NCBI RefSeq assembly: GCF_008727865.1
Contig: NZ_VTWU01000003.1
Coordinates: 434,001 to 498,000, forward strand
DNA: 64,000 nucleotides
Reading direction: 5' to 3'
Source: Hymenobacter busanensis
Lineage (GTDB): Bacteria; Bacteroidota; Bacteroidia; Cytophagales; Hymenobacteraceae
The translations under genes and the position numbers were made by a program. Of the stretch, positions 1-64,000 are shown in pieces (within the stretch, counting starts at the first letter, position 1; each line of letters opens with the position of its first letter). The notes beneath the pieces are model-generated. The model was not told the origin of the DNA. It did no database searches and was given only the letters and a program-made list of their open reading frames with translations.

Positions 1-1
1 C

Positions 2-289
2 ACCCGCACCGGCCGGCTGATTGACGTGCAGGGCGGCTACCCGCACGGCACGCCCTACGAGGTGTCGCAGAAAGCCTGGCCGGTGCTGAAATCGGCCCCG
101 GCGCCGGCCGATGCAGACCACGACGGCATGCCCGACGCCTGGGAAAAGAAGCACGGCCTGAACCCGCAAGACGCCGCCGACCGCCAGAAAACCGGCGCCA
201 ACGGCTACACCATGCTCGAAACCTACCTCAACAGCTTGGCTGGTCCGGCGCCCGCCCCGGGCGCGGACAAAGCTGCCGGTCGGCAATAG
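2..289 (+). CDS. C-terminal end of a secreted pectate lyase-like protein (5' truncated)
   Basis: The reading frame is open from the window edge to a TAG stop, so only the last ~95 residues are present. They contain an acidic DxDGMPDxWE motif, then a KHGLNP segment and a GYTMLETYLNSL block. This arrangement (a calcium-binding-like DxDG turn followed by a 'GYTxLExYLNSL' ending) is the tail commonly seen on Bacteroidetes family PL1 pectate lyases. The catalytic domain lies outside the window, so the lyase assignment is inferred from the tail alone; another secreted polysaccharide lyase with the same tail is possible. Confidence 0.55.
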   Translation, partial: TRTGRLIDVQGGYPHGTPYEVSQKAWPVLKSAPAPADADHDGMPDAWEKKHGLNPQDAADRQKTGANGYTMLETYLNSLAGPAPAPGADKAAGRQ

Positions 290-304
290 GCCGCAAGCTC
301 CTCG

Positions 305-1966
305 CTACCAGGCGCCCACGCGCTTGAAACCGTGCTTGGTCACGAGGTATTTCTCGCCTTCCAGCTCGATGGTTTCGCCTTCGTGCAGCGCCTGCAGGTC
401 CAGAATATCGGACTCCATGGTGTGCAGCGAGAAGCCGTATTCGCGGGCCAGGGCGAGGTATTTGGGGTTGATGCCGCCGGTGGTGCCGCACAAAATCAGC
501 TTGAGGTTCACTGGCAGGCCGTGCAGCAGGCGCGCGTCGCGCGGAAAGGCGTAGTTGTCGGCCACCATAATGGCTTCGCTGCCGGGCGGCACCTCGCGCA
601 AGCCGGCCCGCAGCGCCTCGAAGTTGTTTTCGGGCTGGTCGCCGCCCCCGCCGCCGCGCATCGCCTGGTACATGCGCTTCTTCACGGGCTCGAAGCTGCT
701 GGCGGCCACGCTGTAGATGCCGCCGGTATGGCCGATGGGTTTGTCGCGGTCGGCTTTGTCGTTGCCGTCGTTGAAGAACACGAAGGTGCGGGGTGTGCGC
801 AGCGAGGCCAGCTTGAGCCACACCAGCAAGTCGGTGAGGTAGGGGCTCATGCTGCCCGTCACGTCGACCACCACCAGGCTTTTCGTCCAGCTGGGGTTGC
901 GGTCGAGCACCGCCGACACGGCTCCTTCGTCGCGCACGCCAACGCCGGCCACCGTGCGCACGGTGTCGGTGCGGGTGGTGTAGCAGCCGTTTTCGTCCAG
1001 CTCCAGGGCGTAGCGTTGCAGCAGCGAATCGGGCAACACGTAGCGCTTTATCACTAGGCTGCGGGCCCGCAACGGCAGGCGCACCGTGCCCACGGCCTGC
1101 CCAGGGTACCACTTGCGGGCCACCACAAACCCGCGCTGCCAGCGCAAGGTGCGCAGCAGCGCCCGGTGCAGTTGCTTGTTGCACGCCAAGTCGGGGTTGT
1201 CGAGCACCAGCTGGGTCACGCGGCCTTTGGCGTCGATGTCGGCCCGGAAGCCTACCGTTTGGCGGCGCTTGTCGGGGCAGCGGTAGCTGCGCCGGAGCCG
1301 CTGGTTCATTTCGCGCGCGGGCCAGCGCAGCGCGGGCACGTAGCACAGGTTGTGCTCGAACCGCTCTACCGTGTACATGCCTGCCGAGGCCGTGCGGGGC
1401 GCATCGTCCAGCTCGGCCGAATCGGTGGGGGCCGTGTTGCGCCGAACGCGCTGCGCCAGGCGCCGGCGCAGCGCGTCTTCCATGTGCTTGATTTCAACTT
1501 CGGAGTCGGCTTTGGTGAAGCGCTTCTCGGTGTAAATCACGAAGCCGTGGAAGTAGCCCTGGCATTCTTGCGGACTGTCGCAGCCGGTTTGCTCCACCAG
1601 GTTCCACTCCACGGCGGCGCGGGTGCGCAACGACGGGTTGAGCTGCAGCAGCCCGGCCAGCCGCTCTAGGTTGAGCTGGCGTTGGTCGAAGGCGCTGCTT
1701 TGGCGGAACGCGGTGTACACCAGATCCACCCGCACCACCTGTACGGCATTGCTGTCGATGGCCAGCACCGCGCCCATGGAAAAGCCGGAAGGCAGGGCTA
1801 CGTAGTGCTCGTAGTGGGCGTCGTAGCGGTATTGGGCGGTGCGCACGGCGTTGAAGCCGTCGTAGAAGGCGTTCAAGTAGGGCTGCTGGGCGCGGCAGGG
1901 GTAGCCGACATGCAGCAAAAGCAGCCACAGGAGCACCAGCAGGTGAAAAGCGTAACGGGCAGGCAT
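305..1966 (-). CDS. Secreted von Willebrand factor A (vWA) domain protein
   Basis: A 553-residue protein starting at the ATG directly before a clear signal peptide (hydrophobic LLVLLWLLLLHVG, then a cleavage-like CRA/QQ). A start nine codons upstream (1993) is also open but puts extra residues ahead of the signal. Around residues 230-310 a segment ending in VGTVRLPL resembles a TonB C-terminal-type fold (FRADIDAKGRVTQ). Residues ~360-540 form a vWA-like domain with the metal-site motif DVTGSMSP and a later GGDQPENNFEAL. Such proteins are normally exported and bind ligands through a divalent metal. The partner is unknown. It converges on the pectate lyase-like gene and has no obvious operon partner. 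Confidence 0.65.
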   Translation of the reverse strand: MPARYAFHLLVLLWLLLLHVGYPCRAQQPYLNAFYDGFNAVRTAQYRYDAHYEHYVALPSGFSMGAVLAIDSNAVQVVRVDLVYTAFRQSSAFDQRQLNLERLAGLLQLNPSLRTRAAVEWNLVEQTGCDSPQECQGYFHGFVIYTEKRFTKADSEVEIKHMEDALRRRLAQRVRRNTAPTDSAELDDAPRTASAGMYTVERFEHNLCYVPALRWPAREMNQRLRRSYRCPDKRRQTVGFRADIDAKGRVTQLVLDNPDLACNKQLHRALLRTLRWQRGFVVARKWYPGQAVGTVRLPLRARSLVIKRYVLPDSLLQRYALELDENGCYTTRTDTVRTVAGVGVRDEGAVSAVLDRNPSWTKSLVVVDVTGSMSPYLTDLLVWLKLASLRTPRTFVFFNDGNDKADRDKPIGHTGGIYSVAASSFEPVKKRMYQAMRGGGGGDQPENNFEALRAGLREVPPGSEAIMVADNYAFPRDARLLHGLPVNLKLILCGTTGGINPKYLALAREYGFSLHTMESDILDLQALHEGETIELEGEKYLVTKHGFKRVGAW

Positions 1967-2176
1967 CGGCACGGCAAATAAGCGGGGCAACATCGGGGCA
2001 ACATAGTGCTCGGAAGATAGGCGGGCGTTGCTGGTGGCGTATCATCCGTCGCGCCGAACCAGCAAAAAAAGCCGGCTTGGGCGCCGCAGCATAACCGCAC
2101 CGCAACCTCCGCCGTAAAGCGCCCATCGGCTATATAGCAGCCTTCACCATACCGCACCTTGCCAGGTGCCCTTCCC

Positions 2177-2827
2177 ATGAAAAACAGTCTTTTTCTCTTC
2201 CCCGTGGCGGCGGCCTTCGCGCTGGCGTCGTGCAACCGCGACAAACCCGCCGCCGTAGACGCGGCCACCACACCCGCCGCCGACACGGCCGTAGTCGTTA
2301 GCAACGCCGACACCACGCTCTACCAGGACCAGGCTTACCGCTCGGCCGACATGGTAGCCACCGACCTGGGCCTGACCGACACCGCCCAAACCCGCCGCGT
2401 GCGCACCGTGTACTACAACCGCGCCCGCCGCCTCGGCGACCTGGACACCCGCTACGCCACCGACACCACCGGCCGCTACGTAGCCGTACGCCAAGTAGAC
2501 ACCGAAACCGACAACGAGATTCGGACGGTGCTCAACGACGACGCCCGCTACCGCACCTACCAAACCAACCGGGCCCGCTACTACGGCTACGCCGATGCCG
2601 AAGAAGCCTCGGAAGTGGATGCCCGCGGCACGGCCAACGGCACCGCCCCGCGCCGCCGCGGCCCGGCCATTGTGAAATACAAGAAAGACCGCAGCGGCAC
2701 CAAGGTGGAATACGCCAACGGCACTGTGGTGAAAATCGACAAGGACGGCGACCGGAAAGTGGAATACGCCAACGGCACCAAAGTGAAGCGCGACGCCGAC
2801 GACGGCCAGCGCAAAGTGAAAGACTAA
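2177..2827 (+). CDS. Putative lipoprotein with KVEYANGT repeats
   Basis: 216 residues. The start is the ATG of MKNSLFLF; an in-frame ATG 18 bases upstream would spoil the signal sequence. A lipobox (LASC) puts the lipidated cysteine at residue 19. The body is Thr/Asp/Arg-rich with a DTTGRYVAVRQVDTE stretch. The C terminus has two near-identical copies of a short beta-like repeat, KVEYANGTxVK, ending in charged residues. I do not recognise a domain. It is probably anchored in the periplasm or outer membrane. A strong bidirectional hairpin follows 36 bp downstream. Confidence 0.6.
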   Translation: MKNSLFLFPVAAAFALASCNRDKPAAVDAATTPAADTAVVVSNADTTLYQDQAYRSADMVATDLGLTDTAQTRRVRTVYYNRARRLGDLDTRYATDTTGRYVAVRQVDTETDNEIRTVLNDDARYRTYQTNRARYYGYADAEEASEVDARGTANGTAPRRRGPAIVKYKKDRSGTKVEYANGTVVKIDKDGDRKVEYANGTKVKRDADDGQRKVKD

Positions 2828-2862
2828 GCCGGCGGCCAAACCCTGTTGTTTGGCCTTGCGAA

Positions 2863-2910
2863 AACCGCTCCGCCCACGCCTGATTCAGGTGCGGGCGGAG
2901 CGGTTCTTTG
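2863..2910. terminator. Bidirectional Rho-independent terminator
   Basis: A 13-bp perfect inverted repeat (AACCGCTCCGCCC / GGGCGGAGCGGTT) lies between two convergent genes. It is flanked by AAAA on the left and CTTTGTT on the right, so it can end the lipoprotein transcript on + and the MFS transcript on -. Confidence 0.8.
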
Positions 2911-2922
2911 TTAAGCGTCGGC

Positions 2923-4125
2923 TTATTCCGGCAGCAGCATATCGGCGGCGGCCGATGGTGCGGCGGGGGTGTCGGTGGGGAGTTTGCTCACCAGGGCCAT
3001 CAGCAGCACGCCCAGGGTAGCCATGAGGGCGAAGGCCCAACGCAGACCGGCGGCCTGCGCCACAAAGCCCACCAGCGGCGGCACAATCAGGAAGCCGAAA
3101 TAGCCCACCGTGGAAACGCCCGCAATGGCCGAGCCGCTGCTGAGCGCCGCCGAGCGGCCGGCCATGGCAAACACCAGCGGCACCACGCACGACACCCCAA
3201 ACCCCACCAGCGCAAAGCCCAGCCCGGCTACCAGCGGCAACGGCACCAGTGCGGCCAGCACCAGCCCGGCCGTCATCAGCAGGCCGCTGCCGCGCAGCAG
3301 CGCCCGCACCCCGAAGCGGCTGGCCAACCCGTCGCCCACGAAGCGGCCGAGCGTCATGGCCACCATGTAGCCGGCGAAACCCATGGTGGCAACGTGGTGC
3401 GGCGTGCCCACGGCTTTTTCGAAGTAAATGGCGCCCCAGTCGTACATCGTGCCCTCGCAGGCCATCGAGGCAAACGCCATCAGACCGAATTTCAGCAGGG
3501 TTTTGTCGGGCAACGCAAAGGCCGGTTTGGCCGCTTGCGGGGCGGGCGGCAAGGCCAGGCTGCCGGGAAAAAACACCAAGGCCAGCCCCGTGAGCAGCAC
3601 CGCCGTGCCCAGAAAATGGTACTGCGGCGCCACGCCGGCCGCCACCACCCACGCGCCCACGGCCGCCGCCGCAAAGCCCGCCACGCTCCACACCCCGTGA
3701 AACCGCGCAATGATGGAGCGCGCATACAGTGCCTGCACCCCAATGGATTGCGCGTTGACGGAAATGTTGAGCAGGTTGCGCGACGAGCCGAAGCAGAACA
3801 GCAGCACCACCAACTGCCAGGTGTGGGTGGCAAAGCCCAGCAGCGCCAAGGCCACGTTGTAGAGCACCGCACCCACCAGCATAACTTGCCGGCTGCTGTA
3901 GTGCCGCAGCAGCAAGCCCGTCACGGGCAGCGTGAGCATCAGCCCCGCCGGCAGGGCCAGCAGCACGCTGCCCAGCTGCGCTTCGCTCAGCCCCAGGCGC
4001 TGCTGAATGGTAGGAATGCGCGAGGCCCAGGTGGCAAACCCGAAGCCCGAGACCAGAAAAAACAGCGTAACCGCCAGCCGCGCCCGGCCCGGAGAAACTG
4101 CTGCCGCTACCGAAGAATGCCTCAT
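2923..4125 (-). CDS. MFS transporter, YbjJ/FucP-like
   Basis: 400 residues with about 12 hydrophobic segments and no signal peptide, the usual size for a major facilitator permease. The first helix region is followed by ASRIPTIQQRLGLSE, a motif I associate with the YbjJ-type inner-membrane MFS subfamily. Later landmarks are SSRNLLNISVNAQ in helix 4 and FHGVWSVAGFAAAAVG in helix 5. The substrate cannot be read from sequence; sugars are transported by some relatives. A TACTTTTG element ~32 bp upstream of the start matches the -7 box of Bacteroidetes promoters. Confidence 0.75.
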   Translation of the reverse strand: MRHSSVAAAVSPGRARLAVTLFFLVSGFGFATWASRIPTIQQRLGLSEAQLGSVLLALPAGLMLTLPVTGLLLRHYSSRQVMLVGAVLYNVALALLGFATHTWQLVVLLFCFGSSRNLLNISVNAQSIGVQALYARSIIARFHGVWSVAGFAAAAVGAWVVAAGVAPQYHFLGTAVLLTGLALVFFPGSLALPPAPQAAKPAFALPDKTLLKFGLMAFASMACEGTMYDWGAIYFEKAVGTPHHVATMGFAGYMVAMTLGRFVGDGLASRFGVRALLRGSGLLMTAGLVLAALVPLPLVAGLGFALVGFGVSCVVPLVFAMAGRSAALSSGSAIAGVSTVGYFGFLIVPPLVGFVAQAAGLRWAFALMATLGVLLMALVSKLPTDTPAAPSAAADMLLPE

Positions 4126-4156
4126 AACTCGTGAAAATGCGGTGGGGGCAACAGCG

Positions 4157-4164
4157 CAAAAGTA
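4157..4164 (-). promoter_or_regulatory. Candidate -7 promoter box for the MFS gene
   Basis: On the minus strand the bases read TACTTTTG, an exact match to the Bacteroidetes TAnnTTTG -7 consensus. It lies 31 bp upstream of the MFS ATG. No TTG is seen at the expected -33 position, so the call is weak. Confidence 0.35.
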
Positions 4165-4190
4165 GGCCCGTCGGCCGGGCTGCGGGGCAT

Positions 4191-5312
4191 TTATTTCACC
4201 CCAAACGCGCGCAACTCAGCATCGAGGCGCTGGTTCCAACGCTGCTGCGCGGCTTCGTTGGTGCCCCCGCCCGTTTCGGCGTCGTACTGCTCCTGCAGCC
4301 GGTTCATCTCCCACCACGACTGCAAGTATTGGTACTGCATGCGGGCGTCGTAATTGTCGAGGGTGAGGCTGTCGGGCTGCACTTTGCGCTTGAACCGCTC
4401 CGCCACCAGCTTCACCACATCGAAATGGCGCTGCTCGTGGGCAAGGGTATAGGCCGTGCGGGCCGTGGGCCGCACCCACGAGGCGCTGCGCACCACAAAT
4501 ACCTGCATCTGCAGGTGCAGGTGCAGCACGCCGGACACCGTTTGGGCCCGGGCCGAGTAGGCGAAACTAGGAAACACCGTAGCGGCGTAGCGGCCCGTCA
4601 GGCGCGGTTCGGCCCGAAAATCATCGAGCGAGAGAGGCTGCGCGGACGAGTAAAACAGCGTGTCGTCGGCGGGGTGCACATCATCGGTGGTGTGCACGCG
4701 CAGGGCGGTGGCCAGCTTGGCGTTGCCGTTTACTTCGCGGTTCACCCAGGCATTGAGGTGGCGCAGGGCGTCGGCCAGGGCTTGCTGCAGCGCCGGCTCG
4801 GTGCCGCCGGGCTGGGCGGCGGGGCGCAGGTAGCGCGCCGTGCCGCGGTAGGTGGTCAGCGGAATGGTGCGGCCGTTGCGCTGCCACTCAAACGCCATGG
4901 CCACCGTGGCGCGGCCCTCTACCCGGCCGGGCGCGCCGGCGGCTGCGGTTTCGCGCACCACACACTCCTGCAGCCGCACGGTAACGGGCCGCAGTGCGGT
5001 ATTGCGCGGCAGGCTCTGGCGCACAAACTCGCGGATGGCCGCGGCCCCGCCGCCCTGCAAATCGACGGGCTGCGGCGCGGCCGGCGCGCTGAGCGGCAGC
5101 AGATAGGCCACGGCGGCGCGGTCGGCGCGCTCATCCAGCACCTGGCTGATGTAGAATTCGGTGGGAGCAAACGGGAGCGGGGCGGCGTGCAACACCAGCG
5201 GCGCACGGGGGGCGGGTTTGAACACGGCACCGGCGCTCAGGCCTGCCGCCACCAGCAACGCCCGCATGCTCCACCGTCGCACCATTCCTTTTTGCCATTT
5301 TGTTACCGACAT
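4191..5312 (-). CDS. DUF922-like putative secreted zinc metalloprotease
   Basis: 373 residues from the ATG of MSVTKW; later ATGs at codons 10 and 16 would also retain the hydrophobic RALLVAAGLSAGAVF leader. The C-terminal ~150 residues carry the DUF922 pattern: LSLDDFRAEP, an SW pair, then LAHEQRHFDVVK (the HEQxHFD signature of this predicted zinc-dependent protease family), and finally YDAETGGGTNEAAQQRWN. The N-terminal half resembles nothing I recognise. It is probably periplasmic or outer-membrane associated. The upstream region holds two strong inverted repeats. Confidence 0.65.
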   Translation of the reverse strand: MSVTKWQKGMVRRWSMRALLVAAGLSAGAVFKPAPRAPLVLHAAPLPFAPTEFYISQVLDERADRAAVAYLLPLSAPAAPQPVDLQGGGAAAIREFVRQSLPRNTALRPVTVRLQECVVRETAAAGAPGRVEGRATVAMAFEWQRNGRTIPLTTYRGTARYLRPAAQPGGTEPALQQALADALRHLNAWVNREVNGNAKLATALRVHTTDDVHPADDTLFYSSAQPLSLDDFRAEPRLTGRYAATVFPSFAYSARAQTVSGVLHLHLQMQVFVVRSASWVRPTARTAYTLAHEQRHFDVVKLVAERFKRKVQPDSLTLDNYDARMQYQYLQSWWEMNRLQEQYDAETGGGTNEAAQQRWNQRLDAELRAFGVK

Positions 5313-5341
5313 AGCATCACACCGTGGGCTTGTTGCCGAAA

Positions 5342-5387
5342 GAACCCGCCCGGGCCTGCGCAACAACGTGCGGGCCCGGGCGGGTTC
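5342..5387. repeat. GC-rich inverted repeat between two same-strand genes
   Basis: 14-bp perfect arms (GAACCCGCCCGGGC and its complement) separated by 18 bases. It lies downstream of the STAS-like gene and upstream of the DUF922-like gene on the minus strand. There is no good T-run, so it is either a weak terminator or a processing/stability hairpin. Confidence 0.55.
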
Positions 5388-5425
5388 AGTGGCGGGCCAC
5401 AAGTGGCGAACATCGGGCTACGGGC

Positions 5426-5456
5426 CTGAGTACCCGCCTCAGGCGGGTAGGCTCAG
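5426..5456. repeat. Hairpin whose loop is a stop codon
   Basis: The arms TACCCGCC and GGCGGGTA flank the three bases TCA (5439-5441), which on the minus strand are the TGA stop of the upstream gene. Outer CTGAG/CTCAG bases extend the pairing. It could act as part of a terminator or mRNA end structure. Confidence 0.5.
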
Positions 5457-5864
5457 CAGCCAGCTAGCCGCTTCTTCGGCAGAGGAAAACCGCTTGAACA
5501 ATACGCCCAGGCTGGTATCGGCAATGATGCTTTGCGCCGACAAGCGGTGCAGCGGATTTTGCCCGTCGATGATGGCGCAGTAGCGGAACCGGGCCTGCTG
5601 CACGGCGCGTGGAACCCAGTCGTGGGACAGCCATTCCTGGGTGCTGGGCGGCAGCGGCTGGCGTTGGGCGTGTTCCGAAAGCACCTTGCCCGCGCCCGCG
5701 CTGCGCAGCAGGGTCAGGGTGTGTTCGTAAAGGGTTTGGGTTTCGAGTGGCGTAACGCGCTCGGCGCTCCAGGCCAGCCGGGCATACCCGGCCGCGTGAT
5801 AGAAGACGCTGCCCGCTGCATTCTGGAAATACAGGGTTTCTTGGTCGCGGAGTAAAGTAGGCAT
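5439..5864 (-). CDS. Small STAS/SEC14-like (SpoIIAA-like) protein
   Basis: 141 residues from the ATG of MPTLLRDQETLYFQNAAG; further upstream the frame is open but looks non-coding. The layout matches a family that is abundant in Hymenobacter: an N-terminal 'YFQNAAGSVFYHAAGYARLAW' strand pair, a central ETQTLYEHTLTLLRSAG helix, an EWLSHDWVPRAVQQARFRYCA block, and a C-terminal AEEAASWLLSL helix. These are usually annotated STAS/SEC14 or SpoIIAA-like; no biochemical role is established. It is a single-domain soluble protein. Confidence 0.55.
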   Translation of the reverse strand: MPTLLRDQETLYFQNAAGSVFYHAAGYARLAWSAERVTPLETQTLYEHTLTLLRSAGAGKVLSEHAQRQPLPPSTQEWLSHDWVPRAVQQARFRYCAIIDGQNPLHRLSAQSIIADTSLGVLFKRFSSAEEAASWLLSLPA

Positions 5865-6061
5865 AGGGTAACGGGGCGTTGCGCAGCAACGTCGGTAGAA
5901 TAAGCGAAGCGGGAATGGGGCAGGGGCCGCAAAGTACCAACAGGCGCTGTGCTGCCGCGACTCTACGAAAGTACAACACCGACGGGTGCAAATGAAATAG
6001 CCGCTCAGGCAACGTTTCGCCGCGGCCCCGCATCTGGCGCCGTATTCCATTCTTCCCCGCC

Positions 6062-7168
6062 ATGCTCCCTTTGCTTCTCGCTTGTAGTCTGTCGTTGCCC
6101 GCCGGCACCGCCACCCTGTTGCCCGACACCAGCGGGGTATCCGTCACGGCCCGACCGGGCAAGGTGTGGCTGGAAGAGCGGGCCGGCCAGCGCCTGAACT
6201 TCGATCTGGCCGTGCGCAACCGCAGCCGCGACACCCTGCGCCTGACCAGCATCGAGGTGTCGGTGTACGACGGCAGCAACGCGCTGGTGCTGCGCAAATT
6301 CGTCGACAACAACGGGTTCAGCCCGGCCATCAACGCGTTGTCGCACCACGAAGTATTGCCCGGCGGCACGGTGCTCGTCTTCAACCCCTTCCACACCTTT
6401 GCCGACGACATAGAGCCCGCGCGCCTGCAGTACGTGTTTCACTTTCAGACCCCAAAGCGGGCCGAAAAAGAAGCCCGGCTGGACGTGCGCCCGGTGCGCT
6501 ACCAACCCCAAACGGCCCTCACGCTGCCGCTCAGCGGCCGCCTGCTGGTGTGGGACGGCCACGATGAAAACGCCCACCACCGCCGGCTCGACTTTCTGCA
6601 CCCCGTGGCGCAGCAGGTGGGCATTCGTGCCAATTTCATGCGCTACGCCCACGATTTTGTGGTGGTGACCGACGCCGGCGAACTGCACCGCGGCGACGGA
6701 AAAAAGAACACCGACTACCCCGGCTTCGACCGGCCGGTGCACGCGCCGGCCGCCGGGCGCGTGGTGGCCGCCTACGCCGCCCAGCCCGACAACGACAACG
6801 GCGAGGACCACTTCAACCCCGCCGACATGGTGGGCAAAGACCCGCTGCTGCTCTACGGCAATTACGTCGTCATCGACCACGGCCACGGCGAGTACAGCTT
6901 GCTGGGTCACCTGCGCCAAAACAGCGTGGCCGTGAAAGTAGGCGACGCCGTGCGGGCCGATCAAGTGGTGGCCCGCGTCGGCTCGTCGGGCAGCTCGTAC
7001 TTCCCGCACCTGCACTACGAGCTGCGCACCGGCAAAGAAATGAACGTGGAAGGCCTGCCGGCGTACTTCCGCAACTTCCAGTTGCTGCGCGGCCGTCGGC
7101 AGCGCACCGTGGCCTCGGGTGCCGTCGACAGCGGCGACTTTCTGTTGCAAACCCGCAAGGGCGAGTAA
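6062..7168 (+). CDS. M23-family zinc metallopeptidase (secreted)
   Basis: 368 residues. A short signal-like N terminus (LPLLLACSLSLPAG) precedes an Ig-like beta domain (~25-140) and a peptidase domain (~190-345). Metal and active-site landmarks are RYAHDFVVV, the hinge GNYVVIDHGHGEYSLLGHL, GDAVRADQVVARVGSSG, and PHLHYELRTG, which carries the HxH signature of M23/LytM peptidases. These enzymes usually cut peptidoglycan cross-bridges, or are degenerate regulators; here the HLHYE and HL positions are intact. The gene is divergent from the STAS-like gene. Confidence 0.8.
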   Translation: MLPLLLACSLSLPAGTATLLPDTSGVSVTARPGKVWLEERAGQRLNFDLAVRNRSRDTLRLTSIEVSVYDGSNALVLRKFVDNNGFSPAINALSHHEVLPGGTVLVFNPFHTFADDIEPARLQYVFHFQTPKRAEKEARLDVRPVRYQPQTALTLPLSGRLLVWDGHDENAHHRRLDFLHPVAQQVGIRANFMRYAHDFVVVTDAGELHRGDGKKNTDYPGFDRPVHAPAAGRVVAAYAAQPDNDNGEDHFNPADMVGKDPLLLYGNYVVIDHGHGEYSLLGHLRQNSVAVKVGDAVRADQVVARVGSSGSSYFPHLHYELRTGKEMNVEGLPAYFRNFQLLRGRRQRTVASGAVDSGDFLLQTRKGE

Positions 7169-7226
7169 CGCCTCGGCCCGCCGCCGTGCTTCTGCTACGG
7201 CCCGCCGAAGCAGATGCTGCGCTGAA

Positions 7227-8561
7227 TTAGGATTTCTGCTGGCGGGTTTCGTCGAGCCACCGGATGATGACGTTCACGAAGTCGAAGTTCTTGGCGGGGT
7301 TGGGTGCTTCGCTCAGGCGCAGGCTCTCCGGCATGTCGCGGGCGCGGGTGAAGCCGTGGTCCACGTCGGGCAGCAGCTGAAACCGGGCCTGGCCGGGGTG
7401 GGCGCGGTTCACCACGTCCACGAGCAGTTGCTGGTCTTCGGAGTAGGAAATGTAGTCGGCGGCGCCGCGCAGGGCCAGTACGCGGGTGTTAAGCCGCTGC
7501 CACGCGGCGGCCAGGTTCAGGTCTTGCCACTGCTGCATGTAGCTATAGTGCTGCGGAAAGCGCAGCAGGTCGCCCGCATTGGGGTAGCGGGCCAGCACCT
7601 GCTCGGGCGTTTGCTTTTCGGTGAGCAGCAGGTGCAGCACGGCGGCGTAAAGCTGTTGCTGCTCATTGATTTTGTCGTAGGGCATGCCGGCCAGCGTGCT
7701 TTGGTTGCGCTTGTTGTGCAGCAGGTACTCGATGAAGCTGCGGCTGGCCGTGCCCCAGGTCACGATGCCTTTCACGGGCACGTCTTCGGCTACCAACGGC
7801 GCCAGCACGCCCCCAATGCTGAAACCGGTAATGAACACGTTGTCCGCGTCGACCCACGGCAGCTGGCGCGCGGCGGCCAGCCCGGCCCGGTAGCCCCCGG
7901 TTTCAGTCCGCAAATCCGCCTGCAGGCAGGGTATGCCCTGACTGTCGCCCATGCCGGTTTTGTCCACGCGCAACGTGGCGTAGCCGTGCCGGCTCAGCGA
8001 GTCGATGATGCGGCGCTCGGGGGTGTCGGGCGTCAGCGGGTTGTCGATGGAATAGCAACCCACGCCTTGGATGAACAGCACCAGCGGCACCTTGGGGCCG
8101 GCGGCGTGGGTGGGGCGCGTAATGATGGTGCGCAGCCGGTTCTGGGCGTGCTGCACCGCGCCGTACTCCACGGTGTAGTGGGGGCTGCGCTCGGCCGGAA
8201 AAGCCGTGAACGTGAGTTTTTTGCGAAGGGTTTTGCCGTTGCGCAGCAGCGTAAACGTACTCTGGTCGCCGGTTTTAAACTGCTTGAGCAAGCCCACAAA
8301 CTGCGGCACGTCCTGCACCGGCGTTTTGTCCACTTGCCGCACCACGTCGTTGGGCAGCAGGCCCGCCGCCTGGGCCGACGACTGCTCGCGCACGCCGGTT
8401 ACCAGAATGCCCCGCTGGTCGGGCAGGTGGTAGCGCCGCTGAATGCTGTCGTTGAGGCCCTGCAGGTTGATGCCTACAAAAGCGCGGCGCGGCAGTGTTT
8501 GGGCCGCGGCGGTGCCGCTCAGCAGCGCAAAGCTGGCTGCCAGGGTAAAGGTTAGATTCAT
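7227..8561 (-). CDS. Secreted PDZ-domain alpha/beta hydrolase
   Basis: 444 residues from the ATG of MNLTFTLAASFALLSGTAAAQ, a clean signal peptide. Residues ~25-120 form a PDZ domain (GILVTGVREQSSAQAAGLLPNDVVRQVD). Residues ~150-440 are an alpha/beta hydrolase of the prolyl-oligopeptidase/acyl-esterase type: the nucleophile elbow GFSIGG, a RGAADYISYSED acid turn and a DHGF histidine. The fusion suggests a periplasmic peptidase or esterase whose substrate is recruited through the PDZ domain. The specificity is not visible. Confidence 0.75.
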   Translation of the reverse strand: MNLTFTLAASFALLSGTAAAQTLPRRAFVGINLQGLNDSIQRRYHLPDQRGILVTGVREQSSAQAAGLLPNDVVRQVDKTPVQDVPQFVGLLKQFKTGDQSTFTLLRNGKTLRKKLTFTAFPAERSPHYTVEYGAVQHAQNRLRTIITRPTHAAGPKVPLVLFIQGVGCYSIDNPLTPDTPERRIIDSLSRHGYATLRVDKTGMGDSQGIPCLQADLRTETGGYRAGLAAARQLPWVDADNVFITGFSIGGVLAPLVAEDVPVKGIVTWGTASRSFIEYLLHNKRNQSTLAGMPYDKINEQQQLYAAVLHLLLTEKQTPEQVLARYPNAGDLLRFPQHYSYMQQWQDLNLAAAWQRLNTRVLALRGAADYISYSEDQQLLVDVVNRAHPGQARFQLLPDVDHGFTRARDMPESLRLSEAPNPAKNFDFVNVIIRWLDETRQQKS

Positions 8562-8777
8562 CGGAAATAGCACTGTAGTACTGCGCAGCCCGGCTGATGG
8601 AGAAGAGGCCAGGCAAGCTATATAGAAACAGTACGATGTAAAAAGTTGCTTACAATTGAATCAGCCACCATTTAGCAGGTTCGGCGGCCGGCAATGCGCA
8701 CCGCACCGGTAGCCGCCGTGCAACTTCTCGGCGCTCATTTCGCTTATCTTGTAGCACTACACCTCGCTTCCGTTTCC

Positions 8778-10214
8778 ATGCCCACCGTTGCTCCCGCCGT
8801 GTCGGCCGCCGTTGATATTCCGCAGCTGTTTGCGCGCCAGCAGGCCCGCAGCACCGCCCTGCGCCACGAGGCGGTGGAGGCCCGGGCCGCGCGGCTGCGC
8901 AAGCTCGGCACCTGGATAACCACCAACCGCACCGCCATTCAGGAGGCGTTGCACGCCGACTTCCGCAAGCCCGCCGCCGAAACCGACATTACCGAAATCT
9001 GGTCGTCGCAGACGGAAATTCGCCACACGCTCAAGCACCTGAAACAGTGGATGCGCCCGCGCCGCGTGCGCACGCCGTTGTCGTTGGTGGGCACCACGTC
9101 GTGGGTGCAGGTCGAGCCCAAGGGCGTGTGCCTCATCATCGCACCCTGGAACTACCCCTTCTACCTCGCCATCGATCCGCTGGTATCGGCCCTGGCCGCC
9201 GGCAACTGCTGCATCCTGAAACCCTCGGAAATGACGCCGCACGTGGCCACCCTGCTCACGCGTATGGTGCGCGAGCTGTTCGACCCGGCCGAGGTAGCCG
9301 TGGTGGAAGGCGACAAAGACGTGGCCACCGAGCTGCTGGGTTTGCCCTTCGACCACATCTTCTTCACCGGTTCGCCTCAGGTAGGCAAAGTGGTGATGCG
9401 CGCCGCCGCCGAGCACCTCACCAGCGTCACGCTGGAGTTGGGCGGCAAGTCGCCGGCCGTGGTAGACGAAACCGCCGACTTGCGCGACGCGGCCGAGAAA
9501 ATCGTGTGGGGCAAGAGCATCAACGCCGGCCAAACCTGCGTGGCGCCCGACTACCTGCTGGTGCACGAAAGCGTGCAGGCACCGTTGCTGCAGGAAATCA
9601 GGGCGGTGCTGCAGCGTTTCTACAACCCCACCGGCCAGGGCGTGGCGGCTTCCGAGTCGTTTGCGCGCATCGTCAACGGCCACCATTTCCAGCGCCTCGC
9701 CGGCTTGCTCGAAGACGCCCAGCGTCAGGGCGCGAAACTGGAAATCGGCGGTATCGTCGACCAAACCCAGTGCTTCATCGAGCCCACCGTCCTCACCCAC
9801 GTGCCACCCGATAGCCGCCTGATGCAGGAGGAAATTTTCGGCCCGCTGCTGCCCGTGCACACCTTCCGCACGCTCATGGAAGCCACCGATTTTGTGAACA
9901 GCCGGCCCCGGCCGCTGGCGCTATACGTGTTCAGCCAAAGCAGCCAAAACCAGCAGTACCTGCTGGGCCACATGCCCGCCGGCGGGGCTTGCGTCAACGA
10001 AACCATTCTGCACCTGGGCCACCCCGAGCTGCCCTTCGGCGGGTTGGGCAACAGCGGCATGGGCCGCGCCCACGGGCACGCCGGCTTCCTGCAGTTTTCC
10101 AACGAAAAAGCCGTGCTCCGGCAGCGCGTAGGCCGCACCGCCCTCAAGGCCATGTACCCGCCCTACACCCCGCAGGTTAAAAAGCTGGTGGGCTGGCTGC
10201 TGAAGTTTTTCTAA
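8778..10214 (+). CDS. Aldehyde dehydrogenase, ALDH3/fatty-aldehyde type
   Basis: 478 residues from the ATG of MPTVAPAVSA; an earlier in-frame ATG at 8694 adds an unlikely 28-residue leader. It oxidises aldehydes to acids with NAD(P)+. Visible are the cofactor motif APWNYPFYL, the catalytic base in LELGGKSP (Glu220), the nucleophile in GQTCVAPDY (Cys254), the ALDH3-type shortened spacing between them, and the hallmark C terminus YPPYTPQVKKLVGWLLKFF, which in relatives anchors the enzyme to membranes. It may follow on from the alcohol-oxidase-like enzyme encoded 2 kb downstream, but the genes are not an operon. Confidence 0.85.
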   Translation: MPTVAPAVSAAVDIPQLFARQQARSTALRHEAVEARAARLRKLGTWITTNRTAIQEALHADFRKPAAETDITEIWSSQTEIRHTLKHLKQWMRPRRVRTPLSLVGTTSWVQVEPKGVCLIIAPWNYPFYLAIDPLVSALAAGNCCILKPSEMTPHVATLLTRMVRELFDPAEVAVVEGDKDVATELLGLPFDHIFFTGSPQVGKVVMRAAAEHLTSVTLELGGKSPAVVDETADLRDAAEKIVWGKSINAGQTCVAPDYLLVHESVQAPLLQEIRAVLQRFYNPTGQGVAASESFARIVNGHHFQRLAGLLEDAQRQGAKLEIGGIVDQTQCFIEPTVLTHVPPDSRLMQEEIFGPLLPVHTFRTLMEATDFVNSRPRPLALYVFSQSSQNQQYLLGHMPAGGACVNETILHLGHPELPFGGLGNSGMGRAHGHAGFLQFSNEKAVLRQRVGRTALKAMYPPYTPQVKKLVGWLLKFF

Positions 10215-10240
10215 ACACCGGCGCCGTGTGCTGGAAAAAC

Positions 10241-10278
10241 AATGCGCCCGGCTGCAGGTATATGCAGCTGGGCGCATT
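10241..10278. terminator. Bidirectional terminator hairpin
   Basis: The arms AATGCGCCCGGCTGCA and TGCAGCTGGGCGCATT (one G:T) have a 6-base loop. On the minus strand the stem is followed by GTTTTT, suiting termination of the DUF5723 gene; the right side has CTTT. It lies between convergent genes. Confidence 0.75.
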
Positions 10279-10301
10279 GGCTTTAAGCAAGGGTTTTGCC
10301 C

Positions 10302-11795
10302 TTACGGCATGACCGGGGCGGTGGTAGAAGGCAGGCGGGACTTGCTCTTTTTCTCTTTGTGACGCCAGTTGCTGAACTGGAACAGCGAAAACTCGGCGTA
10401 ACCGCTGGCCCCGTAGGGGTTGCTGGAAGCGAAAAGGGCGCCCAAATCGTTGGAGCCCACCGTTAGCGGGCCAATGCGAACCGAGGCGCCCAGCGCTACC
10501 GTCTGGTAGTTATTGATCAGCGACAGAGGGGTGGACAGCTCCAGCCAGCGGGTTTCGAAGCGGGGCGTGAGGGCTGCGTACGAGAACGTGCGCATGCCAA
10601 TGGCGTTGCGCCCGCGCAGGCTCTGGCTGAGGGCGGCATTCACGTACAGCTTGGTCCAGAGGTGGTAGTCGGCGTCGATGTTCAGGGCCGTGGGCAGCTT
10701 CGAGCGGAAGCTGGTTTGCTTCTGGTAGCGCGTGGTGCGCAGAATGCGGCTGGTTTTCACGTCGAAGTTGTCGAGGTCGATGCCTTTCACATCGGCCTCG
10801 CTCACGTTCAGCTTGCTGGTCTTGATGTCGTTGAACGCCACGGCCTGCTCCTTGTAGTTGATGCTGCCCATGTCGACCAGTGCCACCGAAAGGCGGTACT
10901 TGTACTTGTTGCGCGAGTGGTCGATTTTGGAACGGCCTTTTTTGTCGGAATAGCGGTACTTGTCCGGGTCGGGCCGGAACTCGTACACCACGCCCAAATC
11001 GGCACCCCAGCCGCTGCCCGGCGCATTGCCGCCGGTTAGCCAGCTGCGCACGGTATTCACGTCCAAATCGTCGAATGCATTGGCGTTGGAGTACCCAAAC
11101 GACGCTTCCAGGCGCTGAATCCGCAGCGTGGAGTCGCCAATGGCGGGCGACGCCGGCACCACTTCGTAGTCGAGCACCGGGGCCTGCAGGTAGGCCGAGC
11201 CCATGCCCATCAGGCGCTTCACCGTAACGCCCGCCTTCAAAAAGTGCGAGCCTTCGTTGTACACCACCCGGCCGTAAGAAGCATCCCACTCGGCAAAGGC
11301 GTTCATGTTCAGATTCAGGCTATTGCCTTTGCTGAGGCCCTTGGTCTGGAACCCGTCGATGGCGTTTTGCAGAAAGACCTCCGAGAGGTTGTTGCCCTGA
11401 ATGGCCGTGCGCACGCGCGTACCGAAGGCCACGCTGTGCTTGTCGTTGAGGCGCAGCATCAAACCCGGCCCGCGCAGGTTCAGGCCCGCGTCGAAGAGCT
11501 TGGCTTTTTTGTTGGTCTGGCGCTCCAGGTACTTGTCGTCCAGGTCGACCTCGGCGTTGTTCAGGGGCGTCCAGGGGCCGGTGTAGCGGTAGCCCGTGTT
11601 GGTGGCGTGCCCATCGAGCCCCGCCAGCCGAATATCGATGGTAAAGCGGTTGTCGGCAATGGAAGCGGGGTTCCAGGAAGCCCCACTCAGGCCGGTGTAG
11701 TTACCGTGAGCGGCGGAAAAAAGCTGTTGGGCAGTGCTGGCTTGGGCAGCAAGCAGCAGGGCCGCACAAGCGGCGAAGCGAATGGTGGCAGACAA
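10302..11795 (-). CDS. DUF5723-family outer-membrane protein
   Basis: 497 residues with a signal peptide (AACAALLLAAQASTAQQ). The N-terminal block GNYTGLSGASWNPASIADNRFTID, the GPGLMLRLNDKHSVAFGTRVR strand pair and many alternating beta stretches match DUF5723, a Bacteroidetes family predicted to form an outer-membrane beta-barrel related to FadL/OmpP1-type proteins. The last residues are basic and Pro-rich rather than the usual aromatic OMP end. It lies between the aldehyde dehydrogenase and the alcohol-oxidase-like gene, so a hydrophobic-substrate uptake role is conceivable but is inference. Confidence 0.65.
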   Translation of the reverse strand: MSATIRFAACAALLLAAQASTAQQLFSAAHGNYTGLSGASWNPASIADNRFTIDIRLAGLDGHATNTGYRYTGPWTPLNNAEVDLDDKYLERQTNKKAKLFDAGLNLRGPGLMLRLNDKHSVAFGTRVRTAIQGNNLSEVFLQNAIDGFQTKGLSKGNSLNLNMNAFAEWDASYGRVVYNEGSHFLKAGVTVKRLMGMGSAYLQAPVLDYEVVPASPAIGDSTLRIQRLEASFGYSNANAFDDLDVNTVRSWLTGGNAPGSGWGADLGVVYEFRPDPDKYRYSDKKGRSKIDHSRNKYKYRLSVALVDMGSINYKEQAVAFNDIKTSKLNVSEADVKGIDLDNFDVKTSRILRTTRYQKQTSFRSKLPTALNIDADYHLWTKLYVNAALSQSLRGRNAIGMRTFSYAALTPRFETRWLELSTPLSLINNYQTVALGASVRIGPLTVGSNDLGALFASSNPYGASGYAEFSLFQFSNWRHKEKKSKSRLPSTTAPVMP

Positions 11796-12142
11796 GAGGG
11801 CAGGGTAAGAGTGGAATCAGATAGAAGGCGGTGTGTGGTCGGCAGAAGGGCGCGGAAATATGCCGGAAACAATGCAAAACGCAGCGTTTGCACTTTGCTA
11901 CCGAATATTTAAACATAGCAAATGTACTAGCCAGAACCCGTGGCAGTCAATACCTACTTCCAGGTATTTCTAGGGAAGCGGAATAGAAGTTGCGGTTTCG
12001 TTATCAGGAGTATAAGCCAGCGCTGAAAAGCTCGGCATGCCGAGCTTTTCGACAAAAAGCCCGATATTTAGAGAGCTGCTTTGGGGGCGCAGTCGCGGGT
12101 TAAGCTGTGCGGCGCGGTCGAAGCTGGTTTAACGCATGCTGC
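11796..12142. other. Divergent intergenic region with a perfect palindrome
   Basis: 347 bp separating the divergent DUF5723 and GMC oxidoreductase genes, AT-richer than its surroundings. Besides the 26-bp palindrome listed separately it holds a GCAAA...TTTGC inverted repeat near 11873. No coding potential was seen. Confidence 0.6.
12025..12050. repeat. 26-bp perfect palindrome
   Basis: 13-bp arms GAAAAGCTCGGCA with no spacer, centred between two divergent genes. As RNA it would form a 10-bp stem with a CATG tetraloop flanked by A4 and T4. Because the genes diverge, an operator for a dimeric regulator fits better than a terminator, but a terminator of a short leader RNA is not excluded. Confidence 0.6.
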
Positions 12143-14197
12143 ATGACTTTTTCCGCTGAACAGCGCCGTACCCTCGCCGCGCTGGCCGACACCTTCGTTC
12201 CCGCCATTCCGGCCCAACCCACGCACCACGACTACTGGGCGCGGGCGGGTTCCGAAGGCATCAACTTCGACCAACTGCTGGCCGCCATCGAGGCCCAGCC
12301 CGAAGCGGCCCAGCGGCAGTTCGAGCAACTCCTGGATTTGCTCGGCAGCCCCCTGCTGGGCTTCACGTGGTTTGGGCCCACCAAGCCGTTTGTGGAGCTG
12401 AAGCCCGCGCAACGTGAGCAGCTGCTACAATCCTGGGCCGGTAGCCTGCTGCCGCCGCTGCGGCAAGGATTTCAGGCCTTGCGCAAGCTCTGCGTTTTCC
12501 TCTACTACGGCGGCACCGAAGCCAACCAGCAAAACCCCAGCTGGAGCGCCATTGGCTACCCCGGCCCTGCCGCCCTCACCGACGGCGTGGTGGATACGCC
12601 CCGGCCGTTGGCTACCCTGCAGCCCACGCGCGACACCACCTACGACTGCGACGTGCTGGTGATTGGCAGCGGCGCCGGCGGCGGCGTGGTGGCCGGCGAG
12701 CTGGCCGCCGCGGGCTACGACGTGCTGGTGCTGGAAAAGGGCCCGTACTGCCACGGCTGCGACTTCACCCAGCGCGAAGCCGACATGCTCGGCCAGCTCT
12801 ACGACGCCCGCGGCACCCTCAGCACCACCGACGGCGGCATTACCTTGCTGGCCGGCAGCTGCCTTGGCGGCGGCACCACCGTCAACTGGGCCGGTGCCTT
12901 CCGCACTCCCGACTACGTGCTGGAAGAATGGGCCCACGACCATCAAGCGCCGCATTTTACCCAGGCTTCGTTCAAAGCCAGCCTGGAGGCCGTGGCTGCC
13001 GCCGTGAGCGTAAACACCGACTACCCGCGCCACAACGGTCAGAACCAGGCCCTGCTCGACGGCTCGCGCAAGCTTGGGCACGATGTACGCCTGATTCCGC
13101 GCAACGAAAAGGGGCTGAGTGACTCGGAGGCCGATTTTCGGGGGCTGGGCTACAGCACCTTCGGCGACCGGTACGGCATCAAGCAAGGCACGCTGAACAC
13201 GTACCTTAAAACCGCGGCCGAGCACGGCGCACGGCTACTGCCCAACACGCGGGTAGAGCGCATTACCACCGCGGCCGGACAAGCCACCGGTGCCGAGGCC
13301 GTGTGCACCGCCGCCGACGGCCGGCCTGTGCGCGTGACGGTGCGGGCGCAGCGCGTGGTAGTGGCTGGCGGGGCTATTCAAACCCCGGCTTTGCTGCTGC
13401 GCAGCGGCTTGCAGCACCCGCACCTGGGCCACCACCTGCACCTGCACCCCACCGTGGCGGTATCGGGCGTGTACCCGTGGCCCATTGAGGCGTGGTACGG
13501 TCCGAGCATGTCCGTGGTCAACGACAGCTGCACCCGGCTGAACGGCACCAACTTCGGCGCCAAAATCGAGACGCCGCCCGCCCACGCCGGCCTAATGGCC
13601 ATGACGCTGCCGTGGCTCTCGGGCGAGCAGCACAAGCGCCTGATGCAGGACGCCGCGCACCTGGGCTCCTTCATTGTGCTGACGCGCGACCGGGACGGCG
13701 GCCGCGTGCGCATCGACCGCCACGGCACGCCGCTCATCGACTACCGCCTCAGTGCCTTCGACCGCGACCACCTGCTGACGGCCGTGCGCACGGCCGCCGA
13801 AGTACACGCGGCCGCTGGCGCCCACACGGTATACCTGCCCCACGGCACGCTGCCCACGCTGCACGTACGCGACGGGCAAATCCAGAACCGCGACGTGCTC
13901 GATGGCCTGCCGCAGTTGGGGTGGCGGCCCAATCAGTTCAGCCTTTACAGCGCCCACCAAATGAGCACCTGCCGCATGGGCGGCAGCCGGGCCACGCACC
14001 CCACCAGCCCCACCGGCGAAACCTACGAGGTGCGCGGCCTGTACGTGGCCGACGGCTCGGCCTTCCCGGCGTGTAGCGGCGTTAACCCCATGCTCACCAT
14101 TATGGCCCTGGCGCACCACACGGCCCAGCACCTCAAAGCCGATTTGCCCCAGCCGACGGCGTTTCGTACGCCTTACGCAAACGAGGCTACCGCTTGA
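12143..14197 (+). CDS. GMC oxidoreductase, long-chain alcohol oxidase-like
   Basis: 684 residues from the ATG of MTFSAEQRRTLAALADTF. Residues 1-~160 form an alpha-helical domain ending in CVFLYYGGTEANQQNPSW. The FAD domain begins with VLVIGSGAGGGVVAGELA (~residue 171), followed by LEKGPYC, ITLLAGSCLGGGTTVNWAG and, near the C terminus, SAHQMSTCRMGG and LYVADGSAFP...NPMLTIMALA. This order, with the helical N-terminal domain, is that of plant and yeast fatty alcohol oxidases (FAO) and their bacterial relatives. Expected activity: oxidation of a long-chain alcohol to aldehyde. The substrate is inferred; the GMC fold is certain. Confidence 0.8.
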   Translation: MTFSAEQRRTLAALADTFVPAIPAQPTHHDYWARAGSEGINFDQLLAAIEAQPEAAQRQFEQLLDLLGSPLLGFTWFGPTKPFVELKPAQREQLLQSWAGSLLPPLRQGFQALRKLCVFLYYGGTEANQQNPSWSAIGYPGPAALTDGVVDTPRPLATLQPTRDTTYDCDVLVIGSGAGGGVVAGELAAAGYDVLVLEKGPYCHGCDFTQREADMLGQLYDARGTLSTTDGGITLLAGSCLGGGTTVNWAGAFRTPDYVLEEWAHDHQAPHFTQASFKASLEAVAAAVSVNTDYPRHNGQNQALLDGSRKLGHDVRLIPRNEKGLSDSEADFRGLGYSTFGDRYGIKQGTLNTYLKTAAEHGARLLPNTRVERITTAAGQATGAEAVCTAADGRPVRVTVRAQRVVVAGGAIQTPALLLRSGLQHPHLGHHLHLHPTVAVSGVYPWPIEAWYGPSMSVVNDSCTRLNGTNFGAKIETPPAHAGLMAMTLPWLSGEQHKRLMQDAAHLGSFIVLTRDRDGGRVRIDRHGTPLIDYRLSAFDRDHLLTAVRTAAEVHAAAGAHTVYLPHGTLPTLHVRDGQIQNRDVLDGLPQLGWRPNQFSLYSAHQMSTCRMGGSRATHPTSPTGETYEVRGLYVADGSAFPACSGVNPMLTIMALAHHTAQHLKADLPQPTAFRTPYANEATA

Positions 14198-14285
14198 GGC
14201 AATGCTGTTTGGGTAGGTTATATGGTGGCCGAAGCGCAGAAGCCGCCCAATAACCGTTAGGCAACCCGCGCTGTTTCCTTGCCCT

Positions 14286-15416
14286 ATGCCTTCCCCCACT
14301 CCCGCCGACTACCAACCCGCCGCTGTTTACCGAACCGACACGCTAATCATTGGCGCGGGGCAGGCCGGGTTGGCGGCGGCTTACTACGTGCAGCGGGCCG
14401 GGTTGAAGTGCGTGCTGCTCGACGAGCACCCGACCGTAGGAGCAGCCTGGTCCGAGCGCTACGATTCGCTGCAGTTGTTTTCGCCGGCGTGGGCCAGCGG
14501 CTTGCCCGGCTGGCGCTGGCCCGGCGACCCGCTGCGCTACCCCACCAAGCAGGAAGCGGCCGAGTACCTGCGGGCCTACGCCGCTCGGTTCGGGTTTCAC
14601 ATTCATCACCGACAGCGGGCGGTGCGTCTGCAGCAGGTGGCCCACAGCGGCTATCTGGTAACCACGCACACCGGCGCGCAATACGCCGCGCCGCGCGTAA
14701 TGGTGTGCACCGGTGGTTTTCAGGTGCCGCGGGTGCCACCGTGGGCGCAACACCTGCCCGCGGCCGTGGTGCAGCTCCACAGCCGCGACTACCAGCGCCC
14801 GGCCCAGTTGCCTGGTACCGGGCCGGTAGCTGTAGTGGGCAGCGGTAACTCGGCCCTGCAAATTGCCGCCGACCTTGCCCAAGCCGGGCGCCCAGTATAC
14901 CTGGCTTTCGACGAACGCACCCCCGTAATGGCCAACAACACGCTGATGTGGGCCGCGCTGGAAGCGTGCGGACTGATGCGGTTTTCGCGCTACCACGCCA
15001 TAGGAGCGTATTTACACAAGCAACCCGAACCCGTAGTACGCGACGCGTGGGCGAAGGCGCGGCGGCTGCCTAACGTGCACTGGATGGGGCGCGCCCTAAC
15101 GGCCCACGCCGACGGTAGCTTGGAAGGTACCCAACGCACGCCGCCGCTGGAAGCGGTGGTGTGGGCCACCGGCTACGGCCCCGATTTCAACTGGATAGAG
15201 GCTCCCGTACTCGATGCCCAAGGCTACCCCCTGCACCACCGCGGCCTCACGGCGCTGCCCGGCTTGGCGTTCCTCGGCTTGCCCTGGCTCGATAGCCGAA
15301 GTTCGGCTCTGCTCGGCGGCGTAGGCCGCGATGCTCGCCGCGTGGTGAGGGCGTTGGTGGCCGGCCAAAGCACATCGGTCGAAAAAGTGAACGGAATCGT
15401 GTCCGTACAGCGTTAG
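14286..15416 (+). CDS. CzcO-like NAD(P)/FAD-dependent oxidoreductase
   Basis: 376 residues. FAD-binding IIGAGQAGLAAAYY lies at the N terminus, then VGAAWSERYDSLQLFSP, a flavin-monooxygenase-like segment typical of COG2072. A second Rossmann motif, VVGSGNSALQIAADLA, follows mid-protein, and a conserved VVWATGYGPDFNW lies near the C terminus. Such proteins are annotated as flavoproteins or monooxygenases; many are of unknown substrate. The gene follows the GMC gene by 88 bp on the same strand and may be co-transcribed. Confidence 0.75.
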   Translation: MPSPTPADYQPAAVYRTDTLIIGAGQAGLAAAYYVQRAGLKCVLLDEHPTVGAAWSERYDSLQLFSPAWASGLPGWRWPGDPLRYPTKQEAAEYLRAYAARFGFHIHHRQRAVRLQQVAHSGYLVTTHTGAQYAAPRVMVCTGGFQVPRVPPWAQHLPAAVVQLHSRDYQRPAQLPGTGPVAVVGSGNSALQIAADLAQAGRPVYLAFDERTPVMANNTLMWAALEACGLMRFSRYHAIGAYLHKQPEPVVRDAWAKARRLPNVHWMGRALTAHADGSLEGTQRTPPLEAVVWATGYGPDFNWIEAPVLDAQGYPLHHRGLTALPGLAFLGLPWLDSRSSALLGGVGRDARRVVRALVAGQSTSVEKVNGIVSVQR

Positions 15417-15469
15417 AAAACGTACCTTTAACCGAGAGGTATTTCTCGCTTTCCCTTGCTTTGCTGACT

Positions 15470-15574
15470 ATGATACTTTCGTCCCTTGCCGAGCAGCTTG
15501 CCGCCTTGCTCGATCGTTTGCTGGGTGGTCGTGCCCCGCAGCTGCAACCTGTGCCTGTTCGGGTGCAGCGCTAA
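15470..15574 (+). CDS. Possible 34-aa small protein (or RNA gene) with its own terminator
   Basis: ATG to TAA, 34 codons, encoding an amphipathic start (LAEQLAALLDRLLGG) and a Pro/Val-rich end. A TACCTTTA box at 15423-15430 is a near match to the Bacteroidetes -7 element, and an 11-bp stem with a T8 tail follows 20 bp after the stop, so a short transcript is likely. Internal pairing (CGAGCA...TGCTCG) means a non-coding RNA is also possible. The family is not recognised. Confidence 0.35.
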   Translation: MILSSLAEQLAALLDRLLGGRAPQLQPVPVRVQR

Positions 15575-15594
15575 ACCCTTCGCTTTGCATTTGT

Positions 15595-15626
15595 AGCCTT
15601 TCCGCCCCGCGGAAAGGCTTTTTTTT
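15595..15626 (+). terminator. Rho-independent terminator
   Basis: A perfect 11-bp stem AGCCTTTCCGC / GCGGAAAGGCT with a CCC loop is followed by an uninterrupted T-run. It ends whatever transcript covers the 34-codon ORF. Confidence 0.9.
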
Positions 15627-15671
15627 GCCCACCGCCTTTACCCACATTACCCAGTTGGTGAGCCGAAGGCA

Positions 15672-15704
15672 CAAAAAAGCCGCTGCCCATGTAGAGCAGC
15701 GGCT
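15672..15704 (-). terminator. Rho-independent terminator of the small T9SS protein gene
   Basis: The stem AGCCGCTGC / GCAGCGGCT with a 9-base loop reads on the minus strand into TTTTTT. It lies 25 bp after the stop of the gene at 15729. Confidence 0.85.
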
Positions 15705-15728
15705 GAATAACGAAGAGCAGTGCAGCAA

Positions 15729-16103
15729 CTAGCGAATGACCAGTTTGCGCATCACGCTGGTGTTGTCGGCGTCGATTTTGACGTAGTAGAGGCCGCTGGC
15801 AAAACGGCTCAGGTCGAGGGTGCGGGTAAAGCGGTTATCCAGCTCCGTCATGGTTTCGCGGTACACCACGGTGCCAATAACGTTGAGCACCCGCAGCTCG
15901 GTTTTGCGGCCTTCGAACCCCGAAACGGCTACGTGCACGATGCCGGTGCTGGGGTTGGGGTACACCAAAATGCTTTTTTCGTCGCCGCTGCTGGCGGGGC
16001 GGGCCGCAGCACTGGCTGCTTGGGCCGTAGCGGGCAGACTGCTTTGCAAACAGCACACGCTAAAAAGGAGCACCAAGACCGCGTAGAGTAGTTTTTTTGA
16101 CAT
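15729..16103 (-). CDS. Short secreted protein consisting of a T9SS type A sorting domain
   Basis: 124 residues from the ATG of MSKKLLYAVLVLLFSV, a signal peptide. Almost all the mature protein is a type A C-terminal sorting domain: ILVYPNPSTGIVHVAV near residue 47, FEGRKTELRVLNVIG, LDLSRFASGLYYVKI and the terminal VMRKLVIR. T9SS exports such proteins and usually removes the domain at the cell surface. Here there is hardly any passenger (about 20 residues), which is unusual. It may be a remnant of a longer cargo gene or a standalone surface peptide. Confidence 0.8.
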   Translation of the reverse strand: MSKKLLYAVLVLLFSVCCLQSSLPATAQAASAAARPASSGDEKSILVYPNPSTGIVHVAVSGFEGRKTELRVLNVIGTVVYRETMTELDNRFTRTLDLSRFASGLYYVKIDADNTSVMRKLVIR

Positions 16104-16289
16104 AGAAAACCGTAGGGAAAAGTGCCCGACCACCTGACCGGACCGTTGCACGGGGCAAACCATCCGCAAAAGTAACGCGCTATTTTGAAATAGGTTATCA
16201 AAATATAGGGACCTTGTGGTGAGTTTTCAGTATTCAGGCAATAATATTCTCGCAATTGTCGTTGCGGCCCCTCTCATGCCCCTGTTCAA

Positions 16290-17429
16290 GTGCTAGCGCC
16301 CACCCCGGATTACGACGTACTCATCATCGGCGGTGGCTTGGCGGGCCTCACGGCGGCGCTGGATTTGGCCGGCCGTGGCCACCGCGTGGCGCTGGTGGAA
16401 AAGCAGCAATACCCGTTTCACAAAGTGTGCGGCGAGTACATATCCAACGAAGTGCTGCCCTACCTGGCGCGCCTCGGCGCCAGCCCCGACGCCCTGCGCC
16501 CGGCCCGGATTCAGCGGTTCTTGGTATCGGCGCCGGGCGGGCGCACGCTCACCGCGCCGCTCGATTTGGGCGGTTTCGGCGTGAGCCGCTACACACTGGA
16601 TGAGTTTCTGTACCGCCGAGCCGAGGCGCTAGGCGTGACGTTTTTCCTGAAAACCACCGTGGCTTCTGCGCCCTTTGATGCCGCCACAAACAGCTTCCAT
16701 GTGCAGCTCACGGGCCACGCCGCACCGCTCACAGCCCGCGTAGTATTGGGCGCTTACGGCAAGCGGGCCACGCTGGATCGGCAGCTAAACCGCGGCTTTT
16801 TCCGGCAACGCTCGCCCTATGTGGGCGTCAAGTACCACCTGCGGCTCGATTTCCCCACCGACCTCATTGCCCTCCACAACTTTGCCGATGGCTACGCGGG
16901 ACTGTCGGCCATTGAAAACGGGCGCTACTGCTTTTGCTACCTCACCACCCGCGAGCAGCTGCGCCGCCACGGCACTATTCCGGCGTTGGAAACCGAGGTG
17001 CTGAGCCAGAATCCGCATTTGCGCCGCGTGCTGCGCGAGGCCGAACGGCTGTACACGCAGCCCGAAGTCATCAACGAAATATCCTTCGCACCCAAAACCT
17101 GCGTGGAGCAGCACATCCTCATGTGCGGCGACGCGGCCGGGCTGATTACGCCCTTGTGCGGCAACGGCATGGCCATGGCCATTCACGGCGCGGCCGTAGC
17201 GGCTCATCACACCGATGCCTTTTTGAAAGGCCACCTCACCCGAACCGAGTTAGAAGCCGCTTACACTCACGACTGGAACCGCCTGTTTGCGGCGCGGCTG
17301 CGGGTGGGGCGCTGGGTGCAGAACCTGTTTGGCGGACCGCGGCTGACCAATGCCGTGGTGGGCACCATGCGCCACACCCCAAGCCTTGTGCAGGCCTTGA
17401 TGCGGCGTACCCACGGCGTACCGTTCTGA
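16290..17429 (+). CDS. FAD-dependent oxidoreductase of the type III PKS operon (geranylgeranyl-reductase/hydroxylase-like)
   Basis: 379 residues from a GTG; the nearest upstream ATG (16276) is out of frame and stops after six codons. The N terminus has the FAD motif IIGGGLAGLTAALDLAG (Gly14-Gly19), then VEKQQYPFHKVCGEYIS, and a central MCGDAAGLITPLCGNGMAMAIHG FAD-ribityl motif. This is the PHBH/geranylgeranyl-reductase fold used by aromatic hydroxylases and prenyl reductases. It is the first gene of a three-gene operon with a type III PKS and a methyltransferase, so hydroxylation (or reduction) of the polyketide product is the likely role. Confidence 0.75.
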   Translation: MLAPTPDYDVLIIGGGLAGLTAALDLAGRGHRVALVEKQQYPFHKVCGEYISNEVLPYLARLGASPDALRPARIQRFLVSAPGGRTLTAPLDLGGFGVSRYTLDEFLYRRAEALGVTFFLKTTVASAPFDAATNSFHVQLTGHAAPLTARVVLGAYGKRATLDRQLNRGFFRQRSPYVGVKYHLRLDFPTDLIALHNFADGYAGLSAIENGRYCFCYLTTREQLRRHGTIPALETEVLSQNPHLRRVLREAERLYTQPEVINEISFAPKTCVEQHILMCGDAAGLITPLCGNGMAMAIHGAAVAAHHTDAFLKGHLTRTELEAAYTHDWNRLFAARLRVGRWVQNLFGGPRLTNAVVGTMRHTPSLVQALMRRTHGVPF

Positions 17430-17556
17430 TTGTTGCCGAGGCCGTGCCTCGGCCGCTAGCCGCGCAGCGACGTGTGGGTGGGAGTGTGGCAAATCGGCAA
17501 CTTTCTGCTGCATCGGGTGAAGGCCAAGTGGCAGCTTTTTGCGTATACTGCCTCCA

Positions 17557-18672
17557 ATGACCACCAGCTACCTTAGCGCCATCGGCACCGCCACGCCGGC
17601 GCACCGCTTGCCCCAACCACAGATTGCCGATTTTATGGCCCGCGCCCACGGCATGGACGAAACGGGCGCGCGCAAGCTGCGGGCCATCTACCGCATGTCG
17701 GGAATTGGGTACCGCCACACGGTGCTACCCGATTACGGCCGGGAGCTGGGAGCCTTCACGTTTTTTCCGAATACGCCCGATCTGGAGCCGTTTCCTACGG
17801 TGGGCGCCCGCATGCGGGTGTACCGCCGCGAGGCCCTGCCGCTGGCCGCCGAAGCCATTCTCGATTGCCTCAAACACGCCCCGGAAGTAACGCCGGACAG
17901 CATTACGCACTTGGTATCGGTGAGCTGCACGGGCATGTACGCGCCGGGCCTCGATATCGAACTGGTGCAGCATCTGGGCCTGAGGCCCAACGTGCAGCGC
18001 ACCTGCGTGAACTTCATGGGTTGCTATGCCGCTTTCAACGCCCTGAAACTCGCCGACGCTTTCTGCCGCGCCGATCCGCAGGCACGGGTGCTCATTGTGT
18101 GCACCGAGCTGTGTACACTGCATTTTCAAAAGCGCGAGGAAGAAGACCACTTGATTGCCAACGCGCTGTTTGGCGACGGCGCCTCGGCGGCACTGGTGCT
18201 GGGCCAGCCCGCCGCCGGCCGGCCCAATCTCGAGTTGGCCGCCTTCCATTGTGGCCTCGAGCCCGACGGGCAAGCCGACATGGCTTGGCACGTAAACGAC
18301 TTCGGCTTTGAAATGACGCTGTCGAGCTACATTCCGCGCTTGGTGCGGCAGGGTATTCGCCAGCTGACCGAGGGCCTGCTGCGCCATTTGCCGGTGCGGC
18401 TGGCCGATGTGCGGCACTTTGCCATTCACCCCGGCGGGCGGCGCATTCTGGAGGCCATCGAGCAGGAACTGGGCCTCACACCGGCCGACAACCGCCACGC
18501 CTACCACGTGCTGCGGGAAGTGGGCAACCTGTCGTCGGCCACGGTGCTGTTCGTGCTGCGCGAGCTGCTGCAGACGCTGCACGCGGCCGAAGACGGCGCG
18601 CCGGTGCTCAGCTTTGCGTTTGGCCCCGGCCTCACGCTCGAAGCCATGTTGCTGCGCGTGGCCTATGCCTGA
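17557..18672 (+). CDS. Type III polyketide synthase (chalcone/stilbene synthase family)
   Basis: 371 residues from the ATG of MTTSYLSAIG; 127 bp separate it from the flavoprotein gene. The catalytic triad is visible: Cys156 in NFMGCYAAFN, His291 in FAIHPGG, and Asn324 in VGNLSSAT. A further Cys at SVSCTGMYAPG and the terminal FAFGPGLTLEAMLL are also standard. These enzymes condense a starter acyl-CoA with malonyl-CoA units and cyclise the chain to pyrones or resorcinols. The starter cannot be read by eye, but bacterial homologues of this branch often use long-chain acyl groups. Its end overlaps the next gene by 8 bp. Confidence 0.9.
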   Translation: MTTSYLSAIGTATPAHRLPQPQIADFMARAHGMDETGARKLRAIYRMSGIGYRHTVLPDYGRELGAFTFFPNTPDLEPFPTVGARMRVYRREALPLAAEAILDCLKHAPEVTPDSITHLVSVSCTGMYAPGLDIELVQHLGLRPNVQRTCVNFMGCYAAFNALKLADAFCRADPQARVLIVCTELCTLHFQKREEEDHLIANALFGDGASAALVLGQPAAGRPNLELAAFHCGLEPDGQADMAWHVNDFGFEMTLSSYIPRLVRQGIRQLTEGLLRHLPVRLADVRHFAIHPGGRRILEAIEQELGLTPADNRHAYHVLREVGNLSSATVLFVLRELLQTLHAAEDGAPVLSFAFGPGLTLEAMLLRVAYA

Positions 18673-19399
18673 TCTGGCGCACCGCTCCTCCAAGCCGGAG
18701 CTGATGGACGACCTGACGCTGGCTACCGACGCGTTGCGGCAGAATCTCGACGAGCTGGAAATCATCAATACGCGCCTGGGCGGCTACGCGCCAGTGCTGG
18801 ACGCCTTGCAGCGCCTGCGGCCCGCGTTTGCGGCCGAGTCGGTTTTGCGGGTGGCCGATATCGGCTGCGGGGGCGGCGACATGCTGCGCCGGATGGCCCA
18901 GTGGGCCCGGCGGCGCGGCCAAAAGCTGGAGCTGATTGGCATCGACGCCAACGCCTTCATGCTGGAGTATGCCGCCGCCAAAAGCGTGTCGTACCCCGAA
19001 ATCAGCTACCAACAGGCCGACGTGTTTGCCCCCGCGTTTCAGGCGCAGCGCTTCGATATCGTGTCGGCGAGTTTGTTCTGCCACCATTTCAGCGACGAGG
19101 AGCTTGTGGCGTTGCTGCAAGGCTGGGGGCGGCAGGCTACCGGCTACGTCATCATCAACGACCTGCACCGGCACTGGCTGGCCTACCACAGCATCAAGTG
19201 GCTGACGCGGCTGTTGGGCGGTTCCCACTTGGTGCGGCACGATGCCCCGCTGTCGGTGGCGCGGGCCTTCACGCGCGCCGACTGGGAGCGGCTGCTGGCC
19301 CGCGCCGGCATCGAGCACTACCGGTTGCGCTGGCGGTGGGCTTTCCGGTGGCAACTGGTGTACAGCGCCACGCCGGAGTTCAGCGTAGAAAAAGCCTAA
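18665..19399 (+). CDS. SAM-dependent methyltransferase of the type III PKS operon
   Basis: 244 residues; the ATG lies inside the last codons of the PKS gene (8-bp overlap), implying translational coupling. The SAM-binding motif VADIGCGGGDM is at residues 63-73, followed by LIGIDANAFML (acidic residue for the ribose), QADVFAPAF and SASLFCHHFSDEEL. A mid-C-terminal INDLHRHWLAY segment is typical of small-molecule O-methyltransferases found next to bacterial type III PKS genes. It probably methylates the polyketide product. Confidence 0.85.
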   Translation: MPDLAHRSSKPELMDDLTLATDALRQNLDELEIINTRLGGYAPVLDALQRLRPAFAAESVLRVADIGCGGGDMLRRMAQWARRRGQKLELIGIDANAFMLEYAAAKSVSYPEISYQQADVFAPAFQAQRFDIVSASLFCHHFSDEELVALLQGWGRQATGYVIINDLHRHWLAYHSIKWLTRLLGGSHLVRHDAPLSVARAFTRADWERLLARAGIEHYRLRWRWAFRWQLVYSATPEFSVEKA

Positions 19400-19414
19400 C
19401 GCACTAGGACACCG

Positions 19415-20341
19415 TTAAAACCACAGCTCCTGCGCTACTCGGAAGGTATTGGCGTGAGCTTCCACGATGTCGGCAATGCGCTCGGAGTAGCCGCCGCCCA
19501 TGCAGACTACCACGGGCAGGCGGTGGCGGTGACACAGTTCCAGCACCAGCCGGTCGCGCTGGCGGCACCCCTCGCGGGTGAGGGCCAGCTTGCCGAGCTT
19601 GTCGGTAGCCAGCACATCGACGCCGCTGAGGTAGAACACAAAGTGCGGCTGGAACGCGTCGAGCAGGCGCGGCAGCGTATCGGCCAGCAGCTTCAGGTAG
19701 GTAGTGTCGTCGGTGCCGTCGGGCAGCGGCAGGTCGAGGTCGGAGTGCTCTTTGCGGGCGGGGTAATTGCGGGCTCCGTGCATCGAGAACGTAAACACGC
19801 GGGGCTCGTGGGCAAACAGCGCCGCCGTACCGTTACCTTGGTGCACGTCGAGGTCGACGATGAGCACCCGGCCAACACCTTCGTGGTGCAGCAAATAATG
19901 CGCGGCCACGGCTTGGTCGTTGAGCAGGCAAAACCCCTCGCCGCGGTCGGCAAACGCGTGGTGCGTGCCGCCGGCCACGTTCAGCGCCACGCCGGTGTGC
20001 AGGGCCAGCTTGGCGCATTGCACGGTGCCGCCCAAAATGGTGACTTCGCGCTGCACCAGCTGCTCCGACCACGGAAAGCCGGTAGCGCGTTCTTCGTGGC
20101 GCGTGAGCTGCCCATGCTGCAGCCGCTGCCAATAGGCGGCATCGTGCGGGCCCACGAAATACTTTTCGGGCAGCGGAATGGGGGCGAAGATGCTTTCTTC
20201 CACGAGGGTGCCTTCGCGCAGGAGCTGCTCGGGCAGCAGCTCGTACTTGAGCATGGGGAAGCGGTGGCCGGCGGGCAGCGGGTGGGCGTAGAGCGGGGCC
20301 CAGGCCACGGGCAGGGTTTTCGATGGATGCGGATGCGTCAC
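19415..20341 (-). CDS. Histone deacetylase-family (class IV/HDAC11-like) deacetylase
   Basis: About 308 residues; no suitable ATG exists, because family homology already begins at LPVAWAPLYAHPLPAGHRFP. The GTG at 20341 is the best start; the frame is open further upstream. Zinc-site and catalytic motifs are GGTHHAFADRGEGFCLLND, DLDVHQGNGTAALF and SGVDVLATDKLGKLALT. The stretch HGARNYPARKEHSDLDLPL matches HDAC11-like proteins. Bacterial members remove acetyl or longer acyl groups from lysines or polyamines; the substrate is unknown. It converges on the methyltransferase gene with 15 bp between them. Confidence 0.85.
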   Translation of the reverse strand: MTHPHPSKTLPVAWAPLYAHPLPAGHRFPMLKYELLPEQLLREGTLVEESIFAPIPLPEKYFVGPHDAAYWQRLQHGQLTRHEERATGFPWSEQLVQREVTILGGTVQCAKLALHTGVALNVAGGTHHAFADRGEGFCLLNDQAVAAHYLLHHEGVGRVLIVDLDVHQGNGTAALFAHEPRVFTFSMHGARNYPARKEHSDLDLPLPDGTDDTTYLKLLADTLPRLLDAFQPHFVFYLSGVDVLATDKLGKLALTREGCRQRDRLVLELCHRHRLPVVVCMGGGYSERIADIVEAHANTFRVAQELWF

Positions 20342-20388
20342 GCGGGCTACAACCGAAAAACCTCGGCGCGGGTTGCGGCCGAAAAACA
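20341..20388. repeat. Dispersed repeat copy A
   Basis: Begins GCGGGCTACAACC, then an A-run, a GC-rich centre, GCGGCCGAAAAA. It resembles the segment at 22757-22806 over most of its length. It sits directly 5' of the proposed GTG start of the HDAC gene. Confidence 0.5.
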
Positions 20389-20685
20389 AGCAAGTAGCCC
20401 TGCATACTCTGCAAGGCTTTTTTGGTGAAACACGCGGGAGCCGGTGGGCGCGGGCCTGCGGTGTTTGCTCAGGGGCAATGCCCGCTGGGCAGTCCTCGCG
20501 GTGCCGTTGGTTTCCTCGGTTGCGTGTGCTGTGTGGCAATATGGTCAAGTCGCCAACAATGCAGGGGCTTGCCTGCGGCGGGACGCAGACCCGCATTTTC
20601 TCTTGGGTCATTCAGCGGCGGAGCGTGCCCCTCGTGTGGTGGACGCGGCGCAGGCCTATGCCTTCCTCTGACCGGTTTGGGTAGG
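20342..20685. other. Intergenic region between HDAC and histidine kinase genes
   Basis: About 340 bp upstream of the HDAC start and downstream of the kinase stop (same strand). It holds repeat copy A and a few short GC-rich inverted repeats (for example CTGCG...CGCAG near 20572). No convincing gene or terminator was seen. Confidence 0.5.
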
Positions 20686-22665
20686 TCAGGCGCGGCCTAA
20701 AAAGACGTGGAACGTGGCACCTTGGCCTATCTGGCTTTCCACAACGATGCGCCCGCCGTTGGCCTCCACGAGGCGGTTGACCAAGTACAGGCCCACGCCC
20801 GTACCGGCCGTGTGCGTATGGAAGCGGCGGAACAGATGAAACAACTCGGAGCCGTATTTGGCGGCATCCACGCCCACGCCGTTGTCGGTTACCACGAGCA
20901 CGGGCTGCCCGGCCTCTTGCCGGATGGCAAGATGGATGCGGGCCGCCCGCGTGGGGTCGGCGCATTTGAGGGCGTTGTCAAGCAGGTTGAGCAGTATCGT
21001 TCGGAGGCTGCTGCGGTTGAACGACACCGTCGGTCGGGCGGCAAAATCGGTGGTGATGCGGGCTTGCGCGCTTCGCACCTGCGGCTCGAGGGTGATGAGT
21101 ACTTCCTCCGTCAGGTCCTGCCACGACACCGGTTCGGCGGGCAGCGTGCTGGTGTGCTGGGCTTGCCCGAGCGTAGCCAAATCGTCGATGGTGGTGCGCA
21201 GGTGGCGCAGCGCGTCATCGATCATGGGCACGAGTAATTGTTCCTCCGCGGGGTCGGCGAAGCGGCTGCCGCGCCGCACTTCGGCCCACAGCCCGGCCAG
21301 GTTGTCGACGGGCTGCTTGAGGTCGTGGCTGGCGGCGTACACGAAGTTGTCCAGGTCCTGGTTGGTGCGGGTCAGCCGCGCGTTGGCGTGCTTCAGGTCC
21401 GTAATGTCGATAGCCGAACCCACGTAGCCGTACAGCTCACCGTTGGGGTAAAAGCTCGGCGCGCCCTGCGCCAGCAGCCAGCGGTACTGCCCGTCGTGGC
21501 GGCGCATGCGGTGCTCCAGCGTATACAACGCGCCGGTGCGGATGGCCTCGGCCAGCGTGTGTTGGGCCAGTTCAAGCTCCTCGGGATGCAGGTACGCCGA
21601 CCAGCCCGTAGCCACGTATTGTTCCAGGCTCACGCCCACAAAATCCAGAAATGCCTGGTTGGCGTAGCGAATGGTCGTATCCGGATTGACGGCCCACACC
21701 TGGTTGGGCGCGGCGTCGGCCATGATGCGGAAGCGTGCCTCACTTTCCTGCAGCGCGGCCGTGCGTTCCTGCACCCGGGTTTCCAGTTCCTGGTTCAGTT
21801 GCTCCACCTGCTGACGGGCCTGTACCACGTCGGTCACGTCGTAGGAGAAGTTGAGCACGCCGGTGACCCGGTCTTGGGCGTCGCGCAAGGGCAGGAAAAA
21901 GAAATCGTAATATGCTTGGTCCATCCGGCCGGTGCGGGTAAAATCGGCCTGCACAGGCAGTCCAGCCGCCACAAAAGGTTCGCCGGTCTGGTACACGCGC
22001 TCCAGCACATCGAGAATACCGTGGTCGGCCAACTCGGGCCAGACCACGCGAATGGGCTGCCCCAGCAGCTCGCGCCCGTTCGCAATACGCTCGTAGTGGG
22101 GGTTGACGAAAGTAAACACCAACCCGGGACCCTCGTGCACTGCTACGTGGGCCGGCAGCTGCATGAGCACCTCGTAAAACCGCTGGCGCTGGGTTTCGGC
22201 GTCGGCGCGGGCTGCCTGCTCGCGGGCCTGGCTTTCGCGCAGGGCCACTTCCACGGGGGAGCGGGGCTGGTCGGCCGTGTCGGTGAAGCTGACCCAGAGC
22301 CCGTCGCCGGAGCGGCGGGCGGCCAGGCGGTAGTAGTTGTCGTAGCCGTCGGCCTGGTAGTTGATGTTGTACTCGCGGGGCTCCCCCGTCACGTAGGCCG
22401 CCACGTGGAAATCGAAGGTGCCGTGGGCCTTGCTGTGGGGCCACTGCTCGTTGTGGGTCACGGCGGGCACCTCCGGCATGCCCATCATGCGCTGGGCCGC
22501 GGGGTTGAGGTACTCGAAGCGGAAGTCCACAATCGCGCCCGAGCCGGCCGGGTCGTAGATGGGGGTATAAAAGATTACGCCGGTCATCGACACGGCCAGC
22601 AAATCGGCGAGCAACCCGTCGGCGGGCAGGGAGCGAAGCGGCTGAGGAACCGGCGTAGCGGGCAT
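20686..22665 (-). CDS. PAS-domain sensor histidine kinase
   Basis: 659 residues, no signal peptide or membrane segment, so cytoplasmic. Three PAS-like sensor blocks occupy roughly 20-130, 165-285 and 310-425; the last ends in GYVGSAIDITDLK, a PAC signature. A coiled coil (QQVEQLNQELETRVQERTA) joins the second and third. The H-box NFVYAASHDLKQP holds the phospho-accepting His near 446; ATPase boxes are LLNLLDNALK (N), DNGVGVD (G1) and GTGVGLYLVN (G2). There is no receiver domain and no adjacent regulator gene, so it is an orphan kinase. The signal is unknown. Confidence 0.85.
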   Translation of the reverse strand: MPATPVPQPLRSLPADGLLADLLAVSMTGVIFYTPIYDPAGSGAIVDFRFEYLNPAAQRMMGMPEVPAVTHNEQWPHSKAHGTFDFHVAAYVTGEPREYNINYQADGYDNYYRLAARRSGDGLWVSFTDTADQPRSPVEVALRESQAREQAARADAETQRQRFYEVLMQLPAHVAVHEGPGLVFTFVNPHYERIANGRELLGQPIRVVWPELADHGILDVLERVYQTGEPFVAAGLPVQADFTRTGRMDQAYYDFFFLPLRDAQDRVTGVLNFSYDVTDVVQARQQVEQLNQELETRVQERTAALQESEARFRIMADAAPNQVWAVNPDTTIRYANQAFLDFVGVSLEQYVATGWSAYLHPEELELAQHTLAEAIRTGALYTLEHRMRRHDGQYRWLLAQGAPSFYPNGELYGYVGSAIDITDLKHANARLTRTNQDLDNFVYAASHDLKQPVDNLAGLWAEVRRGSRFADPAEEQLLVPMIDDALRHLRTTIDDLATLGQAQHTSTLPAEPVSWQDLTEEVLITLEPQVRSAQARITTDFAARPTVSFNRSSLRTILLNLLDNALKCADPTRAARIHLAIRQEAGQPVLVVTDNGVGVDAAKYGSELFHLFRRFHTHTAGTGVGLYLVNRLVEANGGRIVVESQIGQGATFHVFLGRA

Positions 22666-23270
22666 AACAGGAGTTTCGGGCCTTCTAAATACGCATTATT
22701 GTAGCAGTATTTGAGTGAAACCCAGTCCACGAGCAGCTGCCGAAGAGCAGGAGGCGCGCGGGCTACAACCACAAAAAACAGGGCGGGGCGCGGCCAAAAA
22801 AGCGCGCAACCCGCCCTGCGGTAGCAGAACGGGTTGTCGAGCACGAAGCATAATGCTCACAGTGTTTTTGTTATTGCTGCTATGCTGACGACGCGTAGAA
22901 AGCATGTTCCTAGAAACCTGCTTATACTTTGATGAGGAACTTTAACTCTCGCTGTAGGCAGCCGCGCTTACTACGCGTACTTATTCCCGTATTTCGCTTG
23001 TGTTGGTCGTTGACGAGCAAGACGCCTTCAAACCGAAACGTATGAGCGTCCTTTCACTTTACACTTCAACTACTAAAGCCTAAGCACGTTGGTGCGATGG
23101 GTGATGATCTACACGGCCTTGCTTCGGCTTAGCTTTCGGCTGATGTTGCTGAGGCGGTTGTTATAGCAAAACACCTGAGGCAACCTTCGAGTCCTACCAA
23201 CGTTTGGACCGTTCTTTGCCTGTATCAACGTAGGTAAGCTTCTTGCCTAGTCCAATCCATCGACTTTCCC
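22666..23270. other. 605-bp intergenic region with repeat copy B and a possible transposase relic
   Basis: It separates the divergent kinase and small secreted-protein genes. It contains repeat copy B (22757-22806), then AT-richer sequence. On the minus strand around 23070-23175 a short frame reads NNRLSNISRKLSRSKAV before a stop, which faintly recalls the C terminus of IS1-like transposases. No intact gene or clear promoter was found. Confidence 0.4.
22757..22806. repeat. Dispersed repeat copy B
   Basis: Starts CGCGGGCTACAACC, then A-rich, GC-rich, then GCGGCCAAAAAA, matching copy A at 20341. In B an additional inverted repeat (CAGGGCGGG / CCCGCCCTG) folds around the second A-run. It lies about 90 bp upstream of the kinase start. 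Confidence 0.5.
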
Positions 23271-23729
23271 ATGAAAACAGCCATCCAAAAATTCTCCGCC
23301 CTTCTCCTATTGATCGGCGCCACACTGAGTGGTAGCACCGTGCTGGCTCAGCAATCTGTACGTACCGCTGTGCAACAAGGCAACGGAGCCTTCGTGCACA
23401 AAACGGATAAAGTGTACTGCATCGGCAACACCGCACTGGGCATCCCGGGCTTGGCTCCCTCGGAATGCATCAACATGACCCAGACTAAGTTTGTCATTAC
23501 TCCCTCGGGTAACTCCATATCTGTGTTAGAAGGCACCCTGCCGGCCAATGTGCCTCGCCCCGCCCAGCGTGTGGTGTTCAACTCCACCTACACAGAAACA
23601 GCTGAAGGGCCCACCAAAGGCCGTGTATACGACACGGTCGCCATTACCGAACCCGATGGTCGCGTTACTTATACCGGTACCCTGAAGGGGAACGATAAAG
23701 GCAACGGAAAGGGTAAGGGCAAGAAGTAA
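23271..23729 (+). CDS. Small secreted protein of unknown function
   Basis: 152 residues with a classic signal peptide (FSALLLLIGATLSGSTVLAQ). The mature part has two cysteines (KVYCIGN and SECINM), a beta-rich middle and a basic Gly/Lys/Asn-rich tail (GNDKGNGKGKGKK). No family is recognised. The two cysteines could form a disulfide in the periplasm or outside the cell. The gene stands alone with its own terminator; GC content is lower than its neighbours. Confidence 0.65.
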   Translation: MKTAIQKFSALLLLIGATLSGSTVLAQQSVRTAVQQGNGAFVHKTDKVYCIGNTALGIPGLAPSECINMTQTKFVITPSGNSISVLEGTLPANVPRPAQRVVFNSTYTETAEGPTKGRVYDTVAITEPDGRVTYTGTLKGNDKGNGKGKGKK

Positions 23730-23744
23730 TCCTTATTTGCCCGC

Positions 23745-23782
23745 AAAAGCGCCTGCTGACATCAGTCAGCAGGCGCTTTTTT
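23745..23782 (+). terminator. Rho-independent terminator
   Basis: The stem AAAAGCGCCTGCTGAC with its complement is followed by T6, 15 bp after the stop of the small secreted protein. Confidence 0.9.
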
Positions 23783-24095
23783 CATTGGTCAATATTGTAG
23801 TACACCCGCGCTGACACTCACCTACCACTCCTTCTTTCGTTTCCTTTCGATGACCAACCTGCCCCTGGCAGGTCAAAAATCTTTTTCAAGTGACGCGCTA
23901 AAAGGAAGAATCTGCCGTCAATCTGTAGTACCAGATGCCCGGCAGCTTTTTGCCGAGAGGTAGTACAACCGGTTCGAAAACTGAGTTTGCCAGCTTCGAT
24001 GGTATAGAGAACAACGCGCTCTATGTTTAACCGCCCCCTGTATATCGGAACGATAATTAAAATGGTGGGTGTATTAAAGAAACGTCGTGATAAAT
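23783..24095. other. Intergenic region without a recognisable gene
   Basis: About 310 bp between two terminators. It is AT-richer and several frames are open on the minus strand, but none has a plausible start, composition or motif. Confidence 0.5.
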
Positions 24096-24129
24096 AAAAA
24101 AGCCCTTGCGCATTCCACAAGGGCTTTTT
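24096..24129 (-). terminator. Terminator of tRNA-Val
   Basis: The minus-strand stem AAAGCCCTTG / CAAGGGCTTT is followed by a T-run, 3 bases after the tRNA 3' end. Confidence 0.85.
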
Positions 24130-24131
24130 CG

Positions 24132-24206
24132 TGAAGCGTACTGGACTCGAACCAGTGACCTCCACCGTGTCAGGGTGGCGCTCTGAACCAACTGAGCTAA
24201 CGCTCC
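24132..24206 (-). tRNA. tRNA-Val(GAC)
   Basis: 75 nt that fold as a complete cloverleaf. The acceptor GGAGCGT pairs with ACGCTTC (one G:U). The D arm is GCTC...GAGC; the anticodon stem CCACC/GGTGG holds loop CTGACAC, giving anticodon GAC (valine). The T arm is ACTGG-TTCGAGT-CCAGT. The discriminator is A and CCA is not encoded. A T-rich terminator follows at once. Confidence 0.95.
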
Positions 24207-24413
24207 GGCACGCGCCGCCGAGTGGCGGCCGGAAGCCGCAAAGATAGGCGGGGCCGTTGAGATGCCCTAAGCACCCCGTCAGGAAAATTTTGCATCCTGC
24301 CGCCTTCGGGCGCAACCCGCGCCGCCCCCGGCAAGTATAGTCGTTTGCGAATGACGCCGACGCCCGCTGCATTGCGCGGCGCACCCGCACCATCCTCAGA
24401 CCTACCTACCACC

Positions 24414-25091
24414 ATGAAAAAAATTGCACTCCTGTTTTCCCTGTGCGGACTCTTAAGCATTGGCGCACACGCCCAGCACGGCGTAGAAGGCATTCGTAAG
24501 TCCACCGACTACCAGACCACGCCCGAGTCGCGCAACAACGGCTTCGGCATCAAAGGCGGCTGGAGCTCCTCCGACTTCCGCGGCGACGACAAAGGCAACT
24601 ATACCAACGACGCCAACCGCCAGAATTTCCACGCCGGCTTCTACTACCAGTTTGGCCTCTCGCCCAAAGCGTCCATCCAATCGGAGGCGCTGTACAGCCG
24701 CCAGGGCTTCAAAGCGGCCTCTACCTACCGCGCCAACACGGCTACCTACGAAACCCAGCTGGATTACCTGCAGGTGCCCGTCATGTTTGTCTACAACTTC
24801 GTCGACAACGTGAGCATTCACGTGGGGCCGCAGGTGTCGCTGCTCGTGAACGTGAAGGAGAATAAGAAGGCCGTGAACATTGCCGACAAGAACTACAACT
24901 CCTTGGACTACGGCGGGGTATTTGGCGTGGAAGGCCGCGTGGGCCCGGCCCGCGTGGGCGGCCGCTACGTGCTGGGCCTGGCCGACATCTACAACGACGC
25001 GAAAAGCGACTCGCCGGCCAACTTCGACAAGCTCGACAACATCAAGAACGGCGTCATTCAGGTGTACGTCGGCATCGGCTTCTCGCAGTAG
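24414..25091 (+). CDS. PorT-like outer-membrane beta-barrel protein
   Basis: 225 residues from the ATG of MKKIALLFSLCGLLSIGAHAQ, a signal peptide. After ~30 residues the protein follows the outer-membrane beta-barrel (PF13568-like/PorT) pattern: GFGIKGGWSSSDF, FHAGFYYQFGLSPKASIQSEALYSRQG, LDYLQVPVMFVYNF and a terminal VIQVYVGIGFSQ strand. It is a predicted eight-stranded barrel; cargo or ligand is unknown. The ATG context lacks a Shine-Dalgarno site, as is usual for Bacteroidetes. Confidence 0.8.
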   Translation: MKKIALLFSLCGLLSIGAHAQHGVEGIRKSTDYQTTPESRNNGFGIKGGWSSSDFRGDDKGNYTNDANRQNFHAGFYYQFGLSPKASIQSEALYSRQGFKAASTYRANTATYETQLDYLQVPVMFVYNFVDNVSIHVGPQVSLLVNVKENKKAVNIADKNYNSLDYGGVFGVEGRVGPARVGGRYVLGLADIYNDAKSDSPANFDKLDNIKNGVIQVYVGIGFSQ

Positions 25092-25113
25092 ACCACCCGA
25101 TTTTGCTGGTAAC

Positions 25114-25147
25114 GAAGAAGCCTGCGCCCCGCGCGGGCTTCTTTTTT
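25114..25147 (+). terminator. Rho-independent terminator
   Basis: The stem GAAGAAGCC...GGGCTTCTT with GC-rich inner pairing is followed by TTTTTT, 22 bp after the beta-barrel stop. Confidence 0.85.
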
Positions 25148-25181
25148 GTGCCGAAGTTGCATTGCCGTAACCCGCTTCGCT

Positions 25182-25679
25182 ATGCCTGCCGCCTCCGTGC
25201 TCGACGCCCTCAACTACCACCGCGAAACGCTGGCCCAGCAGGGCATGGGCGTGCTGGGCTTGTGGGCGCTGCTGAATTTGGTGGTGAGCGGCTGGCTGGT
25301 GGCCCGCGTGCCGCGCCGGCAGGAGCCCTACTATTTCCACCAAATGAACGTGGGCTGGGCCATGGTGAACGTAACGCTGGCCGTGCTGGGCATTTTGCGC
25401 GCCCGGCCGCTGCACGTAGCCGGCCTTTCGCTGGCCGACAGCCTGGCTGCGCAGTCGTCGTTCGAGAGCATTCTGCTGGTCAACGTGGGCCTGGATGTGG
25501 CCTATGTGGTAACGGGTGCGTGGCTGCGGGCCCGCGCCATACAAGCCGAGCACCCCAACCGGCTGCTGGGCTTCGGCCGCTCGCTGTGGGTGCAAGGCGG
25601 TTTTCTGTTCGTGTTCGATGCTGCGCTGTATTTCGTCTACCACCGCTATGCGGCCGAGCTGCTGGCCTTGGTGCCGTAA
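25182..25679 (+). CDS. Small integral membrane protein, unknown function
   Basis: 165 residues from the ATG of MPAASVLDALNYHRETLAQQ. Four hydrophobic segments are visible (around GVLGLWALLNLVVSGWLVA, WAMVNVTLAVLGILRA, ILLVNVGLDVAYVVTGAWL and GGFLFVFDAALYFVYH). Charged loops contain FHQMNVGWAMVN. I have seen similar hypothetical proteins in Bacteroidetes but cannot assign a family. There are no catalytic motifs. Confidence 0.6.
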   Translation: MPAASVLDALNYHRETLAQQGMGVLGLWALLNLVVSGWLVARVPRRQEPYYFHQMNVGWAMVNVTLAVLGILRARPLHVAGLSLADSLAAQSSFESILLVNVGLDVAYVVTGAWLRARAIQAEHPNRLLGFGRSLWVQGGFLFVFDAALYFVYHRYAAELLALVP

Positions 25680-25692
25680 TGCCGGCACGCAG

Positions 25693-25726
25693 AAACGCCC
25701 CGCCAGCCGAAGCCAGCGGGGCGTTT
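25693..25726. terminator. Bidirectional terminator
   Basis: The stem AAACGCCCCGC / GCGGGGCGTTT lies between the convergent membrane-protein and DJ-1/PfpI genes. Confidence 0.75.
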
Positions 25727-25748
25727 GCTACTTAGGGTTGGGCGGCTG

Positions 25749-26321
25749 CTACGAACGCGGCGCGTGCTTGCCTTCCAGAATTTCCTCGGTAATCTTCTTG
25801 TTGAAGGCCGGAATATCCTCGGGTTTGCGGCTGGTGATAAGCCCTTTGTCGACCACCACTTCCTGGTCGATCCAGTGGGCGCCGGCATTTTTCAGGTCGG
25901 TTTGCAGGCTGGGCCAGCTGGTCATTTGCTTGCCGCGCACGAGCCCGGTTTCGATGAGCGTCCAGGGGCCGTGGCAGATGGCGGCCACCACCTTGCCCGA
26001 GCGCATGAAGTCGCCCACGAAGCTCACGACTTTGGGCTCGATGCGCAGCTTGTCGGGGTTGATCTGGCCACCGGGCAATACCACGGCGTCGTAGTCGGCC
26101 GCCTGCACTTCGTCGATGGTTTTGTCGACGTCGACTTTGTCGCCCCAGTCGGTTTTGGCCCAGCCCTTAATCGAGCCGCTTTTCAGCGACACCACGTGGG
26201 TTTCGGCGCCTTGGTCTTCGAGGTATTTCTTGGGCTCTTCCAGCTCCGATTGCTCGAAGCCGTCGGTGGCCACAATGGCTATTTTCTTGCCTTTGAGTTT
26301 GTCGCTGCCAAAAATGCTCAT
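25749..26321 (-). CDS. DJ-1/PfpI-family protein (YhbO/YraA-like)
   Basis: 190 residues. It starts with KKIAIVATDGFEQSELEEP, containing the conserved acidic residue beside the nucleophile, and carries the nucleophile elbow AAICHGPWTLIE (Cys) mid-protein. VVLPGGQINPDKLR is the PfpI-type loop. Length and motifs match the general-stress DJ-1 branch, whose members have been reported as deglycases, chaperones or glyoxalases; the true activity is debated. Cytoplasmic. Not in an operon. Confidence 0.85.
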   Translation of the reverse strand: MSIFGSDKLKGKKIAIVATDGFEQSELEEPKKYLEDQGAETHVVSLKSGSIKGWAKTDWGDKVDVDKTIDEVQAADYDAVVLPGGQINPDKLRIEPKVVSFVGDFMRSGKVVAAICHGPWTLIETGLVRGKQMTSWPSLQTDLKNAGAHWIDQEVVVDKGLITSRKPEDIPAFNKKITEEILEGKHAPRS

Positions 26322-26354
26322 GGTGTGGGTGGTTGTGGTGAAACGGGATAAAAC

Positions 26355-26397
26355 AAACAGCCGGAACCACCCACGGCGGGGTTGGCTCCGGCTGTTT
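26355..26397 (-). terminator. Terminator downstream of the thioesterase gene
   Basis: The stem AAACAGCCGGA / TCCGGCTGTTT reads on the minus strand into TTTGTTTT. It separates the thioesterase from the DJ-1/PfpI gene, so these are separate transcripts. Confidence 0.75.
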
Positions 26398-26422
26398 GCT
26401 AACGCAAAGCGCGGTGGCGGGG

Positions 26423-26956
26423 TTATTCTTCGGGCTGGCCGGCGCGCTTGCGCTGGGCTTTGAAATGCTGCCGCAGCGTGCGTATCCGTTCGTCGAAGCC
26501 GTCGGGCTCGTACTCAATTTCGTTCACATCGAGCCCTTCCAGCATGTCCATCAGGGCGTCGGAGTGGTCGGCGCGGCGGCCGGTGGTCAGGTCCAAAAAC
26601 GCCATTTCCGACCACAGCAGGGCTTTCAACCGCAGCCCGTCGTGGTCGAGCATCTGCATTTCCACCACCAAGGAAGTGTTGTCGAAGTGAATGAGCTGGG
26701 TACGGATGAGCACCTCATCGGCGTGGTTGGCCGGTTTCAGGTAGCTGATCTGGTGCTTGGTGATGACCCAAGCGGCGCGCTGCTCCCGGGCCAGCTGGCC
26801 CAGGTTGAGGGCGTAGTGCTTGGTGGTGTGGTCTTCGCGGGCGTTGAGGAAGTAGTCGAGGTAGCGGGCGTTATTGAGGTGGCCCAGTTGGTCGCAATCC
26901 TGGAAATAGATGCGGTGGCGCGACTCGGGCGTCTTGACCAAAGGTGTGTCGGACAT
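26423..26956 (-). CDS. Hotdog-fold acyl-CoA thioesterase (4HBT family)
   Basis: 177 residues from the ATG of MSDTPLVKTPESRHRIYF. The motif YFQDCDQLGHLNNARYLDYF is the 4HBT active-site loop (acidic residue plus HLNNxRYLxYF). A central hotdog helix and ITKHQISYLKPANHADEVLI strand follow. A CAAAGTA at 26981-26987 (TACTTTG on the coding strand) is a likely -7 box. The enzyme presumably hydrolyses acyl-CoA or acyl-ACP thioesters; chain-length preference is unknown. Confidence 0.8.
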   Translation of the reverse strand: MSDTPLVKTPESRHRIYFQDCDQLGHLNNARYLDYFLNAREDHTTKHYALNLGQLAREQRAAWVITKHQISYLKPANHADEVLIRTQLIHFDNTSLVVEMQMLDHDGLRLKALLWSEMAFLDLTTGRRADHSDALMDMLEGLDVNEIEYEPDGFDERIRTLRQHFKAQRKRAGQPEE

Positions 26957-27011
26957 AAAGAAAGCAGCTGAAAAGTGCGGCAAAGTACGCGGTTCGCCTT
27001 TCCGCATTGCG

Positions 27012-28199
27012 CTACTGCCCGCCCGCAGCCGACGGCCGGGCGCGGCGCGTGGTAGCGGCCGGCCGGGCACTGCGCTTGGCGGCGGGGGCAGCCGGTTCGG
27101 CGGTGAGCGGGTAGCAGTCGGCCAGCACATCGTGGGCGCCCACGTGGCGCGGCTTGGCCGGGCTGTCGAAGGTGATGAGGATGTGCTGCGCGTCGAGCAG
27201 GGCCATGCCTTCGGCGCGGTCCTGGCCGGCGGTGGGGCCAAAGCCGTGCGGCACGTCGAACAGGCGCCGGAGCTGTTGGTGGCTCACCAGACTGTCGGTG
27301 GTGTGCTGCAAGGCGCCGGGCCAGCAATACACGGCAATGGTGCCGTCGAGGTCCATGGTGGGGCCGGCCAGCAGGTAGAGGTCGTTGCCCACGCAGCGCA
27401 GCTCGCGCAGGCCCATGCCGCCGAGGTCGAGGAAATGCTTGCGGTAGTAGGTGTGCTCGGCGCCGGGTATTTTGCCCAGCTTCAGCCGCCCGCGGCGCTT
27501 GCCGGCTTTGACGCGCAGCTCCAGCACCACGGCCCAGCCGCGCACCACCGGCCCGCGCAGGCCCACAAACAGCCGCCCGCCTTCGGCCGCAGCCAGGCCT
27601 TCGATGTCGAAGCCGTTTTCCTTGCTCGGTACTTTCAGAAACGGCCCCAGGTGCGGGTCGTGGGCCAGGGCCCGCGCCAGGGCGCGGCGGCCCAGGCGGG
27701 CGGCGCGGCGCAGGCGGCCTTCTTTGCCGGGGCGGGGCGCTTTTTTGTGCAGCTCGTAGTCCTCGGTGTCGGCGTTCTGCACCAGCGGAATGCGCGCCAG
27801 CAGGAAACGGTTGGCGTCGGCCTGCACCTTGGTCAGCTCCTTGATGCCCTCAGCCACGCCCGAATTGTCGTCGGGCTGCTTGCGGCAGAGGCTGTGCGAA
27901 CCGATGACCCACAAATACCCGTCGCATTCGGCCAGGCCTTCGATGTCGGCCTCGGCGGCTTCGTCGGGGTCGGGCATGTCGAGGAAGTCGCCGAGGCGGA
28001 ACGTGGTGTGCTGCCCAAAGCGGTGGCCGGTGGCGGCCAGGCGCAGGCGCTCCACGTTGGCGGTTTCGTCGCCGGCCAGCCACAGGTTGTCGCCCGTGCG
28101 CAGCGCCGACGACAGCCCGTCGCGCAGCTCTTTGCCTTTGCGGAGTGTAGCCAGTTTGGCGTCGAAGTGCAGGGTGTAGGGCGCGGGGCGAGGGGACAT
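27012..28199 (-). CDS. DUF3616-family protein
   Basis: 395 residues, no signal peptide. DUF3616 landmarks: an early NLWLAGDETANVERL, AEADIEGLAECDGYLWVIGSHS, ENGFDIEGLAAAEGGRLFVGLRGPV and a late AEGMALLDAQHILITFD. The family is predicted to be a beta-propeller-like domain that may bind or process a small ligand. The C-terminal ~30 residues are Ala/Arg/Pro-rich and probably disordered. It begins upstream of the thioesterase on the same strand, 55 bp away. Confidence 0.7.
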   Translation of the reverse strand: MSPRPAPYTLHFDAKLATLRKGKELRDGLSSALRTGDNLWLAGDETANVERLRLAATGHRFGQHTTFRLGDFLDMPDPDEAAEADIEGLAECDGYLWVIGSHSLCRKQPDDNSGVAEGIKELTKVQADANRFLLARIPLVQNADTEDYELHKKAPRPGKEGRLRRAARLGRRALARALAHDPHLGPFLKVPSKENGFDIEGLAAAEGGRLFVGLRGPVVRGWAVVLELRVKAGKRRGRLKLGKIPGAEHTYYRKHFLDLGGMGLRELRCVGNDLYLLAGPTMDLDGTIAVYCWPGALQHTTDSLVSHQQLRRLFDVPHGFGPTAGQDRAEGMALLDAQHILITFDSPAKPRHVGAHDVLADCYPLTAEPAAPAAKRSARPAATTRRARPSAAGGQ

Positions 28200-28286
28200 A
28201 GCAGTAGGCCGTTGAGCGGGGAACGGTATGCATACGCAAGCCCGGCCGGCAATGGCGCGAAATGCGCATCGCCCCCCGCCGTCCGC

Positions 28287-29399
28287 TTAGCCTTTCTTGG
28301 CTTTGTCGTCGGTCGGCCCGAGCACTTTCAGCTTGTCGTCTTTGCCAATGCCCGACACGATTTCTACGTTGATACCGTCGCTGATGCCGGTTTTCACCAG
28401 CTTCTTCTGAAACTGCTGCGGCGCAGTTTCCACTTCCACAAACACGCTGTCTTTGTTCAGCTTGCCGAACTGCAGCAGGCTTTCTTTGATGGCCAGCACC
28501 TGCAGTTTTTTGTCGAGCACAATGTCGCCGTTGGCCGAGTAGCCGGCCCGCAGAAACGCGCCGGGCTGGGGCGTCACCTTGGCCCGCACCTGAAACTTGA
28601 TGGCGCCTTCCTCGGTCACGCCTTTCGGGGCAATGTATTCGAGCGTGGCCGGAAACGTCTTGCCTTCGATGGCGCCCACGGTCAGCGAAATGGGCATGCC
28701 TTCGCGCACTTTGCCGGCTTCGCTCTCGTCGATTTTGCCCTCAAACACGAGGCTGTTCATGTCGGCCACGGTGGCCATGGTCGTGCCCTCGTTGAAGTTG
28801 TTGCGCTCCACCACCGACGAACCGACTTTGATGGGCACATCGAGCAGCATGCCGGTGATGGTGGAGCGCACCACGTTGGTGGCGCCGCCGGTGTTGCGCG
28901 ACGAGCCGCGCTGGGCAATCTGCAGGTCGTTTTCGGCGGCCGTGAGGGCCTGCTGCTTGGCGCGCACGTCGGCCACGAGGCGGTTGAATTCCTGCTGGGC
29001 AATGACTTTCTGCTCGAACAACGGCCGCTGCTGCTCCAGCTCCTGCCGGCTGGTTTCCAGCGCCACCCGCGCCTGCTGAATCTGGTTTTGGGCGCTGTTC
29101 ACGCTGCCGGCATTGGCCACCGTGCGGATGCGCGCAATCAGCTGGCCTTCCTGCACGGTCTGGCCGGCCTCCACGTACAGCTCCTCCACAATGCCCGACA
29201 CCTGTGGCTTGATCAGGATTTCGCGGCGCGGCACAATGCTGCCCGTGGCCACGGTTTTCTTGGTGATGTCGGCCACGAAGGGTTTTTCGATTTTGTAGGT
29301 GACGGGGTCGGCGTGGGCTTGCAGGTAGAAATAGCGGCCCAGCCAGCCAAAGCCACCCAACAGCAGCGCCAGCAGCAAGAAGAAGAAAATGCGTTTCAT
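28287..29399 (-). CDS. macA: MacA-like periplasmic adaptor (HlyD/RND family)
   Basis: 370 residues. One N-terminal membrane helix (FFFLLLALLLGGFGWLG), then the barrel-sandwich hybrid domain (ATGSIVPRREILIKPQVSGIVEELYVEAGQTV), a long alpha-hairpin (~100-160, NQIQQARVALETSRQEL...AKQQALTAAENDL), the second half-lipoyl and a beta-barrel domain. This is the adaptor of a MacAB-type tripartite pump, which bridges the inner-membrane ABC transporter and an outer-membrane duct. It is the last gene of the operon; the outer-membrane component is not in this window. Six CAACNNN heptamers end four bases before its start codon. Confidence 0.85.
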   Translation of the reverse strand: MKRIFFFLLLALLLGGFGWLGRYFYLQAHADPVTYKIEKPFVADITKKTVATGSIVPRREILIKPQVSGIVEELYVEAGQTVQEGQLIARIRTVANAGSVNSAQNQIQQARVALETSRQELEQQRPLFEQKVIAQQEFNRLVADVRAKQQALTAAENDLQIAQRGSSRNTGGATNVVRSTITGMLLDVPIKVGSSVVERNNFNEGTTMATVADMNSLVFEGKIDESEAGKVREGMPISLTVGAIEGKTFPATLEYIAPKGVTEEGAIKFQVRAKVTPQPGAFLRAGYSANGDIVLDKKLQVLAIKESLLQFGKLNKDSVFVEVETAPQQFQKKLVKTGISDGINVEIVSGIGKDDKLKVLGPTDDKAKKG

Positions 29400-29402
29400 A
29401 GG

Positions 29403-29444
29403 TCGGTTGCGGGTTGTCGGTTGCGAGTTGCGGGTTGCCGGTTG
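29403..29444 (-). repeat. Six tandem heptamers (CAACNNN) before macA
   Basis: On the minus strand: CAACCGG, CAACCCG, CAACTCG, CAACCGA, CAACCCG and CAACCGA, six units with no gap, ending 3 bases before the macA ATG. A related four-unit array lies before purF (57499-57526). Confidence 0.85.
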
Positions 29445-29511
29445 TCAGGAGCGGTTTTGGGTGGGCAGTCAGCATGAACGGACATCTGGCCACTCGCACC
29501 CGGCAACGGAA

Positions 29512-30753
29512 TCATTCGTCGCGCAGGGCCACCACGGGCTGCACGCGGGCGGCAATGGTGGCCGGCACCAGCCCGGCCAGCGCCCCGCACACCACCAGCA
29601 TGACCACGGCCGTGAGGGCCACCTGCACGTCCACCTGCGGGTTGTAGAAAAAGTTGATGTCCTGGCCCTCAATGAGCTTGCTGATGCCAGCCATGAGTGC
29701 CGTGCCGAAGAGCAGCCCCAGCAGCCCCGCCGCGGCCGTAATGACGATGCTTTCCTGCACGATCATGCTCACGATGCTGCCCGGTGTGGCGCCCATGGCT
29801 TTCCGAATGCCGATTTCCTTGGTGCGTTCCTTCACCACGATGAGCATGATGTTGCTCACCCCGATAATGCCCGCCACGATGGTGCCCAGGCTCACCCACC
29901 AGCTAAAGCCTGCAATGCCCAGGAACAGGCCCTGCACCCGGGCGTATTCTTCCTCCACGTTGGCCGAGCCGAAAGCCCGCACGTCGGTGGGCGAGACTTT
30001 GTGCTGCTGGGCCAGCACCGCTTTTACTTTTGTTTCGACCACCTTGGCCGGCGTGCCGGTTTTGGGCAGAAAGGCGAAGTAGTCGATTTTGTTGACTTGA
30101 TTAAAGGCAATCTGCAGGGTGGTGAGCGGGATGAAAATCGTCTGGGCATCTTCCTGCGCTTCTTCCTGCTTGCCGGTACCCCGGAACACGCCAATCACGC
30201 GGAAAAACGTGCCTTTGATGCGGATGTACTGCCCGATGGGCTCGTCCTTGCCAAACAGCACCTCGGCCACGCGCGCGCCAATGACGGCCACCTTGCGCCG
30301 CTCGCGCAGGTCGGGTTCGTTCACGAAGCGCCCCGCCGTGAGGGCTACTGGGCGCACCTGCGGGTAGCCGGGGTACTCGCCGTTCACCGAAAACGACGAG
30401 CTTTTGGGGCCTCGCTGCACCGTGAAGGTGCCGTGCAGCGAGGTGCGCGGCAGCACCAGCGCGGCCTCGGGCACCTCGCGCTGCAGGGCCGCCACGTCGT
30501 CGTTGGTAAACTGCACGTTGCGCCCCGGCTTCATGCCCAGGTACGGCTCACTAGTGCGCTGCGACCACACAAAAATGGCGTTTTTGGCCACGTCGAATTC
30601 CTTTTCGACGCCGTTGCGGAAGCCCTTGCCCGCGCCCAGCAGCACCACCAGCATGAAAATGCCCCAGAACACGCCAAACGCGGTCAGCCCGGTGCGCAGC
30701 TTGTGCCGCCGCACCGTGCTCCAGATTTCGCTCCATTTGTCGAGGTCGAACAT
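29512..30753 (-). CDS. macB: MacB-like ABC transporter permease (second of two)
   Basis: 413 residues with four membrane helices: one at the N terminus (GLTAFGVFWGIFMLVVLLGAGKG) and three at the C terminus (WWVSLGTIVAGIIGVSNIMLIVV, ITAAAGLLGLLFGTALMAG, LTAVVMLVVCGALAGLVPA). Between them is a large periplasmic MacB_PCD domain. Conserved SNIMLIVVKERTKEIGIRKAMGATPGSI follows helix 2. There is no ATP-binding domain; the ATPase is encoded separately. It is a close paralogue of the neighbouring permease, 29 bp apart, so the pump may be a heterodimer. Confidence 0.85.
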   Translation of the reverse strand: MFDLDKWSEIWSTVRRHKLRTGLTAFGVFWGIFMLVVLLGAGKGFRNGVEKEFDVAKNAIFVWSQRTSEPYLGMKPGRNVQFTNDDVAALQREVPEAALVLPRTSLHGTFTVQRGPKSSSFSVNGEYPGYPQVRPVALTAGRFVNEPDLRERRKVAVIGARVAEVLFGKDEPIGQYIRIKGTFFRVIGVFRGTGKQEEAQEDAQTIFIPLTTLQIAFNQVNKIDYFAFLPKTGTPAKVVETKVKAVLAQQHKVSPTDVRAFGSANVEEEYARVQGLFLGIAGFSWWVSLGTIVAGIIGVSNIMLIVVKERTKEIGIRKAMGATPGSIVSMIVQESIVITAAAGLLGLLFGTALMAGISKLIEGQDINFFYNPQVDVQVALTAVVMLVVCGALAGLVPATIAARVQPVVALRDE

Positions 30754-30782
30754 GGCTGTGGGGGAAAGAAGTGTGCGGAGCG

Positions 30783-32027
30783 TTATTCGGCCCGCAGGGC
30801 ATCAATGGGCTTGATATTGGCCGCTTTCATGGCCGGCACGAAGCCGGCGAAGGCGCCGGCTACCACCAGCAGCAGGGTGGCGCCCAAGGCCACGCTCACG
30901 TTCACCTCGGGGCGGGTGAAGTACGGCAGCTCGGCCCCCGATTTTTCGATGGCGTAGCGCATGCCGTCGAGCAGGGCCACGCCGGCCAGCAAACCCAGGT
31001 AGCCGGAGAGGCCAGTAATGACGATGCTTTCCTGCACAATCATGCCCACGATGCTCCAGGGCGTGGCCCCAATGGCCTTGCGCACGCCGATTTCGCGGGT
31101 GCGCTCCTGCACGATGATGAGCATGATGTTGCTCACGCCCACCACGCCCGCAATGAGGGTAAGCACACCGATGACGGACACGAACAGCTTGATGCCGTTG
31201 AACAGCCCCTGGAAGCGCGCCACTTCTTCCTCGTTGTTGTTCAGCTCCAGCGCCTGCTTGTCGGCTGGGTCGAACTGGTGGCGGCTGGCCAGCAGGCGGC
31301 GCACCTGGTCTTCCAACTGCTTCACCGGCAGGCCCGAGCGGGTGCTCAGGCCCATCAGTTGCACCTGGTTGTATTGATTGAAGGTGCTCTGGAAGGTGCT
31401 GAACGGCACGTAGGCGCGCTCCTCGTTGCGGCCCTGGTTGTCGTTGGTCCAGAACGTGCCCACAATCTGGAAAAACACGCCCTTCACCTGCACATACTGG
31501 CCGACGGGGTTTTCGTCGTCCTTAAACAGCACCTTGCGCACCCGCTCGCCAATGACCATCACCTTGCGCCGTTCGGCAATGTCTAAAGGGCTTAGCAGGC
31601 GGCCTTTTTTCACTTGCTCGCCATTCAGCGGGAAAAACTCGGCATTGGCCCCGAACACCTGAAACGAGCCGTTTTTGGTGCCCCGCACAATGGTGTATTC
31701 GCCCGATAGGCGGTTGCGCGTGGCCAACATTTCCACCCCGTCGATGCGCTGCCGGATGGCCTCTAGGTCGTCGTTGGTGAACTTGATTTCGCGGCCTGGC
31801 TTGAGACCCTGCCACGGCAGCGCGGTTTTGCCGCCGTAGATGAACAGGCTGTTTTGGGCGCCCGCGCCAAACTCTTTCCAAATGCCGTTTTCCATGCCCT
31901 TGCCCGCGCCCAGCAAGAGCACCAGCATGAAGATGCCCCAGAACACGCCAAACGCCGTGAGGCCGGTGCGCAGCTTGTTGCGGCTCATCGTGCCCAGGAT
32001 TTCCTGCCACTTATCGAGGTCGAACAT
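30783..32027 (-). CDS. macB: MacB-like ABC transporter permease (first of two)
   Basis: 414 residues; same architecture as the next permease: FDLDKWQEILGTMSRNKLRTGL, helix 1, periplasmic domain, then GVSNIMLIIVQERTREIGVRKAIGATPWSI and two last helices. The N-terminal 50 residues are nearly identical in pattern to its paralogue, while the periplasmic domains differ, indicating duplication followed by specialisation. It pairs with the ATPase at 32616 and the adaptor at 28287. Its start codon is preceded by a dispersed repeat (32028-32068). Confidence 0.85.
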   Translation of the reverse strand: MFDLDKWQEILGTMSRNKLRTGLTAFGVFWGIFMLVLLLGAGKGMENGIWKEFGAGAQNSLFIYGGKTALPWQGLKPGREIKFTNDDLEAIRQRIDGVEMLATRNRLSGEYTIVRGTKNGSFQVFGANAEFFPLNGEQVKKGRLLSPLDIAERRKVMVIGERVRKVLFKDDENPVGQYVQVKGVFFQIVGTFWTNDNQGRNEERAYVPFSTFQSTFNQYNQVQLMGLSTRSGLPVKQLEDQVRRLLASRHQFDPADKQALELNNNEEEVARFQGLFNGIKLFVSVIGVLTLIAGVVGVSNIMLIIVQERTREIGVRKAIGATPWSIVGMIVQESIVITGLSGYLGLLAGVALLDGMRYAIEKSGAELPYFTRPEVNVSVALGATLLLVVAGAFAGFVPAMKAANIKPIDALRAE

Positions 32028-32068
32028 GGACCGCAGATTCTAACGGATTAAACGGATTTCACAGATGC
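32028..32068 (-). repeat. Dispersed element (AATCCGTTTAATCCGTTAGA type) immediately upstream of a permease start
   Basis: On the minus strand the 41 bases directly before the ATG contain ATCTGTGAAATCCGTTTAA followed by TCCGTTAGAATCTGCGG. I recall near-identical strings ('CTGTGAAATCCGTTTAATC', 'GAATCTGCGG') as intergenic repeats in many Bacteroidetes; this memory is unverified. Confidence 0.55.
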
Positions 32069-32112
32069 GACCGGCGCGGGCTGCCCGTCGTCACCGGGGG
32101 CCTCGGCAGCGG

Positions 32113-32619
32113 TTAGCGGCAGCTTTGGCGCACGCGCTCTAGGCGGGCCACCACGTCGCGCACCACGCGCTCATCGGTGGTGAACAGGGGCAGCTCGAAG
32201 CTGGTGGAACCGCTCTTGCGCACGCGCTTGATCTTGACTTCGTAGGGCGCGTCGTCTTTGTCTTTGTTACGCTCGTAGGTGAGCGACTCCACTTCGCGCC
32301 ATTCAAAATCCAGGATCAGCTCAAACTTGCCGTTGGCCACTTTGGCGGCCCAGCCGGCTTCGCCACCCTTGTTGTAGCTCACCGAAATGGGGGCCGAGGT
32401 TTGGGTGTCGGAGTCGTTGTCGCGGATGGTTTGGGTGGCGTGGCAGCCCTGCAGGTCCAGGCGGATTTCCTGCTTGGGTTTGGCCGGGTCGCGCATCAGC
32501 TTGTTGATGTGCTGCTCCAGGGCCTGCGCCTCGGTAAGCGGCTTGGCTTTGGCGGTGGTTTGGGCGCTGGCTGTGCCCACGCAAAAAGCGGCCACGGCGG
32601 CCAGGATCAACGATTTCAT
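32113..32619 (-). CDS. Secreted protein embedded in the MacAB-like operon
   Basis: 168 residues with a signal peptide (LILAAVAAFCVGTASAQ). Its ATG overlaps the ATPase stop by 4 bp (ATGA), indicating translational coupling. The mature part has a helix (EAQALEQHINKLM), a beta region (PISVSYNKGG, GKFELILDFEWREVESLTYE) and ends in VARLERVRQSCR; two cysteines (LQGCHATQ, QSC) could pair. I do not recognise the family. Its position between ATPase and permeases suggests it works with the pump in the periplasm. Confidence 0.65.
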   Translation of the reverse strand: MKSLILAAVAAFCVGTASAQTTAKAKPLTEAQALEQHINKLMRDPAKPKQEIRLDLQGCHATQTIRDNDSDTQTSAPISVSYNKGGEAGWAAKVANGKFELILDFEWREVESLTYERNKDKDDAPYEVKIKRVRKSGSTSFELPLFTTDERVVRDVVARLERVRQSCR

Positions 32620-33341
32620 AACGGTAGGGAAGAAGGGTTGGGGTGCAGAGAAATGACCGGCGTTTCGTCGGCGTGGTCGCTCACGATGAGCCCGTCGCTG
32701 ATGCGGATGATGCGCTGGGTTTGGGCAGCTATGTCGTGCTCGTGGGTGACGATGATGACCGTCATGCCCTCGGCATTCACCTGCTTGAAGATGTCCATCA
32801 CCTCCTGCGTGGTGGTGGTGTCGAGGGCGCCGGTGGGCTCGTCGGCCAGAATGAGCTTGGGCTGGTGAATGAGGGCGCGGGCCAGGGCCACGCGCTGGCG
32901 CTGCCCGCCCGACAGCTCGCCCGGCAGGTGGTCGGCGCGGTCGGCGAGGCCCACGCGGTCGAGGTATTCGAGGGCAAGGCGGTTTCGCTCGCGGCGGCTC
33001 ACTTGCTGGTAGTAAAGCGGCAGGGCCACATTTTCGAGGGCCGATTTGAAGTTCAGCAGGTTAAACGACTGAAAGACGAACCCTAGAAACTGGTTGCGGT
33101 ACTGCGCGGCTTTGCGCTGCGAAAGGCCCTTGTCGATGCGCGTGCCGGCCAGCCAGTACTCGCCCGCGTCGTAGTCGTCGAGGATGCCCAGGATGTTGAG
33201 CAGCGTGCTTTTGCCCGAGCCCGATGAGCCCATGATGCTTACCAACTCGCCGGCTTGCACCTCTACGTCGATGCCCTTCAGCACTTGCAGCCGATTGTGG
33301 CCCATGACGTAGCTTTTCTCGATTCCGCGCAGTTGAATCAT
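32616..33341 (-). CDS. ABC transporter ATP-binding protein (MacB/LolD type)
   Basis: 241 residues, the family's usual length. Walker A GSSGSGKSTLLN, Q-loop FVFQSFNLL, signature LSGGQRQRVALARAL, Walker B LILADEPTGALD and the switch His in VIIVTHEHD are all intact. A typical N-terminal MIQLRGIEKSYVMG and a LDDYDAGEYWLAG insertion place it with MacB/LolD-type ATPases. It is the first gene of the operon, and energises the two downstream permeases. Confidence 0.9.
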   Translation of the reverse strand: MIQLRGIEKSYVMGHNRLQVLKGIDVEVQAGELVSIMGSSGSGKSTLLNILGILDDYDAGEYWLAGTRIDKGLSQRKAAQYRNQFLGFVFQSFNLLNFKSALENVALPLYYQQVSRRERNRLALEYLDRVGLADRADHLPGELSGGQRQRVALARALIHQPKLILADEPTGALDTTTTQEVMDIFKQVNAEGMTVIIVTHEHDIAAQTQRIIRISDGLIVSDHADETPVISLHPNPSSLPL

Positions 33342-33367
33342 GGCCCGTCCGCAGTTGCTTTAAGGTA

Positions 33368-33420
33368 CAGAAAAATGCTGGTGCCGGCCCCCGCGCGGTA
33401 GCGGCGGGCCTACACCAGCA
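33368..33420 (-). terminator. Terminator upstream of the ABC operon
   Basis: ATGCTGGTG...CACCAGCAT arms with extra GGC/GCC pairs are followed on the minus strand by TTTTTCTG. It ends the lipoprotein transcript (gene at 33466) and separates it from the ABC operon. Confidence 0.75.
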
Positions 33421-33465
33421 TCAGATGCGGGGCGGGGCGAAAGGGTTGCCCGGGCGGGGCGGTTA

Positions 33466-33882
33466 TTATTTCTGCTGCTGTTCGCGCAGTTTCTGCTGAA
33501 TTTGGGGTTTGCGCTGCTGGTAGAGCTTGTACTGCGCGGCCGTCATGGCCTGCTTGAGTTGCGCCTCGGAGCTGGCGTTGATTTGCTTGAGGGCCGTCAT
33601 CAGGCCGGTTTTGTTGTCGCCAAATTTCTTCTGGGCGGCGTTTACCTGCTCCACGGTACCGGTCAGAATCTGGCGCACACGCAGCACCTGGTCGTCGCGC
33701 AGCTGCAACTCCTCGGCCATTACCGAGGCTAAGTCGCGGGCGTTTTCGCGGCGGATTTCTTCGGGTTTGCGGGTTTCAACGGGTGTGCTGGCGGCCTCGT
33801 TTTTGGCGCGCTTGTGCCGGGCGCAGCCCACCGACAGCGTGGCGAAAACCAGCAGCATCAGCAGGCAAGTACGAAATGACAT
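33466..33882 (-). CDS. Small lipoprotein with Spy/CpxP-like helices
   Basis: 138 residues from the ATG of MSFRTCLLMLLVFATLSVGC; the lipobox cysteine is at residue 20. After a charged linker the protein is almost all helical: ELQLRDDQVLRVRQILTGT, NAAQKKFGDNKTGLM and MTAAQYKLYQQRKPQIQQKL, a spacing like the LTxxQ/Spy family of periplasmic chaperones and metal-stress sensors. Function is uncertain. It has its own terminator although it precedes the ABC operon. Confidence 0.6.
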   Translation of the reverse strand: MSFRTCLLMLLVFATLSVGCARHKRAKNEAASTPVETRKPEEIRRENARDLASVMAEELQLRDDQVLRVRQILTGTVEQVNAAQKKFGDNKTGLMTALKQINASSEAQLKQAMTAAQYKLYQQRKPQIQQKLREQQQK

Positions 33883-34014
33883 ACGGGCGAAGGGGTAAGG
33901 GTGTGCGCCTGCATACGCGAAAAGCGCGGCAATAGTCAACGCGGGATACATACGCGTCGGGCCGATTTGCCTTTTGACAACCGCCCCTGCCTCTTATCGG
34001 TGCGGTTCAGGCGG

Positions 34015-37000
34015 TTACTTCGCCACGTACTCCCGGTTGAACATGTCCACCACGCTTTGCAGGTGCTGCGCCAGTTGCCGCGCCACCGCAGCCGTTTCCG
34101 CGGGGCGCGCCGGCGGATTCGCAACGCTGCTTTCGAGGCGCTGCAACAACGGCCGCAGCGACTTTAGCCCCAGGCCTTCGCAGGAGCTTTTGAGGTAGTG
34201 AGCCGCCGTGCTCAGGGCCTGCCAATCGTGCCGGGCTGCGTGCTGCTCCAGCTCGGCCAGCACCGGCGGGGTGGTGCGCACAAACAACCCCGCCAGATGC
34301 CGGGCAAAATCGGGCTCGAAACTGGCCATGCGCTGCCGCAGCTTCAGCATATCCACGCCGGGCTGTGCCGGTGGCTCCTCCGCCCGTTGCAGCGGACTGG
34401 TGGAAACTTGCGGCAGGCCGGACGTTTTGTGAAAGGCGTTCTGTAGCACGTAAAACAGCTGTTCTTCGCGAAAAGGCTTTACCAGGTAATCCGTCATGCC
34501 TGCGGCGCGGCAGCGGCGTTCCTCTTCGGGCAGGGCGTGGGCCGTGAGGGCCACCACCGGCGTGGCGGCCCGCTGCGGGTCGGGGTTCTGGCGCAAGAGG
34601 TGAGTGGCCGCCACGCCGTCCATGCCCGGCATCTGAATGTCCATCAGCACCGCGTCGTACACGTATTGGCCGAAGAGCACGAGGGCCGCGGGGCCGTTGG
34701 CGGCGGTATCTACGTGCAAGCCCCAATCGAGCAGCAGCGTGCGCACCAGCAGCTGGTTCACGGCGTTGTCTTCCACCAGCAGCACGCGGTGGCCGCGCAG
34801 CAGTTGGAACTCAGGCGGGGCCGCCGGGGCCAGCTGCTCGGCGGCGGAGGCAGCCAACGGCAGGGGCAGTTCGGCGAAAAAGGTGCTGCCGTGGCCCGGT
34901 CGGCTTTCGGCCCACACGCGGCCGCCCAGCAACTCGGCTAGCCCGCGGCTGATGCTCAGGCCCAGGCCCGAGCCGCCGTATTCGCGGGCCGTGCTGGCCG
35001 AGGCTTGCGTGAAGGGCTCGAAAATGCTTTCGAGCTGGTGCTGGGGAATGCCAATGCCGGTATCGGCCACGGCTACCTGAAAACGGGCTGGCTCGGCACC
35101 TTCCACGGCGCTCAGGCGCAACAGCACGTGGCCGCGCTCGGTAAACTTGATGGCGTTGCTAAGCAGATTGAGCACGATTTGCCGCAGCCGGTGCGGGTCG
35201 CCGAGCACCACGGGCGGCTGTGGCGTTTGGGGTAGCTCCAGGAGCAGATCCAGCCCTTTTTCGGTGGCGCGGGGGGCCAGGCTCTGCAAGCTGTCGTGCA
35301 GCAGGGTATAGAGGCTGAAGGGAATGCACTCGAGCTGCAGCTTGCCCGAGCCGAGCTGGGTGGTGGCCAGCACGTCGTTGATGACCACCAGCAGGTGCTC
35401 GGCCGACTGCCGGATGTGGCCCAGGTATTGGTTCTGCGTAGCCGATAAGTCGGTTTTGTAGAGCAGACCGGCCATGCCCAGAATGCCGTTGAGCGGCGTG
35501 CGGATTTCGTGACTCATGTTGGTCAGGAATTCCTGCTTCACGCGGGCATTTTCCTCGGCCACGTCTTTGGCCAAGCGCAATTCCTGTTGCGCCTGCTTCA
35601 GTGCCGTGATGTTGCTGTCGACGCCGAGCACCAGCACCGTGCCGTCGGCCTGCACGAAGGGCCGCTTGATGCTATAGAAGCATACCTCGGTGCCGTCGGG
35701 CCGATGGAAGGTTTCTTCCAGGGTCAACTCCTGGCGGTGCGCAATGACGTGCTGGTCTTGGGCCAGGTAGCGCGCGGCAGCATCTTCGCCCACGTGCAAC
35801 CGGGCGGGCGGCGTGTCCACCAGCTCGTCAACCGACAAGCCGTAGAGGTCGGCCGTGGCTTGGTTGGCCAGCACGTAGCGCCCGGCCAGATCTTTCAGGT
35901 AAATCAGGTGCGGCGTGGTGTCGATAACCTGGCGAAAAAGGCGGTTCTGCTCGGCCAGCTGGTCGAACACGTCGCGCTGCATGGCTTCGGCCAGCTTGCG
36001 GTGGGTAACGTTTTCGGCCGAACCTACTACCTGCACGACCTGCCCCTGCGCGTCGCGCGCAAACACCGAGTCGATGCGGCTGACCCAGCGCACCGAGCCG
36101 TTGCGGTGGCGCAGGCGGTATTCCAGGGTGCACACCTCGTCGTCGTCGGCCTGCAGCAGCTTCTGGTGGTAGGCCTCGATGAGTGCCTGGTCTTCGGGCA
36201 GGCTCAGCAACTCGGTCATGCGGTTGCCCATCAGGCGCAGTTCCTGCTCGGTGTAGCCCAGCATGGCGTTGATGTGGCGGTTGCAGTACAGGTTGCGCTT
36301 TTCGCGCAGGTCGTAGAGGTAGATGGTGTTGGGCACGGTGTTGGCCACCCGTTCCATAAACCGCTGGCTCCGGGCCAGCGCTTCTTCGGCGGCGTGGCGG
36401 GCCGAAATGTCTTCGGCGGCGCCCAATATCTGCTGCACGCGGCCCGTATCGTCGCGCACAAACACCGTGGTTTTCACCGACAGCCAGCGCCAGGTGCCGT
36501 CGCGGTGGCGCAGGCGCAGGTCCACATCCGCCACGTCGCCCTCGCGCAGGTTGGGGTAGGCCAGCAGGCTTTCACGCGCCATGTCGATGTCGTCGGGGTG
36601 CAGCAGGCACAGCAGCTCGTCGGAGGCAAAGCGCTGAATTTCGTCGGCCGAATAGCCCAGCAAAGGATATACCTGCTCGTTGCAGTACACGCAGCGCTGG
36701 GGCTGCAGGTCAAACAAAAAGACCAAGGTGGGCAGCGTGTCGTTGATGCGGGCCAGAAAATGCTGACTACGCCGCAGCTCCGCTTCGGCCCGCCGCCGCA
36801 CGCTGATATCGGTGAGGTAAAGGTTGGCCCCTTGGCCGCCGGGCAGCGGCACCACCGTCCAGATGTAGAAGTGGGTATGAATGGGGTATTCGGCGGTGCG
36901 TTTGCTGCCCGCGGCCAGCGCTTCGGCCACCATGCGCCGCACCAGGCTGTGCTCTTCGCTCTGGGTAGCCGTGAGCACCTCCAGCATGGGGGTGGCGGCG

Positions 37001-37620
37001 GCATTGGCATACAGTGCGTTGCCCGCAGAATCGAAGCAGATGATGGGGTTGGGGCTGTGTTCGGAAAGCAGCGACAACCGCCGGATGCTCTCCTGCGCGT
37101 GGTGCTGCTGGGTTACGTTTTCGTAGTTCCACAGGTGCAGCACCACCTGCTCATCGCGCCGTAGCGGCAGGTAGTCGATTTGCACGACCGAGCCGTTGGT
37201 GAGGTAGAACACCCCGTCTTCGCGGCGGCGGCCGGCCGCAATGGTGGCGTCGGCCCAAGCGGCAAACGCTGCGTAGTCGACGAAGGTGTACCGGGCCGAA
37301 TGCAGCACGTCGGCCGTCAGTTGCCCGAGCAACGCTGCCGGTGGATCGGGGAGCGCCAGCAGGTCGCAGAAGCGTTGGTTGACCAGCGCAATTCGGCCTT
37401 CGGGGGTTTCGGCCAGCACCGCCGTGGGCAGCGTGTGCAGCAGCGCGCCCATTTGCTGGGCCGCATCGGCGTGGTACTGCTGCAGTTGTAACCGAAGCTC
37501 GGCGGCCTCGGCTTGCGCGGCCGCCAAGGCAAGGCTGGTGTGCTGGTGCTGCTGCTGGCTTTGCCAGCGACGTGCTTTAACGGACTGAAAACGAGTATGC
37601 CGGGCGTAAATATCATTCAT
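34015..37620 (-). CDS. Hybrid histidine kinase with multiple PAS, receiver and Hpt domains
   Basis: 1201 residues, no membrane segment. Order: N-terminal coiled coil (~15-45), five PAS/PAC blocks (~45-690; for example [43 protein letters not shown]), HisKA with [15 protein letters not shown] (His ~703), HATPase ([29 protein letters not shown]), a receiver domain with [13 protein letters not shown] and phospho-Asp in [12 protein letters not shown] (~993), and a C-terminal Hpt with [11 protein letters not shown] (His ~1141). A full internal phosphorelay that would hand phosphate on to another receiver, most likely the adjacent sigma-54 regulator, 25 bp upstream on the same strand. Confidence 0.9.
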
Positions 37621-37645
37621 ACAATGGCACTCCTGCCGGTGCGGG

Positions 37646-39019
37646 CTAACGTACCCGCACCTCGTGATTTTGAATCATACGGTAAATGGTGGACTTCCCG
37701 ATTTGCAGCTGCTGGGCTACCAGCAAAATATTTCCTTTGTGGGCATCGAGGTAGCGTTGCACAATAGCCGCAATCTGCTCCCGCAGGGTCTGGCTGCCTC
37801 CCGATTCGCTGGCGTTGCCCAGGCCGTTGCGCAACGACAAATCCTGGGGGCGCACCACGTCGCCGTCGGCCAGCACGGCGGCCAGCTCCACCACGGCCTT
37901 CAGCTCGCGCACGTTGCCGGGAAAGGCGTATTGCAGGAGTTTCTTGCGGGCATCGGCCGAAAACTGCCGCATGGGCAGGTTGTTCTCCAGGCAGGATTTG
38001 CGCAGGAAGTTGTCGGCCAGCAGCAGCACATCCTCGCCCCGCTCGCGCAACGGCGGAAGCTTGATGGGTAGGCCCAACAGGCGGTAGTAGAGGTCTTCGC
38101 GAAACAGGTTTTCCTTCACGCGCTCGGCCAGGTCGTGGTGGGTGGCCACCATCAGCCGGGCATCAAAAGCAATGGTTTTGTTGCTGCCCACGCGCGTCAC
38201 TTCGCGCTCTTGCAGCACCCGCAGCAGCTTGGCCTGCAGGTTAAGGTCGAGCTCGGCAATTTCGTCTAGAAACAGGGTGCCGCCGTGGGCTTCTTCGAAC
38301 CGACCAATGCGCCGACTAACCGCACCGGTAAAAGCGCCTTTCTCGTGCCCGAATAGCTCACTCTCGATCAGCTCGCGCGGAATGGCCGCTACGTTCACGG
38401 CCACAAACGGCTGGTTGCGGCGCTCGGAGCGGAAATGAATGGCCCGCGCCACCAGCTCCTTGCCCGTACCGGTTTCGCCGCTTAACGAGACGGTAATGGC
38501 CGTGCGGGCGGCCTTGTCGATGAGCGCCGATAGGGCCTGCATGGGCGCGCTTTCACCCAGAATGGGTTGCGCTGGCGCATTTTTCTGCCCGATTTGCTGG
38601 CGCAGCTGCTCAACTTCGAGGCGCAGCGCTACCTGCTGGCGCACGTTGTGCACGCTGTGCCAGAGGCGGTCGGCGGTGTCCTCGTCCTTCACCAAGTAAT
38701 CGTAGGCGCCTTGGCGCAACAGCCCCACCGCCGTGCTCACGTCTTCCTGTGCCGATACCACCAGGATAGGAACATCGGGCAGCGGTACCCGAAGGCGCTT
38801 AAACACGTCGTCGCCCTGGCCATCGGGCAACGAATAATCGAGGGTAATCAGATCGGGACGTTCCTGGGTTTGCGTCAGATGATCGAGGCAGGCTTTGGCC
38901 GAGCCGAATGAACGAATGGTGTAGTCGGGGTTTTGGTTGAGGCGGTAAGCGAGTAATTCACGGTACCAGTCGTTATCCTCCAGGATAAAAATGGTAAGCG
39001 GCGGCAAAAAGGCAGGCAT
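37646..39019 (-). CDS. NtrC-type sigma-54-dependent response regulator
   Basis: 457 residues. Receiver domain 8-125 with ILEDN and phospho-Asp61 (LDYSLPDG); AAA+ domain ~150-390 with Walker A GETGTGKE (181-188), the sigma-54 contact loop GAFTGA (228-233) and Walker B GGTLFLDEI; C-terminal Fis-type helix-turn-helix (AAIVQRYLDAHKGNILLVAQQLQIGKSTIYRMIQ). It activates sigma-54 promoters when phosphorylated. It is the upstream gene of an operon with the hybrid kinase. Targets are unknown; no convincing -24/-12 promoter was found nearby. Confidence 0.9.
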   Translation of the reverse strand: MPAFLPPLTIFILEDNDWYRELLAYRLNQNPDYTIRSFGSAKACLDHLTQTQERPDLITLDYSLPDGQGDDVFKRLRVPLPDVPILVVSAQEDVSTAVGLLRQGAYDYLVKDEDTADRLWHSVHNVRQQVALRLEVEQLRQQIGQKNAPAQPILGESAPMQALSALIDKAARTAITVSLSGETGTGKELVARAIHFRSERRNQPFVAVNVAAIPRELIESELFGHEKGAFTGAVSRRIGRFEEAHGGTLFLDEIAELDLNLQAKLLRVLQEREVTRVGSNKTIAFDARLMVATHHDLAERVKENLFREDLYYRLLGLPIKLPPLRERGEDVLLLADNFLRKSCLENNLPMRQFSADARKKLLQYAFPGNVRELKAVVELAAVLADGDVVRPQDLSLRNGLGNASESGGSQTLREQIAAIVQRYLDAHKGNILLVAQQLQIGKSTIYRMIQNHEVRVR

Positions 39020-39334
39020 AGAGCAGGGAAAAAATGCCAGCTACCCGGGATATACCGAACAGTGCAGGCTTGGGAATGTACCATTCCCCGGGCAGGAGTT
39101 TGTTGAGTGTGGCGCGCACGGAAGGGGTGTGGGTGCGAGTATACCCCACAAAAACGGCTTCACAAATTCCCTTTTTGGGGCTGATAATCTCAAAATGGGA
39201 AAAATATAGACGGTTATTAATGTTAATAAAACGTTTATTGTCAGTAGTTTGTATATCATCTTGCAGATGGGTAGAGAAATTGTAAAGACGGAATGGCACA
39301 CGCTGCCTGCCAGCAGCACACACCTTTCTGCTAT
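39020..39334. other. AT-rich divergent intergenic region
   Basis: 315 bp between the response-regulator start (-) and a T9SS cargo gene (+). Markedly AT-rich around 39180-39280, with homopolymer A/T runs, so promoters for both genes probably lie here. No exact Bacteroidetes promoter or sigma-54 site could be pinned down. Confidence 0.45.
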
Positions 39335-41518
39335 ATGATTCAACATCTCTACTCACGCATTTCCCGGCTTGGCTACTTGTTGGCGGGCCTGTTGGTTCTT
39401 GGTAGCGCTGGCTCAAGCCAAGCGCAGGTTGCTGCTCCATCGTACTATTCTGCGTTTGCTAATCCGGCCAGCCCGGCGCAGTACCAGGCCCACCTCAACG
39501 GCATTGTTTGTTTAGTGGGCTGCGGCATCCTGAATCCGTCGAACGTGGCCGATCTGGACCTGACCAACTACACCACCATCCAGAGCACCCTGGCAGTGGG
39601 TGACCGGGCCCGGTTGCGCATGGCCCTCAATGGCACGGCTCCACTAAACTACCGCGCTGGCGTGGTATTGGGCAGCAGCAACACCCTCGATGCCGCGGCT
39701 TTGGGTGCTATCATCATTCGCACCTACGCGGGCGGCGTGCAGCAGCAGCAACTGCTGGCCAACGCCACGGGCGTATCGGCCACCACCATGGCCGATGGCC
39801 GCACCCGGGTGGAGTTTACCGCTGCCAAGGCCTTCGACCAAGTGGAAGTGGACGTGCTCATTACGGCCGGGGTGCTGCGCACGCTGCAGGTGTACTATGC
39901 CTTTGGCATCGATGCCGGGGTGGTGACTTCCGCCACCGGTTTTCTCTCGCGCCTGACGGCTCCCTCGGCTTCGGATTACCAAACCACCTCGGGCGGCGGG
40001 CTGCTGTGCGCGGGTACCGGCGTTACCAGCCCGCAAAATGCCGTCAGTGGCGACCTAAATGACTTTGCTGTGCTCAGCACTGCCGCTGGGGTGGGGTGCA
40101 AATCGTCGTTGCAGGTGCGCCTGGAAGGCAAGTCGCCGGCCGGTTACCAGGCCGGTTTCGTTATCGGCAACGGCAGCCTGCTCGACCTCGACGTGCTGAA
40201 GGCCCTGAAGGTGACAACGTACCTGAACGGCAAGGAGCAGGAAACGGCTTCGGCCGCCGATTTGCTCCAGGTGACGCTGCTGCCCAACAACCGCTACCAG
40301 GTGAGCTTCGCCACCAAGGAAGCTTTCGACCGGGTAGAGCTGCAGCAAAGCAGCCTGTTAAACGTGCTCAGCAACCTGAACGTGTACTATGGCTTCGGCA
40401 TCGAGCCGCGCGCCTTCCGCGACGAGGAGCCGGTGCTGTCGGACTTCTCGACGCCCCAGGCCGGGACCGACTACACCGTCAGCGGCTCGAGCCTGCTGTG
40501 CGTGGGCTGCAGCCTGACCAACCCCGAGCGGGCCGCCGACAACATCTTCAGCCCGACCGACTTCGCTCAAATGAACTTCCCTGTGACGGCCTTGGGCACC
40601 CAGCGCATCAAGCTGCGCCTGAACGGCAACGGGGCCGCCGGCAACCGGGCTGGCATGGTGCTGCGCACCAACACGGGCTTGCTAAGCGCCAGCCTGCTTT
40701 CCAACGTGACCCTGCGCACCTACGGCGCCGACGGCGCGTTGCAGGAATCGGCCTCGGGCTCCCAACTCCTGAGCACGGGCGTGCTGGGCGGCGGCTTGCA
40801 GGAAATCAGTTTCCCCACCACCCAGGACTTTGAGTGGGTGGAGGTAGAGGTGCGAGGCGGCGTGGGCCTGTTCAGCAACGCTCAGATTTTCTACGCCTTC
40901 GCCGACGACCCCACCCAAGGCTTCCCTTCCGAAGTAAAAACCCCTGCGCCGCTGCCGGTAGTGCTGAAATCCTTCACGGCCAAGGTGCTGAGCGAAGCAG
41001 TGCAGCTGAACTGGGAAACCGCTTCGGAAAAAGCCAGCAGCTATTTTGAAGTAGAGCGGGCCACCTCGCCGAAGGAAGGCTTTACAGCGGTAGGCCGCGT
41101 GAAGGCGGCTGGCAACACCAGCAGCTCCGAACGATACACCCTGCGCGACGCCGACGTCGTTCGGCAGCCCGCCGGCCTGCTGTACTACCGCCTCAAGCAA
41201 GTAGACCTCGACGGCACCACTACCTACACCGCCCCCGTAACCGTGCTGTGGCAGCCCACGCGCCTGGCCGAACTGGTGGTTTACCCCAATCCTGCCACCG
41301 ATGCCGCTACCGTGCAGGTTTCGGCCGAAAACCAAGGCGTGGGTACCACGCTGGTGCTCTACGGCAGCCGGGGCGAGTTGCTGCGCCGCCAGCCGGTGCA
41401 CAACGCTACCGAAACCCTGTCGTTGGCGGGCCTGAAAGCGGGGCTTTACCACATCGTCCTTTTCGATGCCGCTGGCCGTAAGCTGGGCGCCCAAGCCCTG
41501 GCCGTGCAGGGTCGATAG
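39335..41518 (+). CDS. Secreted T9SS cargo protein with three tandem ~145-aa repeats
   Basis: 727 residues from the ATG of MIQHLYSRISRLGYLLAGLLVLG, a signal peptide. Three copies of an unrecognised domain occupy about 46-192, 212-356 and 377-523. Each begins with a xYxxxxxGxxC motif (NGIVCLVGC, GGLLCAGTG, SSLLCVGC) and ends in a 'LxxLxVYYAFGI'-like strand. A fibronectin-like segment (NWETASEKASSYFEVERA) follows at ~560-640, then a type A sorting domain (VVYPNPATD; LSLAGLKAGLYHIVLF). It is exported by T9SS. The repeat pattern suggests a surface binding or adhesion protein; no catalytic motif is seen. Confidence 0.8.
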   Translation: MIQHLYSRISRLGYLLAGLLVLGSAGSSQAQVAAPSYYSAFANPASPAQYQAHLNGIVCLVGCGILNPSNVADLDLTNYTTIQSTLAVGDRARLRMALNGTAPLNYRAGVVLGSSNTLDAAALGAIIIRTYAGGVQQQQLLANATGVSATTMADGRTRVEFTAAKAFDQVEVDVLITAGVLRTLQVYYAFGIDAGVVTSATGFLSRLTAPSASDYQTTSGGGLLCAGTGVTSPQNAVSGDLNDFAVLSTAAGVGCKSSLQVRLEGKSPAGYQAGFVIGNGSLLDLDVLKALKVTTYLNGKEQETASAADLLQVTLLPNNRYQVSFATKEAFDRVELQQSSLLNVLSNLNVYYGFGIEPRAFRDEEPVLSDFSTPQAGTDYTVSGSSLLCVGCSLTNPERAADNIFSPTDFAQMNFPVTALGTQRIKLRLNGNGAAGNRAGMVLRTNTGLLSASLLSNVTLRTYGADGALQESASGSQLLSTGVLGGGLQEISFPTTQDFEWVEVEVRGGVGLFSNAQIFYAFADDPTQGFPSEVKTPAPLPVVLKSFTAKVLSEAVQLNWETASEKASSYFEVERATSPKEGFTAVGRVKAAGNTSSSERYTLRDADVVRQPAGLLYYRLKQVDLDGTTTYTAPVTVLWQPTRLAELVVYPNPATDAATVQVSAENQGVGTTLVLYGSRGELLRRQPVHNATETLSLAGLKAGLYHIVLFDAAGRKLGAQALAVQGR

Positions 41519-41529
41519 ACGATTCCACT

Positions 41530-41572
41530 AACCACAAGGCCCCGCCCGGATTCCGGGCGGGGCCTTGTGGTT
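41530..41572. terminator. Very strong bidirectional terminator
   Basis: A 20-bp perfect stem beginning AACCACAAGGCCCCGCCCGG with a 3-base loop, between convergent genes. It ends in TTT on the + side. Confidence 0.9.
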
Positions 41573-41587
41573 TATAGGTGTTGCCGG

Positions 41588-43312
41588 CTACGGTCGCACG
41601 CGCAGCAGGCGCACAACTTGGTGGCCGTTGGCGAAGCGGGCGGAGTAGAGGCCGGCGGGCAGGCGGGCATCCGGTTGCCAGGTCAGGGTGGCGTCGGGGC
41701 CGGCGCCGGCGGGCACGGCCACGCGGTCGACCACGCGGCCGAGCGGGTCGAGGATGAGCACGGGCGCGGCCAGGGCCGGGCGGGCCAGCGTGAAGCGCAC
41801 GTGGTCGGTGAACGGGGTGGGGTAGGCCGTGTGCACCACTTGCCGGCGCGGCGTTTGAGCCGCGAGTGGGGCAGGCGGCACGATTTTGATAACGACTATG
41901 CGGGTTTGGACGCCCTTGATAGGGCAGAACGCGTCTTCAACCCGAAAGGGCATTTGCACTACGTAACCAATCAGGAAGGGCGAAGGCCCTATCATAAATT
42001 CTACCTGCGGGGTAGTCGAGCCGTTATTGGTAAGCGAATATGTGCCGACGCTGCCGTAGTCAAGCAGCGAATCCAGGTTGGGTCGGTACACCGTCAGCTG
42101 CTGGCCGGGGTTGGGGTCGGTAAATGTGAGGAGCACACGGTTGCGGACACCCGCGGGAACCTCAATGTATGTGGAGTCGCGCGAGTTTACGATTCTCAGG
42201 TTGCCTACCGGCGTTGGAGCAGTTAACACCGGCACGTTAGGAACAGCGTTCTGACCACAGTTGACAACATGCATGAGCATATCGCGGCGCACCGAGCCGA
42301 CTTTGTAGTAGATGCCGTTGATCTTGCGGTATTCCGTCACTTTGCCGACTACGGCGTACTTATTCTTGCCCTCATTTTCGTCAGATACCGCGTCGTATAC
42401 CACCGGGGTAAAGGTGAAGCTGCCAGTTGTGCTGCTGAAGTCGAAATAAGCAACCGCGGTTTTGATGGGGCACCTTCCGGTAAGCCGGTAAGAAGAAAGA
42501 GGAAAGGCAGGGCTATAGCTTGGCACGCCGCCTTGAACTCTGGCGATACAAGAACTACCGGCTGAATCAGGTAATGAGATAAATCCTGCGTGGGAACTTG
42601 GTTGGTAGACGTTGGACACGCCGCAGCCTTTGAGCGGGTTGCTGAGCGAGTAGACGAGCGAGTCGCCGTCGGCCTCGAGAGCCGAGAAGGTGATGGTGGT
42701 CTGCTGCTGGTAGCACACGAACGGAATCGGCACGTCTTGCGGCCGGTAGCGGGGCGAGTTGTTCTCGATGTTCTGGAACTGGCCGCCGGGCAACGCCAAG
42801 CGGTTGTTCAGCGTGGCCTCCAAGCGCAAGGTGGTGTTGCCGTCGATGTTGGCAATGCTGGGGCGGGCGATAGGCTCTATGCTGAGCATCCACTCGGCCG
42901 CAGGGGGCAAGCTGATGGTAGTGCGGTAATAGGCCACCTCGTAGTTGGTGCGCGAACCCGTGGGCTGTGAGCCGGTGGAGCTGCAAGGTGCCGAAGCGGC
43001 TTGGGAAGGGCAGTAGGGGTTACCGAACGAGGAGTTGCCTACCCGCGTCATGGCGAAGGGTCCACCGGTGAGGGTAGCGCCCGAGCACCCCTGGCGCACC
43101 ACCAGCGGGTACGACGTGTCGAGCACTGCCCCGTCGCAGTCGCGGAAGATCTGCAGGTTGACTTCGTAGCGGGTGTTGGCCGGGGCAGCCGGGTCGGGGC
43201 CGAGCGAGCGGTAGGTGAGCTGTCCCCCCTGGTAGTGGGTGGCATGGACGGCGCGGCTGCCGAACGCCGCAAAACAGATCAGTAGTAAACAAAAACGTAC
43301 CAGTGTATTCAT
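41588..43312 (-). CDS. Secreted T9SS cargo protein (HYQGGQLTYR family)
   Basis: 574 residues from the ATG of MNTLVRFCLLLICFAAFG, a signal peptide. The mature protein starts THYQGGQLTYRSLGPD, and continues with RYEVNLQIFRDCDGA, ISLPPAAEWMLSIE and many cysteines, the pattern of a large Bacteroidetes family of predicted surface or gliding-associated proteins. A type A sorting domain closes it (VHTAYPTPFTDHVRF, LPAGLYSARFANGHQVVRLLRVRP). Function is unknown; probably cell-surface. It shares a terminator with the convergent repeat protein. Confidence 0.8.
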   Translation of the reverse strand: MNTLVRFCLLLICFAAFGSRAVHATHYQGGQLTYRSLGPDPAAPANTRYEVNLQIFRDCDGAVLDTSYPLVVRQGCSGATLTGGPFAMTRVGNSSFGNPYCPSQAASAPCSSTGSQPTGSRTNYEVAYYRTTISLPPAAEWMLSIEPIARPSIANIDGNTTLRLEATLNNRLALPGGQFQNIENNSPRYRPQDVPIPFVCYQQQTTITFSALEADGDSLVYSLSNPLKGCGVSNVYQPSSHAGFISLPDSAGSSCIARVQGGVPSYSPAFPLSSYRLTGRCPIKTAVAYFDFSSTTGSFTFTPVVYDAVSDENEGKNKYAVVGKVTEYRKINGIYYKVGSVRRDMLMHVVNCGQNAVPNVPVLTAPTPVGNLRIVNSRDSTYIEVPAGVRNRVLLTFTDPNPGQQLTVYRPNLDSLLDYGSVGTYSLTNNGSTTPQVEFMIGPSPFLIGYVVQMPFRVEDAFCPIKGVQTRIVVIKIVPPAPLAAQTPRRQVVHTAYPTPFTDHVRFTLARPALAAPVLILDPLGRVVDRVAVPAGAGPDATLTWQPDARLPAGLYSARFANGHQVVRLLRVRP

Positions 43313-43504
43313 AGCAGAATGCGTAATAGGGGCGAGGAATTGTATTTGTGTGATAATAATACTGGTAACCAAGTAAAAAGACAGCGAAACAATCCCGAAA
43401 AAATGATAACATTGACGTAACATATCCGCAACATCCCTCTAACACGCCTGCCACACCTTTGCCCCGCCAATACCCTTCCCCACAACCAAACCCTCCACCG
43501 GTTT

Positions 43505-44386
43505 ATGATGAAGCACACCATTGCGCGTATCAGCAGCTTCGCGCTGCTGACCTTGCTTGCAGTATCCTGCGCCAAACAGGACGACATCAAACCACAAAGC
43601 CCCACGGCGGTAGCGCAGAACAACGACGCCACGCGTGACAGCAACCTGGCCATGGGCAACCCCAGCGGGGCCGTAGCCAGCACCTCGTATCCGACCAACT
43701 ACCTCATGACCAAGTCGCAATACACCCTGTCGTATCACCGCGACCGGGGTATTCCGAACTGGGTTTCGTGGCACCTGAGCTCGGCTTGGCTGGGCTCGAC
43801 GCCGCGCCAAGACAACTTCGCAGCCGACGCTACCCTGCCCACGGGCTGGTACCGCCCCACCAGTTCCAGCTACACCGGCTCGGGCTTCGACCGCGGCCAC
43901 AACTGCCCCTCCGCCGACCGCACCGGCTCGGTAGCCGATAACTCGGCCACGTTCCTGATGACCAACATGATGCCGCAGGCCGCCAACAACAACCAGCGCG
44001 GCTGGGCCCAGCTGGAGGATTACTGCCGCACCCTGGCCAGCCAGGGCAACGAACTGTACATCATCTGCGGCAGCTACGGCACCGGCGGCACCGGCGTAAA
44101 CGGCTACAAAACCACCATCGACGCCGGCCGCGTAACGGTGCCGGCCCGCTGCTGGAAAGTAGTCGTTATCCTGCCCGAAGGCAGTAGCGACGCCAGCCGC
44201 GTAACCACCAGCACGCGCGTTATTGCCATCAACACCCCCAACGACAACTCCATCATCAACTGGGGTGCTTGCCGCACCACCGTCGATGCCATTGAGGCGG
44301 CTACGGGCTACAACATCCTCTCGAACGTGTCGAGCACGGTACAGGCCACCATCGAAGCCCGCGTCGACAACGGCCCCACGAGCTGA
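43505..44386 (+). CDS. DNA/RNA non-specific endonuclease (lipoprotein)
   Basis: 293 residues. A lipoprotein signal (FALLTLLAVSCAKQ) anchors it outside the cytoplasm; the start could be either of two adjacent ATGs. The nuclease domain (~60-285) has the signature GFDRGHNCPSADR (catalytic His and metal site in DRGH), then TNMMPQAANNNQRGWAQLE with the metal-binding Asn. This is the betabetaalpha-metal, NucA/endonuclease G type, active on DNA and RNA. It is likely a nutritional or DNA-scavenging enzyme. No immunity gene is adjacent, which argues against a toxin role. Confidence 0.9.
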   Translation: MMKHTIARISSFALLTLLAVSCAKQDDIKPQSPTAVAQNNDATRDSNLAMGNPSGAVASTSYPTNYLMTKSQYTLSYHRDRGIPNWVSWHLSSAWLGSTPRQDNFAADATLPTGWYRPTSSSYTGSGFDRGHNCPSADRTGSVADNSATFLMTNMMPQAANNNQRGWAQLEDYCRTLASQGNELYIICGSYGTGGTGVNGYKTTIDAGRVTVPARCWKVVVILPEGSSDASRVTTSTRVIAINTPNDNSIINWGACRTTVDAIEAATGYNILSNVSSTVQATIEARVDNGPTS

Positions 44387-44463
44387 TTTCCCACTAAGCC
44401 GCAACGGCTGAATAGCAAGCGAGAGTCCGGCGGGGCGCCTCAGTTTGTGATTCAGAACAGCAC

Positions 44464-44500
44464 AAAAAAAGGCTGCCTGTAAGCACGGGCAGCCTTTTTA
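44464..44500 (+). terminator. Rho-independent terminator
   Basis: The stem AAAAAGGCTGCC / GGCAGCCTTTTT with a 10-base loop and T-run, 77 bp after the endonuclease stop. Confidence 0.85.
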
Positions 44501-44576
44501 TTTGGGTTTATGTGAGCGGTATGGGGCGGTAGAACGAAAAAGACTCGGCAAGCACTATATAGTCGGCAACTACTTC

Positions 44577-45356
44577 TTAAAACGTAAAGTTCACCGAGGC
44601 TTTGATGGCCCGGTTCTGGGCATCGAAGCGGTTGTTTTTGTCGAGGGAGCTAAGACCGTAATCGTAGCCGGCGCTGAGGCCCAGGCCGTTGGCAAACTGG
44701 TAGCCCGCGCCACCCGTCACGCTGAAATCCACGTCGCGAAACTGCTTGCGCACGTCGAAATCGTGGGAATAAGCCGAGAAGCCCAGGGCGCCGGCTTGCA
44801 CGCGTACTTTGTTGCTCACCAGGTAGGACGCCTGCGGGCCGGCGTAGAGGTAGAGGCCCGGCGTGAGGTAGGCTTTGGCCAGCACCGGTAGCTCCACATA
44901 AGCCATACGGGCCGTAGCCGTGACCTTGGCGTTCAGAAAATCGAATTGCTCCAGCGGCACGCGGCCAACCAGAGCCATGCCCTTCTCGGAGTATTGCAGG
45001 CCCGGCTCAATCACAAAGCGCGCCCCCACGGGCAGGCTCACGTAGGCCCCGGCGTGAAACCCCGTGCGCTGCTCTTTGGTGATGGCGCCGTTGGTTAGCT
45101 CGGCCAGATCAACCACGCTCTGCACCGCGTCGCCCGACCAGTCGGCCACGTTCACCCCAGCCCGAATGCCGAAGCGTACGCCATCGGCTTTGTTGGCGGC
45201 ATCGGGCGAAACACTATAGGCAGAGCGGACCGGCGCCGGCCGGGAGCGGGGCGCGCCCACGATGTGGGGCTGGATTTGAGCGAAAGAGGCGGTAGAAGCA
45301 CCCAGCAACAGGGCGGCCGAAAAGGCAACAAGGCGGTATGCGCGGTTCGTTTTCAT
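44577..45356 (-). CDS. PorT-like outer-membrane beta-barrel protein
   Basis: 259 residues from the ATG of MKTNRAYRLVAFSAALLLGASTASFAQ, a signal peptide. Beta-barrel pattern: GVRFGIRAGVNVADWSGDAV, RTGFHAGAYVSLPVGARFVIEPGLQYSEKGM, YVELPVLAKAYLTPGLYLYAGPQASYLVSNKV, GAGYQFANGLGLSAGYDYGLSSLD and a terminal AIKASVNFTF with the aromatic last residue expected for outer-membrane insertion. Same general family as the gene at 24414 but not a close copy. Ligand unknown. Confidence 0.8.
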   Translation of the reverse strand: MKTNRAYRLVAFSAALLLGASTASFAQIQPHIVGAPRSRPAPVRSAYSVSPDAANKADGVRFGIRAGVNVADWSGDAVQSVVDLAELTNGAITKEQRTGFHAGAYVSLPVGARFVIEPGLQYSEKGMALVGRVPLEQFDFLNAKVTATARMAYVELPVLAKAYLTPGLYLYAGPQASYLVSNKVRVQAGALGFSAYSHDFDVRKQFRDVDFSVTGGAGYQFANGLGLSAGYDYGLSSLDKNNRFDAQNRAIKASVNFTF

Positions 45357-45594
45357 GACCACGGAAAAGCAAGAAGGAAGAGGAATGGACAGGGCCGCCG
45401 CTACGTCTCGAGCCTTGAGCAGGCGGGCTGTCGAAGCCGAAATACAAAACCGTGCCAACGCGTGAAATGGGGCTGCCCGCCTGCATCGTTCCGGTGAGGG
45501 GTTGGGTTGCTCGGCTTCTTCTACAGCCGCGGCGTGGCTGCTGAAAAACAGGGGTTTTTCATCGGTTGCACGAGCCTCTTGCAGCCCGGTATAA

Positions 45595-45631
45595 AAAACA
45601 AGCGCCGCACCCTAGTTAGGATGCGGCGCTT
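45595..45631 (-). terminator. Terminator of the DUF4468-like gene
   Basis: The stem AAGCGCCGCA / TGCGGCGCTT reads on the minus strand into TTGTTTTTTAT. It lies 22 bp after the stop of the gene at 45653. Confidence 0.85.
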
Positions 45632-45652
45632 GCCGGATGGGGTAAAAGACCT

Positions 45653-46222
45653 CTATTGTTCGCTGGCCGCAATGCCCACGTTGCCATCTTCGATGGAAGG
45701 CATGCTGTTCATGTAGGAGCGGAAGCTCAGGGCCACGTCGTTGGCGCGGGCGTTGGCCTGGGCCGTGATGCGCCGGTCGTTTTTGGTGCGCTCAATCGCC
45801 TTATCGGCGCGCAGCTGGGTTAGGTACTCATCGAGCGGCACCAGCACGGTAGGCGTCTTCTTGTCGGGCATCACCCGAAACGAGCCCACGCTGTAGGTGT
45901 AGCCCTGGTCGGTCGATTGGAAGATAAATTCGAACTGCGCCGTTACTTCCTGTTCCTTGCCGTTGGCGGCCAGCGGCTTGAGCAACACGGTGCCGTTCAG
46001 GCGTACGGTACCGGCCACGGGGTCCGACTGCAAGCCGGTTTGCGGACCGAAGGTGAACTTGCTCTGGGCCCAATCGAGCACACGGGCCTGCAGCACTTGC
46101 TGGCTTATGTTTTCGGTGGTTACCCGTTCGCTGTATTCCACAGGAGTGGCGGCTTCCTGCGCGGCGGCTGGGCGGGCCAGCAGGCCGGCCAAAATCATCA
46201 AGGCAAAGAAGAAGTGTTTCAT
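45653..46222 (-). CDS. Secreted protein with DUF4468-like (TBP-like fold) domain
   Basis: 189 residues from the ATG of MKHFFFALMILAGLLARPAAAQ, a signal peptide. Residues ~25-130 follow the DUF4468 pattern seen in Bacteroidetes envelope proteins (VTTENISQQVLQARVLDWAQSKFTF, then KEQEVTAQFEFIFQSTDQGYTYSVG). A basic helical C terminus (ERTKNDRRITAQANARAND) follows. Role unknown; periplasmic or outer-membrane. It has its own terminator. Confidence 0.6.
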   Translation of the reverse strand: MKHFFFALMILAGLLARPAAAQEAATPVEYSERVTTENISQQVLQARVLDWAQSKFTFGPQTGLQSDPVAGTVRLNGTVLLKPLAANGKEQEVTAQFEFIFQSTDQGYTYSVGSFRVMPDKKTPTVLVPLDEYLTQLRADKAIERTKNDRRITAQANARANDVALSFRSYMNSMPSIEDGNVGIAASEQ

Positions 46223-46626
46223 GGAGCAGGGGGCAAACAAAGTGGAGACTTTGGCGTCCGGCAAAGTTCCAATCGGGCAATTGGCCGGGCGTTACGCGTG
46301 CATTGTGAAAACATGAACTTTGGTAGTCGCCGATGTTGCCGTCTGCAACGTGGAGCTACATTACGAATATATGCGAGTTGTACTTTAATAACAATACGGT
46401 GTGGCAATATTCTGCGTAATATCAAGCACTTTTAGGTAAATAATCCAATACAGACACAATGTAAGAATCGACTCTCATGGTCGTAGGTTGAGTGCGGTTT
46501 AAACGAATGTATCTGTTAATCAAGGTTATAATATGCATTTGCGGCTAGGGCAAAGAATTATGGTAATGCCACAAGAGCCGGCAGGGCTTAACATTCTTGT
46601 AACACGAAAAATATGGCGGGCAGTGC
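46223..46626. other. AT-rich region with no gene found
   Basis: About 400 bp upstream of the DUF4468-like gene and before the candidate RNA promoter. The A+T content is clearly above the window average. No ORF with plausible start or composition on either strand. Confidence 0.5.
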
Positions 46627-46656
46627 TTGTGCTTCTCGCCAAGTTGGATACTTTTG
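46627..46656 (+). promoter_or_regulatory. Consensus Bacteroidetes promoter
   Basis: TTG at 46627-46629, 19 bases, then TACTTTTG at 46649-46656. This is an exact fit to the Bacteroidetes sigma-A-type promoter (TTG-N19-20-TAnnTTTG). The transcription start is expected near 46663. It is the best promoter match in the window. Confidence 0.75.
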
Positions 46657-46662
46657 CGACGT

Positions 46663-46812
46663 GCTTCTGAATAATCAACATCGGATGAAGCGCAGAATGG
46701 CTCATCCGCCGGTTCTGCAACGGGGTCGAAACCCGTTTCCCTTCGTTGATTCCGTTTCGTTTTGCTGCTTTTGCCTCGTTCGCCGCCCGGTTGTTGCCGG
46801 AGCGGTTTTTTT
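46663..46812 (+). ncRNA. Candidate structured RNA (pseudoknot, hairpin, terminator)
   Basis: About 150 nt between a consensus promoter and a terminator. CGGATGA (46682-46688) pairs with TCATCCG (46702-46708). GCAGAA inside that loop (46692-46697) pairs with TTCTGC (46713-46718), giving an H-type pseudoknot. The next base starts a third helix AACGGG-GTCGAAA-CCCGTT (46719-46737) whose loop resembles a tRNA T-loop. A pyrimidine-rich stretch follows, then an 8-bp stem with T7 (46783-46812). No known RNA family is recognised; it could be a small RNA or an attenuator/riboswitch for the 45-aa ORF downstream. Confidence 0.5.
46783..46812 (+). terminator. Intrinsic terminator of the candidate RNA
   Basis: CCGCCCGG / CCGGAGCGG (8 bp with a bulged A), TTGTTG loop, T7 tail. 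Confidence 0.8.
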
Positions 46813-46892
46813 GTGTCCGATTGAGTCGGAGGCGAGGAGAAACAGCAGTCGGCGCTGACTCATTGCGCACATACCCCACCTCGTCCAACACA

Positions 46893-47030
46893 ATGGTACA
46901 AACCGCCACAACCGCCAAGGTTCAGAACCGCAACCTGACTGATTCGCCTGAGCGCATGGCTGCCATCAACGTGTGGGATGCCCTGCTGCGTCAAGGCATG
47001 TTCCTGACCAACCACGCCAACGCCATCTAG
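46893..47030 (+). CDS. 45-aa small protein of unknown function
   Basis: ATG to TAG with its own downstream terminator. It reads MVQTATTAKVQNRNL, DSPERMAAINVWDALLRQGM and ends NHANAI; a helix-forming soluble peptide without signal or membrane segment. It sits 80 bp after the terminator of the structured RNA, so it may be the gene that element controls. No family is recognised; conservation in relatives would decide whether it is real. Confidence 0.5.
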   Translation: MVQTATTAKVQNRNLTDSPERMAAINVWDALLRQGMFLTNHANAI

Positions 47031-47048
47031 CCCAGTCTTTTCCGAAAG

Positions 47049-47079
47049 GCCCGGTGCCCGCCGGGTCTTTTGTTTTTTT
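47049..47079 (+). terminator. Terminator after the 45-aa ORF
   Basis: CCCGG-TGCCCG-CCGGG stem then TCTTTTGTTTTTTT. It isolates the small gene from the pyrimidine genes. Confidence 0.8.
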
Positions 47080-47147
47080 AATTCTCCCAGATTGAGCCGA
47101 ACGCAGCCCCACGGCCCAACCGCCCGAACCAGATAGAACCTTTCCCT

Positions 47148-48017
47148 ATGCAACTCGGACCTTCTTTGACGCTGCAAAATCCCGTTTGCCTCGCCGCCGC
47201 CCCCTGGCACTTGCCCGACGGCCTCGGCTACGAGCGACTCGGCGCCATTTTCACCAAAACCGTCATCATGGAGCCGCGCTCCGGCAGCCGCGGCGACGGC
47301 GTAATTCGCGTGGCCGACGCCTCGCTGCTTAACACCACCGACCGCCGCACCGACGGTGCCGAACAGCTGGTGCAGGAACAATTGCCGCGCCTGCGCCGCT
47401 ACGCCGTGCCCGTGCTGGTGAGCATCACGGCGCCCGGCATTCCTGGATTTCGAAAAATCGCCCGCTTCCTGGCTCGCGAAGCCGGCGGGCAGATTGCCGG
47501 AGTTGAAGTATACATCAGCAGCGCCACCACGCAAAAAGGCTTCGAGGTGACGCCGCGCTTCGTGCGCGAAGCCACCGAAGCCGTGCGCACCGAACTCGGC
47601 GCCGATGCTGCCGTGGTGGTGAAGCTGCCACCCTGGCCCGACCACATTCGGGCCTTGGCTGTGGGCGCGCAGGAAGGCGGCGCCTCGGCGCTGGCCGCCT
47701 GCAATACCTTGAAAGCCCTGCATATTCCGGCCCACGGCGAACCGCTGCTCGGTGGCCTCTCGGGCGAGGCCTTGCGGCCGATGGCCCTGCGCTGCGTGTA
47801 CGAGCTGGCCCACGACGAAAAGCTGACGTTGCCCGTTATTGGGACCGGCGGCATTTTCACGGCCCAGCACGTGAGCGACTACCTGCGCTGCGGCGCGGCC
47901 GCCGTGCAGGTAGCCACCGGCGAGTGGCTGGAGCCCGGCCTCACCGCCCGCCTCGCCGCCGAATGGGAGGAAACGGCTTCGTTCACCACCAATCCCGTCG
48001 GCACATGGAACAACTGA
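47148..48017 (+). CDS. pyrD: Dihydroorotate dehydrogenase-like protein, divergent
   Basis: 289 residues. The fold is that of class 1B PyrD: NPVCLAA near the N terminus, LGAIFTKTV (FMN/substrate Lys37), VVVKLPPW, ACNTLKA, GGLSGEALRPMALRCVYEL, PVIGTGGI and the phosphate-binding AAAVQVATG. But the catalytic loop that normally reads N-x-SCPN is YISSATTQ here (Tyr122, Ser125), so the usual Asn, Cys and Pro-Asn are absent, and the early ASGTFG motif is AAAPWH. Either a Ser-based variant or a non-standard activity. It overlaps pyrF by 13 bp, tying it to pyrimidine synthesis. Confidence 0.7.
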   Translation: MQLGPSLTLQNPVCLAAAPWHLPDGLGYERLGAIFTKTVIMEPRSGSRGDGVIRVADASLLNTTDRRTDGAEQLVQEQLPRLRRYAVPVLVSITAPGIPGFRKIARFLAREAGGQIAGVEVYISSATTQKGFEVTPRFVREATEAVRTELGADAAVVVKLPPWPDHIRALAVGAQEGGASALAACNTLKALHIPAHGEPLLGGLSGEALRPMALRCVYELAHDEKLTLPVIGTGGIFTAQHVSDYLRCGAAAVQVATGEWLEPGLTARLAAEWEETASFTTNPVGTWNN

Positions 48018-48784
48018 TACGCCGCGCCCAAGCCGCCGGCTCGCTGCTCTGCGTGGGCCTCGACCCCGTGGGCACCTCGGAAACCGAAGTAGCCGCCCGC
48101 CTGCACGGCGTGGTGCAGCAAACCGCCGAGTTTGCCGCCGCCTTTAAACCCAACTTGGCCTTCTTCCTCTGCCGCCCCGATGGCGTAGCCCTGCTGCAGC
48201 GCCTGCGCGAGTGGATTCCGGCGGAGGTGCCCATGATTCTCGACGGCAAGTTCGGCGACATTGCCAACACCGCCGACCGCTACGCCGCCTTCGCCTACGA
48301 CCTCATTGGGGCCGACGGCGTGACGGTAAACCCGTACATGGGCGACGACGCCATCGTGCCCTTCGCCCGGCCCAACAAAGCCGTGTTCGTGCTGGCCAAA
48401 ACCTCGAACCAGCCTGCGCACTCCTGGCAGGACGAAGAGCTGGTGCGCGGCGGCACCGTCAGCGACTTTTCGGCCGACGTGGTGCAGACGCTCAGCCACG
48501 ACTACCCCGGCCTCGGCCTGGTAGTGGGCGCCACCCATGCCGAAGCCCTGGCGCATCTGCGCCGGCGTTGTCCGGAGCTGTGGTTTCTGGTGCCCGGCGT
48601 GGGTGCGCAGGGCGGCGACCTGGCCGCCACCGTGCACGCCGGCTGCCGCCCGTCCGACGGCCTCGGCCTGCTCATCAACACTTCCCGCAGCATCTGGCAG
48701 GCCGCCGACCCCGGCGCCGCCGCTCGCGACCTAACCCAACAAATCAATGCCCTACGCACCAAGCGCGTTTCAGACGCAGTTTGA
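48005..48784 (+). CDS. pyrF: Orotidine-5'-phosphate decarboxylase, type 2
   Basis: 259 residues from the ATG of MEQLIRRAQAAGSLLCVGLDP. Converts OMP to UMP, last step of the de novo pathway. The catalytic segment is ILDGKFGDIANTADRYA (Asp-x-Lys-x-x-Asp of the family); FKPNLAFF, GVTVNPYMGDDAI, VLAKTSNQ and LVPGVGAQGGD complete the barrel with the phosphate site. Length and spacing are those of the larger type 2 enzymes. It overlaps pyrD upstream (13 bp) and pyrE downstream (38 bp), so translation is coupled. Confidence 0.9.
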   Translation: MEQLIRRAQAAGSLLCVGLDPVGTSETEVAARLHGVVQQTAEFAAAFKPNLAFFLCRPDGVALLQRLREWIPAEVPMILDGKFGDIANTADRYAAFAYDLIGADGVTVNPYMGDDAIVPFARPNKAVFVLAKTSNQPAHSWQDEELVRGGTVSDFSADVVQTLSHDYPGLGLVVGATHAEALAHLRRRCPELWFLVPGVGAQGGDLAATVHAGCRPSDGLGLLINTSRSIWQAADPGAAARDLTQQINALRTKRVSDAV

Positions 48785-49364
48785 GCAACAGCTGCGCGGC
48801 GAAGACGCCCTGCTCAGCGGCCACTTCCGCTTGTCCTCCGGCCTGCACTCCGATACCTACGTGCAGTGCGCCCGGTTTCTGCGCCGCCCCGAGCTGGCCG
48901 CCCCGGCCCTGGCCGAACTGGCCCGGCTGATTCAGGAGGCCGGCCTGCAGCCCGATGTGGTAGTGGGCCCGGCCATGGGTGGCGTGGTGGTGAGCTACGA
49001 GCTGGCCCGGCAGCTGGGCACGCCTTCGCTCTTCACCGAACGCGACGCCGATACCAAAATGGTGCTGCGCCGCGGCTTCACGCTGGACCCAGGCCAGAAG
49101 ATCATCATTGCCGAAGACGTGGTGACGACCGGCAAATCGACGCTGGAAGTGGCGGCGGTGCTGCGGCAGATGGGCGTGGAAGTGCTGGGCGTAGCTTGCC
49201 TCATCGACCGCACCGGTGGCCGGCACGAACTCGACTTCCCGCTGTTTGCGTTGCTGCCGGTTCAGGCCGCCACGTACCAGCCCGAAACTTGTCCGCTCTG
49301 CGCCAAGGGCCTGCCCGCCGTGAAGCCCGGAAGTCGGCCCGACGCGGTGCCGGCGCTTGCGTAG
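48747..49364 (+). CDS. pyrE: Orotate phosphoribosyltransferase
   Basis: 205 residues. Adds PRPP ribose-phosphate to orotate, forming OMP, the substrate of the PyrF encoded just upstream. The PRPP motif KIIIAEDVVTTGKSTLE is complete; early FRLSSGLHSDTYVQC and FTERDADTKMVLRRGF (dimer-shared active-site loop) are canonical. A C-terminal PETCPLCAKGLPAVKPGSR tail carries a CPLC pair, seen in many orotate PRTases of this type. It begins 38 bp inside pyrF. Confidence 0.92.
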   Translation: MPYAPSAFQTQFEQQLRGEDALLSGHFRLSSGLHSDTYVQCARFLRRPELAAPALAELARLIQEAGLQPDVVVGPAMGGVVVSYELARQLGTPSLFTERDADTKMVLRRGFTLDPGQKIIIAEDVVTTGKSTLEVAAVLRQMGVEVLGVACLIDRTGGRHELDFPLFALLPVQAATYQPETCPLCAKGLPAVKPGSRPDAVPALA

Positions 49365-49474
49365 GGGCGGCGGTTGTCGTTCCTTTGTATCTCCTTCGCG
49401 ACCCTGTGCAACGAAGTACTCTCCATTCCACCCCCGCGCTGATTCGGCTTCGCCCCCAGGCCAAGTTCGACAGC

Positions 49475-49858
49475 ATGTGGCGCCTCGATATGCTGCTGAG
49501 CGTAGCCGAGGGGCACCGGTTGGACGCACAGCGCGCCGAAATCGAAGAGGGCCTGGCCGAACGGCAACAACGCCTCCGGGCCTGGGTGCAACCGCTCCAC
49601 AGCCGCGCCATAACCGACTTAGCGGAGCCCCGAACCCTGTTGGATGCGGGAGCACCCCAAGCCGCCACTGCTTCTGCCGACACGTCTTCTGCCCGGAGTT
49701 CAGCTCCGCACAACACTGTAAGCCGCCTTGCGGTCCGTTCGACGGGCCCGGGGCGGCTTACCGCATTCTTGGGCTTTACCGCTACGTCGGATCATGCTGG
49801 TGCGGCCAGTGCCGATTGGGCGGCATCGTCCTCACTTCTTTCGCCTCCCGCCTTCTGA
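49475..49858 (+). CDS. Doubtful hypothetical protein before purL
   Basis: 127 codons. The first ~60 look coding-like (LLSVAEGHRLDAQRAEIEEG, high GC at third positions); the rest is Ala/Ser/Thr-rich and non-descript. No homology recognised; it may be a chance ORF in GC-rich DNA. It stops 4 bp before purL. Confidence 0.2.
   Translation: MWRLDMLLSVAEGHRLDAQRAEIEEGLAERQQRLRAWVQPLHSRAITDLAEPRTLLDAGAPQAATASADTSSARSSAPHNTVSRLAVRSTGPGRLTAFLGFTATSDHAGAASADWAASSSLLSPPAF
49718..49761 (+). repeat. Inverted repeat upstream of purL
   Basis: GTAAGCCGCC / GGCGGCTTAC, 10-bp perfect arms, 24-base spacer, ending 100 bp before purL. No T-run. Possible leader hairpin or operator. Confidence 0.5.
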
Positions 49859-49861
49859 GCT

Positions 49862-52800
49862 TTGAACGAAACAGCCTCCCATACCATCCAACTGATTCCG
49901 CGCCCCGGCCAGCACGACGGCGAAGGCGCCCGCGTGGCCGAAGCCGCCCGGCGTCACCTGCACCTGCTCACCGGCCACGTGCAAACCAGCGCCGTGTACA
50001 CCGTGCGCTACCCACTGACCGCGGCGCAGCTCGAAAGCTTCGCCGCCCAGTGCCTGCAGGACCCGCTGCTGAACGATGCAGCCCTGGACCAGTGGGCCGT
50101 GGGCCCGGAGTTCAAGAGCTTCATCCTGGTAGCCAAGGGCCCGGGCGTGACCGACGACGAAGGCACCTCGGCCCAGAATGCGCTCCAGGACTTCCTCGGC
50201 CTGGAGCTGGACATTCGCACCCAGCATATCTTCAGCAAGCGCCTGTACCTGCTGGAAAACGAGCTGCCGGAAACGGATCTGCGCCGCCTGGCCGAAGAGC
50301 TGCTGGGCAACAAGCTCATCAACCGCTTCGTGGTGGGCCATACCGCCCAGGGCATCCGCGACTTTACCCCGCAGCCCGGTGGCGGCGCCGACTCGACTAC
50401 GCACACCATCCGGCTGGAAAACCTGACGGATGCCGAGCTGCTGCAGCTCTCGAAGGAGAACGTGTACGCGCTGAACCTGGAGGAAATGCGCGCCATCCGG
50501 GACTACTACTACGCCCCCGCGACGCAGATCAGCCGCGCCGAGGCCGGCCTGACGCCCGACCCCACGGACTGCGAGCTGGAAATCCTGGCCCAGACCTGGT
50601 CGGAGCACTGCAAGCACAAGGAATTTGCGGCCGTCATCCGCTACCGCAACGCCGTGACCGGCGAGGAAAAGGAAGTCGACGGGCTGTTCAAAACCTATAT
50701 CAAAGGCGCCACCTCGGAGGTCGACCGGCTGTTGCGCGCCAACGGCAACGACTGGCTGATCAAAGTGTTTTCGGACAACGCCGGCGCGGTGCGCATTAAC
50801 AAGGATTCGTTGTTTGTCTGGAAGGTCGAAACCCACAACTCGCCCTCGGCCATCGACCCCTACGGCGGAGCTATTACCGGTATCCTCGGCAACAACCGCG
50901 ACCCGCTGGCCACCGGCATCGGCGGCGCCCGTCTGCTGTTCAACACCAACGTGCTCTGCTTTGGCCCGCCGAACTGGTCGGGGCCGCTGCTGACGGGCCA
51001 ATTGCACCCGCGCCGGGTGTTCGAGGGCGTGCGCAAGGGCATCGAGGACGGCGGCAACAAGTCGGGCGTGCCGACGGTGAACGGGGCCATCGTATTCGAT
51101 GAGCGCTACCGCGGCAAGCCGCTCGTGTACTGCGGCACCGGCGCCGTGCTGCCCATGCAGCTGGCGGGCCAAGACGCCTGGGAAAAGAAGATTGACGCCG
51201 GTGACCGGATTATCATGGCCGGCGGCCGGGTGGGCAAGGACGGCATCCACGGCGCTACCTTCAGCAGTATCGAGCTGGACGAGGCCGCGCCGGCCACGGC
51301 CGTGCAGATCGGCTCCCCGATTACCCAGAAGCTGGCCATGGACTTTCTGCTGCTGGCCACCCGCCGCGGCCTGATCAAGTGCAGCACCGACAACGGTGCG
51401 GGCGGCTTGTCTTCCTCGGTGGGCGAGCTGGCCGGCATCAGCGGCGGCGCCACGGTGGAGCTGGAAAAAGTGCCGCTGAAGTACCCCGGCCTGCGCCCCT
51501 GGGAAATTTTCCTCTCCGAGTCGCAAGAGCGGTTTACGCTGGTGGTGGAGCCGAGCAAACTCGCGGAGCTGAACGCCCTGGCCGCCGAAATGGAAGTGGA
51601 GTTGTCGGACATCGGGCAGTTCACGGACAACGGCCGCCTCGACGTGACCTTCGACGGGCAGCCGGTGGCTTCCCTGTCGCTGGAGTTCCTGCATGAGGGC
51701 GTGCCGCGCAAGGTGCTCGACGCCGAGTGGCACTTGCCGACCCTGCACGAACCCAAGCTGCCCGCTTCGCTCGACGCGACGGGGCTGCTGCTGAAGCTGC
51801 TCGGGGCGCTGAACATCTGCTCCCGCGAGGCGGTGATTCGGCAGTACGACCACGAGGTGAAGGGCCGCACTGTCGTCAAGCCGTTGATGGGCCGCACCGG
51901 GCAGGCCCCGCAGGACGCGGCCGTGGTGCAGTTCAACTTCGAGTCGTGGGAAGGCGTGGCGGTGAGCAACGGCATCCTGCCGCGCTACGGCGACATCGAC
52001 CCCTACCAGATGTCGGCTGGCGCCTTCGATGAGGCCGTGCGCCAGATCATTTCGGTGGGCGGCAAGCTGCCCAACCTGACGCCCGGCGACGGGATTTTCT
52101 GGTCGGTGAACGACAATTTCTGCGTGCCCGACTCGGTGTACGACCCCGTGACGAACCCCGACGGCAAGCAGAAGCTGGCGGCCCTGGTGCAGCTCTGCGA
52201 GGCCCTGCGCGACATGTGCGTGGCCTACCACATTCCGCTGACCTCGGGCAAGGACTCGATGAAAAACGACTTCAAGGCCGACGGGCAGAAGATTTCGGTG
52301 CCGCCCACGGTGCTCTACTCGATGACCGCCCTGATGCCCGACGTGCGCCGCGCCGTCACCTCGGACTTCAAAGCCGCCGGCGACGTGGTGTACCTGCTCG
52401 GCGACACCTACGACGAGCTGGGCGGCTCGGAGCTCTACCACCTCTTCGGTGAGCTGGGCCAGAACGTGCCCCTCGTGCGGCCCGAAGAAGCCAAGGAACT
52501 GTACCAGAAAGTAGGGGAAGCCCACGAGCAGAACCTGATTTTGTCCTGCCACGACCTCTCCGACGGCGGCCTGGCCGTAGCCGTGGCCGAAAGCCTGTTC
52601 GGCGACGACTCGCTGGGCGCTGAGCTGACCCTGGAAGGCGAGCTGCCGGCCCTGACGGAGCTGTTTTCGGAAAGCCACTCGCGCTTCGTGGCCACCGTGG
52701 CCCCGGAGGACGTGGTGGCCTTCGAAGCCCTGATGGCCAGCCGCGCTACCCGTTTGGGCATCGTGACGGACGGCGGCCGTTTGGTGATTCGTCACCAGGA

Positions 52801-52903
52801 TAAAACGGTGGTGGACGCCGCTACGGCTGATTTGCGCGAAGCCTGGACCAACGGCCCGGTCAACCGCGTTATGGCCGGCGAAGAACTAACCCTGCAAGCT
52901 TAG
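49862..52903 (+). CDS. purL: Phosphoribosylformylglycinamidine synthase with fused PurS-like domain
   Basis: 1013 residues from a TTG (no ATG or GTG lies near). Converts formyl-GAR to FGAM with ATP and glutamine. Residues 1-~200 look like a duplicated PurS-type domain; the rest is the PurL synthetase: TWSEHCKHKEF (catalytic His), WKVETHNSPSAIDPYGG, LGNNRDPLATG, DNGAGGLSSSVGEL, SGKDSMKNDF and HDLSDGGLAVA. Between the small (~740) and the large (~1300, with glutaminase) forms; the glutaminase is the separate purQ 12 bp downstream. First gene of the purine block. Confidence 0.92.
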   Translation: MNETASHTIQLIPRPGQHDGEGARVAEAARRHLHLLTGHVQTSAVYTVRYPLTAAQLESFAAQCLQDPLLNDAALDQWAVGPEFKSFILVAKGPGVTDDEGTSAQNALQDFLGLELDIRTQHIFSKRLYLLENELPETDLRRLAEELLGNKLINRFVVGHTAQGIRDFTPQPGGGADSTTHTIRLENLTDAELLQLSKENVYALNLEEMRAIRDYYYAPATQISRAEAGLTPDPTDCELEILAQTWSEHCKHKEFAAVIRYRNAVTGEEKEVDGLFKTYIKGATSEVDRLLRANGNDWLIKVFSDNAGAVRINKDSLFVWKVETHNSPSAIDPYGGAITGILGNNRDPLATGIGGARLLFNTNVLCFGPPNWSGPLLTGQLHPRRVFEGVRKGIEDGGNKSGVPTVNGAIVFDERYRGKPLVYCGTGAVLPMQLAGQDAWEKKIDAGDRIIMAGGRVGKDGIHGATFSSIELDEAAPATAVQIGSPITQKLAMDFLLLATRRGLIKCSTDNGAGGLSSSVGELAGISGGATVELEKVPLKYPGLRPWEIFLSESQERFTLVVEPSKLAELNALAAEMEVELSDIGQFTDNGRLDVTFDGQPVASLSLEFLHEGVPRKVLDAEWHLPTLHEPKLPASLDATGLLLKLLGALNICSREAVIRQYDHEVKGRTVVKPLMGRTGQAPQDAAVVQFNFESWEGVAVSNGILPRYGDIDPYQMSAGAFDEAVRQIISVGGKLPNLTPGDGIFWSVNDNFCVPDSVYDPVTNPDGKQKLAALVQLCEALRDMCVAYHIPLTSGKDSMKNDFKADGQKISVPPTVLYSMTALMPDVRRAVTSDFKAAGDVVYLLGDTYDELGGSELYHLFGELGQNVPLVRPEEAKELYQKVGEAHEQNLILSCHDLSDGGLAVAVAESLFGDDSLGAELTLEGELPALTELFSESHSRFVATVAPEDVVAFEALMASRATRLGIVTDGGRLVIRHQDKTVVDAATADLREAWTNGPVNRVMAGEELTLQA

Positions 52904-52907
52904 GAGG
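52902..52907 (+). promoter_or_regulatory. Perfect Shine-Dalgarno before purQ
   Basis: AGGAGG at 52902-52907, 8 bases before the ATG at 52916. It overlaps the last base of the purL stop and decides the purQ start (an in-frame GTG at 52907 is inside the site). Unusual here, since the other genes in this window lack such sites. Confidence 0.7.
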
Positions 52908-52915
52908 TGGAGACG

Positions 52916-53851
52916 ATGAGCAATCAAGCAGAAAACCTGACGACGCAGATGGCCGACAGCACCGCTGCCGAACAACGGAACAACGAACAACGCGTCCATG
53001 CTTTGGTCCTGACGGGCTTCGGCATCAACTGCGAGGAAGAGCTGGCTGCCGCTTACCGGCTGGCGGGCGGCGCGGCCACCATCGTGCACTTTAATGAAGT
53101 GCTCGGCGGGCAGACCAGCATCCACGACTACGACGTGCTCAACTTCCCCGGCGGCTTCTCCTTCGGTGACGATTTGGGCTCGGGTGTGGTCATGGCCAAC
53201 AAGGTGCGCTTCCGCAAGCTGCCTTCGGGCCGTACGCTGCTGGAGGAAATCGGTGCCTTCATCAAGGCTGGTGGCTACGTGGTGGGCATCTGCAACGGCT
53301 TCCAGATGCTGGTGAAAATGGGCCTCTTGCCCGATTTTGCCGGTCAGCAGGAGCGCGAAGTGACGCTGACCCACAACGCCTCGGGCCGCTACGAGGACCG
53401 GTGGGTGCGCCTGGCGGTGAACCCCAACAACCGCTCCCCCTTCCTCAAGGGCCTGACCTCCCTGGAAGTGCCCGTGCGCCACGGCGAAGGCCGCCTGGTT
53501 ATCCGCGACGAGGCCATCCGCAGCCGCATCCTGGCCGAGGGCCTGAACTGCCTGACCTACTGCGACAGCACCGGCTGCGAAACCGAGCTCTACCCGCTGA
53601 ACCCCAACGGCGCTGAGCTGAACTGCGCCGGCCTCACCGACACCACCGGCCACGTCTTCGGCCTGATGCCGCACCCCGAGGCCTTCCTGTCGCTCTACAA
53701 CCACCCCGACTGGGCCCGGCGCAAGCGCCTCGACCCGAACGCGTCGGAGGAAGGCGACGGGCTGAAGCTGTTCCGCAACATCGTGGAGCACATCAGCCAG
53801 AGCCGCGCCGCGCAGCCCGCCGTGGCTGCCCCGAACGAAGTTTCTCTCTAG
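52916..53851 (+). CDS. purQ: Phosphoribosylformylglycinamidine synthase, glutaminase subunit
   Basis: 311 residues from the ATG after a strong Shine-Dalgarno site. Supplies ammonia to PurL. Class I amidotransferase triad: nucleophile in VVGICNGFQMLVKMG (Cys), and His/Glu in LMPHPEAFLSL. LTGFGINCEEELAAAYRLAG and NFPGGFSFGDDLGSG are typical. A ~30-residue hydrophilic N-terminal extension and a C-terminal helical tail make it longer than the ~225-residue PurQ of Bacillus; the C-terminal region (NHPDWARRKRLDPNA) resembles the glutaminase end of large PurL. Confidence 0.92.
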   Translation: MSNQAENLTTQMADSTAAEQRNNEQRVHALVLTGFGINCEEELAAAYRLAGGAATIVHFNEVLGGQTSIHDYDVLNFPGGFSFGDDLGSGVVMANKVRFRKLPSGRTLLEEIGAFIKAGGYVVGICNGFQMLVKMGLLPDFAGQQEREVTLTHNASGRYEDRWVRLAVNPNNRSPFLKGLTSLEVPVRHGEGRLVIRDEAIRSRILAEGLNCLTYCDSTGCETELYPLNPNGAELNCAGLTDTTGHVFGLMPHPEAFLSLYNHPDWARRKRLDPNASEEGDGLKLFRNIVEHISQSRAAQPAVAAPNEVSL

Positions 53852-53871
53852 CCGCCCCGACGCTTAGCGCC

Positions 53872-54819
53872 ATGAACACGCTCCCGTATTTCAACACGCC
53901 CCAGCTGGAACTGCTGCACCGCGGCAAAGTCCGCGACTCGTACCGCGTGCCCTCGGGCGAGCGGCTTATCGTCGTGACGGACCGCCTCTCGGCCTTCGAC
54001 TCGGTGCTGGAAACCGCTATTCCCTACAAAGGGGCCGTGCTCAACGGCCTGGCCGATTTCTGGTTCGATAAGACCCAGGGCATCGTGCCCAACCACGTCA
54101 TCCGCGTGGTCGATCCGAACGCCATGCTGGTGAAAGAGGCCGAGCCGATTCGGGTGGAAATGGTGGTGCGCGGCTACCTCACCGGCTCCATGCTGCGCGG
54201 CTACCTCAGCGGCCAGCGTACCTTCTCGGGCGTATCGGTGCCCGACGGGCTGACCAAGCATCAGCGCTTCCCCGAGCCCCTCGTGACGCCGACCACCAAG
54301 GAGGAATCCGACCGCGAAATCACCCCGGAAAACCTCGTTTCGGAAGGCTGGGTAGCGGCCGAGCTGTACGAGCAGATGCGCGTCGTGGCGCTGCGGCTGT
54401 TCAACTTCGCCTCGGCGTGGATGGCCGAGCGCGGCATCATCCTGGTCGATACCAAGTACGAGTTCGGCCTGCTCAACGGAGAGCTGATTCTCATCGACGA
54501 AATCCACACGCCCGACTCCTCGCGCTTCTGGGACGCGGCCGACTACGCCTCGAACCCCGAAGAGGCTACCCAGATGGACAAGGAGTACATCCGCCAGTGG
54601 CTGATTGCCCACAAAGTCGACGGCAACTACCCCACGGCCCTCACGCCGGAAGTAACCGCCGAAGCTGCCCGCCGCTACCTCGACATCTACCAGCGCATCA
54701 CCGGGCAGCCCCTGGCCGGCGCCGCCGACGAGGGCGTGAACGTGCCCGCCCGCCTGGTGCAGAACCTGGTGAAGGCCGGCTACATGCAGGACGAGCCGGT
54801 GGAGCAGCTGAACGGATGA
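53872..54819 (+). CDS. purC: Phosphoribosylaminoimidazole-succinocarboxamide synthase
   Basis: 315 residues. Joins CAIR and aspartate (SAICAR synthase). Signatures are LLHRGKVRDSY, VTDRLSAFDSV, VRGYLTGSMLRGYL, ILVDTKYEFGL and LIDEIHTPDSSRFW. The length and insertion ATQMDKEYIRQWLIA are those of the longer, 'eukaryote-like' bacterial form. It lies 20 bp after purQ. Its stop overlaps the next small ORF (ATGA). Confidence 0.95.
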   Translation: MNTLPYFNTPQLELLHRGKVRDSYRVPSGERLIVVTDRLSAFDSVLETAIPYKGAVLNGLADFWFDKTQGIVPNHVIRVVDPNAMLVKEAEPIRVEMVVRGYLTGSMLRGYLSGQRTFSGVSVPDGLTKHQRFPEPLVTPTTKEESDREITPENLVSEGWVAAELYEQMRVVALRLFNFASAWMAERGIILVDTKYEFGLLNGELILIDEIHTPDSSRFWDAADYASNPEEATQMDKEYIRQWLIAHKVDGNYPTALTPEVTAEAARRYLDIYQRITGQPLAGAADEGVNVPARLVQNLVKAGYMQDEPVEQLNG

Positions 54820-54956
54820 ACATGGAAGCGGTAGGCCAGCAGTACGCGCTCAACGACGGCGAAATCCGCGCCGTCGAGCTGAGCCTGCGCTACGGTGAGC
54901 CCGCCGCCTATAATCTAGCTGTAGAAACCCAGTCCCTGCCCATACTTGAAGCCTGA
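54816..54956 (+). CDS. 46-aa ORF coupled to purC and a GNAT gene
   Basis: The ATG overlaps the purC stop by 4 bp (ATGA); its own TGA overlaps the next ATG by one base (TGATG). Sequence: MNMEAVGQQYALNDGEI, RAVELSLRYGEPAAY, NLAVETQSLPILEA; acidic, no cysteines, signal or membrane segment. No family recognised. The tight double overlap with coding neighbours argues for translation. It may be an accessory of the purine or acetyltransferase enzyme. Confidence 0.55.
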   Translation: MNMEAVGQQYALNDGEIRAVELSLRYGEPAAYNLAVETQSLPILEA

Positions 54957-55465
54957 TGCCACGTTCCCTCTACCTCGTTGCCTCGCACCCCGATGCCCCA
55001 CAGGCCCAGCCGCTCATCGACGCCTTATCGGCTGACCTGGGCACGCGCTTCGGCAGCGACGGCCGCGACTCGTTTCGGGACTGGCAAGCAGACGATTCCA
55101 GGCACGTGTTCCTGCTGGTGTGCAACGACGACGAAGCCGTGGGCTGCGGCGCGGTGCGGCCTATTTCGGACAGCATCGGCGAAGTGAAGCGCATGTACGC
55201 CAAGTACCCCGGCCAAGGCATTGGGCGGGCGGTGCTGGCTGGGCTGGAAGCGGCCGCGTGGCAGGCCGGTTACACCGAGCTGTGGTTGGAAACCCGCGTG
55301 GCCAACGTGGAAGCGTGCCGCTTCTACCTGAAACGCGGTTACCAACGCATTGCCAACTACGGCCGCTACGCCGGGCGTGACAACTCGGCTTGCTTTGGCC
55401 GCTACCTAGGCCCGGTGCCAGCCTCTTCTCAACCTGAATTACTTCCGTCCCTTGGCAACTCCTAA
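54956..55465 (+). CDS. GNAT-family N-acetyltransferase
   Basis: 169 residues. The acetyl-CoA fold is visible: VGCGAVRPISDSIGEVKRMYA then the P-loop-like AKYPGQGIGRAVLAGLEAAAWQAG (Q/RxxGxG/A), LWLETRVANVEACRFYLKRGYQR. The substrate could be a small molecule or a protein N terminus. It is embedded in the purine operon, starting inside the stop of the 46-aa ORF and overlapping purD by 14 bp, so it is co-translated with purine enzymes, although a role in purine synthesis is not established. Confidence 0.85.
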   Translation: MPRSLYLVASHPDAPQAQPLIDALSADLGTRFGSDGRDSFRDWQADDSRHVFLLVCNDDEAVGCGAVRPISDSIGEVKRMYAKYPGQGIGRAVLAGLEAAAWQAGYTELWLETRVANVEACRFYLKRGYQRIANYGRYAGRDNSACFGRYLGPVPASSQPELLPSLGNS

Positions 55466-56750
55466 AACCACCATTGTGCTGCTCGGCAGCGGCGCCCGCG
55501 AACATGCCCTGGCCTGGAAACTACGCCAAGACGGTGCGCAAGTGCGCGTGTTGCCCGGAAATGCCGGCATCCCCGGCTCGGTGCCCGCCGTCAGCGCCAC
55601 CGATTTTCCGGCCATTCAGCAGTTCTGCCAGGAGCACGATGCAAAGCTCATCGTAGTCGGCCCCGAGGCGCCGCTGGCCGCCGGTGTGGCCGACTACTTC
55701 GAGGGCTCCGACATCCGCGTGTTTGGCCCGCGCAAGGCCGCTGCCGTGCTGGAAAGCTCCAAGGTGTGGTCGAAAGACTTCATGCGCCGCCACGGCGTGG
55801 CCACCGGCCGGGCCTGGACGTTCCGCTCCGATCAGCTCGACCAAGCCCGCACCGCCGCCGCCGAGCTGCAGGGCCACGCCGTGCTGAAATTCGACGGGCT
55901 AGCTGCCGGCAAGGGCGTGTGGGTATGCGCTTCGGAAGCCGAGTTTGACGCCGCCCTGACGGAAATGCAGGCCCTGGCCCCGGCTGGCCACGACTGGTAC
56001 TCCTTCCTGGTCGAAGAAAAGCTCACCGGTCCCGAAATCAGCATCATCGGCCTGACCGACGGCAACGTGATGCGCCTGTTTGCACCCTCGCAGGACCACA
56101 AGCAGCTGCTGGCCGGCGACCAGGGCCCCAACACCGGCGGCATGGGCGCCTATTGCCCCGTGCCCTTTGCCGACGACAACGTGCTGGCCCTGATCCGCGA
56201 GGCCATCATCGAGCCGACGCTGAACGGGCTGCGCACCGAAGGCCTGCCGTTCATGGGCTTCCTCTACTTCGGCATCATGCTCACGCCCAGCGGGCCGAAG
56301 CTCTTGGAATACAACGTGCGCCTCGGCGACCCGGAGGCGCAGGTGCTGCTGGCCAGCCTGGGCAGCAGCTTGGTGGACTTGATTACCGCCGCGCTGGATG
56401 GCCGCTTGGCGGAGGTGGGCGTGCGCCAGAAGCCTGGGGCGTTTGTGGGAGTGGTGTTGGCTTCGGGCGGGTACCCGGCGGCGGAGTTTCCGACCGGGTT
56501 TGTTATCGAAGGAATCGACACCGTATCCCCGGGCACCTTGGTGTTTCAGGGGGGCACGCGGCCGGGGCCCGCCGGGTTATTGGTGACCGGCGGGGGCCGC
56601 GTGCTGACGGTAGTAGCCAGCGGCCCCGACCTGGAGCTGGCCGTGGAGCGCGCCTACGCGGAAGTCAAAAAAATAACGTTTCAGGGGGCCTATTACCGCA
56701 CCGACATCGGCCAGCGCCCCGCGCCGGAACTCATCGGCCAAGCCTATTAA
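55452..56750 (+). CDS. purD: Phosphoribosylamine-glycine ligase
   Basis: 432 residues from a TTG; family homology begins at residue 6 (TTIVLLGSGAREHALAWKL). It makes GAR from phosphoribosylamine, glycine and ATP (ATP-grasp). Visible: KLIVVGPEAPLAAGVADYF, the ATP-grasp lysine in VLKFDGLAAGKGV, LLEYNVRLGDPEAQVLL (metal-binding) and LLVTGGGRVLTVVASG. It overlaps the GNAT gene at its start and purN at its end (by one base). Confidence 0.93.
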   Translation: MATPKTTIVLLGSGAREHALAWKLRQDGAQVRVLPGNAGIPGSVPAVSATDFPAIQQFCQEHDAKLIVVGPEAPLAAGVADYFEGSDIRVFGPRKAAAVLESSKVWSKDFMRRHGVATGRAWTFRSDQLDQARTAAAELQGHAVLKFDGLAAGKGVWVCASEAEFDAALTEMQALAPAGHDWYSFLVEEKLTGPEISIIGLTDGNVMRLFAPSQDHKQLLAGDQGPNTGGMGAYCPVPFADDNVLALIREAIIEPTLNGLRTEGLPFMGFLYFGIMLTPSGPKLLEYNVRLGDPEAQVLLASLGSSLVDLITAALDGRLAEVGVRQKPGAFVGVVLASGGYPAAEFPTGFVIEGIDTVSPGTLVFQGGTRPGPAGLLVTGGGRVLTVVASGPDLELAVERAYAEVKKITFQGAYYRTDIGQRPAPELIGQAY

Positions 56751-57448
56751 TGATGACGAACCCGCGCGAATCGTTCAACAAGAAGGACACTACGACTTCA
56801 AGTCGTAGTGCCACTTCGCCCGCGCCGTCGGGAAAAGCCCGCCTCGCCATCCTGCTTTCGGGCCGCGGTTCCAACATGCTGGCCCTGGCCCGCGCGGTGC
56901 GCGAAGGCGGGCTGCAAGGATTGGCCGAGGTAGCGGTGGTGTTCAGCAACATTCCCGAAGCCGCCGGCCTGCAAGCCGCCGCCGAGCTGGGCTACGCCAC
57001 CGCCAGCATCGACTCTCGCGGCCGGAAGCGCGCCGAATTCGACGCCGAAGTAGTGGCGAAGCTGCGGGAGTTTCAGCCCGATTACGTGGTGCTGGCCGGC
57101 TACATGCGCATTCTGTCGCCCACGTTCATTCGCACGTTTGCCGGCCGCATCCTCAATATTCACCCCGCCGACACGCACCAGCACCAGGGCCTGCACGCCT
57201 ACGAGTGGGCCTGGGAAAATCGCCTGCCCGAAACGAAAATCACCGTCCACCTCGTTGACGAAGGACTTGACACCGGCCCCGTGCTGGCCCAGGCGCCCGT
57301 TGACCTGCGCGGTGCCCAATCCTTGGAAGAAGTAGAGCAACGCGGGCTGGCCGTGGAACACCAGTTCTACGCCGATACCCTCGCCCGCCTCATCCGCGGC
57401 GAGCTGCACCCCGAAACCCCGGCCCCCGCTGCTGCCACCCAACCCTAG
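56750..57448 (+). CDS. purN: Phosphoribosylglycinamide formyltransferase with inserted N-terminal palindrome
   Basis: 232 residues; the ATG shares its A with the purD TAA. Transfers formyl from 10-formyl-THF to GAR. The Asn-His-Asp triad: ILNIHPADTHQHQG (Asn, His) and DEGLDTGPVLAQ (Asp); the N-terminal core RLAILLSGRGSNML starts only at residue 32. The preceding 31 residues (KKDTTTSSRSATSPAPSGK) have no family counterpart; their DNA holds a perfect 11-bp inverted repeat (56788-56810). The extension probably arose by insertion of a repeat element. Confidence 0.9.
   Translation: MMTNPRESFNKKDTTTSSRSATSPAPSGKARLAILLSGRGSNMLALARAVREGGLQGLAEVAVVFSNIPEAAGLQAAAELGYATASIDSRGRKRAEFDAEVVAKLREFQPDYVVLAGYMRILSPTFIRTFAGRILNIHPADTHQHQGLHAYEWAWENRLPETKITVHLVDEGLDTGPVLAQAPVDLRGAQSLEEVEQRGLAVEHQFYADTLARLIRGELHPETPAPAAATQP
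56788..56810 (+). repeat. Palindrome inside the purN reading frame
   Basis: CACTACGACTT-C-AAGTCGTAGTG: 11-bp perfect arms with a single central base, in frame, adding no stop codon. Confidence 0.7.
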
Positions 57449-57498
57449 CGGCCTCCTTTCCCCTTTCTCAAGCCCCCACCCAGTACCCGTCGGCCTAA

Positions 57499-57526
57499 CA
57501 ACCGGCAACTGACAACTGACAACTCG
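57499..57526 (+). repeat. Four tandem heptamers (CAACNNN) before purF
   Basis: CAACCGG, CAACTGA, CAACTGA and CAACTCG, contiguous, ending 2 bases before the purF ATG. Same unit type as the array before macA. Confidence 0.85.
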
Positions 57527-57528
57527 AT

Positions 57529-59031
57529 ATGTGCGGAATCGTTGGTTTTTTCGGCCCGGATGATGTCGTCGGCGACATTGTCGTCGGCCTCACGGCCTTG
57601 CAGCACCGCGGGCAGGACGCCGCCGGTATTGCCACCTTCGACGGCAACTTTCACCTGCACAAAGGCAACGGGCTGATCAACGACGTGTTCAAGCCCAAGC
57701 ACCTCAAGAAGCTCACCGGCAACATCGGCATCGGCCACGTGCGCTACACCACCCAGGGCTCCAACGACGCCGAGCTGGCCCAGCCCTTCACCACCAGCTA
57801 CCCCTTCGGGCTGGCCATGGTGCACAACGGCAACGTCATCAACTTCCGCTCGGCCGCCAAGCGCCTGCACGAGAAGTACCACGTGCTGCCCAAGACCAGC
57901 AACGACCTAGAGCTGATCATGTACACCTTCGCCTCGGAGCTGCGCCTGAAAAACCTCGATGCGCTGTCGGTGGTCGATATTTTCGACGCCGTCGAAACGA
58001 CCCAAGAGCTGGTGAAAGGCGCCTACGCCACCATCACCACCATTGCCGGCCACGGCCTGTTGGCCTTCAACGACCCGCTGGGCATCCGTCCGCTCGTCAT
58101 GGGCCGTCGCAACACCCCCGACGGGCCGGTTTTCGCCTTCGCCTCCGAAAGCACCTGCTTCGATTACCTGGATTTTGAGCTGATCGAGGACATTGGCCCC
58201 GGCCAGGCGGTGTTCATCGACAAGGAATTCAACGTGCACTTCAAGAACCAGCCGGCCAAAACCAAGGCGTTCTGCGTGTTCGAGCACATCTATTTCGCCC
58301 GCGAAGATTCCGTGATTCACGGCCGCTTGGTGGCCCGCGAACGGGTGCGCCTGGGCAAGATGCTGGCCCGCAAGGTTATCGAGTCGGGCATCCAACCCGA
58401 CATGGTTATCGACGTGCCGTCGTCGGGCTACTTCGCGGCTTCCGGTTTGGCCGAGGCCATTGGCGTGCCCTACCGCCGCGTGCTGGTGAAAAACAACCAC
58501 ATGGGCCGCTCCTTTATCGTGAGCAGCCAGGCCGGGCGCGAAGACGTGGTAAAGAAAAAGCTCAACCCCATCCGCGAGTTTGTGGAAGGCAAGAAGATTG
58601 CCGTGGTCGACGACAGCATCGTGCGCGGCACCACCTCGCGGCGCATCGTGCGCATTCTGCGCGAAGCCGGCGCCACCGAGGTGTACTTCATTTCCTCGGC
58701 GCCGCCCATCATTTCGCCCTGCATCTACGGTATCGACATGGCCATGAGCACCGAGCTGATTGCGGCCAACTACACCGAGGAGGAAATCTGCCGCTACATC
58801 GAGGCCGACAAGGTGATTTACCAATCCCTGGAAGATTTGCAAACGCTCTTCGGCGAGGACAAAGGCCACGGTGGTAGCTGCTTCGCCTGCTTCTCGGGCC
58901 AGTACCCCACCGGCGACGTGACCAAGTACCTGCGCCACATTCAGGAGGAGCGCACCAGCCACCGCCAGAAAGAGGAACGCCCGACGGGAACGTCGGTCAG
59001 CGCCAAAGCGCCGGCGCCCACGGAACACTAG
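57529..59031 (+). CDS. purF: Amidophosphoribosyltransferase (Fe-S type)
   Basis: 500 residues starting MCGIVGFFG; Cys2 becomes the N-terminal nucleophile, with no propeptide. First step from PRPP to phosphoribosylamine. Motifs are ALQHRGQDAAGIA, GHVRYTTQG, VHNGNVINF and the PRPP loop KIAVVDDSIVRGTTSRRI. Cysteines in FCVFEHIYF, IISPCIYG and GSCFACFSGQYP match the [4Fe-4S] ligand positions of the Bacillus-type enzyme. A poorly conserved charged tail ends it. A 119-bp inverted-repeat element separates it from purM. Confidence 0.95.
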   Translation: MCGIVGFFGPDDVVGDIVVGLTALQHRGQDAAGIATFDGNFHLHKGNGLINDVFKPKHLKKLTGNIGIGHVRYTTQGSNDAELAQPFTTSYPFGLAMVHNGNVINFRSAAKRLHEKYHVLPKTSNDLELIMYTFASELRLKNLDALSVVDIFDAVETTQELVKGAYATITTIAGHGLLAFNDPLGIRPLVMGRRNTPDGPVFAFASESTCFDYLDFELIEDIGPGQAVFIDKEFNVHFKNQPAKTKAFCVFEHIYFAREDSVIHGRLVARERVRLGKMLARKVIESGIQPDMVIDVPSSGYFAASGLAEAIGVPYRRVLVKNNHMGRSFIVSSQAGREDVVKKKLNPIREFVEGKKIAVVDDSIVRGTTSRRIVRILREAGATEVYFISSAPPIISPCIYGIDMAMSTELIAANYTEEEICRYIEADKVIYQSLEDLQTLFGEDKGHGGSCFACFSGQYPTGDVTKYLRHIQEERTSHRQKEERPTGTSVSAKAPAPTEH

Positions 59032-59058
59032 GCCGAGCCCAAGTACATGCCAGCCTCG

Positions 59059-59177
59059 CGTCTGTCATCCTGAGCGGCGCGAAGCAGAGCGAAGGACCGC
59101 ATCACGCAAGCCGGCATTAGCAAGCGAGCCGCTAAACGTGATGAGGTCCTTCGGCTTACGCCTCAGGATGACAGACG
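59059..59177. repeat. 119-bp intergenic inverted-repeat (REP/MITE-like) element
   Basis: Terminal 16-bp perfect inverted repeats (CGTCTGTCATCCTGAG). An inner pair GAAGGACC-g-CATCACG / CGTGATG-a-GGTCCTTC folds with a central loop. It lies wholly in the purF-purM gap. I recall 'TGTCATCCTGAGCG' and 'AAGGACC' strings as frequent dispersed repeats in Hymenobacter and other genomes; not verified here. Confidence 0.8.
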
Positions 59178-59193
59178 AATTTTTCCCTCGCTC

Positions 59194-60312
59194 ATGAGCC
59201 AGACTACCGCCGCCTCCGACCTCAAAGCCACCGCCGGCTACTCCATCGAAGAGGGCAACGCCGCCTCGCGCAACGCCTACCACTGGGCCAAGAAAACCTT
59301 CAGCACCCGCGCCGGCAAGCCGGGCGAACCGGCCCAGGACCTGGAAGGCGGCTTCTCCAACGAAATCCGCTTCGGGGCCGAGCGCCTGGGCATCGGCTCC
59401 GACGGCATTGGCACCAAAATCGAAGTAGCCGAGCGCGTGGACCGCTACGACACCCTGGGCCACGACCTGATTGCCATGGTGGCCGACGATTTGGTGGTGG
59501 CCGGCTTCATCCCAACGAACCTGTCGAACATCATCGACGTGAACACGCTGAACTACGAGGTGGTGGACGAGCTGATGCGCGGCCTGCACGACGCGGCGCA
59601 GTTCAGCTCGATTGCCGTGACGGGCGGGGAAATTGCCGAGCTGGGCAACCGCATCGGCGGCTACCCCGGCGCCCGCATGAACTTCAACTGGTGCTCCACC
59701 GCCGTGGGCGTGCTGCACCCAAGCCTGGCGCGGCCGCTGAGCGGAGCCAACGTGCGCGCCGGCCAGGCGGTGGTGGCCCTCCACTCGCCGTCGTTCCGCT
59801 CCAACGGCTACTCCCTGGCCCGCCGCACCCTCACCAAAGCCTTCGGCGAAGAATGGCACAAAGCCCCTTACACCGGCGCCGACGCCGCCGAAATGGGCTC
59901 GACCTGGGGCGAGGTAATGCTGGCGCCCTCGCTCATTTTCGCGCCGGGCGTCACTGCCATCCTCGATGCCGGCCTGCCGCTGCACGCGGCTGCGCACATT
60001 ACCGGCGGCGGCGTGGCCGACAACTTCAAGCGCGTGTTGAAATCGGGCGTAGGGGCCGAGCTGGATAACCTGTTCGCGCCGCTGCCCGCCATGAGCCAGC
60101 TGGCCGAACTGGGCGGCATCAGCCCCACCGATGCTTACCTGTACTGGAACATGGGTAACGGCATGCTGCTCGTTACCGACGCCGACCAGGCCGTAGCCGT
60201 AGCCGCCGAGCTGACCGCCAAGGGCTACGCCGCCCAGGTGGCCGGCCGCATCATCGCCGAGCCGACGATTACGCTGCGTGTGGCCGCCGGGGAGCTGCAC
60301 TACGACATCTAG
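59194..60312 (+). CDS. purM: Phosphoribosylformylglycinamidine cyclo-ligase (AIR synthase)
   Basis: 372 residues. Closes FGAM to AIR with ATP. Canonical regions: LGIGSDGIGTKIEVA, HDLIAMVADDLVVAGF, VTGGEIAEL, ALHSPSFRSNGYSLAR, AAHITGGGVADNFKRVL and NMGNGMLLVTD. The family's usual GVDGVGTK motif is GSDGIGTK, as in other Bacteroidetes-type PurM. Last gene of the block; a terminator follows 21 bp after the stop. Confidence 0.93.
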   Translation: MSQTTAASDLKATAGYSIEEGNAASRNAYHWAKKTFSTRAGKPGEPAQDLEGGFSNEIRFGAERLGIGSDGIGTKIEVAERVDRYDTLGHDLIAMVADDLVVAGFIPTNLSNIIDVNTLNYEVVDELMRGLHDAAQFSSIAVTGGEIAELGNRIGGYPGARMNFNWCSTAVGVLHPSLARPLSGANVRAGQAVVALHSPSFRSNGYSLARRTLTKAFGEEWHKAPYTGADAAEMGSTWGEVMLAPSLIFAPGVTAILDAGLPLHAAAHITGGGVADNFKRVLKSGVGAELDNLFAPLPAMSQLAELGGISPTDAYLYWNMGNGMLLVTDADQAVAVAAELTAKGYAAQVAGRIIAEPTITLRVAAGELHYDI

Positions 60313-60333
60313 ACTCCAGCATCCGCCGGATTG

Positions 60334-60377
60334 GAAAGCGCCGCTGACCGTGCAGTCAGTGGCGCTTTCTATTTTTG
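60334..60377 (+). terminator. Terminator of the purine block
   Basis: The stem GAAAGCGCCGCTGAC / GTCAGTGGCGCTTTC with one G:T is followed by TATTTTT. Confidence 0.85.
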
Positions 60378-60400
60378 GTCTTGACCTCACTCAACCTGCC

Positions 60401-61096
60401 GTGAAACGTTGCTTCATCAACTAGGAAGGCGAATCCAACAAGTTCTGGAACCTGGAAACCACCGGCTCGGCCTATGCCGTCACGTTCGGAAAAGTGGGCA
60501 CCAACGGCCGGGTGAATCGGAAAGAGCTGTTAGACGCAGCTACCTGCGAAGCGGAAGTCGCCAAGCTGATCCAAGAGAAGCTGAAAAAAGGATACTGCGA
60601 AATCGGGTCTGATGAGCCGGTGCCGGCTAAGCAGACGGCCGTCTACCGGCCGATGGATGAGGACCTGTTCTGGGAGCTGATTGCCGCCTTCAACTGGAAG
60701 CGCACCGGCGACGACGAAGCCGTGATGCGCCCCGTTGAAAAGCGTCTGGCAGCCATGCCAGTAGAGGATATTTTCGCTTTCGAAGAGATACTGGCCGAAA
60801 AGCTCTACCAACTGGATGGGGAGAAATACGCCGCTGCCTGCTACCATGGTGAAACCCGGAACATATCCGGCGACCTGTTTTTGTATGATCGGTGCGGCGT
60901 AGTCGTCAACGGTCGCGAACTGTACGAGCAGGTGGTGCAACACCCCGAACTGTGGCCGGTAGGGGGCGAGTTCGAGAGCTTGTTGTTCCTGCCGCAACAA
61001 GCGTACAAGCGGAAAACACGCGGCGGCGAATATCCTTATGTGACAAAGGTTTCCTACGAGACCTGCAGCAATGCGGCGGCTTGGCCAAATGGGTAG
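60401..61096 (+). pseudogene. WGR/DUF4240 domain gene interrupted by a TAG
   Basis: The frame GTG AAA CGT ... (VKRCFIN) reaches a TAG at 60422 and then continues in the same frame with EGESNKFWNLETTGSAYAV and FGKVGTNGRVNRKEL, the core of a WGR domain. A DUF4240-like part (DLFWELIAAFNW, EEILAEKLYQLDGEKYAAACYHG, LYDRCGVVVNGRELYEQV) follows to 61096. The intact family protein normally begins with this N-terminal segment, so the stop looks like a point mutation of a Tyr or Glu codon. Translation from an internal ATG at 60494 would lack half the WGR domain. The stop 3 bp before the next gene is convergent. Confidence 0.7.
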
Positions 61097-61099
61097 TGG

Positions 61100-62587
61100 T
61101 TATGCCGGCCGTTGCGGCCGCTTCTCCAGAATCAGCTGGGTGCGGAATTCGTGCAGGCCGCGTTCCAGACCTACCGGGTAAGTGTGCGGGTTCAGGAAGC
61201 GCCGGATGCTCGGGTCGAGGGCAGTGACTTCCTGGCGGGCTTTCTGGCGACTTTCGTTCAGGGAAGGCAGCTCCAGCACGCGTTTCCCTTGCCGGAACAC
61301 CGGCTCCAGCAACTCCCGGTACTGCGCCGACTGCACCGGGCGGCGGCGCGTAGGGTCCAGCGGGTCCACTATCGTCAGTTGCTCGGGCAGGGGCTCGGCG
61401 GTGTTGTAGAGCATGTCGGCCACGGGCTTGCCGTTCTCGCCGAAGAAGCGCCGCACCTGCAAAATGCCCGGAATGCTGGTTTTGGCCAGTTGCTCCGAGA
61501 GTTTGATGGTGAAGTCCCAGCCCGAGTTGTCGGCTTTCTTCATGGCGGCCAACTTGTACACGCCGCCCAGCGCCGGCTGGTCGTAGGCCGTCACGAGCTT
61601 GGTGCCGATGCCCCAGGTGTCGATGCGGGCGCCTTCGAGCTTGAGCGCGGTGACGAGCTGCTCGTCCAGGTCGTTGCTGGCCACGATGCGGACTTTGGGG
61701 AAGCCGGCCTCGTCGAGCAGCTTGCGGGCCTGCACGCTCAGGTAAGTCAGGTCGCCCGAATCGAGGCGGATGCCGCCCAACTCGGAACCCCGCTCGCGCA
61801 GCCGTTGAGCCACTTTGATGGCGTTGCGCACGCCTTCGAGCGTGTCGTAGGTATCCACCAGAAAAACCGAGTCGTCGGGAAACGCATCGGCGTACTTCTC
61901 GAAGGCTTCTTCCTCGCCGTCGAAGGCCATAACCCAGCTGTGGGCGTGGGTGCCGCGCACCGGAATGCCGAATTGCTGCCCGGCCAGCACGTTCGAGGTG
62001 CCGTCGGCGCCGCCGAGGTAGGCGGCGCGGGTGGCCGAGAGGCCGCCGTCGAAGCCCTGGGCGCGGCGCAGGCCGAACTCCAGAATCTGGTCAGTGGGGC
62101 CCACGGCTTCGCGGATGCGGGCGGCTTTGGTGGCAATCAGCGTCTGGAAATTCACCAGCGTGAGCAGGGCCGTTTCCACCAACTGCGCCTGCAGCAGCGG
62201 CCCCTGCACCCGAATCAGCGGCTCGTTGCCAAACACCACCGTGCCCTCGGCTACGGCGTCCACGTCGCAGGTGAAGCGCAAGTCGCGCAGGTAGTCGAGG
62301 AAGCCTTGTTCGAACAGCTGGCCGCCCCGGCTGCCGCGCAGGCTGCCGAGGTACGTGAGGTCGTCGGCCGAGAAGCGCAGGTTTTCCAGCCAGTCGACAG
62401 CGTAGGCTAGGCCGGCCGCCACGGCGTAGCCGCCTTGAAACGGCGCTTTGCGAAAGTAGAGGTGAAACACAGCCTCGCGGTCCTGCATGCCCTGCCGCCA
62501 GTAGCCGTAGGCCATCGTGAGCTGGTAGAGGTCGGTGAGCAGGGTAAGGGAAGGACGGTAGAGGGCGGAAAGGGGCTGTTCGGTCAT
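61100..62587 (-). CDS. pncB: Nicotinate phosphoribosyltransferase
   Basis: 495 residues. Makes nicotinate mononucleotide from nicotinate and PRPP with ATP (NAD salvage). Family landmarks: LLTDLYQLTMAYGYWRQG, FRKAPFQGGYAVAAGL, FGLRRAQGFDGGLSATRAAYLGG (active-site Arg and the His-like loop region), GTHAHSWVMAF, VDTYDTLEGVRNAIK, GGIRLDSGDL and DTWGIGTKLV. The substrate class and size fit the ~490-residue bacterial PncB2-type. It uses PRPP, like PurF and PyrE nearby; the metabolic link is likely coincidental. Confidence 0.93.
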   Translation of the reverse strand: MTEQPLSALYRPSLTLLTDLYQLTMAYGYWRQGMQDREAVFHLYFRKAPFQGGYAVAAGLAYAVDWLENLRFSADDLTYLGSLRGSRGGQLFEQGFLDYLRDLRFTCDVDAVAEGTVVFGNEPLIRVQGPLLQAQLVETALLTLVNFQTLIATKAARIREAVGPTDQILEFGLRRAQGFDGGLSATRAAYLGGADGTSNVLAGQQFGIPVRGTHAHSWVMAFDGEEEAFEKYADAFPDDSVFLVDTYDTLEGVRNAIKVAQRLRERGSELGGIRLDSGDLTYLSVQARKLLDEAGFPKVRIVASNDLDEQLVTALKLEGARIDTWGIGTKLVTAYDQPALGGVYKLAAMKKADNSGWDFTIKLSEQLAKTSIPGILQVRRFFGENGKPVADMLYNTAEPLPEQLTIVDPLDPTRRRPVQSAQYRELLEPVFRQGKRVLELPSLNESRQKARQEVTALDPSIRRFLNPHTYPVGLERGLHEFRTQLILEKRPQRPA

Positions 62588-62728
62588 GGCGAAAAGCAGC
62601 AGTGGACGCGGGAAGGTACGGGAGCCGGCAGAATTCGGCCGGATGCAGCGCCCGCGCCGTCCGCGTTAGCCACGCCGCTCAACGCTACCCTGTGCAACGT
62701 TCCCGCCCGCTTCCGCTACTTTGCGCCC

Positions 62729-64000
62729 ATGAAACGAATTATCCTCGGACTACTCCTGGCCGGGGCCGCGCCGGCCGCCCACGGCCAGCAGGCGGCCAAG
62801 CCCGTCAAAACCAAGATTTCGGCCCAGACCATTGAGCGCGTTGAGAAGACGCTGGCCGACGACAAGCTGCGTGGCCGCGCCCTGAACACCGGTTCGGCCG
62901 AGGCGGCGCAGTTTCTGGCCGGTGAGTTCAAACGCATCGGTTTGCAGCCGCTGACGGGCCTCACATCGTTTGAGCAAACCTTTCCGGCCTTTGAAGTGCG
63001 CAACGCCGGCTTGCAGGCAACATTGAACGGGGCCCCCGTGGCCGCCGACAACGTGGTACTGATTTCGGGCCAGGAGCAGGTGAGCTGGGCTAGCGGGCAG
63101 AGCGGCGCGCCGCGCGTGGTGGCCATCGGCCCGCAGGCAGATTACCGGAAGGAAGTTGTGCCCTTGCTCTATTCCAAGGAGAACGTGCTGATTCTGCTCG
63201 ACCCGGCGCATGCCCAGCGCTTCAAAGCCCTGGCCAACCGTTTCGGGCGCGGCAGCCAGTTTCACCCCGAAAAGCCCACGCCCAACGCCATTGCCGTGGT
63301 GCTGGCCCCGACGACGCCTACGGCAGACGCTACCTACCAACTAACGGGCAGCACCAGCATCAAGCAGCTGGAAATCAAGAATATCGTGGGCGTGCTGCCT
63401 GGCCGCGACAAGACCAAGGCGGCCGAGCAGGTCGTTTTCTCCGCCCACTACGACCACATCGGTATTCTGCCCGCCGTGGCCGGCGACTCCATTGCCAACG
63501 GCGCCGACGACGACGCCTCCGGCACCACAGCCGTGGTGGCCCTGGCCGAGCACTTCAAGAAAACCAAGCAGAACGCCCGCACGCTCATTTTCGTGGCCTT
63601 CACGGCCGAGGAAATAGGCGGCTTTGGCTCCCAGTACTTCTCCAAGCAGCTCGACCCGGCTAAGGTCACGGCCATGTTCAACATCGAGATGATCGGCAAG
63701 GTGTCGAAGTTCGGCCCCGGCGCAGCGTTCATCACCGGCTTCGACAAGTCCGACTTCGGCCCGATTCTGCAGCGCAACCTGCAGGGCAGCACCTTCAAGT
63801 TCGAGCCCGACCCGTACCCCGAGCAGCAGCTGTTCTACCGCTCCGACAACGCCACGCTGGCTCGCCTGGGGGTGCCCGCCCACAGCATCAGCACCGACCA
63901 GATTCCCACCGACAAGCTCTACCACTCGGTCGATGACGAAGTGGAAAGCCTGGATCTGAAAAACATGACAGCCGTTATCGAGGCCATTGCCGTCAGCGCC
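62729..64000 (+). CDS. Secreted M28-family metallopeptidase (3' truncated)
   Basis: A 424-residue start of a protein that runs off the window. Signal peptide MKRIILGLLLAGAAPAAHGQ. Zinc sites of an M28 aminopeptidase are present: VVFSAHYDHIG (His, Asp partner), NGADDDASGTTAVV (bridging Asp), FVAFTAEEIGGFGS (Glu-Glu) and NIEMIGKV; the distal His motif STDQIPTDKLYHSVDDE is also seen. The PA-like insertion around 130-215 is typical. Probably periplasmic or secreted. A TACTTTG six bp upstream of the start may be the -7 box. Confidence 0.85.
   Translation, partial: MKRIILGLLLAGAAPAAHGQQAAKPVKTKISAQTIERVEKTLADDKLRGRALNTGSAEAAQFLAGEFKRIGLQPLTGLTSFEQTFPAFEVRNAGLQATLNGAPVAADNVVLISGQEQVSWASGQSGAPRVVAIGPQADYRKEVVPLLYSKENVLILLDPAHAQRFKALANRFGRGSQFHPEKPTPNAIAVVLAPTTPTADATYQLTGSTSIKQLEIKNIVGVLPGRDKTKAAEQVVFSAHYDHIGILPAVAGDSIANGADDDASGTTAVVALAEHFKKTKQNARTLIFVAFTAEEIGGFGSQYFSKQLDPAKVTAMFNIEMIGKVSKFGPGAAFITGFDKSDFGPILQRNLQGSTFKFEPDPYPEQQLFYRSDNATLARLGVPAHSISTDQIPTDKLYHSVDDEVESLDLKNMTAVIEAIAVSA

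Follow-up and report, generated by a model that had tools for sequence, protein, structure and literature searches.

A conserved leader with a reading frame open into its terminator precedes pyrimidine operons in two Hymenobacteraceae genera and is probably a UTP-sensing attenuator

The DNA analysed here, referred to as the window, is a stretch of 64,000 nucleotides from Hymenobacter busanensis (assembly GCF_008727865.1, contig NZ_VTWU01000003.1, positions 434,001 to 498,000 of the forward strand). It contains a leader of ~150 nt with its own promoter and its own terminator, followed in order by a 45-aa gene remnant, a dihydroorotate-dehydrogenase (DHOD)-like gene, pyrF, and a pyrE-like gene. 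The features of the locus are as follows.

46627-46656, + strand: promoter, with a TTG-like -33 element, N19, and the -7 box TACTTTTG (46649-46656)
46661-46858, + strand: leader ORF, GTG to TGA, 65 codons, spanning the terminator; predicted to be leaderless, with a transcription start deduced from F. johnsoniae promoters (available text of PMC6847099)
46663-46691, + strand: possible hairpin P1, GCUUC (46663-46667) with GAAGC (46687-46691)
46692-46718, + strand: hairpin P3, GCAGAA (46692-46697) with UUCUGC (46713-46718)
46719-46737, + strand: hairpin P4, AACGGG (46719-46724) with CCCGUU (46732-46737)
46745-46782, + strand: U-rich, A-poor tract, the proposed UTP-sensitive pause region
46783-46812, + strand: intrinsic terminator (putative attenuator), CCGCCCGG / CCGGaGCGG and then T7; also found by a terminator scan
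46893-47030, + strand: 45-aa ORF, remnant of an asnA-like (AsnRS-paralog) gene
47043-47079, + strand: second terminator-like hairpin, between the remnant and DHOD
47148-48017, + strand: DHOD-like gene, the first intact gene of the operon (PF01180, E 1e-26)
47924-48784, + strand: pyrF, orotidine 5'-phosphate decarboxylase (PF00215, E 3.6e-23); the true start is probably later
48747-49364, + strand: pyrE-like phosphoribosyltransferase (PF00156, E 5.6e-16), named pyrE from its operon context

Several elements named in an initial annotation of this sequence were found as described: the TTG-N19-TACTTTTG promoter, the helix GCAGAA/TTCTGC, the hairpin AACGGG/CCCGTT, and the pyrimidine tract and terminator with T7. 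The RNA start, which had been placed near 46663, was nearly right, and promoter spacing predicts 46661. A single TANNTTTG-N4-RTG motif is present in the 64 kb window, but 29 of 100 shuffles also contain at least one. Folding energy is unexceptional, both for the stretch (z -1.31, 23/200 shuffles as stable) and for the leader alone (z -1.67, 13/200). Three terminator-like sites were detected in the stretch by the terminator scan, with 1.1 expected in shuffles.

Unlike its folding energy, two features of the element exceed chance: its conservation, the other seven genomes of the window's genus being 82-86% identical to it in DNA, and its reading frame, which remains open into the terminator and had gone unnoticed in the initial annotation. 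A search of 58 relatives at the DNA level recovered the element in 10 genomes, comprising all eight of the window's genus (its own genome counted) and two of another genus of the family. These ten copies were used to build an RNA model (R1), which included a second pseudoknot helix that was later dropped and which still found the copies. The model matched at two places in each of the 8/8 genomes of the window's genus, and in 119/120 genomes of the sister genus, the one miss being an 81%-complete genome; two or three copies are present in 97 of the 119 (counted from the list). Among 150 genomes of the family, 76 had matches, 74 from the two leader genera and two chance hits in genus g3 (L068 and L088; E 0.0013 and 0.0074), which show neither pyr genes nor such a leader and were left out of the counts. 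Removing these two and L069, a duplicate of L022, from the 78 loci (L011-L088) leaves 75 distinct elements. In the first ten copies the 5' end of copy A is invariant. A TAACATTTnnnGTAACA-like motif lies ~40-60 nt upstream of the -7 box and is kept in ten aligned copies (window, L002-L010); it may be a regulator site.

In all 75 elements a start codon, GTG (59) or ATG (16), lies exactly 4 nt after a TAnnTTTG-type box. The corresponding box of F. johnsoniae occupies -12 to -5, and its probable promoters have 4 or 5 nt from box to start, according to the accessible part of PMC6847099. Combined with this geometry, the 4-nt spacing predicts that the transcript begins at or next to the start codon, and the mRNA is thus predicted to be leaderless. 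Bacteroidota are described in the same paper as devoid of Shine-Dalgarno signals. Leaderless mRNAs are uncommon in the maps of the phylum: they make up 5.5% in F. psychrophilum (PMC9723704), and 5' UTRs shorter than 10 nt account for about 3.7% in B. thetaiotaomicron (PMC7366714).

The leader frame reaches the terminator in 68/75 elements, when a stop up to 15 nt before a loosely called hairpin start is allowed, and continues through the T run in 63/75. In the seven exceptions (L028, L030, L032, L036, L038, L047, L065) a stop after codon 8 overlaps the ATG of a frame that continues through the terminator. Frame +1 is open to the terminator in 0/75 and frame +2 in 34/75. A stricter count gave 66/75 leader frames open to the hairpin versus 26.6 expected from dinucleotide shuffles, the elements being related and thus not independent trials. 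The leader looks translated.

Downstream genes were identified by tblastn. On the same strand, pyrB follows 26 of the 75 elements, DHOD and/or pyrF follow 48, and neither follows one, placing 74/75 before pyr genes. Genomes mostly carry two unlinked copies, one before pyrB-pyrC and the other before an operon with DHOD, pyrF and pyrE, as in the window. Twelve of the 15 sister-genus genomes with a single leader were tested for pyrB, and 12/12 lacked it (E <= 1e-8); G032, G080 and G113 were outside this test, and the sole leader of G032 precedes pyrB. Locus L067, a third leader copy in genome G162, has a purE-like gene downstream instead of pyr genes. Near-complete Hymenobacter genomes in which pyrB was missing at E <= 1e-8 are G016, G020, G024, G028, G062, G086, G093, G097, G109, G123, G129 and G157; genomes of this kind are possibly pyrimidine auxotrophs or contain an unseen replacement.

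The 45-aa ORF that the initial annotation had placed after the RNA exists, but is a remnant of an asnA-like gene and not the target of the leader. Its residues 5-33 align with residues 14-42 of the AsnRS paralog (344 aa) encoded downstream of the L009 leader (BLASTP, 52% identity, E 8e-9), and a C-terminal likeness (LTNHANAI / LINRDNVI) was seen by eye only. The asnA-like gene is near full length in 9/48 loci and cut down or unseen in the rest; the leader persists despite this loss, as it should with the pyr genes as its target. The gene is often reduced to N- and/or C-terminal pieces or missing (window 46893-47030; L013-L018, L029-L048, L050, L062-L082), and repeated internal deletion sparing both ends is odd.

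An independent, trans-acting small RNA whose open frame is incidental would account for the element's own promoter and terminator, its retention next to a gene remnant in the window's genus, and the lack of variation at the 5' end of copy A (first ten copies). This reading is unlikely in view of the two unlinked copies, the same-strand position before pyr genes in 74/75 cases, the missing pyrB in every single-leader genome tested, and a frame that is open more often than shuffles predict. A small RNA had been one of two suggestions in the initial annotation, and the open frame leading into the terminator of this RNA speaks against it. The other suggestion was a ligand- or tRNA-sensing attenuator. 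Its attenuator part is the better guess, with a promoter-proximal leader and a terminator before a biosynthetic operon; its sensing part does not hold up well, as no known ligand- or tRNA-sensing family in Rfam matches.

Pairing and covariation were analysed in gap-free groups of 6, 16 and 28 elements, which together cover 50/75. Terminator stems are 97-100% paired in the three groups, P3 94-99% and P4 94-97%. The covariation that had been proposed as a check was seen in part: P3 has double changes at 4 pairs in the 16 sister-genus elements, a number that 3% of shuffles attain, and at no pair in the remaining groups; P4 is free of double changes. P1 forms when the window leader is folded and is 97% paired in the sister-genus consensus (16 elements), but is absent from the consensus of the other two groups. 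The pseudoknot claimed for the window did not survive comparison, since its 7-bp helix CGGATGA/TCATCCG is fully paired in the window only (1/8 genomes of the genus), with 2-4 of 7 pairs in the other seven, and was rejected as private to the window; its 6-bp partner is conserved (6/6 pairs in 8/8 genomes). The GTCGAAA loop, described as T-loop-like, is kept in 7/8 copies of the genus, and the sister genus has other loops, often GGAA. A second pseudoknot, AAUCAAC/GUUGAUU, drawn from the genus alignment, was also rejected, being absent from the consensus folds of the other two groups. No Rfam match at the curated threshold was found at the window element, in agreement with the earlier statement that no known family is recognised, or at the leaders of eight relatives' loci; a loose search gave one chance-level match on the other strand.

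The terminator 5' arm showed no conserved upstream pairing in consensus folds of 44 elements from two groups with the 3' arm removed, a procedure by which a weak or group-specific antiterminator could be missed. Direct occlusion by a ribosome therefore fits better than an antiterminator. Only some relatives share a second terminator-like hairpin, which lies ahead of DHOD or pyrF, either inside the asnA-like gene, directly behind it, or where that gene would be (window 47043-47079; L013, L014, L016, L029, L030, L040, L045, L051, L054, L060, L062, L065, L084).

It is improbable that P1, P3 and P4 form a metabolite-binding riboswitch or a protein-bound attenuator, sensing a pyrimidine compound or a protein and controlling the terminator without translation. 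The near-complete pairing of P3 and P4, the double changes of P3 in one group, and the position before genes of the pathway would suit such a device, and the covariation leaves room for a role of RNA structure. A sensor of this kind has to be set against the missing Rfam family, the absence of PyrR over cut-off from the leader genera, the lack of a conserved antiterminator, and a P1 that is not in the consensus of all groups, and it leaves the fixed start codon and the open frame unexplained. The element is unlikely to be either a pseudoknot riboswitch or a free small RNA, and both the observation and the interpretation of the initial annotation hold in part.

The encoded peptide is weakly constrained. 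In gap-free groups, covering 52/75 elements, pN/pS was 0.62 (8 elements), 0.64 (16) and 0.79 (28), with higher values for the off frames in the first two groups. In the third, the length-178 group, which includes three elements preceding DHOD and not pyrB (L076, L079, L086), one off frame is lower than the coding frame (0.71 versus 0.79), and there is no codon-position signal. Such values fit a leader in which the act of translation counts for more than the peptide it yields, or constraint acting on the RNA. A core VLR.DRKV recurs, and the C-terminal part varies with frame shifts, length changes that shift the frame being present in about ten elements.

These peptide data bear on two further explanations. 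Under a trp-type amino-acid attenuator, a ribosome stalled at Asn, Gln, His or Asp control codons would free an antiterminator; a leader peptide is predicted, its early residues in copy A include N, Q and H, and an asnA-like gene often lies downstream of that copy. This is very unlikely, as there is no run of any one codon, the first 30 codons contain on average 2.0, 1.7 and 0.8 Asn in the three groups, copy B peptides differ from those of copy A, no antiterminator was found in the consensus folds, and loci that have lost the asnA-like gene retain the pyr genes. Amino-acid attenuation was rejected because neither residue counts nor codon tables show control codons. In another reading, the terminated transcript, which lacks a stop codon, yields a functional small protein. 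The frame open through the T run in 63/75 and the recurring core would suit this, but it is highly improbable given the weak constraint, the C-terminal part that changes with frame shifts, and the close association with pyr operons. The weak peptide constraint and the pyr context also led to the dismissal of a type I toxin and of a rescue protein under the control of a stop-less mRNA.

We consider it likely that the element is a UTP-sensing, ribosome-coupled attenuator leader of the pyrBI type, controlling a pyrimidine operon in the place of PyrR; its UTP dependence and its coupling are predictions, the former drawn from the layout and the targets. The tract before the terminator is U-rich and A-poor: positions 46745-46784 contain 47.5% U and 2.5% A, and equally extreme values occur in 17 of 127,920 40-nt windows (both strands, 64 kb), 15 of them at this site. 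Over the 75 elements, U averages 0.48 in the tract and 0.19 across codons 1-26. C is abundant in the tract alongside U, so CTP could matter as well. RNA polymerase would start at ~46661, and a ribosome would load on the 5'-terminal GUG of the presumably leaderless transcript. With plentiful UTP, the polymerase would cross the U-rich tract fast, the ribosome would lag, and the terminator at 46783-46812 would form and end transcription. With UTP in short supply, the polymerase would slow in the tract and allow the ribosome to catch up and cover the terminator 5' arm, and transcription would continue into DHOD, pyrF and pyrE, presumably reading through the second hairpin. The second leader copy elsewhere in the genome would do the same for pyrB-pyrC.

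The sequence observations in favour of this attenuator are the conservation of the element, its place before pyr genes, the frame open into the terminator, the U-rich tract, and the absence of PyrR. Counting against it are the weak peptide constraint, with an off frame below the coding frame in the length-178 group, the openness of frame +2 in 34/75 elements, the kinship of the 75 elements, the frame-shifting lengths of about ten of them, the covariation of P3 in one group, the C content of the tract, the second hairpin before DHOD, and the purE-like context of L067.

The distribution of PyrR complements that of the leader. PyrR (NF003549 over cut-off) is present in 74/150 family genomes, all of genera g2, g3, g4 and g6, and no match over cut-off was found in either leader genus among the 150; weak sub-cut-off matches occur in five of nine leader-genus genomes examined. 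Leader and PyrR, each counted in a draw of 150 family genomes with the same handles, are mutually exclusive, and about two genomes have neither, one of them a 78%-complete assembly. A PyrR-dependent attenuator was rejected, as no PyrR over cut-off was found in the leader genera. In 12/12 genomes of other family genera, pyrR lies directly before pyrB on the same strand (from coordinates).

PyrB of the leader genera is 46-48% identical to PyrB of those 12 genomes. Among the best 80 of 245 public PyrB loci, 64 belong to Hymenobacter/Solirubrum, and the remaining 16 come from metagenome assemblies under the label Verrucomicrobia, Akkermansia or Akkermansiaceae (L170, L174, L197, L211, L216, L217, L219, L223, L225-L229, L233, L238, L240), 82-88% identical. 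Such identity across phyla is a sign of gene transfer. The box, the 4-nt spacing, the start codon and the terminator are found <=450 nt upstream of pyrB in 63/64 Hymenobacter/Solirubrum loci, and L209 has a leader with a variant box. Such a leader was found in 0/16 Verrucomicrobiota-labelled loci, with one weak hairpin in L174. A simple scan for a hairpin plus T run <=450 nt upstream of pyrB gave none in 12 loci of other family genera or in 54 loci of other families, the latter being those fetched from 62 order and 74 phylum genomes with matches outside the family or not yet counted. By eye, the pyrB start is directly preceded by an ORF ending in PQLR in the three Verrucomicrobiota-labelled loci inspected, and many Hymenobacter loci have a similar short tail at that place. 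In L063, leader B is separated from pyrB by an N-terminal asnA-like fragment and, after it, an insertion, an arrangement that would suit a leader B copied over from the asnA locus. The insertion has inverted ends, GTGTTGTTAAA ... TTTAACAACAC, like a small mobile element.

A historical scenario that we judge about equally probable as improbable begins with the loss of pyrR, together with the native pyrB, in the ancestor of the leader genera. A Verrucomicrobiota-type pyrB would then have been acquired and come to lie downstream of a copy of the leader, which was already in use at the resident pyr operon. The outcome would be a two-operon regulon in which a ribosome on a leaderless mRNA races the polymerase and shortage of U, perhaps C, decides. 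The direction of the pyrB transfer is inferred from sequence comparison.

Translation-coupled UTP attenuation is best known from enteric bacteria. As in pyrBI/PyrL of E. coli (NC_000913.3), the Hymenobacter element has a leader ORF before pyr genes, a U-rich tract, and an intrinsic terminator read in frame inside the ORF. Unlike pyrBI, its start codon lies at the predicted transcription start with no 5' leader expected, two operons carry the leader, and there is no T run after the start, as reiterative initiation would need. No similarity between the peptides is evident beyond the codons of the U run (AVFLCP against AFFCP, by eye). The likeness to E. coli pyrL is one of layout, and we assume convergence. 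The accessible texts describe pyrL as a 135-bp leader gene (PMC4824070), over which tight coupling is needed to prevent termination (PMC5021804), and whose pause seems independent of a hairpin (PMC9291695). The PyrR-controlled pyr operons of other family genera likewise place pyrimidine operons under one regulator, with pyrR before pyrB; the leader genera differ in lacking PyrR over cut-off and in having a pyrB of another lineage, 46-48% identical. The leader-peptide attenuators suggested for Flavobacterium psychrophilum are similar in combining a short ORF with attenuation before biosynthetic operons in Bacteroidota, and differ in serving amino-acid synthesis, no pyrimidine attenuator being named in the available text (PMC9723704). 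A literature search that covered few subscription papers turned up neither this element nor pyrBI-type control in Bacteroidota, and a description may be in print elsewhere.

If the proposed mechanism is true, a separate Bacteroidota version would show that UTP attenuation of this kind can arise on leaderless mRNAs, and it would imply close transcription-translation coupling in Bacteroidota. The mutual exclusion with PyrR, together with a foreign-type pyrB, would make this family a clear case of one control system replacing another, testable in culturable species.
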